This document shows positions 1 through 34,159 of a DNA stretch of 34,159 bases, one piece after another. Under the pieces are notes generated by a model. That model was given only the letters and a program-made list of their open reading frames with translations. It was not told where the DNA came from and made no database searches. A program made the position numbers and the translations under genes. The DNA lies in contig JAQZCZ010000012.1 of the NCBI GenBank assembly GCA_028751095.1, positions 1 to 34,159 on the forward strand, written 5' to 3'. Source of the stretch: Euryarchaeota archaeon Ods01 (GTDB taxonomy: Archaea > Halobacteriota > Halobacteria > Halobacteriales > Halorutilaceae). Numbering within the stretch: the first letter of the stretch is position 1; the number at the start of each line of letters is the position of its first letter.

Positions 1-63
1 ATACCGTCAACTCTGGTACGCGTCTACGAAAGAATAATATGTTCCCCAACCTAGGAACCGGTG

Positions 64-2574
64 ATGCAAGAGTCTCACAAGCTAACCGGTCGTCCGGTGG
101 TTGCTGTCGTCGGTGACGCGGCACCCGTCCACGGCGTTATCTCCGAGCTGTCGGACGACGACCGTCTTCAAGTCTCCGACTCTTACGACGGCGGAAACGT
201 CGACTGTCTTCTCGCATCCTCCGACGAACTCGACACTGTCCGCCGGATTCTTGCTGACGACCCTGACCTGCCTTTCGTTGCCTTCGGAAACGGTTCTATG
301 CGTGACGAAGCCGTCGATGTCGGCGCTCTGGAGTACGTCCGTATTCCCGTCGACGACGAACGGACCTTCGCGTGTCGTCTCCGGCGATACGCCGAGGGAC
401 ACCGGGCTAAGCGGGACGGACGCCGGCTTGACTCCGTCTTCCAGCACAGCCCTAACCAGATAGCTTTGCACGACGAGGACGGGGATATCGTCGAGGTTAA
501 CCCTCGCGTTACCGAGGCTCTCGGCTACAGCCGCGACGAGATACTCGGCATGAACGTCTCCGAGATAGAGGTGGGCGTCGAGACCGACCAACTCGAAGAA
601 CTCTGGGAGGAGTACGAGTACGGCGAGCCTATCCGTGTTGAGGGACGGCACCGACGCAAAGACGGCACCGAGTTCCCCGTCGAGGTGGATATCGGTAAGG
701 TTCTGTACGACGACGAGGAGCTTTTCGTCGCCATCTCCCGCGATATCACGCGGCGGAAGAAACGGGAGCGTGAGCGCGAACGGTACGAGTCCTACGTCCG
801 AAGCTCGTCCGACTTGATTACACATCTCGACGACGACGGCACTATACTCTACCAAAGCCCGTCCGCCGAGCGTATCTTGGGCATGGAGAAGGATGAACTC
901 GTCGGACAGGATGTCTTCGACTACGTCCATCCCGACGACCGTGAAAGTGTCGCGCGTGAGTTCATGTCGCTTGTCAACGACTCCGAGAAGATAACGCAGG
1001 ATGTCGAGTTCCGTTTCAGATACGCGGATGGCTCCTACGTCTGGCTCGAAGCCATCGGTAGGGACGAGACCGACACCGAACTCGGAGGTGTCGTCGTGAG
1101 TTCGCGCGACGTGACCGAACGGAGGGAGCGCGAGGAGAAGCTAGAGAGATACAGACAGATAGTCGAGAGTTCTCGGGACGCCCTATGGATGTTCTCGCCC
1201 GACTTCTCGGAGACTATCTTTATCAACTCGCCGTACGAGGAGATATTCGGACAGCCCGTCGAGGAACTCTACCGCGATACTACGGCGTTTCTCGACGCTA
1301 TCCATCCCGAAGACCGCGACGAGATTCTGCACGCTATGGAGGAAGCTCCCGACGGAGAGGTCGAGTTCGAGGTCCGTGTCAACCCCGACGAGGGCTACGG
1401 GCGCTGGGTCTGGGGAAGAGGGCATCCTGTCTACGACGACGGCGAACTCATCGGCGTTTCGGGGTTCACACGCGACGTGACCGGAATCAAGGAGCGCGAA
1501 AAGGAACTCGAACGGAGCCGGGACCTGCTCCGCCACACCGAACGTATCGCCGACACGGGCGGGTGGGAAGCCGACGTAGAGACAGGCGAACAGCGCTGGA
1601 CTGAGGGGATGCGTAAGATACACGGCTTCGAGGGCGGCACCGCCCCCGATGTTGAGGAGGCGCTGGAGTTCTACCATCCCGACGACAGGGAGCGTGTCAA
1701 GGACGCGTACGAAAGATGCCGCGACGCCTGTGAGCCTTATGACCTTGAACTCAGGATAGTCGTCGACGGCGAAACACGGTGGATACGCGCTTTCGGAGAA
1801 GCCGTCTGTGAAGACGACTGCGACGAGAGCGACACCGTCAAGGTACGCGGCGCGGCGCAGGATATCACCGAACGTAAGGAACGCGAAAGACGCCTCAAGG
1901 AGCAGAAGGAGTTACTCGAAAGACGTAACGAGCAGATACAGTTCTTCAACAGCCTCCTCCGACACGACATGCTCAACTCGATGAACGTTATCCACGGTAA
2001 CGCCGAGATGCTCGCCGAGAGACTGCCGGAAGACAGCCACGACCATGAGAGCGTCCGCCGTATACTGCGTCAGAGCGACAAGATAATCGACCTCACTAAC
2101 CGCGTCCGCTCGGTTCTCAAGACCGTTGATGAGGGCGCGGACCTTACCGAAATGAACCTTTCGGAGGTCATCGAGGAACGCGTCGAAAACTTCCGCGAGA
2201 GCTACGACGCCGATGTCACCGTCAACGCTCCCGACGGCGTCCGTGTCATCGCTGACGACCTTCTCGGCGACGTTCTCGGAAACGTACTCGTCAACGCCGT
2301 CGAACACAACGACAAGGATAACCCCCGCGTTGAGGTAACTGTCGAGGAAGACGACGGGACGGCGACCGTCCGTGTCGCCGACAACGGTCCCGGTGTTCCG
2401 GACGGACTCAAGGAGAACATCTTCCGCGAGGGTGCGAAGGGCGACACCAGCGGCGGCGTGGGCTTCGGTCTGTACTTCGTCGACGCGATGGTGACTGAGT
2501 ACGGCGGCAACGTCCGCGTTGAGGATAACGAACCCGAAGGAGCCGTCTTTGTTATCGAACTTCCGCTGGCTTAG
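64..2574 (+). CDS. Multi-PAS sensor histidine kinase
   Basis: Cytoplasmic sensor kinase that would autophosphorylate on histidine in response to an unknown signal. Residue numbers count from a GTG one codon upstream of the chosen ATG. Residues 10-110 resemble a degenerate receiver-like domain. Four PAS/PAC segments follow (about 120-232, 240-355, 360-478, 490-605), each ending in a motif like RDITRR or RDVTERRE. A coiled linker leads to a HisKA-type H-box (LLRHDMLNSMNVI, His635), then a HATPase domain with an N-box near N741-N750, DNGPG at 774-778 and GGVGFGLYF at 798-806. I see no membrane segments. GTG at 61 and ATG at 64 are adjacent; ATG fits an AT-rich box centred near 37. No response regulator is adjacent, which is common for haloarchaeal kinases. 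The stop overlaps the convergent CAP gene by 4 bp. Function class is sure; the ligand is unknown. Confidence 0.93.
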   Translation: MQESHKLTGRPVVAVVGDAAPVHGVISELSDDDRLQVSDSYDGGNVDCLLASSDELDTVRRILADDPDLPFVAFGNGSMRDEAVDVGALEYVRIPVDDERTFACRLRRYAEGHRAKRDGRRLDSVFQHSPNQIALHDEDGDIVEVNPRVTEALGYSRDEILGMNVSEIEVGVETDQLEELWEEYEYGEPIRVEGRHRRKDGTEFPVEVDIGKVLYDDEELFVAISRDITRRKKRERERERYESYVRSSSDLITHLDDDGTILYQSPSAERILGMEKDELVGQDVFDYVHPDDRESVAREFMSLVNDSEKITQDVEFRFRYADGSYVWLEAIGRDETDTELGGVVVSSRDVTERREREEKLERYRQIVESSRDALWMFSPDFSETIFINSPYEEIFGQPVEELYRDTTAFLDAIHPEDRDEILHAMEEAPDGEVEFEVRVNPDEGYGRWVWGRGHPVYDDGELIGVSGFTRDVTGIKEREKELERSRDLLRHTERIADTGGWEADVETGEQRWTEGMRKIHGFEGGTAPDVEEALEFYHPDDRERVKDAYERCRDACEPYDLELRIVVDGETRWIRAFGEAVCEDDCDESDTVKVRGAAQDITERKERERRLKEQKELLERRNEQIQFFNSLLRHDMLNSMNVIHGNAEMLAERLPEDSHDHESVRRILRQSDKIIDLTNRVRSVLKTVDEGADLTEMNLSEVIEERVENFRESYDADVTVNAPDGVRVIADDLLGDVLGNVLVNAVEHNDKDNPRVEVTVEEDDGTATVRVADNGPGVPDGLKENIFREGAKGDTSGGVGFGLYFVDAMVTEYGGNVRVEDNEPEGAVFVIELPLA

Positions 2575-3245
2575 CCGCAGAAGACCTGTGTCGCAAAGAC
2601 GGCGTTACCCTCGCTGACGTAGACGCCGACGCTGACCGAGTCGTAGTCGGCGTCGTCGAGTTCACCGAGTATGTTTTCGCGGTGTAGCGGCGACGCCATC
2701 CATCCGTCGACGAGCGCCTTCGCTATCTCGTCCTCGTCCGTGTTCCTGATTACCTCGCCCGTCCGTTCGTTCTCCTCAGGTGCCTCGTACAGCGTCACGC
2801 CTGCGTTCTCACCTACCGTCGAGCAGTCGCCGCTCTCGACACGCTCGCCGAACTCCCGCCCTTCGGAGTCGACGTGACCGACGTATCCGTGGCTTGCCAT
2901 GTCCTCGCTGTGACTTCTCGCAACCTCGACGTGCGCACCGTCCTCATCAAGCGGTTCGAGTCCTTCGTCGACGCGCTCCTCGTTGGTGTAATCAACCACG
3001 AGTGTCTCTATCCCGCTCCGGTCGTAGCCGTCGTACGGTCCGGTGTCCTCCCAGTCGTTGACGACCTCGAAACGTAGTTCGCCCGCTTCCTCGAACTCGG
3101 GCGTCTGGGGACCGTCGTCAAGATGGGCGTATCCGAAGACTGCGATGAGTCCGACCGCCGCGACGAAGAAGACGAGTACGGCGACCTTGACCGCCGTCAT
3201 CGCAAGGCTACCGGAGTTGCCGCTCCTTCTTTCTGTTCTCTGCAT
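2571..3245 (-). CDS. CAP (SCP/YkwD-like) domain protein with N-terminal membrane anchor
   Basis: Probable membrane-anchored extracytoplasmic CAP-superfamily protein, 224 aa from the chosen ATG. A positively charged start is followed by one hydrophobic segment (VKVAVLVFFVAAVGLIAVFG), then an acidic linker. The C-terminal half has the CAP signatures HSEDMASHGYVGH, GENAG and LVDGWMASPLHRENIL. Two cysteines (in SGDCS and the final VFCG) could form a disulfide. An in-frame ATG at 3272 would add nine residues; 3245 is preferred because an AT-rich box (3271-3280) lies just upstream. Downstream of the RNA ligase gene on the same strand (gap about 45 bp), though it seems to have its own promoter. The molecular role of prokaryotic CAP proteins is poorly defined, so only the family is asserted. 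Confidence 0.85.
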   Translation of the reverse strand: MQRTERRSGNSGSLAMTAVKVAVLVFFVAAVGLIAVFGYAHLDDGPQTPEFEEAGELRFEVVNDWEDTGPYDGYDRSGIETLVVDYTNEERVDEGLEPLDEDGAHVEVARSHSEDMASHGYVGHVDSEGREFGERVESGDCSTVGENAGVTLYEAPEENERTGEVIRNTDEDEIAKALVDGWMASPLHRENILGELDDADYDSVSVGVYVSEGNAVFATQVFCG

Positions 3246-3290
3246 GGCGCGGTCTACGGACGCCCGCGGCATGAATCTTACCTGTCGCCG

Positions 3291-4412
3291 TTACTCGCGC
3301 ACGATGCCGCCTTCAAGGTAGTTCTCGGTCTTGTCGTTGGTCGCCTGCGTCTTCTTGACGAACTCGACGAAACGTTCGTCGCCTTCGACGCGGTCCTCCT
3401 CTATTACGAGATGGAGACCCATGCCACGGAAATGTTCGAGTATAGCGTCGACCTCTTCGGGCGCGGCGCGGACGGTGTGTCGTTCTCCTACGCGTTCGCC
3501 GTCGTCTATACGTCCGACCGTCTCGACCATTGAGCCGAGTATCGATTCGCCGAGAGCCGCGGCGCGCTCTTTCGTCTCGCCGCCGTCGTCGAACTCGTGC
3601 GCCTGAAACGCCTCACGTATGATACGCCGGAACATGAATGCCTGTCCGTAGTCGAAAGGGAGCGAGAAGGCGTAGGCGAGGTCGCCTTGGTTCGCCGCCG
3701 AGGTCGTGTACTTCAGCTGTTTTGAGACATCGGGCGTCTTCATGATGACGCCCTCGCGTCCGCGTTCGTCGAGGTCTTCGATTACCTCGCGTATCTCGCC
3801 CGCGGCTTCATCAGCGTCGTGTACCCCGTAGAATGGGACCGACGGCAGACCGTGTTCCTCGACGAGTTCTCGGCGCTCGTCGACCGGCACCGACTCGCCG
3901 GAGCGTGCGTCGCGCACGTCGAATACGCGCAGGTCGAGCGAACCGACCTCTTCGTAGCCGTGCGCTGTATACGGGTTGTCGCGTCCTATCATCTCGCCGC
4001 AGACGACGGCATCGGGGATTTCGTCGAACAGCGCGTCGAGTTCGTCGCCGTAGACGCGTCCGAGGAACTTGGTCGTGAACGGACAGACAATGCCGCTCCG
4101 CGAGAACGCGAGCTTATCGCCGTCAAGGCGTGCGACACGCGTGTTGTATCCGTTCATCTTCTCCTCCACAGCGACCTCTCCGTCGAACTGACGCGGAACG
4201 CCCTCTGAGAGAACGAGCGTGCGCGGAACCTTGGGGAATCCACGCACTACCTCGCCGTCGTACAGGACGGTACCGCGTTCCACCCTGCCGTAGTCGGACA
4301 GATGTAGGTACTCGGTTCCATCGTACTCCCGTTTCGTCATGTTGTCGACGAAGCTCTCGAACTCGTCTTCGGAAAGGTCGAAGGGGTCGCCGTACCTGTC
4401 GTAGCTGAACAT
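3291..4412 (-). CDS. ATP-dependent RNA ligase, archaeal Rnl3 (Pab1020) type
   Basis: Predicted RNA ligase of 373 aa that would adenylate itself and join or circularise RNA ends. The nucleotidyltransferase motif I is [10 protein letters not shown], with Lys85 as the expected adenylation site. Later motifs include [13 protein letters not shown] (motif III-like) and [17 protein letters not shown] (motifs IV-V, two lysines). The C-terminal third matches the extra helical domain of Pab1020-type ligases, which form homodimers. The open frame runs upstream to 4493, but that would overlap the divergent PIN gene; the ATG at 4412 gives the family start. It sits head to head with the RNA ligase partner gene and appears to share an AT-rich promoter box with it. 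Family assignment is firm; the RNA substrate is unknown. Confidence 0.88.
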
Positions 4413-4436
4413 AGTACCAGATTCTTCTCGTACGCC

Positions 4437-4446
4437 AAAAGCTATA
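4437..4446. promoter_or_regulatory. Shared divergent TATA-like box (RNA ligase / PIN partner)
   Basis: AAAAGCTATA lies in the 57-bp gap between two divergent start codons (4412 minus, 4470 plus). Its plus-strand part (GCTATAG) is centred about 25 nt before 4470, and the A/T-rich part is about 27 nt from 4412. Both fit leaderless transcription, so the two genes may be co-regulated from one short region. Inferred from spacing only. Confidence 0.5.
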
Positions 4447-4469
4447 GGGTCGGCGTCAAACGTCAAGAT

Positions 4470-5123
4470 ATGACCGAACACCCTCTCAAACAACGTTTCG
4501 TACTCGACACCTCGACCTTCATCACCGAGGAGATACGACGCGAAGACGAGGACTGCGAGGAAGCCGTCAACCGACTCCTTGACCTCGTCTCGGACGCACG
4601 CCTTGACCTCAACATATCGTGCTACTTCCCGCCCTCGATATACTCCGAACTCGAAGGGATGCTACAAGACCGCGATGTTTCGGACGAGACCTTCAAGAAG
4701 CTCAACACGTGGGTCATAAAGAAGGACCCCGCGCGTTACGAGGTCATGATTCCGAGCGAAATCGTCTACGACTTCATCGACGAGATGAGCAACCGCGTCA
4801 ACCGCGGTCTGCGCGTCTCGGAGAAGGCGGTCCGTAAGGCGGAGAAGTACGAGCCGGCGGACGAACAGGTCGAACATATGACCGAGGTGGACGAGGTGAT
4901 TTCGGACCTCCGGAGCGAGTACAGGACCGCGCTCCGACAAGGGGTCCTCGACTCGCGCGAGGACTTCGACCTTCTGATACTTGCCCGCGAACTCGACGCC
5001 TGCGTCGTGACCGAGGACCAAGGCATTATCAACTGGGCTTCCGACTTCGGTCTACGCCATCTCAAGGGGCGCGACTTCCCCGGGCTGGTTGACGAGTATC
5101 TCAAGGCGGTCGACGTGGAGTGA
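4470..5123 (+). CDS. RNA ligase partner protein, PIN domain (MJ_0950 family)
   Basis: PIN-fold protein of 217 aa matching the RNA ligase partner family (TIGR03875-like), which occurs beside Pab1020-type ligases in archaea. Acidic residues expected of a PIN nuclease are visible: the first Asp in RFVLDTSTF (Asp13), a glutamate in the [10 protein letters not shown] region, and aspartates in [21 protein letters not shown] near the C-terminus. No membrane segment or signal peptide is present. It is divergent from the ligase gene with 57 bp between starts. A nuclease-ligase pair suggests RNA processing or repair, where one partner cuts and the other seals; this is inference. Family confidence is high, activity untested. 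Confidence 0.88.
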
Positions 5124-5182
5124 GCGGCTGAAGGCGGATACAGACGGACAAGATTATTACCGAGCGGCGACGAATCGCCCTT

Positions 5183-6340
5183 ATGGAACTATCCCGCCGC
5201 GTCCTTCTCGGCTCCTCTGCCGTCTTTCTTGCCTCGGGATGTCTCGACGAGTTCTCCGAGACGGAGCTTGACGGATGGTATTCGTTCGGACGTGACAGGA
5301 CGAATACAGCCCGTGGCGATGGCGGCGCACCCGACGGCGACAACGTCTTTAGCGTCGAGGTCGGTACTGTCGCCTCGTCGCCCGCTGTTGTCGGAGAACG
5401 CGCCTACGTCGGCACACTTGACGGCGAACTCGTTGCGGTCGAAGCCGCTGACGTGGACGGCGAGGTCGAGCTTTTCGGCGAAGTTGTCGAGGGCGACGTG
5501 GGGCTTCAGGCGGAGGCCGACTGGAGCTACGAGATGGGCGCGGAGGTCTACTCGTCCCCTGCTGTTGTCGACGGAAACGTCTACGCAGGGGCGCGTGACG
5601 GAACCTTCGTCTGCGTCGATGCTGACGACGGAAGCATGCTATGGGAACAGGAAACCGGTCCCGTCAACTCGTCCCCGACAGTCGTCGACGGACGCGTCTT
5701 TTTCGGCGACGACGACGGCATCGTCTGGGCGCTTGACGCCCCAAGCGGAAACGGCTCGTGGGCTTACGAAACCGACGACGAGGTCTGGTGTGCCCCCGCT
5801 GTCGCCGGCGGACGCGTCTACGTCGGAAGCGCAGACGGACGCCTACACTCTATACACGCCGCACGCGGCGACGGCGAATGGACGTACGATGCCGACGACG
5901 CCATCTACTCGTCGCCCGCGTACGACGACGGACGCGTCTTCTTCGGCGACATGGATGGTACGGTACACGCCGTTGACGCCGAGACCGGCGAAGAGGAGTG
6001 GACTGTCTCGACCGACGCTGAGGTCTTCGCATCTCCCGCAGTCGGGGAGAATGAGGTCTACGTTGCGTCGCGTGACGGAACGGTGCGCGCAGTTGACGCG
6101 GCGACGGGCGAGGAGAACTGGCAGTACGACGCCGGCGCGTCGGTTAACTCGTCCCCTGCTGTCGCGGGCGCACGTCTCGTCTTCGGCGACGACGACGGGA
6201 CATTCCACGCCCTCAACGTCGTAACAGGCGAGGGCGCATGGACGTACGAAGCCGACGGACGCGTCGTCTCGTCGCCCGCCCTCGTCGATGGCGTCGCTGT
6301 CTTCGGATGCGAGGACGGCAACCTCTACGCCGTTCTGTAA
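5183..6340 (+). CDS. PQQ-like (BamB-type) beta-propeller lipoprotein
   Basis: Predicted secreted lipoprotein of 385 aa. The N-terminus MELSRRVLLGSSAVFLASGC has a twin-arginine-type start, a hydrophobic core and a lipobox (LASGC), pointing to Tat export and lipid attachment on the outer face of the membrane, typical of haloarchaea. The rest is a run of about seven or eight PQQ-like repeats with the recurring pattern SSPAVVDGxVYxGxxDGTVxAVDAxTGExxWxY, spaced roughly 40 residues apart, expected to form a beta-propeller. No enzymatic residues stand out, so a scaffold or binding role is likelier than a dehydrogenase. An AT-rich box near 5156 supports the ATG at 5183. Neighbours give no functional clue. 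Confidence 0.87.
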   Translation: MELSRRVLLGSSAVFLASGCLDEFSETELDGWYSFGRDRTNTARGDGGAPDGDNVFSVEVGTVASSPAVVGERAYVGTLDGELVAVEAADVDGEVELFGEVVEGDVGLQAEADWSYEMGAEVYSSPAVVDGNVYAGARDGTFVCVDADDGSMLWEQETGPVNSSPTVVDGRVFFGDDDGIVWALDAPSGNGSWAYETDDEVWCAPAVAGGRVYVGSADGRLHSIHAARGDGEWTYDADDAIYSSPAYDDGRVFFGDMDGTVHAVDAETGEEEWTVSTDAEVFASPAVGENEVYVASRDGTVRAVDAATGEENWQYDAGASVNSSPAVAGARLVFGDDDGTFHALNVVTGEGAWTYEADGRVVSSPALVDGVAVFGCEDGNLYAVL

Positions 6341-6393
6341 CGTAGCGGTATGAAAGGATACATTAGCCCGACGCACCTTTCTCGTACAACCAG

Positions 6394-7620
6394 ATGACGG
6401 AAGACGACTCGAAAAGGTACGAGCTGCAGCGTATCGTCGAGAGGCTCGACGACCTCGAAGGCTCGGGCACGCAGCTCGTTACTATCTACATACCACCGGA
6501 CAAACGTATCAACGACGTGGTGGCGCACGCACGTCAGGAACACAGCGAGGCGTCGAACATCAAGAGCAAACAGACGCGGACGAACGTCCAAGACGCCCTC
6601 TCGTCGATACAGTCTCGTCTCAAGGGGTACAACAAGACGCCTGAGAACGGCATGGTCATCTTCTCGGGCGCTGTTGAGGCGAAGGGAGACAAGACCGAGA
6701 TGGAGACAATCGTCCTCGAAAACCCGCCTCAGCCCATAGAGAGCTATATCTACCACTGCGACTCGAACTTCGAGACGGAGCCTCTCAAGGAGATGCTCCG
6801 CGACAAGTCGCTGTACGGACTCATCGTCCTTGACAGACGTGAGTCGAACGTCGGCTGGCTCCGCGGCAAACGCGTCGACCCCGTGGCGAGCGCGACGAGT
6901 CTCGTCCCCGGTAAGCAGAAGAAGGGGGGTCAGTCCGCACAGCGTTTCGCACGTCTCCGCCGTGAGGCGATAGACAAGTTCTACAAGGAGGTTGCCGAGA
7001 TGGCAAACGAGGTCTTCGTTCCTAAGAAAGATGACCTCCAAGGCGTTCTAATCGGCGGTCCGTCGCCGACCAAGGAGGAGTTCATTGACGGCGACTATCT
7101 CCACCACGAACTCCAGCAGAAGGTGGTTGACAAGTTTGACGTTTCCTATACCGACGAGAGCGGTCTGTACGAACTCGTCGACGCCGCACAGGACCGTCTC
7201 GCCGACCTAGAGGTGATGAAGGACAAGCAGAAGATGTCGAACTTCTTCGAGGAACTCCGTGGCGGTGAACTCGCCGCCTACGGTGAGGACAACGTCCGTC
7301 AGAACCTTCAGGCGGGCGCGGTCGACACCCTGCTACTCTCAGAGGACCTCCGCAGGAAACGCGCTTCCTTCGTCTGCCCCAACTGCGACGCGACGACCGA
7401 GGAGACATTCGAGGGCGACATCTCGAACGTTGACTGCCCCGAATGCGGCGCGACGATGGAGGTCGACGAAACCGAAGATGTCGTCGATGAACTCGTCGAA
7501 CTCGCCGAGCAGATGAGTACCGATGTCGCCTTCATTTCGAGCGACTTCGAGGAAGGCGAACAGCTACGCGACGCATTCGGCGGCGTCGCGGGTATACTGC
7601 GTTACCAGACCGGAATCTAG
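6394..7620 (+). CDS. prf1: Peptide chain release factor aRF1
   Basis: Archaeal class-I release factor, 408 aa, which reads all three stop codons in the ribosomal A site and triggers peptidyl-tRNA hydrolysis. Domain 1 has the NIKS motif (55-58) and YxCxxxF (Tyr120-Phe126), both needed for stop-codon decoding. The catalytic loop GKQKKGGQSAQRFARLRR carries GGQ at 178-180. Domain 3 has four zinc-ribbon cysteines, C328, C331, C348 and C351 (CPNC and CPEC pairs). Length and motif spacing are standard. It converges with the SIMPL gene, overlapping it by 4 bp. Confidence 0.97.
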   Translation: MTEDDSKRYELQRIVERLDDLEGSGTQLVTIYIPPDKRINDVVAHARQEHSEASNIKSKQTRTNVQDALSSIQSRLKGYNKTPENGMVIFSGAVEAKGDKTEMETIVLENPPQPIESYIYHCDSNFETEPLKEMLRDKSLYGLIVLDRRESNVGWLRGKRVDPVASATSLVPGKQKKGGQSAQRFARLRREAIDKFYKEVAEMANEVFVPKKDDLQGVLIGGPSPTKEEFIDGDYLHHELQQKVVDKFDVSYTDESGLYELVDAAQDRLADLEVMKDKQKMSNFFEELRGGELAAYGEDNVRQNLQAGAVDTLLLSEDLRRKRASFVCPNCDATTEETFEGDISNVDCPECGATMEVDETEDVVDELVELAEQMSTDVAFISSDFEEGEQLRDAFGGVAGILRYQTGI

Positions 7621-8360
7621 TTAGCGTCGTAGACTACACGGACCGAGGCGTCTACGTCCACGTCACCTACTTCTATCTCGGTATCCGCCGCGACATCGTC
7701 CGCTAGTTCGGCTTCGTAGACATCGGCGCTACGTGTAACGGGTGCGACGCTCGTCGCATCGGTCGTCACCGAACGGACGCCCGTCACGGCTATATCGTCG
7801 GCGCTCTCGATTGCGCCGGCTTGAGTCCGCGCGTTATCCATCGCGTTTTCGAGCGCTTCCTCCTTCATCTCCTCCTCACGGTCGTCGGAGAGCGTGAACG
7901 CAACGTCGGAGACGGATGTCGCGCCCGAGTCCATCGCAGTATCGATTACGTCGCCCGCGTCGTCAGGGTCGTCGGCGGTAACCTGAAACTCGTGGCTAGC
8001 TACGTGGCGCGGCTCATCTTCGAGTTCCTCGGGAACTTCGAACGGACGCTGCTCACGCACCGTAAAGTCGGAGGTCCGTACGTCGTAGCCCGCGTCTTCG
8101 AGTGCGTCACGGACGGCGTTGGCGTCCTCCGCTACCTCGTTACGCGCAGTCGCGGGGTCGTCGTGTTCTTCTTCCACCGCAACCTCCACGACGGCGGCGT
8201 CGGGTTCTGCGTGCGCCTCGCCGTCGGCGCTGACTGTAATATGTTCGTCGGCATCGCTCTGTACCTCGTCGGCGGTTACGCCCGTCATGGCGGCGAAGAC
8301 TCCCATGGCTAGAAGCCCGCCGAGGACGAAGGCTGCTGTAATCTGTCTTTTCTTAGACAT
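7617..8360 (-). CDS. SIMPL domain (DUF541) secreted or membrane-anchored protein
   Basis: 247-aa protein with an N-terminal hydrophobic segment (QITAAFVLGGLLAMGVFAAM) followed by the SIMPL/DUF541 pattern: ITVSADGEAHAEPDAAVVEVAVEEE at the start and, further on, a long helix region (EEALENAMDNARTQAGAIESAD) and a conserved C-terminal beta segment ending VRVVYDAN. The family folds on the outside of the membrane or in the periplasm in bacteria; its biochemical role is unknown. There is no lipobox cysteine, so signal anchor or cleavage is undecided. The start codon lies inside a 9-bp inverted repeat, and an AT-rich box (8387-8395) sits at leaderless spacing upstream, so repression at the start is plausible. 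Confidence 0.85.
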   Translation of the reverse strand: MSKKRQITAAFVLGGLLAMGVFAAMTGVTADEVQSDADEHITVSADGEAHAEPDAAVVEVAVEEEHDDPATARNEVAEDANAVRDALEDAGYDVRTSDFTVREQRPFEVPEELEDEPRHVASHEFQVTADDPDDAGDVIDTAMDSGATSVSDVAFTLSDDREEEMKEEALENAMDNARTQAGAIESADDIAVTGVRSVTTDATSVAPVTRSADVYEAELADDVAADTEIEVGDVDVDASVRVVYDAN

Positions 8361-8378
8361 ACGCGACGACGTATGTCT
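8355..8378. promoter_or_regulatory. Operator-like inverted repeat over the SIMPL gene start
   Basis: AGACATACG and CGTATGTCT form perfect 9-bp arms around a 6-nt loop. On the minus strand the repeat contains the ATG and lies just downstream of a TATA-like box (8387-8395). A repressor dimer here would block a leaderless transcript; the alternative is an RNA hairpin that hides the start codon. Confidence 0.5.
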
Positions 8379-8450
8379 GGGGACCGGATATAATTGACGT
8401 AGGCTAAAACGCGTATTTTAGTCACGGTGACTGCGGACGAAGCGACAGGA

Positions 8451-8455
8451 TTTAA
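8451..8455 (+). promoter_or_regulatory. TATA-like box of argS
   Basis: TTTAA is centred 27 nt before the argS ATG at 8480, the geometry of a leaderless archaeal promoter, and supports that start codon. There is no Shine-Dalgarno sequence before the ATG. Confidence 0.5.
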
Positions 8456-8479
8456 CCGCCGTTCCGCCTACGAACCACC

Positions 8480-10210
8480 ATGCTTGTCGAACTACGCCGA
8501 GAGGTCAAGGACGTACTCGCCGACGCTCTCTCCGAAGCGGGCTACGGTACCGACGACCTCGCTCTCGAAGACCCTCCGGACGGCGTCGACGCCGACCTCG
8601 CTTCGGCGGCGGCTTTCAAACTCGCTGAAGGCGACCCGACAGAGGTCGCGGAAGAGGTCGCTGAGGCGGCTGACGCCGACGGCTACGCGCTCGTCGGCGC
8701 TGTCGAAACACAGGGTCCGTACGTCAACTTCCGCGCGAGCAACGAGTACTTCGCGCGGGTTCTCGAAGAAGCGCAGGACGAGACGTATCCGACGCTTCCC
8801 GAGAAGGACGAGAAGGTCGTCCTTGAACACACGTCCGCGAACCCTACCGGACCGTTACACGTTGGACGCGCCCGCAACCCCATTATCGGAGACTCTCTTG
8901 CCCGCCTCCTCCGTGCCGCCGGATACGACGTTACCGTCGAGTACTACGTCAACGACATGGGGCGGCAGGTCGCCACTATCACGTGGGCGCTCGAAAACTT
9001 CGACGAAGACGAGGTTGCGGATATCGAAGGCGGGCGCGACAAGTCCGACTACGACGTTGTCCGTTACTACCGGCGCGCCAACGAGGTACTCGAAGGCGAG
9101 GACGGTGAGGAAGCCGCCGAACGCGCCGAGGACGAGATAGACGAACTTCTACAGGCGCTCGAAGACGGCGAGGACGGCGCACTCGAACTCGTCGGCGACG
9201 CCGTCGACCGGTGTCTCGAAGGTCAGCTACAGAGTCTCGAACGTCTCGGCGCGTCGTACGACGACTCCGTCCGCGAAAGCCGGTTCGTTCTCGACGGGAC
9301 CGTCGACGATGTCGCGTCACGTCTCAAGGCGGACGCGCGTAGCTATCAGGAGGACGATGCCTACGCGCTTGACCTGTCGGACAGGGGAATCGACAAGGAA
9401 CTCGTCTTCCTCCGCGGCGACGGAACGTCGCTCTACACAACCCGCGATATAGCGTACCATATCGATAAGTTCGACCGCTCCGACCGCGCCGTCAACGTTC
9501 TGGGTGAGGACCACAAGCTTCAGGCTCGTCAACTCTCGGCGGCGCTCGACGCACTCGGACACGACCGTGACGCCGAGACCATCTTCTACTCCTACGTCAA
9601 CCTCCCTGAAGGGAAGATGAGTACGCGCGAGGGAACCGTCGTCAACATGGACGACCTCCTAGACGAGGCGGTGGAACGCGCCGCCGACGAAATTGAGGAG
9701 CGCGCGGGCGAACGTGACAGGGATGTCGAGAACGTCGAGGAAACCGCCCGCGCAGTCGGAATCGGTGCCGTACGTTACGACATCGTCGCACGCCAGCCAC
9801 AGAAGCCGATTACGTTCCGGTGGGAGGAGGCGCTCAACTTCGACGGACAGCATGCCCCGTACGTCCAGTACGTCGGCGCGCGCGCGTCGGGCATACTCCA
9901 AAAGTCCGACGGCTCGCCCGCTGACGCCGCCGAAGCGCTCGACGACCTCACGACGCCCGAGGAGCGCGCGCTCCTGCGTAAGATAGGCGAACTCTCCGCG
10001 GTGGTTGACGATGCCGCAGACGAACTTGCGCCGCACCGTCTCGCCACCTACTCGCGCGAACTCGCCGAGAGCTTCAACGAGTTCTACCGCGAGCGTCAGG
10101 TGATGGACTCCGAGCAGGAACGTGCGCGTCTTGCCCTTGTGCGCGCCTCACGTGTCGCTATCGAACGGTCTCTCGGGCTTATCGGCGTCGAAACACCCGA
10201 GGCGATGTAG
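8480..10210 (+). CDS. argS: Arginyl-tRNA synthetase
   Basis: Class I aminoacyl-tRNA synthetase charging tRNA-Arg, 576 aa. The N-terminal additive domain (about 1-105) contacts the tRNA elbow. The Rossmann core begins with VVLEHTSANPTGPLHVGRARN, containing the HIGH-class motif HVGR at 127-130. A KMSKS-class motif appears as KMSTR at 379-383 in LPEGKMSTREGTVV. The C-terminal DALR anticodon-binding domain occupies about the last 120 residues (ERALLRKIGELSAVVDDAADELAPHRLATYSRELAESFNEFYRERQV). An acidic insertion (EVLEGEDGEEAAERAEDEIDEL) is typical of halophilic versions. No sign of truncation or duplication. Confidence 0.97.
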   Translation: MLVELRREVKDVLADALSEAGYGTDDLALEDPPDGVDADLASAAAFKLAEGDPTEVAEEVAEAADADGYALVGAVETQGPYVNFRASNEYFARVLEEAQDETYPTLPEKDEKVVLEHTSANPTGPLHVGRARNPIIGDSLARLLRAAGYDVTVEYYVNDMGRQVATITWALENFDEDEVADIEGGRDKSDYDVVRYYRRANEVLEGEDGEEAAERAEDEIDELLQALEDGEDGALELVGDAVDRCLEGQLQSLERLGASYDDSVRESRFVLDGTVDDVASRLKADARSYQEDDAYALDLSDRGIDKELVFLRGDGTSLYTTRDIAYHIDKFDRSDRAVNVLGEDHKLQARQLSAALDALGHDRDAETIFYSYVNLPEGKMSTREGTVVNMDDLLDEAVERAADEIEERAGERDRDVENVEETARAVGIGAVRYDIVARQPQKPITFRWEEALNFDGQHAPYVQYVGARASGILQKSDGSPADAAEALDDLTTPEERALLRKIGELSAVVDDAADELAPHRLATYSRELAESFNEFYRERQVMDSEQERARLALVRASRVAIERSLGLIGVETPEAM

Positions 10211-10238
10211 CGGCAAACGGCGCACCAACCCAAACCCA

Positions 10239-10247
10239 TTTTTAATA
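10239..10247 (+). promoter_or_regulatory. TATA-like box of pan
   Basis: TTTTTAATA is centred about 26 nt before the ATG at 10269, in the 58 bp between argS and pan. It argues for independent, leaderless transcription of pan and against the longer reading frame that opens inside argS. Confidence 0.6.
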
Positions 10248-10268
10248 GGAGGTCCAATCTCGACTAAG

Positions 10269-11480
10269 ATGACCGACATATCGGACGACGTAGACTCGCC
10301 CGTCGACGACTCCGCGTCCCCTAAGGAGAAGGTGGACGAGCTACAGGAGCGTGTCGAGAAGCTGAGAACCGAGAACGAGAGGGTACGTGACAAGCTACTC
10401 GATGCGAACGCTGAGAAGAATAAGTACGAGCAGAAGGTTGAGCGTCTCAAGCACGAGAACGAGAAGCTCAAGAAGTCGCCGCTGTTCATAGCGACGGTAC
10501 AGGAGGTAACGTCCGAGGGCGTCGTCGTCCGGCAACACGGCAACAACCAAGAGGCGTTGACGGAGGTCACCGACGAGATGCGCGAACGTATAGAGCCGGG
10601 CGACCGCGTCGCGGTCAACAACTCGCTCTCTATCGTCAAGACTCTGACCGATTCGACCGATGTCCGTGCGCGCGTCATGGAGGTCACGGAGACTCCTGAG
10701 ACGACGTACGAGGACATCGGCGGTCTCGAAGACCAGATTAAGGAGGTCCGCGAGACAATCGAGCTACCACTCAACGAGCCACACCTGTTCGACGACACGG
10801 GAATTGACCCGCCTTCGGGCGTTCTGCTCCACGGACCGCCCGGTACCGGAAAGACGATGCTCGCCAAGGCGGCGGCGCGCCAGACCGACGCGACCTTCAT
10901 CAAGATGGCGGGGAGCGAACTCGTCCACAAGTTCATCGGTGAGGGCGCGCGCCTCGTCCGTGACCTGTTCGAGGTCGCCCGCGAGAAGGCTCCGAGCGTC
11001 GTCTTCATCGACGAAATCGACGCCGTCGCTTCTAAACGAACCGAGAGCAAGACGAGCGGCGACGCCGAGGTTCAGCGCACCATGATGCAACTCCTGTCGG
11101 AGATGGACGGATTCGAGGGGCGTGGCGACGTCAAGATAATCGCCGCGACCAACCGTTTCGACATGCTTGACCGCGCGATTCTCCGTCCCGGACGTTTCGA
11201 CAGGCTCATCGAGGTGCCGCTTCCGAACGAGGAGGCGCGCGAACAGATACTTCGTATCCATTCGCGCGACATGAATATCGCCGACGATGTCGACTTCGAA
11301 CGTCTCGCGCGTATCTCCGAGGGCATGAGCGGTGCCGACGTTAAGGCTGTCTGCACCGAGGCGGGCATGTTCTCGATACGTGACCGCGAGACTACGGTCG
11401 ATATGGGCGACTTCCTCGACGCGTACGACAAGGTACGTGAGGAGAACGACGAGGAAGACGGAAAGACGATGTACGTCTGA
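10269..11480 (+). CDS. pan: Proteasome-activating nucleotidase (PAN), AAA+ ATPase
   Basis: 403-aa ATPase that unfolds substrates and feeds them to the 20S proteasome. An N-terminal coiled coil (about 20-75, rich in E/K/R heptads) is followed by an OB domain, then the AAA+ module with Walker A GPPGTGKTM starting near residue 189, Walker B VVFIDEIDAV near 244-253, and the arginine-finger region ATNRFDMLDRAILRPGRFDR. The C-terminus ends KTMYV, a HbYX motif (Met-Tyr-Val) that docks into the alpha ring and opens the gate. The frame extends upstream into argS, but the ATG at 10269 gives the family-length protein and has a well-placed TATA-like box. The AEC transporter gene starts 8 bp after the stop. 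Confidence 0.95.
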   Translation: MTDISDDVDSPVDDSASPKEKVDELQERVEKLRTENERVRDKLLDANAEKNKYEQKVERLKHENEKLKKSPLFIATVQEVTSEGVVVRQHGNNQEALTEVTDEMRERIEPGDRVAVNNSLSIVKTLTDSTDVRARVMEVTETPETTYEDIGGLEDQIKEVRETIELPLNEPHLFDDTGIDPPSGVLLHGPPGTGKTMLAKAAARQTDATFIKMAGSELVHKFIGEGARLVRDLFEVAREKAPSVVFIDEIDAVASKRTESKTSGDAEVQRTMMQLLSEMDGFEGRGDVKIIAATNRFDMLDRAILRPGRFDRLIEVPLPNEEAREQILRIHSRDMNIADDVDFERLARISEGMSGADVKAVCTEAGMFSIRDRETTVDMGDFLDAYDKVREENDEEDGKTMYV

Positions 11481-11488
11481 CCTGAAGC

Positions 11489-12415
11489 TTGTCTCTCCTC
11501 TCCGCCTTCACCGAGGCGGTTCTCCCCGTCCTCGCCGTCGCAGGCGTCGGCTACCTCCTTGGGGTTTGGACGGAGATAGACCCTGAACCGCTTTCGACGG
11601 TCACCATCTACGTTCTCATCCCCGCGCTCGTCTTCCATAGCCTCGCTACTACCGAGATAGGAGGCGGCGAAGGCGTCCGTATAGTCGTCGCCGCGGTCGT
11701 TCTCACGCTCGTAATGTGGGGTATCTCTGAGGGCGTCGCTTTCTTCGCCGCTGACGGCACGCGCAACGGCTTCGTCCTCGCCGGAACCTTTCCTAACACA
11801 GCCAACTACGGCATACCTCTCTCCGTCTTCGCCTTCCCGTCTGTCGGGCGCACAACCGCCGTCCTGTACGTCGTCGGTTCGACCGTCATGATATACACCG
11901 TAGGCGTCTACGTCGCGTCGCGCGACGCCGCGGGTTCGTCCCTTGGAGCGATGCGGCGCGTCGCCCGCCTCCCGCTTGTCTACGCCGTCGTCGCGGGCGT
12001 CGCCGTCAACGCCGCAGGTGTGGGTGTGGACGCCGACACCGCCGCTTTCGAGACCCTGCGGCTCGTCGGCGACTCCTCGATACCCGTTATGTTAATCGTC
12101 CTCGGTATACAGTTAGCGCGTTCGACGCCCGCGGGCGCTATACGCGACGTCGCGCTCGTCAACGTCGTCCGTCTCGTCGTCGCGCCCGTCGTCGCTGTCC
12201 CCGTCGTCCTCGCCTTCGGCTTCACTAATCCCGACGTTGCGCGCGTCGTCATCCTCGAAGCCTCGACGCCCGTCGCCGTCTCCACGGTAATTCTCGCCGT
12301 CGAGTTCGGCGACGACCCCGACTACGCCGCAACCGCCGTGATGACGACGACGCTCGTCAGCGTCGCCACCGTCACCGTCCTAATCGAGATACTGGCGTCA
12401 GGGGTTGTCGTCTAA
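11489..12415 (+). CDS. AEC family transporter (auxin efflux carrier-type permease)
   Basis: Integral membrane permease of 308 aa with about ten hydrophobic segments arranged as two five-helix halves, the AEC layout. Recognisable family features are PNTANYGIPLSVFAF in the first half and an EASTPVAVSTVILAVEFGDDPDYAAT stretch in the second. Substrates in the family range from organic acids to auxin-like compounds; none can be assigned. The start is a TTG at 11489, only 8 bp after pan, with no clear Shine-Dalgarno, so the exact N-terminus is uncertain. The 3' end overlaps the convergent folCP gene by 18 bp. Co-transcription with pan is possible from the spacing, but the functional link is obscure. 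Confidence 0.85.
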   Translation: MSLLSAFTEAVLPVLAVAGVGYLLGVWTEIDPEPLSTVTIYVLIPALVFHSLATTEIGGGEGVRIVVAAVVLTLVMWGISEGVAFFAADGTRNGFVLAGTFPNTANYGIPLSVFAFPSVGRTTAVLYVVGSTVMIYTVGVYVASRDAAGSSLGAMRRVARLPLVYAVVAGVAVNAAGVGVDADTAAFETLRLVGDSSIPVMLIVLGIQLARSTPAGAIRDVALVNVVRLVVAPVVAVPVVLAFGFTNPDVARVVILEASTPVAVSTVILAVEFGDDPDYAATAVMTTTLVSVATVTVLIEILASGVVV

Positions 12416-14740
12416 CGCGTCCCCGAGACGTAGGGCGTGCGCCGTCTCCTCTACGTCGTGGACACGGACGTACTCTGCGCCGCGTAACGCCGCGTGGAAA
12501 TGCGCCGCGACGCTCGGCGCGAGACGGTCTTCCTTCGCCGCGCCCGTCGCCTCGCCGAGGAACGACTTACGCGAACATCCGTAGAGGACGGGATAGCCGA
12601 GCGACGCAACCTCATCGGCACGCCGTAGAAGTTCGAGGTCGCCGTCCGCGCCCTTTCCGAAGCCGATTCCCGGGTCAAGGATTATGTCTTCTGCCGCGAT
12701 ACCCGCGCGCCGTGCCTCCAGCGCCTTCTCTGAGAGGCGGCGCGCGACGTCGGTGACAACGTCGTCGTAGTAGTTTGCGGCGTCGGGGTCGACCGGCACG
12801 TTAACCGAGTCCATGACTACTACACGGCATCCGGCGTCTGCGGCGACGTGACGTGTCTCGGGGTCGGCGAGTCCGGTCACGTCGTTGAGTATCTCAGCGC
12901 CAGCGTCGAGCGCCTGACGCGCTACCTCGGGCTTGCGTGTGTCGACCGAGACGGTCAGGTCGTCGACGATACGTTCGACGACGGGAAGGACGCGGTCGAG
13001 TTCCTCCTCGACAGGCACGGGTTCAGCCCCCGGACGCGTCGATTCGCCGCCTACGTCGACGATATCCGCGCCCTCGTCTTCCATCTCGTAGGCGCGTTCG
13101 ACAGCCTTCTCGACGACATCGTACTCGCCGCCGTCGTAGAACGAGTCAGGGGTGACGTTGAGTACGCCCATTACCTTCGTCCCCGTGTTCCGACCGAAGA
13201 CCTCGTCGTACGGCTTACGGACGACGCCTTCGTCGAGAAGCGCGCGGTACTCGTCGGGCGTGGCGGTCAGTACGGCATCGACGTAAGAGTCGGGCGCGTA
13301 ACGAGAGACGGTCACGGACGCGTCGGTGCGAGAAGCCGCACGTTCGAGCGCGAGAGCCTCGTCGCGGGTCAGGTCGTGTAGGCGGACGGTGCGCTGGGGC
13401 GTGTCGTGCTGTCCTCGGTCGAGTCCTGTCTTTCCGAAGTATCTCCGACCGTCCTCGGGCGACGAGTGCGCCGCCGCCGTCGTGTCGTCCGTCCAGAGAC
13501 GCCGAGCCTCGCCTACGGTCCAGAGCGAACCCGTCACAACGACCGCGTCGTCCCCGCCCGCCGAGTTGAGCGCCTCGCGTACGCCTTCGGCGACCTTTCC
13601 GCACGGCGTCGCGTCGACTCCCTGACCGTCGAAGACCGCCGCGAGAGACCCGTCGTCCTCGGCACGTGCCTTCGAAGGTTCGACTGCGTAGACCTGTGCC
13701 GCGTCGGTGAGATGCGACGCCATGCCGACGTTGTCCTTGTCGGACATAGCCCCGAAGACGACGTGCAGGTCGTCATAGTCGAAGCCATCGAGGGTCGAGA
13801 CGAGCGCCTCGACGGCGGCGGGGTTGTGTGCGGCGTCGAGGACGACGAGGGGCGAACGGTCGATGACCTCAAAACGCCCGCGCCAGTCGGCACGCCGGAC
13901 GCCGTCGCGTACCGCCTCCGTTGACACCCCGAACTCCTCGGCGACAGCGACGGCGACGGCGACGTTGCGCGCCTGATGCTCGCCGAGAAGGGGGGTCCTC
14001 AGCTCGTACTTCTCTCCCGTTTCGACGACGAGACTCTGTTCCAGACCATCGCGTCCGAGAGGTTCGAATCCCACGCAGTCGCCGACGGCGCGGAGACGTG
14101 CGCCGCGGTCCTCTGCGGTGGAACGTACCACGCCGACTGCGTCACCCGTCGCTCCCGTCACACAGACGCCGCTGTCAGGCACTATTCCGGCAACCTCGTG
14201 GGCTATCTCCTCGACCGTCTCTCCGAGAACGCCGGTGTGTTCGAGTGCGACCGACGTTACCGCCGCCACGTCGCTTTCTGCGACGCGTGTCGTGTCGAGC
14301 CGTCCCCCCATTCCCACTTCGAGAACGGCGGCATCGACGTTCCGGCGTGCGAACTCGTCGAGTGCCATGACGGTCGTCGTCTCGAAGAAGGTGGGGGCGT
14401 CGCCCTCTGCGACCATACGCTCGACAGTAGGATGGACCCGCTCGACAAACTCGCGTATACGAGCGCGACGCATCTCCTCGCCGTCTACACGGACGCGCTC
14501 CCCGAGACGGTACATATGAGGCGTGGTGTACAGACCCGTCGAACGTCCGTCGTGGCGTAGACAGGACTCAACCGTGCGGGCGACGCTCCCTTTCCCGTTC
14601 GTCCCGCCGACGGTGACAGTCCGGAGTTCGTCTTGCGGATTCCCGAGGGCGTCGAGAAGACGGCGCACCCGTCCGAAGCCTTCCTTGACGCCGAAACGAC
14701 GCAGGTCGTCGAGATACTCGACGGCTTCACGCGGTTCCAT
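12398..14740 (-). CDS. folCP: FolCP fusion: dihydrofolate synthase / dihydropteroate synthase
   Basis: Bifunctional folate enzyme of 780 aa. The N-terminal part (about 1-420) is a FolC/Mur-ligase-type ATPase: P-loop GTNGKGS at 46-52, EVGMGGRLDTTR, EHTGVLG and LDAAHNPAA. It adds glutamate to dihydropteroate. The C-terminal part (about 515-780) is dihydropteroate synthase: VMGVLNVTPDSFYDGG from Met524, DVGGESTRPGAEPV, ILNDVTGL, ILDPGIGFGKG and GCSRKSFLG, the pterin- and pABA-binding loops. The linker (420-515) resembles neither enzyme. This fusion is known in haloarchaea such as Haloferax. An AT-rich box (CTTAACAG, centre near 14766) places the ATG at leaderless spacing. It lies just downstream of purNH on the same strand; both belong to one-carbon metabolism. 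Confidence 0.95.
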   Translation of the reverse strand: MEPREAVEYLDDLRRFGVKEGFGRVRRLLDALGNPQDELRTVTVGGTNGKGSVARTVESCLRHDGRSTGLYTTPHMYRLGERVRVDGEEMRRARIREFVERVHPTVERMVAEGDAPTFFETTTVMALDEFARRNVDAAVLEVGMGGRLDTTRVAESDVAAVTSVALEHTGVLGETVEEIAHEVAGIVPDSGVCVTGATGDAVGVVRSTAEDRGARLRAVGDCVGFEPLGRDGLEQSLVVETGEKYELRTPLLGEHQARNVAVAVAVAEEFGVSTEAVRDGVRRADWRGRFEVIDRSPLVVLDAAHNPAAVEALVSTLDGFDYDDLHVVFGAMSDKDNVGMASHLTDAAQVYAVEPSKARAEDDGSLAAVFDGQGVDATPCGKVAEGVREALNSAGGDDAVVVTGSLWTVGEARRLWTDDTTAAAHSSPEDGRRYFGKTGLDRGQHDTPQRTVRLHDLTRDEALALERAASRTDASVTVSRYAPDSYVDAVLTATPDEYRALLDEGVVRKPYDEVFGRNTGTKVMGVLNVTPDSFYDGGEYDVVEKAVERAYEMEDEGADIVDVGGESTRPGAEPVPVEEELDRVLPVVERIVDDLTVSVDTRKPEVARQALDAGAEILNDVTGLADPETRHVAADAGCRVVVMDSVNVPVDPDAANYYDDVVTDVARRLSEKALEARRAGIAAEDIILDPGIGFGKGADGDLELLRRADEVASLGYPVLYGCSRKSFLGEATGAAKEDRLAPSVAAHFHAALRGAEYVRVHDVEETAHALRLGDALDDNP

Positions 14741-14777
14741 CGTCCGTCTTAGGCGCGTGGCTCTGTTAAGCGTGACG

Positions 14778-16325
14778 CTAGTGCTTGAAGACTCGCGCGC
14801 CGGTGAACGCCATCGCTATACCGTGTTCGTCGCACGCCTCGATGACTTCGTCGTCGCGTTTCGAGCCTCCAGGCTGTACGATAGCCTCGATACCGTTCTC
14901 GGCGGCGAGGTCGATATTGTCACGGAACGGGAAGAATGCGTCCGACGCCAGCACCGAACCCTCGACCTCCTTCTCCGCCTTGTCGCAGGCGAGGCGGACG
15001 GCGTCGACGCGCGACATCTGCCCCGCTCCGACACCGACGGTTTCGTTCTCGCGCGCGAGGACGATAGCGTTTGACTTGACGTGTTTGACGACGCTGTAAC
15101 CGAACAGCATTCCACGTATCTCCTCGTTGGTCGGTTCGCGCTCGGTGACCACGTCAAGGTCGTCGCGCGTCAGGCGCAGGTCGTCGCGTTCCTGTACGAG
15201 CGCCCCGCCTTCGAGGCTCTTGGTCGTCCATCCGTCGCGTTCGTCGTTGAGTTCGCCCGTCCGTAGGACACGTAGCTTCTCCTTCTCGTGTAGGACGGCG
15301 AGGGCATCGTCTTCGAACGACGGCGCGACGACGACCTCCTTGAAAGAGTCGGTGACTGCTTCGGCTGTCGAGGCGTCGCATTCGCGGTTGAGGGCGACAA
15401 TCCCGCCGAATGCGCTCATCTCGTCGGTTGCGAGCGCGCGGTCGTACGCCTCGGAGACCGTCTCCGCGGTAGCGACGCCGCACGGATTCGTATGCTTGAC
15501 GACTACCGCCGCAGGGTCGTCGAACTCGCGCACCGCGGCGAGTGCGGCGTCGGCGTCGTTGTAGTTGTTGAACGACATACCTTTGCCGCCCGCTCCGACC
15601 TCCTCGGCGTTGACGACAGACGCGCCTTCGAAGCTACCGTCGCGGTAGACGGCGGCGTCCTGATGCGGATTCTCGCCGTAACGGAGGCTCGCCGCCTTGT
15701 CGAAGCTTTCGACGCGCTGTTCGCCGAGGGCGTCTTCGTCGTAGACGACGCGTCCGTTCTCGGTGCGGGCGTCGGGGAAGAGACGGACGGCGCGCGTGTA
15801 CGCCGACTTCTCGGCGCTCCGGACGCGTTCGCGTAACGACTCGGCGTCGTCATCGGGACGGACGCGTACGGGTTCCTGTGTCAGCACCGGACCCTCGCCT
15901 ATCTCTTCGGTCACGAAATGGACGGTAGCGCCGGTTATCTCGACGCCGGAGTCGAGAGCCGCCTGCCACGGGTTCGTCGTGTTGAACGACGGAAGGAGGG
16001 ACGGATGTGACGAGACGACGCGTCCCTCGTAGTCGGCGACGAAGCCGTCAGAGAGTATCGGCATGTAGCCGTCGAGTGCGACCATGTCGGCGTCTACTTC
16101 CTCGATTACCTCGCCGATACGTTCCTCGTGTTCTTTCTTGTCGCCCTCGCGTTCGACGCGGCGCGTCTCCACGCCTGCGTCGGCGGCGGCTTCGAGAACC
16201 GGCGCGTCGCGGTCGCTCAGTACGACGGCGACCTCGGCGTCTATTAGACCACGCTCCGCCTTATCGTGCAACGACAGGAGAACCTCGCCCTCGCCCGACG
16301 ACAGACCGGCTATCGTTAACGTCAT
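14778..16325 (-). CDS. purH: PurNH fusion: GAR formyltransferase-like domain + AICAR formyltransferase
   Basis: 515-aa purine biosynthesis protein. Residues 200-515 are the AICAR transformylase half of PurH (RYGENPHQ, KGMSFNNYNDADAAL, VVVKHTNPCGVA with the Lys277-His278 pair, SAFGGIVALNR, PGGSKRDDEVIEA). The IMP cyclohydrolase half of bacterial PurH is absent, as usual in archaea, which use PurO. Residues 1-190 resemble PurN. The E. coli PurN catalytic triad is Asn106-His108-Asp144; by eye the matching residues here are Ser105, His107 and Gly143 (SSHPSLLP and EIGEGPV), so GAR transformylation by this domain is doubtful. The phosphate loop is also altered (SSGEGEVLL). An AT-rich box near 16352 supports the start. 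The AICAR transformylase assignment is firm. Confidence 0.92.
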   Translation of the reverse strand: MTLTIAGLSSGEGEVLLSLHDKAERGLIDAEVAVVLSDRDAPVLEAAADAGVETRRVEREGDKKEHEERIGEVIEEVDADMVALDGYMPILSDGFVADYEGRVVSSHPSLLPSFNTTNPWQAALDSGVEITGATVHFVTEEIGEGPVLTQEPVRVRPDDDAESLRERVRSAEKSAYTRAVRLFPDARTENGRVVYDEDALGEQRVESFDKAASLRYGENPHQDAAVYRDGSFEGASVVNAEEVGAGGKGMSFNNYNDADAALAAVREFDDPAAVVVKHTNPCGVATAETVSEAYDRALATDEMSAFGGIVALNRECDASTAEAVTDSFKEVVVAPSFEDDALAVLHEKEKLRVLRTGELNDERDGWTTKSLEGGALVQERDDLRLTRDDLDVVTEREPTNEEIRGMLFGYSVVKHVKSNAIVLARENETVGVGAGQMSRVDAVRLACDKAEKEVEGSVLASDAFFPFRDNIDLAAENGIEAIVQPGGSKRDDEVIEACDEHGIAMAFTGARVFKH

Positions 16326-16353
16326 GGTCGAGGGTGCGCCGCGACGAACTAAA

Positions 16354-17781
16354 CTACTTCGTCTTCAGCGCGTCGGGGATAGCGTCGACAAGGTCGGTCG
16401 CTGTCATCCCGTAGCTCCGTTCTTCGACGACAGCGTCGCCCGCGCGTCCGTTGGCGAATACGCCGATACACGCCGCGTCGAATACATCGAGACGCGCCGC
16501 GAGCGAACCGCAGACCCCCGCGAGTACGTCACCCGTCCCGCCGACGGTCATACCCGGGTTGCCGGTACGTGAGACGCGCGTCGTTTCGCCGTCGGAGATA
16601 ACGTCGTAACGCCCCTTGAGGAGCGTCACCACGCCGTACGAGTCCGAGAACTCCTCGACGACGCCGCGCCGTTCGCGCCATCCGTCGGGAACCTCGACGT
16701 GGCGTGCGAGTTCGCCCGCGTGTGGCGTCGCTATCACCTCGGCGTCATCGCTTACGGCGTCTATCTCGCGTAGCGCGTCGGCATCGATAACCGCGCGGTC
16801 GAGATGTGGCAGGAGTTCACGGACGGCGCGTAACGTCTCGTCCGCCGCGCCGAGTCCCGGACCGACGACCGTAACGTCTGCTTCTTCGGCAAGCTCCGCG
16901 ACCTTCTCGACGTGTCGTGGCTTCAGCCGTCTTCCTTCGAGGGAGTGTGTGATGAGGTCGGGCGAGTACGAGGCGACCGTCTCAGCGACTTCGTCGGGTA
17001 CTGCGACCTCGGCGAGGTCTGCACCTGCCCGTAACGCCGCCAGAGCCGAGAGCGCGGGCGCTCCGGTGTAAGGACCGCCTCCGACGACCAAGACGCGTCC
17101 GTGGTCGCCCTTGTGGGAGTCCTCATCGCGGCTTAGGAGCGACAGGTCACCCATGCCGACGAACTCCTCCGCGGCGTCGGGTATCCCTATGTCGGCGGTA
17201 ACTACGCGGCAGTCGAGCGACTCGTGTACGGGCTTCACGTCGTGGAAGGATACGACTGTGTCGGAGACGACGTACTCGCCCGACGGTTCTGAGGCGTCGG
17301 GGTCGACCCCTGTTGGAACGTCGGCGGATACGACGCGCGCGTCCGACGAGTTGACGCCTTCGACCGCCGACGCGACGGGTTCGCGTAACTCGCCGGAGAC
17401 GCCGACGCCTAACATCCCGTCTACGATGACATCTACGTCGAACTCCACGTCGTTGAGCGCCGTCGAGTCGTGGAGTTCAACGAGGTTCGCCTCGGTGTCT
17501 TCGAGAGACCTCCAGTTAGCGCGCGACTCGTCCGTCCGTATCTGCGAGGCGCGACCCAGAAGAACTACCGTAACCTCCGTGTTGCTCTCCAAGAAACGCG
17601 CCGCCACGAGCGCGTCACCGCCGTTGTTCCCTGTGCCGGCGAGGACGAGTACGTCTTTGGGGTCCTCCTCCGCCGCTTCCCGCGCGAGAGACGCGCCGGC
17701 GTTCTCCATTAGCTGTTCTGGTGAGACCCCGAGAGCCATCGCGTTTCTGTCGACCGCCGCCATACGTTCGGAGGTGAGCAT
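16354..17781 (-). CDS. nnr: Bifunctional NAD(P)HX epimerase / ADP-dependent dehydratase
   Basis: Metabolite-repair enzyme of 475 aa that restores hydrated NAD(P)H. The N-terminal YjeF_N domain (about 1-210) epimerises NAD(P)HX: SPEQLMENAG, LAGTGNNGGDALVAARFL and ADVPTGVDPD. The C-terminal ribokinase-like domain (about 215-475) dehydrates the S-form using ADP: KGDHGRVLVVGGGPYTGAP, ATPHAGELARH and GNPGMTVGGTGDVLAG near 405-420. Length and domain order are standard. An A/T run (17804-17810) lies about 27 nt upstream and may be shared with the divergent PUA gene. A 28-bp gap separates it from purNH downstream on the same strand. Confidence 0.94.
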   Translation of the reverse strand: MLTSERMAAVDRNAMALGVSPEQLMENAGASLAREAAEEDPKDVLVLAGTGNNGGDALVAARFLESNTEVTVVLLGRASQIRTDESRANWRSLEDTEANLVELHDSTALNDVEFDVDVIVDGMLGVGVSGELREPVASAVEGVNSSDARVVSADVPTGVDPDASEPSGEYVVSDTVVSFHDVKPVHESLDCRVVTADIGIPDAAEEFVGMGDLSLLSRDEDSHKGDHGRVLVVGGGPYTGAPALSALAALRAGADLAEVAVPDEVAETVASYSPDLITHSLEGRRLKPRHVEKVAELAEEADVTVVGPGLGAADETLRAVRELLPHLDRAVIDADALREIDAVSDDAEVIATPHAGELARHVEVPDGWRERRGVVEEFSDSYGVVTLLKGRYDVISDGETTRVSRTGNPGMTVGGTGDVLAGVCGSLAARLDVFDAACIGVFANGRAGDAVVEERSYGMTATDLVDAIPDALKTK

Positions 17782-17838
17782 GGTCGCAGTTCGGGCGAAA
17801 GCCGAAAAAAGGTTGTCGAACCGCCGCGTACGCCGCCT

Positions 17839-18279
17839 ATGGAAGACCTGACGAAGGTGCGCCGTGTCGCCGACTACCAGTTTGGGAAGGGGGCAGGCGA
17901 AGCTATCTTCCCCGACGAAGCCGGTTTCAAGAAGTCCCGCACCGGACGCGTATCTCAGGTGCTTCTCGACGGAAGCCGTCTTGCGACGCTAAAGACGGAC
18001 GGACGCCTCACGCTGAGCGACCTCGGCGGCGAGCGTCTTCACTCGTTCTTAGATGCGCCGCGTATGCGTGTCGAGTTCGGCGACGAAAGCGTCCCTTACC
18101 TCCGAGACGGACGTAACGGATTCGCCAAGTTCGTCGAATGCGTTGACGACGAGGTCCGCGCACGCGACGAGGTACTTGTCACGGGACCCGACGACTCTTT
18201 CGTGACGACGGGGCGCGCCGAGCTGTGCGCCGAGGAGATGCGTGACTTTGAGACGGGCGTTGCGGTTCTCATCAGGTGA
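17839..18279 (+). CDS. PUA domain protein
   Basis: 146-aa protein whose C-terminal half (about 70-146) is a PUA RNA-binding domain: PRMRVEFGDESVPYLRDGRNGFAKFV, then DEVLVTGPDDSFVTTGRAEL and a terminal FETGVAVLIR. The N-terminal half (VADYQFGKGAGEAIFP and GRVSQVLLDGSRLATLKTDGRLTLS) matches the small domain that precedes PUA in archaeal stand-alone PUA proteins related to archaeosine transglycosylase C-termini. No catalytic domain is present. RNA binding, probably tRNA or rRNA, is inferred from the fold. Divergent from nnr with 57 bp between starts. Confidence 0.8.
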   Translation: MEDLTKVRRVADYQFGKGAGEAIFPDEAGFKKSRTGRVSQVLLDGSRLATLKTDGRLTLSDLGGERLHSFLDAPRMRVEFGDESVPYLRDGRNGFAKFVECVDDEVRARDEVLVTGPDDSFVTTGRAELCAEEMRDFETGVAVLIR

Positions 18280-18321
18280 GAGGAAAATTTAATGTCGGCT
18301 TAACCTATCTATCAGTCTACC

Positions 18322-18840
18322 TTGAGTGACGATACCTTGAGCGGCGAGGACAGGCTGGACAAGACCGTAATCTACGAGGTTCTCAGTAGCGAGCGACGGC
18401 GTCACGCAATCGACTTCCTTCAGGCGAGCGAAAACGGCGTCGAAGTGAGTGATATCGCCGAGTATATCGCCGAGAAGGAGACGGGCGAATCGCCGCCGCC
18501 GAAGGACGCGCGTAAGACGGTCTACGTCTCGCTTCACCAGACCCATCTCCCTAAGATGGACGACCTTGATATCGTCAACTACGACACCGACACGAAGCAG
18601 GTCACCCTTTCCGACAGCTTCCGCGATGTAGCTATCTACATGGAGGTCGTTCCCGGAACCGAAATCTCTTGGAGCGAGTACTACCTCGGCGTTGGACTCG
18701 TCGGCATGGCGACCGTCTTCGCGCATATAGCCGGCGCTCCTGCGATAAGCGCCGTCCCCGTCGAGTACTGGGCGGTCTTCTACCTGTTCGTCGTATCGGC
18801 GTCCGCAGTATACCAGACGTTTACGCGCCGTTCGTTGTGA
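18322..18840 (+). CDS. DUF7344-type winged-helix protein with two C-terminal membrane helices
   Basis: 172-aa haloarchaeal protein. The N-terminal part (LDKTVIYEVLSSERRRHAIDFLQ, then KTVYVSLHQTHLPKMDDLDIVNYDTDTKQVTLS) is a winged-helix domain of the kind called DUF7344. Two hydrophobic segments follow (about 118-138 and 145-163), so it is probably membrane-bound with the DNA-binding-like domain inside. The start is a TTG; an AT-rich box (TTTAA at 18288-18292) lies about 32 nt upstream. No binding site or target is visible. It precedes a TrmB regulator gene by 42 bp. Confidence 0.75.
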   Translation: MSDDTLSGEDRLDKTVIYEVLSSERRRHAIDFLQASENGVEVSDIAEYIAEKETGESPPPKDARKTVYVSLHQTHLPKMDDLDIVNYDTDTKQVTLSDSFRDVAIYMEVVPGTEISWSEYYLGVGLVGMATVFAHIAGAPAISAVPVEYWAVFYLFVVSASAVYQTFTRRSL

Positions 18841-18882
18841 CAACCACAAGAAGTATATTCGAACGACCACAGTTCCCAAGAG

Positions 18883-19641
18883 ATGGAAACCGACGAAGGG
18901 GAAGCGGTCGGGTCGTTAAAACGGCTCGGTCTTTCGGAGTACGAGGCGAAGGTCTTCATAGCCCTGCAGAGGCTCGGTGTCGCCACGGCACGCGACGTGT
19001 ACCGCCATACCGACGTGCCGCGCTCGCAGGTCTACGGCGCGGCGGAGACTCTCGAAGAACGCGGACTCGTTGAGATACAGCAGTCCAAGCCGATGGAGTA
19101 CCGCCCCGTTACTCTCGACGAGGCGCGCGAACTCCTCCGCGAGCGGTTTGAGGAGGAGCAAGAGATGGCTTTCGACTATCTTGAACGTGCGCGCGACGAG
19201 TCCCCGCGCGTCGACGAGGAACGCGAGGACTTCTGGACCGTCAAGGGACACACTACCATCGACTCACGTATCGAAGAAATCCTGTCGGAGGCGGACGACC
19301 GCGTCGTCTTCATCACGACACATGACGAACTCGTCAACGACGAAACCGAGGACCGCCTCGTCGAACTCGCCGACGAAGTCGATGTCTACGTCATGAGCCG
19401 CGACCTTGACTTTCTCGGACGTTTCGACGGGTCCGACGGCGTCTACTGCGTTGAGACGCCCGAAAAGGTCGAGCGCGACGACGAGGGCGGACGTTTCGTT
19501 ATGGTCGACTCCGACACCGTCCTCCTCACTGTCTTGGGTGACGACGGCGACGAAACCGCAGTCTGGAGCGCCGAAACCAACTTCGCGTCGGTTCTGGTGC
19601 AGGTAACCGAGGGCTGGTTGGGCGACTACATCCAGCCCTGA
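18883..19641 (+). CDS. TrmB family transcriptional regulator
   Basis: 252-aa regulator. The N-terminal winged helix (LKRLGLSEYEAKVFIALQRLG, ATARDVYRHTDVPRSQVYGA, LEERGLVEIQ) is the TrmB domain. A helical connector (FEEEQEMAFDYLERA) leads to a phospholipase-D-like sensor domain (residues about 110-252) as in shorter TrmB proteins. The sugar-binding C-terminal domain of full-length TrmB is absent, so the effector is unknown. An AT-rich stretch (AGTATATTCG near 18852) gives a promoter candidate. No sugar gene is adjacent. Confidence 0.85.
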   Translation: METDEGEAVGSLKRLGLSEYEAKVFIALQRLGVATARDVYRHTDVPRSQVYGAAETLEERGLVEIQQSKPMEYRPVTLDEARELLRERFEEEQEMAFDYLERARDESPRVDEEREDFWTVKGHTTIDSRIEEILSEADDRVVFITTHDELVNDETEDRLVELADEVDVYVMSRDLDFLGRFDGSDGVYCVETPEKVERDDEGGRFVMVDSDTVLLTVLGDDGDETAVWSAETNFASVLVQVTEGWLGDYIQP

Positions 19642-19760
19642 TATTCGAGCGCTACCTTGATACTCCTGACGGCTGTCGCGGACTCTGTATACCGGTACTC
19701 TCGTGGCGCTCTGGTTTAGTCTTACGCGGTCTTTATGTGTCGGGGACCCAACCTCGGAAC

Positions 19761-20027
19761 ATGGAAGAAGTACTGTTCGAAACCGAGAACGTACATCCCC
19801 GTACCGAGATAGCCGACTACCTCGAACAGGTTGCCGAGAACCTGCGTCACGGGACGGTTACGCTCGTCTCGGGTGACGACGAGATAACCGTTGAACCGCC
19901 CGAGGACGCCGTCTTCGAGGTCAAGGTCGAACGCGAAACCGAGGGGGACGAGGAGGAGATGAGCGTCGAGTTCGAGATAGAGTGGGACGTCGGAGGCGGT
20001 GACGGCGCACGCCTCAGCGTCGAGTAG
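19761..20027 (+). CDS. amphi-Trp domain protein
   Basis: Small acidic protein of 88 aa from the ATG at 19761. It matches the amphi-Trp domain: MEEVLFETENVHPRTEIADYLE, LRHGTVTLVSGDDEITVEPPEDAVFEVKVE and a terminal strand VEFEIEWDV with the signature Trp. The function of the family is unknown. A GTG eight codons upstream (19737) is possible, but the TATA-like box CTTTATG is centred 27 nt before 19761, which favours the ATG. The next gene starts 39 bp downstream on the same strand. Confidence 0.82.
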   Translation: MEEVLFETENVHPRTEIADYLEQVAENLRHGTVTLVSGDDEITVEPPEDAVFEVKVERETEGDEEEMSVEFEIEWDVGGGDGARLSVE

Positions 20028-20065
20028 CCGCCAAGTTTTATGCCGTAGGCGGAAGAAGGCGTTGT

Positions 20066-21085
20066 ATGCAGAGACAGGGTACGGGCAACGAACCGCATTT
20101 CGACTGGCACCTTGACGAAGGCGAACGCGGACGCGAGGTCTGGTACAGCCTCGTGACCGATACCAAGAACGATGTCGCCTTCTGGTACAGGTATACGCTT
20201 CTCTCGACCGACTCCGGACATCAGGAGGCGCGTCTCTGGGCTGGGCTGACGGGCGGCGAAGGCGAGGACTTCTTTACGACGCGCCGTTATCCGCTTGAAG
20301 AGGCGGCGCTCAAAGACCCGTTTGCACTCTCGTTCGGCGACGCACGGCTCACCAACTCGTCGGCGGAGGGTTCGCTCGATACGCCTGAGGGCGAGGCGTC
20401 ATGGGAACTCGAATACGAGCCGGACGACACGATTTTCACGCCCCTCAGGAGCAAGAAGCTGACCGACTTCGCCGAGAAGTTCCTTGGTTCGGGTAGGCAC
20501 TGGAGCGCTAACCAGTCGGTGTCGATGAACGGGACGCTCGAAGTCGGAGGGACGACCTACGAGTTCGACGACGCCCCCGGTCATCAGGGACATACCGTCG
20601 GTGAAACGTCGCCCGAGTCGTGGTCGTGGATACACTGCAACTGCTTCGACGAACCCGACGCCTGCATCGAGGTTCTCAACGTCGAGGGGAAGGTATCGTT
20701 ATGTTTCCGCAAGGGCGGCGAGACGTATATGCTCAACCGCCTCAAGGATGTCATGGGACCGCTCGCAACCGAGAACGTCGAGAACGAAGCGGGTCGGTGG
20801 CGTCTCAGCGCCAAGGGCGAAGGCGTTAAGCTCGACGTACGCGTTGAGGTGGAGGACGACTCCAAATGGCGTAAGGCGGCGTACCTGACACCCGACGACA
20901 GTTCGAGATACGTCGCACATTCGTCGCTGACGCCTATCGAGGTCACGTACCGCGTCAAGGACAACGGCGACTGGAGCGAACGCCGGACGCTCGAATCCGA
21001 CGTCGCGCGCACCGAATGGGCGGATACATCGCCGCAGGTGGGTGACGCCGACGACTACGCCCCCGCCGAGTTCGCCGAGCGCTAA
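20066..21085 (+). CDS. AttH/CrtC-like (lipocalin-type) protein of unknown substrate
   Basis: 339-aa protein without signal peptide or membrane segment. The pattern GTLEVGGTTYEFDDAPGHQGHTVGETSPESWSW is split over about 155-190 and resembles AttH, carotenoid 1,2-hydratase (CrtC) and tocopherol-cyclase-like proteins, which share a two-barrel lipocalin fold and conserve a GHxxHxWG-like motif followed by Trp-x-Trp. Here the motif is GHQGHTVG with WSWIHCNCF after it; the two cysteines are unusual. Substrate and reaction cannot be named; a lipid or isoprenoid is a guess from the fold. It ends 4 bp into the convergent DUF302 gene. Family assignment rests on motif resemblance by eye. Confidence 0.65.
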   Translation: MQRQGTGNEPHFDWHLDEGERGREVWYSLVTDTKNDVAFWYRYTLLSTDSGHQEARLWAGLTGGEGEDFFTTRRYPLEEAALKDPFALSFGDARLTNSSAEGSLDTPEGEASWELEYEPDDTIFTPLRSKKLTDFAEKFLGSGRHWSANQSVSMNGTLEVGGTTYEFDDAPGHQGHTVGETSPESWSWIHCNCFDEPDACIEVLNVEGKVSLCFRKGGETYMLNRLKDVMGPLATENVENEAGRWRLSAKGEGVKLDVRVEVEDDSKWRKAAYLTPDDSSRYVAHSSLTPIEVTYRVKDNGDWSERRTLESDVARTEWADTSPQVGDADDYAPAEFAER

Positions 21086-21516
21086 AGACGTTCGAAAAAC
21101 TCGTCCACCATCTCGCCCGTCTCGTCGATGATTTCCGTCCATTCGTCGTTGTCGGGTGCGACCCCGACCAGACGCGCGATACGCATTATCGAGAGATGGT
21201 AGACGTGCTGGACGCCCGGTTCCTCCTCCCAGACGACCATATTGCATGGGAAGAGACCGCCGATACGCCGCGACTCGTCAAGGGCGCGGTCCGCCATCTC
21301 GGGGTTACACGCTCCGAGGACGTAGTACGGGTCACGGTCGGCGTTGACCTTCTCGTTCAGGAGTTCGGACGGCGAGAACTCGACGGGTATCCCGAAGCCG
21401 CAAGCCTCGCACGTCTCGCGCACGTGTTCGATAGCCTCGTCGTGTTCCATCTCTAGCGTCGCGGTCTCCTCGCCGATATCGTCCGGGTCGATACGTGCAG
21501 GGTCTATGGGGAGCAT
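21082..21516 (-). CDS. DUF302 domain protein
   Basis: 144-aa cytoplasmic protein matching DUF302: ETCEACGFGIPVEFSPSELLNEKV, YYVLGACNPEMADRALDESRRIGGLFPCNMVVWEE and HLSIMRIARLV. The family has a compact alpha/beta fold and no established activity; the three cysteines and the conserved GACNP turn are its visible hallmarks. A T-rich box near 21543 lies 27 nt upstream of the ATG. It sits between the AttH-like gene (4-bp convergent overlap) and the malic enzyme tail duplication. Confidence 0.82.
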   Translation of the reverse strand: MLPIDPARIDPDDIGEETATLEMEHDEAIEHVRETCEACGFGIPVEFSPSELLNEKVNADRDPYYVLGACNPEMADRALDESRRIGGLFPCNMVVWEEEPGVQHVYHLSIMRIARLVGVAPDNDEWTEIIDETGEMVDEFFERL

Positions 21517-21559
21517 GGCTGAGAGACGCGTCCGCGGCGTAAAAATCGGTCGCGTCTAT

Positions 21560-21613
21560 TCAGTAGTCGTTCTTCTGTGCGTCAACCGTCGCAACAGCGG
21601 CGAGGCTCACAAT
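21560..21613 (-). pseudogene. Duplicated 3' tail of the malic enzyme gene
   Basis: These 54 bases encode IVSLAAVATVDAQKNDY and a TGA stop, nearly the last 17 residues of the adjacent malic enzyme (which has Asn for the Ser). The first 51 bases differ from 21665-21715 at two positions; a third difference at the Ile codon is synonymous. The offset is 105 bp and the bases between (21614-21664) resemble neither copy. Looks like the remnant of a tandem paralogue or a recombination scar. Confidence 0.8.
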
Positions 21614-21664
21614 CCACCTTTTTCCGCTCGTCTGACGCCTCGCGCAAAAATCTGGACCAAAAAC

Positions 21665-23920
<2,256 letters not shown>

Positions 23921-23977
23921 ATCCGTAACTGCCCCGCGGACAGGATAAAGGTTTACGTCGCGTATGTCGAACCCTCG

Positions 23978-24391
23978 TTAGACGAGGCGGCGGTGTTCGA
24001 CCTTCATACACCTGTCTTCGACGACACGTACCCCTGCCTCCTCGGCGCGGTCGGTCGCCTCGCGGTCATGTATTCCCTGTTGCGTCCAGAGAACGCCGAC
24101 GCCTCCGCGTTCGATTACGTCGTCCACGATACCGTCTAACTCGTCGCTCGGGCGGAATACATCGACTATTTCGATATCGACGTTCTCGGGTATATCGAGG
24201 AGGGAGTCGTACGCCTCGCGTCCGAATATCTCGTCGGCGTACGGGTTAATCGGGATTACGTCGTACCCCTGCTCGTCGAGGTAACGCGGCACGTCATGCG
24301 CCGCCTTTCCGGGCGTCGTCGAACAGCCGACGACCGCCACCGTCTCCATCGACAGAATACCGCGTATCTCTTCGTCGTCGGTTACAGGCAT
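23978..24391 (-). CDS. CoA-binding protein (YccU-like)
   Basis: 137-aa Rossmann-fold protein: ETVAVVGCSTTPGKAAHDVPRYLDEQGYDVIPINPYADEIFG is the CoA-binding N-terminus, followed by DIEIVDVFRPSDELDGIVDDVIERGGVGVLWTQQGI and a final EDRCMKVEHRRL. It corresponds to the stand-alone CoA-binding domain related to succinyl-CoA synthetase. Its metabolic role is not established. An A/T run near 24418 lies 27 nt before the ATG. It is upstream of maeB on the same strand by 57 bp; both touch acyl-CoA metabolism, but maeB appears to have its own promoter. Confidence 0.88.
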   Translation of the reverse strand: MPVTDDEEIRGILSMETVAVVGCSTTPGKAAHDVPRYLDEQGYDVIPINPYADEIFGREAYDSLLDIPENVDIEIVDVFRPSDELDGIVDDVIERGGVGVLWTQQGIHDREATDRAEEAGVRVVEDRCMKVEHRRLV

Positions 24392-24475
24392 AGCCTACGT
24401 ACGTGTGCCGAAGCCAAAAAATCGTCGGAGCAACGCGTCGCTACCGTTAAGACGGCGCGCGGGTTGTTTGGTTCC

Positions 24476-26161
24476 ATGAAGCTACAGGAGTACTGGGGCG
24501 TCGGTCCTAAGACGCGTGACCTGCTCGCCGACGAACTCGGCGAGGAACGCGCCGCGGAGGCGATAGAGACGAGCGACGTGCGGACGCTTACCGACGCGGG
24601 ACTGCCCCGTGGACGTGCGACGCGTATCGTGAGGCGCGCCAAGGGCGGCGAAGGACTCGACGTACTCGCCACCCCCGACGCGCGCGATGTATACAAGAGC
24701 CTTCTCGAACGGATGAGCGACCATGCCGTCACCGACGAGGCGGCGGACCGCGTGACTGTCATGACGCCGTTTACCGAACCCGCCGACGCTGAGGAACGTC
24801 TCGAACGCGTCTGGGAGGCGGTTGACGCGCTCGATACGCTCGGCGACGAACTTGTCGCGGCGTTCGACGGATACGACGAAACGGAACGCGCACGTGTCGA
24901 GACGGCGCTCGCGTTACGGGAAGCGGGAGCAGACGATGAGTTCGACGGACTCGCCGCCCTTGACGAGGACGCGTTACGTGACGCGCTCGGCGCTCTCGAA
25001 AGCCTTGACGGCGACGAGGTTCGACGCGGCGCGGACGACGAACTCGACGCTCTTCGTGACCGTCTCGAATCGGTCCGTGAGCTTGAGGACGAGGCGCTCG
25101 ACCTAGTCGAGCGCCTGAGCGGAGGAGCCGCCGACGCAGACGAGCTACGCGAGACCTTCGTTGACCACGTCGTCACCGAGGCGGACGTTACGTATGACCG
25201 AGCGCAGGAAGCGCTCGAAGCCGAGGCAGTCGATGCAACCGACTTCGTGACGGGTTCTTTGCGTAACCTCCTCGACTCGCTCCGCGCCGACGCCGAGGAA
25301 CGCGAGAGCAACGTCGTCGGAGACCTCCGCGAACGTGTGGACGAGAACCGTGAGGCGGTCGATGCCGCGTCGGATGCGGTCCGTGATGTCGCCTTCGTCG
25401 TCTCGCTCGCCCGTTTCTCCGAGGCGCATGACCTAAGCCGCCCCGAGTTCGTAGACGAGGGCGTCGCTGTCCGCGGAGCGCGTAACCTCGGACTCGTCTT
25501 CCGCGGCGAGGCGGTCCAGCCGGTCGATTACGCGGTGGGACGTGACGAAATCGCCGACGGCGACGTTGCTGTCCTCACGGGTGCGAACAGCGGAGGTAAG
25601 ACGACGCTCCTCGAAACCCTCTGTGAGGTTGTGCTTCTCGCCCAGATGGGCGTTCCCGTCCCCGCCGACGAGGCGCGCGTCTCGACCTTCGACGATATCG
25701 TATTCCACCGCAGGCATTCGAGCTTCAACGCGGGCGTCCTCGAATCGACCCTCCGTTCCGTCGTGCCGCCCCTCACCGAAGACGGCGACGCGTTGATGCT
25801 TGTCGACGAGTTCGAGGCGATTACGGAGCCGGGAAGCGCCGCCGACCTCCTGCACGGTCTGGTGACGCTCACGGTCGAACGCGACGCTGTCGGCGTATTC
25901 GTCACCCATCTCGCCGACGACCTCGAACCCCTCCCCGAGACGGCGCGCGTAGACGGCATCTTCGCCGAGGGACTTGACGGAGACCTCGAACTTGAGGTCG
26001 ACTACCAGCCGCGTTTCGGTACCGTCGGACGTTCGACGCCTGAGTTCATCGTCTCGCGTCTCATCGCGCGGTCCGACGGACGTGACGACCGTGCCGGATA
26101 CGACGTTCTCGCGCGGTCGGTTGGTGTCGAAAAGATACAGAAGACCTTAGACGAGGTCTAA
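24476..26161 (+). CDS. MutS-like ATPase with N-terminal helix-hairpin-helix region (MutS2/MutS5-related)
   Basis: 561 aa from the ATG at 24476 (the frame is open upstream, but the longer start lacks support and overlaps the neighbour). The N-terminus (LQEYWGVGPKTRDLLADELG, ending RATRIVRRAKGG) resembles tandem helix-hairpin-helix DNA-binding turns. A long helical lever region (about 80-310) is followed by the MutS-type ABC ATPase: TGANSGGKTTLLETL (Walker A near 369-377), RHSSFNAGVLESTL, ALMLVDEFEAITEPGSAA (Walker B) and VFVTHLADDL. The mismatch-recognition domain I of MutS is missing and I see no C-terminal Smr nuclease. A role in recombination or DNA structure handling is inferred. It ends 15 bp inside the convergent Nudix-eIF2B gene. 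Confidence 0.82.
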   Translation: MKLQEYWGVGPKTRDLLADELGEERAAEAIETSDVRTLTDAGLPRGRATRIVRRAKGGEGLDVLATPDARDVYKSLLERMSDHAVTDEAADRVTVMTPFTEPADAEERLERVWEAVDALDTLGDELVAAFDGYDETERARVETALALREAGADDEFDGLAALDEDALRDALGALESLDGDEVRRGADDELDALRDRLESVRELEDEALDLVERLSGGAADADELRETFVDHVVTEADVTYDRAQEALEAEAVDATDFVTGSLRNLLDSLRADAEERESNVVGDLRERVDENREAVDAASDAVRDVAFVVSLARFSEAHDLSRPEFVDEGVAVRGARNLGLVFRGEAVQPVDYAVGRDEIADGDVAVLTGANSGGKTTLLETLCEVVLLAQMGVPVPADEARVSTFDDIVFHRRHSSFNAGVLESTLRSVVPPLTEDGDALMLVDEFEAITEPGSAADLLHGLVTLTVERDAVGVFVTHLADDLEPLPETARVDGIFAEGLDGDLELEVDYQPRFGTVGRSTPEFIVSRLIARSDGRDDRAGYDVLARSVGVEKIQKTLDEV

Positions 26162-27328
26162 CGACCTGCGCAGACGTGCGTGTTCGGAGGCACGTTCTCG
26201 AACCCTCTCTTCGCTCATCACGCCGTTCTCCGTCACCAGTTCGAAGAGGTCCGGAGGAACCCGTTCGAAGACGGGGACCTCTCCGCCTCTGAATCCGACG
26301 TACTCGTTCTCGAATCGGTCGTCCGGCGACACCTTGTCCGCGGACGCGACGGCTACCGAAGGGATGTCGAAACGGTCGGCGGCGAGCGCCGCGGCGAGGC
26401 TTCCGACCTTGTTGACGACCGCCCCGTCTCTGAGAACCGTATCCGTTCCCATAACGACGGCGTCGGAGCGCCGTACTGCGTCCGCGATACATGCATCAGG
26501 GACTACGTCGCCGCCGAGTTCTGCGGCGAAACCCTTACCCTCGCCGCCGGGAACCGACTCGGCGACAGTCACCGAAACGTCGAGACGTTCGACGGTTTCC
26601 CTGACGGTTCCTGACCGCGAAACCGTTACGATGCACTCGGCGTCGGTGAGGAGTTCTGCGGCGTTCTCGGCGGCGTCTTCGTCCGCGCGCCGTCCTTGGG
26701 CAATAGCTTTGTGGGCGTTTTCCTCTACTTCCTCAGCCGTCTCTCCGTCGGCAACCCTTGCGACGCGGTTACCGACGACAGCCATCGACGGACGCGCCTC
26801 GACGAGTTCGCGGGCAGTCTCGCGTGCTTCTTCGAGGCTTCCCGTCGCGGCGGAGTCGCGTAGAACCTCTAGTGCCCGTCCTGCTACGTACGCCGAACCG
26901 TGTTCGTCGTCGTCGGCTACCGTCCCTACCGATGGCGCGACCGCAGCGTACGACCGCCAGAGGCGAGGAACCGTATCGCGCCGCAGAGCCTCGGTCGGCG
27001 AACACCAGTCGAATGCGTCTGTCTCGTAGTTCGTCGTCACGGTACGCGTCGGCGTGTCGTAGAGATATGGATGGACGCGCCAGACGCGGTCGGGTTCGTC
27101 GTCCCGCACCTCGAACGGTTCGCCGCGCCGAACGAGCGCTGTGTCCTCGATACCCGTTTCCTCACGTATCTCTCGGTCGGTGTCTTCGTCCGTGTCTTCT
27201 TCCTCGACGTATCCCGAAACCGCCGCCCACCGTCCCGCGTACGAACCTGTCTCGTCGCTCCGCCGCAGAAGTAGGACCTCGCCGCGTCGCGGGTCGCGGA
27301 GGAAACACGTTACCACGTCCGTTGCCAT
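26147..27328 (-). CDS. Nudix hydrolase - eIF2B/ribose-1,5-bisphosphate isomerase-like fusion
   Basis: 393 aa from the ATG at 27328 (MATDVVTCFLRD). The N-terminal ~140 residues are a Nudix domain: AAVSGYVEEEDTDEDTDREIREETGI, written here across about residues 37-62, holds the Nudix helix REIREETGI. Compared with GX5EX7REUXEEXGU the loop is one residue shorter and has Asp for the first Glu. The rest (about 150-393) matches the eIF2B-alpha/R15P isomerase family: VGNRVARV, VTVSRSGTVRETV, ESVPGGEGKGFAAEL, VVMGTDTVLRDGAVVNKVGS and PSVAVASADKVSP. A nucleotide-salvage role is plausible (Nudix cleaving a sugar-nucleotide, isomerase handling the ribose phosphate) but inferred. Such fusions occur in haloarchaea. 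The open frame extends upstream to 27388, overlapping the divergent gene. Confidence 0.85.
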   Translation of the reverse strand: MATDVVTCFLRDPRRGEVLLLRRSDETGSYAGRWAAVSGYVEEEDTDEDTDREIREETGIEDTALVRRGEPFEVRDDEPDRVWRVHPYLYDTPTRTVTTNYETDAFDWCSPTEALRRDTVPRLWRSYAAVAPSVGTVADDDEHGSAYVAGRALEVLRDSAATGSLEEARETARELVEARPSMAVVGNRVARVADGETAEEVEENAHKAIAQGRRADEDAAENAAELLTDAECIVTVSRSGTVRETVERLDVSVTVAESVPGGEGKGFAAELGGDVVPDACIADAVRRSDAVVMGTDTVLRDGAVVNKVGSLAAALAADRFDIPSVAVASADKVSPDDRFENEYVGFRGGEVPVFERVPPDLFELVTENGVMSEERVRERASEHARLRRSLDLV

Positions 27329-27386
27329 ACGTTGTCTGGGTACGCGTCGGGCAAGACTCTTACCGTGGGCGGTCGTAGGTCGCCGC

Positions 27387-27875
27387 ATGCAGGTAGCTCT
27401 CGTAAGCGACAGTCACGTTCCCGAACGTGCCGACGGTATCCCCGACGAAGTACTGAACGAATGCGAGGACAGCGATATGGTCGTCCACGCAGGCGACTTC
27501 ACGTCGCCCGAGACGTACCAGACGTTCAACGAAACGAACGAACTCGTCGCTGTCCGCGGAAACATGGACCGGGGTCTCAGCCTGCCACACGTTGACTCTT
27601 TCGCCGCCGGAGGAGTCGAGTTCGCCGTCACTCACGGAACCGGCTCTCTTGACGGATACCGCGACCGTGTCGCCGAGGCGGCGCGCGAGGAGGTCGGCGA
27701 CGAAGCCGTCGTCGTCTCAGGACACACGCACAAGGTCACGGATATCGTCCACGACGGCATCCGTATCCTGAACCCCGGAAGCTGTACGGCGGCGGAACCC
27801 GCTTCGACAGCGACGATGATGCTCGTCGAGGCGGAGAACGGCGAGATAGACGTAGAGGTGGTTGAGGTCGGATGA
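27387..27875 (+). CDS. Metallophosphoesterase, YfcE/MJ0936 family
   Basis: 162-aa calcineurin-like phosphodiesterase. All metal-binding motifs are present: SDSHVPE (Asp8, His10), VVHAGDF, VRGNMDRG, VTHGTG and SGHTHKV. MJ0936 and YfcE hydrolyse artificial phosphodiesters; a natural substrate is not known. The reading frame runs upstream into the divergent Nudix gene, but the ATG at 27387 matches the family start MxxxxxSDxH. The stop overlaps the next start (ATGA, 27872-27875), so the VOC protein is likely translationally coupled. Confidence 0.9.
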   Translation: MQVALVSDSHVPERADGIPDEVLNECEDSDMVVHAGDFTSPETYQTFNETNELVAVRGNMDRGLSLPHVDSFAAGGVEFAVTHGTGSLDGYRDRVAEAAREEVGDEAVVVSGHTHKVTDIVHDGIRILNPGSCTAAEPASTATMMLVEAENGEIDVEVVEVG

Positions 27876-28537
27876 ACCTCGGCTGGCTTGCTCTCGAAGT
27901 CAAGTACCTCGGACGCGCCCGCGAGTTCTACGTCGACCGTCTAGGTCTCGATGTCGTACGTGAGTCCGAGACCGACTGCGTCGTAGAGGCTGGCGACACC
28001 GAACTCGTTCTCCGCGTCCCGAGCGACGTTCCCCGTGGAGGTACGCACGTCCATTACGCATTCACGACGCCGCGAGACGAGTATCCGCGTTGGAAGGAGG
28101 AGTTCGAAGCCGTCGAGGAGCGCGACTTCGGGGCATACTCGTCGCTCTACTTCTATGACCCCGACGGTCACTGCGTCGAGATAGGCGAGTCGGACGCCTC
28201 GGGAGATGGCATCGCCGGCGTCTTCGAGGTCGTCTTTGAGGTAGAGGACCTTGAACGCGCAACCGGTTTCTACACCTCGCTCGGCGCTTCGGTCACCGAC
28301 CGAGGCGACGACCGACGACGCGTCCGTCTCGACGCGGGCGGCTTCGATATCGAACTCTGGGAGCCGCAGTTAGGAATCGCTGACGGACAGGGCGGCGTGC
28401 ATATGGACGTAGGATTCGAGGTCGACGACGTGGCTGAGACGGTGGACGCCGTAGAGGAAGACGCTCTAGCCTCCGAGACGACGCGCCACGGCGTCCGTCT
28501 GCGCGACCCCGACGGTCATTACGTAACCGTCTACTGA
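27872..28537 (+). CDS. Tandem VOC (glyoxalase/dioxygenase-type) domain protein
   Basis: 221-aa protein with two vicinal-oxygen-chelate modules. The first (about 1-108) runs from ALEVKYLGRAREFYVDRLGLDVV to YFYDPDGHCVEIGE; the second (about 115-221) from VFEVEDLERATGFYTSLGASV to LRDPDGHYVTVY. The usual first metal-ligand histidine near each N-terminus is not obvious, so metal binding and enzyme class are open. It overlaps the phosphoesterase stop by 4 bp and converges with ribE by 7 bp. Related proteins include glyoxalases, extradiol dioxygenases and resistance proteins; none can be chosen here. Confidence 0.82.
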   Translation: MNLGWLALEVKYLGRAREFYVDRLGLDVVRESETDCVVEAGDTELVLRVPSDVPRGGTHVHYAFTTPRDEYPRWKEEFEAVEERDFGAYSSLYFYDPDGHCVEIGESDASGDGIAGVFEVVFEVEDLERATGFYTSLGASVTDRGDDRRRVRLDAGGFDIELWEPQLGIADGQGGVHMDVGFEVDDVAETVDAVEEDALASETTRHGVRLRDPDGHYVTVY

Positions 28538-29139
28538 CCGCCGAAGCCGTCGAGCGCGCCGCCCACGGTGCTTTCGACGTACTTCGCGACGATGTCCGCC
28601 TCAAAGTTGACGGGGTCACCCGCCTCCTTGTCGGAGAAGTTGGTGACACGGCGCGTCTCAGGGATGACCGCGACGGTGAACTCGCCCGTATCCTTGTCGA
28701 GTTCGGCGACGGTTAGCGAGACGCCGTCGAGCGTCACCGAACCCTTCTCGACGACGTAACGCGCATATCCGTCGGGAACTTCAAAGACGTACTCCCAGTC
28801 ATCGCCAATCTGGCGAATCTCCGCCACCCGTGTCGTCGTGTCGACGTGTCCTTGTACGATATGCCCGTCGAACCTCCCGTCGGCGGGCATGGCGCGTTCG
28901 AGGTTTACGGCGTCACCCTCGGCGAGTCCACCGAGCCAGGTCTTGCGTAAAGTCTCCTTGGCGACGAAGACCTCAAAGCCGTCCTCGTCGGCTTCCTCAG
29001 CCGTCAGGCACGCCCCGTTGACCGCGACCGACGCGCCGCGTTCAGGAGCGAACGAAGCGCCTATACGTAGACGCGTTCCGCCGTCACCTCTCTCAACCCC
29101 CTCAATATGCCCCGTCTCTTCCACGATACCGGTGAACAT
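28531..29139 (-). CDS. ribE: Riboflavin synthase alpha chain
   Basis: 202-aa enzyme dismutating two 6,7-dimethyl-8-ribityllumazines into riboflavin. The canonical N-terminus MFTGIVEETG sets the start at 29139. Two lumazine-binding barrels are visible: GASVAVNGACLTAEEADEDGFEVFVAKETLRKT in the first and VEKGSVTLDGVSLTVAELDKDTGEFTVAVIPETRR in the second, each split over about 35 residues; NxxCLT and DGxSLT are hallmark motifs. Many archaea use an unrelated riboflavin synthase; haloarchaea have this bacterial type. An ATG at 29190 would add 17 residues; notably the first GTAATTAC box of the hairpin array is centred 27-28 nt from 29190, so transcription may start near there, leaving a ~50-nt leader to 29139 or the longer protein. 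Confidence 0.9.
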   Translation of the reverse strand: MFTGIVEETGHIEGVERGDGGTRLRIGASFAPERGASVAVNGACLTAEEADEDGFEVFVAKETLRKTWLGGLAEGDAVNLERAMPADGRFDGHIVQGHVDTTTRVAEIRQIGDDWEYVFEVPDGYARYVVEKGSVTLDGVSLTVAELDKDTGEFTVAVIPETRRVTNFSDKEAGDPVNFEADIVAKYVESTVGGALDGFGGQ

Positions 29140-29213
29140 ACCTGCGGTATGCCGTCCGTCACCGAAAGGGGTTCGGTTCCGCGCCGGCATCGGGTGTACA
29201 GCCGACGCTTTTC

Positions 29214-29393
29214 GTAATTACGGGGACTCGGGGAGTCCCCGGATGAGGAAAGACGGCTTGGCGTCTTTCCGTAATTACGAGGGGTCTTGACCCTCTCTCA
29301 TTAGAAAAGGTCCCTCGCGGCACCTTTCCGTAATTACGAGAAGTCGCAGACTTCTCTAATTAGGAAAACGCCAACAGGCGTTTTCCGTAATTG
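29214..29393. repeat. Array of three ~58-bp double-hairpin units
   Basis: Three tandem units start at GTAATTAC boxes (29214, 29271, 29330), with a partial fourth box (GTAATTG, 29387). Each unit has two hairpins: 29222-29240 (8-bp stem) and 29247-29270 (9 bp); 29279-29297 (3+5 bp with one bulge) and 29304-29329 (6+2 bp with mismatches); 29338-29356 (8 bp) and 29363-29386 (10 bp). The second hairpin has GGAAA...TTTCC feet in units 1 and 3, imperfectly in unit 2. Stem sequences differ between units but stay complementary. The array is upstream of the EF-1alpha TATA box, so it is not part of that mRNA. Confidence 0.9.
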
Positions 29394-29440
29394 TTAATAA
29401 GCGTTCGTCCCGAACATCAGTCACTCAGGAGAAAGAGGTG
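29394..29440 (+). promoter_or_regulatory. EF-1alpha promoter and Shine-Dalgarno sequence
   Basis: TTAATAA (29394-29400) is a TATA-like box predicting a start of transcription near 29423. The short leader then carries GGAG and GAGGTG (29428-29440) ending 5 nt before the ATG at 29446, a good Shine-Dalgarno. This contrasts with the leaderless geometry of most genes here and suits a highly translated gene. Confidence 0.65.
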
Positions 29441-29445
29441 TAAAA

Positions 29446-30711
29446 ATGGCTGACAAACCCCACATGAACTTGGCTGTAATAGGCCACGTAGACCACGGAA
29501 AGAGCACGCTCGTAGGACGCCTTCTGTTCGAGACGGAGAACGTCCCCGAGCACGTGATTGAACAGTACCGCGAAGAAGCAGAGGAGAAGGGCAAGAGCGG
29601 ATTCGAGTTTGCGTACGTGATGGACTCGCTCGACGAGGAGCGTGAACGCGGCGTTACCATCGATATCGCTCATCAGGAGTTCGACACCGACGAGTACTAC
29701 TTCACCATCATCGACGCGCCCGGGCACCGCGACTTCGTCAAGAATATGATTACCGGAGCGTCGCAGGCTGACAACGCCGTTCTCGTCGTCGACGTTGGCG
29801 ACGGCGTTCAGCCACAGACGAAGGAACACGTCTTCCTCGCCAAGACGCTCGGTATCGACGAACTCATCATCGCGGTCAACAAGATGGACACCGTCGACTA
29901 CGACGAGACGGACTACAAGCAGACTATCGAGGAGGTCAAGGAACTCCTCAAGCAGGTCCAGTTCAACACCGACGACACGACCTTCATCCCCGTCTCTGCG
30001 TTCGAGGGCGACAACGTCGCAGAGGAGAGCGACAACACGCCTTGGTACGACGGACCCACGCTTCTCACGGCGCTGAACAACCTCGCGGAGCCGTCGGAGC
30101 CGACCGACCTCCCGCTCCGTCTTCCGATTCAGGACGTTTACTCTATCTCGGGTATCGGTACTGTCCCTGTCGGACGTATCGAGACGGGCGAAATGGAGCC
30201 AGGCGACAACGTGAGCTTCCAGCCAAGCGACGTAGGCGGGGAGTGTAAGACCATCGAGATGCACCACGAGGAAGTCGACTACGCCGGTCCTGGTGACAAC
30301 GTCGGATTCAACGTCCGTGGAGTCGGACAGGACGATATCCGCCGTGGCGATGTCTGCGGACCTGCCGAGGACCCGCCCACTGTCGCCGAGACGTTCAAGG
30401 CGCAGATAGTCGTGATGCAGCACCCGAGCGTTATCACCGCTGGATACACGCCCGTCTTCCACGCCCACACGGCGCAGGTCGCATGTACCATCGAGTCCAT
30501 CGACCAGAAGCTCGACCCGTCGAGCGGAGACGTTGAGGAGGAGAACCCCGACTACATACAGGCGGGTGACGCGGCTATTGTGTCCGTCCGTCCGCAGAAG
30601 CCCCTCTCCATCGAACCCGCGAACGAGATTCCGCAACTCGGCTCGTTCGCCATCCGCGACATGGGTCAGACCGTCGCGGCGGGTAAGGTCCTCGAAGTCG
30701 AAGAGCGATAA
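29446..30711 (+). CDS. tef1a: Translation elongation factor EF-1alpha
   Basis: 421-aa GTPase that delivers aminoacyl-tRNA to the ribosome. G-motifs are all visible: GHVDHGKST (13-21), the switch-I region [27 protein letters not shown] and NKMD, with the effector region intact. Domains 2 and 3 follow ([41 protein letters not shown]). Length is normal for archaea. The stop codon overlaps the rpsJ start (TAATG), so the two are co-transcribed and coupled, the conserved archaeal arrangement. It is preceded by the hairpin array and a Shine-Dalgarno leader. Confidence 0.98.
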
Positions 30712-31019
30712 TGCAGACAGCGCGAGTCCGTCTGTCCGGCACGAGTCCCGACGAGCTGGAGAACATCACCAGCCGTATCAAGGAGATAGCCGAACGTACC
30801 GGCGTCAACTTCTCGGGTCCCGTGCCGCTCCCGACGAAGAACCTCGAAATCCCCGTCCGCAAGTCACCCGACGGAGAAGGCTCCGCGACGTGGGAGCACT
30901 GGGAGCTACGCGTCCACAAACGTCTCGTTGACCTCGACGCCGACGAGCGCACCCTGCGCCAGCTAATGCGCGTACAGGTGCCCGAGGACGTTTCGATAGA
31001 GATAGAACTCGAAAACTGA
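30711..31019 (+). CDS. rpsJ: 30S ribosomal protein S10
   Basis: 102-aa S10/uS10: [70 protein letters not shown] and a terminal VSIEIELEN. It assembles into the small subunit head. It shares one base with the EF-1alpha stop and is followed 49 bp downstream by tRNA-Ala, a typical haloarchaeal tef1a-rpsJ-tRNA order, though the tRNA in this position is often tRNA-Ser. Confidence 0.97.
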
Positions 31020-31068
31020 GAACGTAAGACGGATTACTCCGCGTTCTCTATACCTAAACGCAGAACGT

Positions 31069-31140
31069 GGGCCGGTAGATCAGTGGTAGATCGCTTCCTT
31101 CGCAAGGAAGAAGCCCGGGGTTCAAATCCCCGCCGGTCCA
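31069..31140 (+). tRNA. tRNA-Ala (CGC)
   Basis: A 72-nt cloverleaf: acceptor GGGCCGG / CCGGTCC, D stem GATC / GATC, anticodon arm CTTCC-TTCGCAA-GGAAG with anticodon CGC (reads GCG), 5-nt variable loop, T arm CGGGG-TTCAAAT-CCCCG and discriminator A. The third acceptor pair is G3-U70, the alanine identity element. CCA is not encoded. No intron. The downstream flank looks accessory, as at integration sites, but no second copy of the 3' end is seen in the window. Confidence 0.96.
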
Positions 31141-31292
31141 TCTGAAATAATCCGGATTCTTCGGGAAGGCGAAATCGGCAGACAGCGACATGTTTGTCGC
31201 GTAAAACACCTTCCTCTCGAAAAGAGTTCGACTCAGTATGAATTGGAGGTCGAAGCCCTCGGGCGACAGATTGTAGGAACGGGGGGTCCGGC

Positions 31293-32024
31293 GTGAGTCT
31301 GTTGAAGACTCACCCGCACGAGTTCGGGGCGCATCTCCTCTTCACCGAATACGACTTGAAGCCGTACTTCGCGGTACGTAATAGTGTTCAGAAGTTCGAC
31401 GGCGGAGGCTCCGAGTTAGCGGAGTTCGAACACAACGAACGCACCTACACCGTCACATTAGGATATCAGGAAAGTGGGTTAGCGCCACGTAAAGACGACC
31501 AAATCGACGAGGTCTACGAGTATAAGATACATCTCGAAGAGGTCGGCGCACCTGAACGGAAGGCACACTTCCTGATACAGCCGCGATGGGCGAATATGAA
31601 GACGAAGGAGGGGAAGCCTGTCTCTACGTCCGATGTTCTCGGCGTCAACGTCAAGACACAGGGCGCGAAAATAGAACCCGACGAGTACCCGACGCTTCTC
31701 CGAAAAGCCGCCCGTAGGCTCGACATCAACCCACGGTACTTCGAAGACGTACACGACTACTCGGCGATATACGACGCCGCACGGTACGTCCGCGTCCACG
31801 AAAATAAGAGCAATAAGATACACTCAACCGGCGGCGTCATGCAATGTATCGGAGAACTCATTGCCGACACCGACTACCGCGCTCTCGTCGAGGACAGTAG
31901 GAAGAAAGATGGCTACTACCACGCACTCGCAGACGACCTTGAGGAAGAGTTCCAACGGGAAGCTGACAGATACGCGGTCGGGAGCTTCGACCTTACTGTC
32001 ACTGTAGAGGTAGATGACGACTAA
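31293..32024 (+). CDS. Haloarchaeal accessory protein, DUF7845-like
   Basis: 243-aa protein starting at GTG. It resembles a family found in haloarchaeal plasmids, proviruses and integrated elements: THPHEFGAHLLFTEYDLKPYFA at the N-terminus, a TYTVTLGYQESGL segment, RKAHFLIQPRWANM, VLGVNVKTQGAKIEPDEYPTLL, and an ARYVRVHENKSNKIHSTGGVM block. No catalytic motif is recognised and the function is unknown. It contains codons such as TTA and AAT more often than the housekeeping genes upstream, which fits recent arrival. It follows tRNA-Ala by 152 bp. The family name is a memory-based match. Confidence 0.6.
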   Translation: MSLLKTHPHEFGAHLLFTEYDLKPYFAVRNSVQKFDGGGSELAEFEHNERTYTVTLGYQESGLAPRKDDQIDEVYEYKIHLEEVGAPERKAHFLIQPRWANMKTKEGKPVSTSDVLGVNVKTQGAKIEPDEYPTLLRKAARRLDINPRYFEDVHDYSAIYDAARYVRVHENKSNKIHSTGGVMQCIGELIADTDYRALVEDSRKKDGYYHALADDLEEEFQREADRYAVGSFDLTVTVEVDDD

Positions 32025-32035
32025 CGCACCACCAC

Positions 32036-32064
32036 TCTTATGGTGTATGGCTACGTCCATACAC
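32036..32064 (+). promoter_or_regulatory. Promoter and operator-like palindrome of the toxin-antitoxin pair
   Basis: A TATA-like box (CTCTTATG, around 32036-32042) lies 28 nt before the ATG at 32067. Between them GTGTATGG and CCATACAC (32043-32064) form perfect 8-bp arms around CTACGT. A palindrome between TATA box and start fits autorepression by the antitoxin, usual for such operons. Binding is inferred. Confidence 0.6.
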
Positions 32065-32066
32065 GT

Positions 32067-32428
32067 ATGGTGCGAGAGACGGAGGTGGACGAAGAACCCG
32101 ACTACCGCATCAACCTACCGTCGGGAAAAGTCGTTGACGTAACCGTCAACAAGGTCGAACCGTGGGAGAAGTTCCCGTCAGGCTGGCACTACAGCCTGCA
32201 TTACGGAACACGGGACGGAGAAACGATACTCCGTTATCTCGAAAATCGAAGATTTTCGACGACTCGTTGAAACGGCGGACGCCGTTTCGAGATGACAACG
32301 GACATACCGACGACGAACACCACCGTCACGAAGGAGACGAACGAGAGAACATAGAGTTCGAGGGGATGGAAGAGCTATACGAACGGTTCCTCGAAGAGGT
32401 GAAACAACATGAACGAGAAAGAAACTGA
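32067..32428 (+). pseudogene. TumE-like toxin gene interrupted by a 53-bp double hairpin
   Basis: The first part reads VRETEVDEEPDYRINLPSG through GWHYSLHYGTRDGETILRY and then runs into non-family residues and a TGA at 32268-32270. The family C-terminus continues in another frame from 32291: DDNGHTDDEHHRHEGDER, NIEFEGMEELYERFLEEV and a stop at 32428. Removing exactly 32238-32290 (53 bp) joins the two into one open frame that keeps the expected GETILRYDxxHxxxxxHxGD-xxIEFxG pattern of TumE-type toxins. An ATG at 32040 is an alternative start; 32067 fits the TATA-like box. The 3' end overlaps the antitoxin start by 20 bp. Probably inactive unless the insert is bypassed or the truncated form works. 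Confidence 0.75.
32238..32290. mobile_element. Miniature double-hairpin insertion
   Basis: Hairpin A (32239-32259) is TCGAAAATC-GAA-GATTTTCGA, a 9-bp stem with 3-nt loop. Hairpin B (32269-32288) is GAAACGGCG-GA-CGCCGTTTC, a 9-bp stem with 2-nt loop. A 9-nt spacer separates them. The insert carries the premature stop and shifts frame by two. No clear target duplication is visible. Architecture resembles the units at 29214-29393. Confidence 0.7.
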
Positions 32429-32798
32429 GTCCGAGACCACGCTACACGTCAAGTACATGGAGCCGGAGGCGGCTCTGGAACAGCCTCTCGAAGGCATCAA
32501 GAGCATGAAAGAGGGCGACGAACCCGATGAGACGCCGATGGTCGTCGTGACCACGAAGGAAGACCTAAACAAGGTCACGCGAGATACGACCATCGACCTA
32601 ATCAACGCTATCGCCGAACACGAACCCGCGAGCATACGTGAGACGGCGCGATTAGTGGACAGGTCACCCATCGACGTGAAGAAGAATCTGGACGATATGG
32701 AGCGTATCGGGCTAATCCGGTTAGAGGAGGAAGGCGGCGCGAAACGTCCCGTCGTCTGGTACGATAACCTCAATCTTGAGGTTCCGGTACCTGCATAA
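32409..32798 (+). CDS. Antitoxin-like winged-helix protein, HVO_A0114 family
   Basis: 129-aa DNA-binding protein. The central region (TTKEDLNKVTRDTTIDLINAI, then EHEPASIRETARLVDRSPIDVKKNLDDMERIGLIRLEEE) is a MarR-like winged helix, ending with AKRPVVWYDNLNLEVPVPA. It matches the HVO_A0114 family, encoded directly after TumE-type toxin genes in haloarchaea. It starts 20 bp inside the toxin reading frame, so translation is coupled. It likely binds the palindrome at 32043-32064. It is intact although the toxin is broken, so it could still regulate. Confidence 0.82.
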   Translation: MNEKETESETTLHVKYMEPEAALEQPLEGIKSMKEGDEPDETPMVVVTTKEDLNKVTRDTTIDLINAIAEHEPASIRETARLVDRSPIDVKKNLDDMERIGLIRLEEEGGAKRPVVWYDNLNLEVPVPA

Positions 32799-33374
32799 AG
32801 TCATGCGGCAGTCTGACGTAGAGATATAAGCGAACCAACGTCGCCCGCAATTCCGAGCTTCTTCCTCTTCTCAGGGAACTGACCGTCGTACAACTCGCCC
32901 GTAGCCTCGGTCTTTGAAACTCTTTGCCGAATAGACAGTAACGACGCGAACTATGTCACTTAGTGCGAGGGAGACCACTCCGTGTGGCGGGTCGCGGAAG
33001 CCACACTATCTTCCGACGGATACGACGACTACGGGAGTACGGCGCGCCGAATCCGACGGATAGATTCGGCAGTCGGACCGAGCCGATGCGCGCGACGGGT
33101 CCGGAGCCGAAAATCCGCCCGAGAGGGCTATACCGTCCGGCGTTTTCGAGAATCGCATTACTCAGGCTTTGCTTAACGGCTTTGAGGATATGCTTAACTA
33201 TCTTTAATCGGAGATTACGCGTTTCCTGTCGTACTGTGAACAACGAAATTGTGATGGTGTTTTATTATCCCCCGTTTCCTACGGACATCTACGCGAAACC
33301 CGTAGGACGTGGAGAAGAGTTGTCGGCTCCTGAGCGGGAGGCGGGGACGGGTTTCGCAGAGGTGACAACCAACA
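32799..33374. other. Intergenic region with decayed coding fragment and repeats
   Basis: No convincing gene. On the minus strand, 32801-32950 is open for about 49 codons (reading FASLLSIRQRVSKTEATGEL at the start and ISLRQTAA at the end) without a start codon and is cut by upstream stops; it may be a gene remnant. Inverted repeats lie at 32982-33006 (GTGTGGC/GCCACAC) and 33047-33069 (CCGAATC/GATTCGG). TCCGACGGATA occurs at 33012 and 33052, and TGCTTAAC at 33170 and 33191. The last ~200 bp are the pilin control region. Confidence 0.5.
33261..33365 (+). promoter_or_regulatory. Pilin promoter and Shine-Dalgarno
   Basis: TTTATTAT (33261-33268) is a strong TATA-like box, predicting a transcript start near 33291 and a leader of about 85 nt. 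GAGGTGA (33359-33365) lies 9 nt before the ATG at 33375. A pair of TGCTTAAC repeats 21 bp apart (33170, 33191) lies upstream and may be a regulator site. Confidence 0.55.
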
Positions 33375-33887
33375 ATGAGAAAGACAACACATATCGAAAA
33401 CGACGACGACGCTGTATCGCCGGTTATTGGCGTTATTCTGATGGTCGCCATTACGGTGATACTCGCGGCTGTCATAGGTACGTTCGTACTGGGTCTTGGA
33501 GATGAAGTCGGAGAAACGCCTCAGGCTGGCGTCACGTTCGACTACGATAGTGGTAACGACGAGATAAACGTGCAGGTCGTCGACGCCGGTAACGTTGACT
33601 CGCTTGAAGTACAGATAGACGGTAATATTGATGGCGACGTCAGCGAAGACAACGTTACGGACGACTGGGAAGTGACGGAAGTAACGACTGGTTCTGACGG
33701 TAATGCTGTGGTAGAAACTCAGGACGAGGTCAGCGCCGGTGACTCCTTCGTCATAGATGCCGAGACAGACTACGATGCCGGTTCCGACGGCTTAATAGAG
33801 GATGACGATGATGTTGAAGGAGTTTCAGTCACCCTCGTTGGTGAGGTCGGCGGCGAGGACGCGGTCCTCGACAACTTCGAGCCCTAG
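33375..33887 (+). CDS. Haloarchaeal type IV pilin (PilA-like)
   Basis: 170-aa pilin. A charged leader ([12 protein letters not shown]) precedes the class III hydrophobic segment [20 protein letters not shown] (13-32) and VIGTFVLGL, the H-domain of haloarchaeal PilA proteins, cleaved by prepilin peptidase PibD probably just before VSPV. The mature domain is very acidic (EDDDDVEG) with short repeats and no cysteine. Expected to form adhesion pili at the cell surface. A near-identical start is repeated in the next gene. The leader has a Shine-Dalgarno sequence, unlike most neighbours. Confidence 0.92.
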
Positions 33888-33894
33888 AGTATAG

Positions 33895-33914
33895 TTAGCT
33901 AAAAAATTTTGTCG
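33895..33914 (+). promoter_or_regulatory. Promoter region of the second pilin
   Basis: TTAGCTAA (palindrome, 33895-33902) runs into AAAAAATTTT; the box is centred about 29 nt before the ATG at 33935. It could also serve as the 3' end signal of the first pilin gene. Confidence 0.4.
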
Positions 33915-33934
33915 AGAAACATAAGTAGACTGAC

Positions 33935-34159
33935 ATGAAACACAACGACAGAAGCACGAAAGACGACAGCGCGGTGTCGCCGGTTATCGGCGTCATACTG
34001 ATGGTGGCTATTACCGTCATACTTGCGGCGGTAATCGGAACCTTTGTCCTCGGGCTTGGTGACGAGGTCGGTGAGACGCCGCAGGCTGGCGTGACGTTCG
34101 ACCATGACACCGGTAACGATGAGATAACTGTTCAGATTGTTGACGCCGGTAACGTTGAC
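33935..34159 (+). CDS. Second type IV pilin, partial (runs off window)
   Basis: The first 75 codons of a pilin: a charged leader ([11 protein letters not shown]) followed by [20 protein letters not shown] and the same continuation through [22 protein letters not shown] as the upstream copy, with later residues nearly the same ([19 protein letters not shown]). Protein identity is complete over about 43 residues, yet many codons differ, so the copies are old and the N-terminus is under strong constraint. The C-terminal half lies outside the window. Confidence 0.9.

Follow-up and report, generated by a model that had tools for sequence, protein, structure and literature searches.

A tandem array of double hairpins next to tef1a

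The window analysed here is a 34,159-nt stretch of the genome of a haloarchaeon from the same genus as Halorutilus salinus. Within it, tef1a, the gene for EF-1alpha, and a ribE-like gene are divergently oriented, and the intergenic region between them holds an array of hairpins at positions 29214-29386 (Table 1). The array consists of three tandem units of 57, 59 and 57 bp, matching the three units of about 58 bp, with start-to-start distances of 57 and 59 bp, recognised in the original prediction; the terminal box follows 57 bp after the start of unit 3. In 5' to 3' order, a unit comprises the box GTAATTAC, a 19-nt first hairpin with an 8-bp stem and a 3-nt loop, a 6-nt spacer of the TNATTA type and a second hairpin of the form GGAAA...TTTCC, starting with GAAAA in unit 2. 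As had also been described, the four stems of units 1 and 3 pair perfectly with their own partners and unit 2 is imperfect: in its first hairpin two pairs beside the loop are broken and another is G-T, and its second hairpin has one A-C mismatch. The box is present three times in the whole window, every time within the array, against an expectation of 0.16. A solitary 3' half of a second-type hairpin precedes unit 1, as if left over from an earlier unit. Tandem Repeats Finder did not call the array, and Rfam gave no match at E <= 5 across 28900-29700.

Table 1. Positions of the features discussed in the text, numbered from the first base of the window.
Feature	Position	Strand	Details
ribE-like gene, divergent neighbour	28531-29139	-	likely true start MFTGIVEE at 29139
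Orphan 3' half of second-type hairpin	29204-29213	+	GACGCTTTTC; from sequence
Unit 1	29214-29270	+	box GTAATTAC 29214-29221
Unit 1 first hairpin	29222-29240	+	GGGGACTC(GGG)GAGTCCCC
Unit 1 spacer	29241-29246	+	GGATGA
Unit 1 second hairpin	29247-29270	+	GGAAAGACG(GCTTGG)CGTCTTTCC
Unit 2, imperfect	29271-29329	+	box 29271-29278, first hairpin 29279-29297
Unit 2 spacer	29298-29303	+	TCATTA
Unit 2 second hairpin	29304-29329	+	
Unit 3	29330-29386	+	box 29330-29337
Unit 3 first hairpin	29338-29356	+	GAGAAGTC(GCA)GACTTCTC
Unit 3 spacer	29357-29362	+	TAATTA
Unit 3 second hairpin	29363-29386	+	GGAAAACGCC(AACA)GGCGTTTTCC
Terminal box	29387-29392	+	GTAATT; from sequence and alignment of four relatives
TATA-like element, presumed tef1a promoter	29394-29400	+	TTAATAA; from alignment of four family members
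tef1a (EF-1alpha)	29446-30711	+	92-96% identity in family members; matches in 59/59 genomes searched
Degenerate double hairpin	32239-32288		R2 17.7 bits, - strand; hairpins 32239-32259 (CGAAAATC GAA GATTTTCG) and 32269-32288 (GAAACGGC / GCCGTTTC)

The TATA-like TTAATAA, located 46-52 bases 5' of the tef1a start codon and identical in all four aligned family members, is presumably the tef1a promoter, and the terminal box GTAATT, which occupies the position expected for an archaeal BRE, may be that element. With TTAATAA read as the promoter, the array, which abuts it, would lie upstream of the tef1a transcript and hence not form an mRNA leader, in agreement with its earlier placement outside the leader. 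We note, from the window (29393-29407) and L005, L006 and L007, that the promoter block GTTAATAAGCGTTCG recurs exactly or nearly in a region of another genus, there located between acyl-CoA dehydrogenase-like and short-chain dehydrogenase-like frames.

At the same site, H. salinus carries two 60-bp units with stems that differ from those of the window, all perfectly paired, and an analogous orphan half-hairpin (GCGCGTTTCC) 5' of its first box. In a third congener, the contig starts within the last unit, the second hairpin of which is identical to that of the window. In a member of another genus of the family, the promoter block is present and the array absent. A different gene, also divergent, adjoins the array in H. 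salinus, with ribE further off; thus, the array travels with tef1a.

In an alternative reading, GTAATTAC and the TNATTA-type boxes would bind a dimeric regulator of tef1a, with the hairpins acting as spacers. Conserved boxes beside variable stems, a 19-nt first hairpin and a 6-nt spacer that are exact in all five units, retention at the promoter despite a different neighbouring gene, and a box palindrome that occurs nowhere else in the window are all compatible with such an operator. It leaves unexplained, however, why the spacers should be palindromes with changes on both sides, its regulator is only hypothetical, and no similar array was found elsewhere in the window genome or in H. salinus. 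We consider an operator array the main rival to the interpretation presented below, albeit an unlikely one.

Folding and pairing of the array

Perfect hairpins (stem of at least 8 bp, loop of 3-7 nt) number 13 in the window, four of them within 180 bp at the array, a cluster that is not reproduced in 30 dinucleotide shuffles of the window (at most two per 180-bp stretch). The folding z-scores of the array are -6.9 and -9.3 for RNA of the two strands and -8.5 for DNA, and no shuffle equalled it. The original prediction had named two outcomes that would speak against it, no such array in relatives and as many stems in shuffled sequence; H. salinus has an array, and shuffling does not recreate it. 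Across the five units (three from the window and two from H. salinus), 95.3% of the pair cells are standard as compared to 78.4% after shuffling. Changes on both sides are seen for 8 of 17 pairs. These numbers derive from few and related units and from a consensus structure drawn from the same units. Pairing is accordingly conserved despite sequence change, as originally proposed.

Strong RNA folding and two-sided changes are also what a structured RNA would display, i.e. a 5' leader, small RNA or terminator with stems under selection for RNA folding, and hairpins precede 503 termination sites in Haloferax volcanii (PMC7237163). Nevertheless, the array is situated between divergent genes and upstream of the presumed promoter, and the Rfam match that such an RNA might have is absent. 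Together with the stem and loop properties of the dispersed element described below, this makes a functional RNA improbable.

A dispersed double-hairpin element in haloarchaea

A covariance model built from the array was run against haloarchaeal genomes, as the original prediction had suggested. No second array emerged, models and patterns recovering the array type at tef1a only, in the window genome and H. salinus, but the search led to a dispersed double-hairpin element: the model gave weak matches in many Halobacteria, and most of those inspected have the form GTCGTT-hairpin-TGATGA-hairpin-AACCAC. A pattern of the boxes only (GTCGTT...TGATGA...AACCAC) is present in 71 of 118 genomes, with no match for the reversed control. 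A covariance model of the dispersed element, R2, has matches in 30 of the 40 relatives searched, H. salinus among them; there, two copies carrying the expected boxes, both of which are part of the model, reach 57.5 and 60.8 bits, and a third reaches 51.9. Across 148 genomes of the phylum, searched with strict filters, R2 matches were confined to the window's own order. The dispersed element is apparently widespread in haloarchaea and yet undescribed, and no published description of it or of the array was found in the open-licence literature. The earlier claim that no haloarchaeal element like the array had been described has to be qualified, as an element of the same architecture, itself apparently undescribed, is widespread, with copies in H. 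salinus.

One genome (G012) contains 66 model matches, many with equal scores and probably representing about half as many places, as most elements are matched on both strands; these copies are possibly a recent burst. Identical or near-identical copies (L222-L235) are embedded in longer repeats that differ by lineage, and consequently the ends of the element are not those of the repeated unit. The window itself holds a second, degenerate double hairpin, and the stretch 32204-32288 around it has stems common in the dispersed element and, by eye, overlaps two consecutive frames, the first of them small, at the end of the one and the beginning of the other. A terminator role of the dispersed copies was considered and dropped, the contexts assigned by a rough ORF caller following no clear rule (22 convergent, 29 tandem, 12 divergent, 16 overlapping and 12 unknown).

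Double hairpins between constant outer boxes resemble BIMEs, and palindromic elements termed PATEs are known from Haloquadratum (PMC3119063), raising the question of a mobile origin, with the array as a remnant of IS200/IS605-type ends, a PATE or a REP/BIME moved by a Y1 (RAYT-like) transposase. Some dispersed copies are indeed part of larger repeats that occur in identical copies, and H. salinus has four Y1 (PF01797) matches. On the other hand, the window genome, which is 88.7% complete, has no Y1 match, and none was found in the element-rich genomes G008, G034, G035 and G044, on which ground RAYT mobilisation of the dispersed element was rejected. REPs, which fall into GTAG and CGTC super-families with the tag next to the hairpin, share with the elements described here that they are short extragenic hairpins, often in head-to-head pairs, with families differing in their stems (PMC3733652). 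In contrast, the array hairpins have no GTAG or CGTC tag beside them, a fixed 6-nt spacer joins the two hairpins between constant boxes, and the array type is not dispersed but restricted to tef1a in the window genome and H. salinus, while the stems of the dispersed element are interchangeable within one family that is abundant in genomes without a Y1 match. Similarly, PATEs are haloarchaeal, transposase-free and palindromic, but they are IS605-related with near-terminal palindromes (PMC3119063), and no transposon core is seen in the array. We therefore judge a mobile-element remnant to be rather improbable.

Stems, loops and inversions of the dispersed element

Stems were surveyed in 132 box matches among those listed, with pairing not required and most exact duplicates dropped. 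In this set, perfect pairing is found in 212 of 264 hairpin slots, and at least 46 distinct stems occur. The 122 listed elements with at least one perfect hairpin comprise 1985 Watson-Crick pairs, 16 G-T, 16 A-C and 22 others; wobble is thus not preferred, G-T being no commoner than A-C, which speaks against a structured RNA. Among the matches listed, a C-G pair closes 203 of 204 perfect triloop hairpins, and the triloop is GNA or TNC in 162 of the 204 (79%, with about 12% expected), in equal measure on both strands (82 GNA and 80 TNC). Such DNA-type loops, found equally in both orientations, again argue against an RNA. Haloarchaeal loci totalling 545 kb contain 29 triloop hairpins of at least 9 bp, of which 18 are of the C(GNA)G type or its complement, as compared to 0 of 4 in one shuffle; a small sample, 150 kb of E. 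coli, likewise gave 0 of 4 for stems of at least 8 bp. C(GNA)G is a very stable DNA mini-hairpin motif (PMC4686876), and in the promoter hairpins of bacteriophage N4 the C-G closing pair and the G and A of the loop are needed for supercoil-driven extrusion (PMC4496689).

Dispersed copies with flanks at least 70% similar were compared in pairs, which overlap and are not independent. In these comparisons 50 hairpins are identical, 25 differ by exact inversion of the loop and 7 by other loop changes, so that 25 of 32 loop-only differences are exact inversions; in a further 12 both arms have changed and still pair perfectly, and 28 have a one-sided change. In L269 and L279, whose flanks are conserved, the first stem and loop have been swapped in a matched fashion with the second hairpin unchanged. 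Both inverted loops and multiple compensatory changes have been listed as patterns of template switching (PMC8794818). The alignment A3 was drawn from copies preselected for at least 85% pairing, and its pair counts are hence not independent evidence.

Relation between the array and the dispersed element

Two hairpins, a 6-nt spacer and outer boxes are common to the array (five of five units) and the dispersed element, whereas the boxes differ, with GTAATTAC and TNATTA-type spacers in the former and GTCGTT, TGATGA and AACCAC in the latter. The dispersed-element box pattern has no match in the window genome, and the array spacers closest to TGATGA are GGATGA of unit 1 and TGATTA of one H. salinus unit. 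R2 scores 21.5 bits (E 0.0013) and 13.8 on the H. salinus units and 11.6 on part of one window unit. The first hairpins of the array have GNA loops in three of five units and most second hairpins loops of at least 4 nt; the loop bias and inversions reported above were measured on dispersed elements, not on the array. Taken together, kinship is no more than suggestive: given the different boxes and the weak R2 scores, we refrain from assigning the array to the dispersed family, and the weakness of these scores means that the likeness may be convergence.

Two candidate links between the types were dropped. A class with the boxes GTGAAT-ACTTCA-GTGAAT appeared as an intermediate, and C11:185876 of H. 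salinus resembled a link to the array. However, the four exact matches of the class have near-identical flanks, the one examined, in L314, is contained in a TnpB-like reading frame of 442 aa, and the C11 copy is, by eye, a related remnant. The best weak match outside the genus (in G050) for the covariance model R1 is this very segment. The double hairpin near position 1500 of L314-L317, common to four genomes with near-identical flanks, has fixed stems, whereas its loops interchange between TTC, GAA, TGC and GGA.

Discussion

Based on these analyses, we propose, with moderate confidence, that the array consists of tandem double-hairpin units that act as DNA and whose palindromes both arise and are maintained by templated copying. 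The arms would fold as single-stranded DNA or as extruded cruciforms, allowing template switching in which one arm is rewritten using the other as template. Both sides of a stem would then change together because one arm is copied from the other, and the loop would often be inverted in the process, as in the related-looking dispersed elements. The C(GNA)G triloops of such haloarchaeal hairpins would favour formation of the DNA hairpins. One-sided changes, found among near-identical dispersed copies, are expected under template copying, as a mutation would first affect a single arm before being either copied to the other or reverted. The original prediction had offered structure selection and palindrome copying side by side; the lack of wobble preference and the loop inversions of the dispersed element favour copying, and selection for an RNA structure becomes the less likely option. 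Matched arms would, however, also be expected under selection for a DNA structure.

Two known systems invite comparison. Hairpins maintained by template switching (PMC8794818) likewise combine inverted loops with changes on both sides of the stem, but those were described for RNA genes, whereas here the hairpins are mostly extragenic DNA with DNA-type triloops. The early promoter hairpins of phage N4 are similarly small and C-G closed, with a triloop that has G first and A last; they are recognised by the phage virion RNA polymerase (PMC4496689), whereas no such polymerase is implied for the array, only part of whose hairpins follow the loop rule.

The promoter-adjacent position and the retention with tef1a in Halorutilus suggest a possible regulatory role, the most plausible being that of a putative supercoil-sensitive upstream element or insulator at tef1a, with hairpin extrusion in response to supercoiling as the most specific candidate mechanism. 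More tentatively, and in our view doubtful, the array may be the tandem version of a class-wide haloarchaeal family of double hairpins, characterised by constant boxes, exchanged stems, a DNA-hairpin loop code and rewriting by template switching, that would have been recruited as a supercoil-responsive promoter element.

In conclusion, the large natural set of copies analysed here suggests that two-sided stem changes, usually taken as evidence for functional RNA, can also originate in DNA itself, loop inversions being the tell-tale of such an origin. With its hundreds of copies, the dispersed family lends itself to tests of archaeal template switching, and the array, retained next to the promoter of a housekeeping gene, offers a direct test of whether extruded DNA hairpins play a part in transcription.
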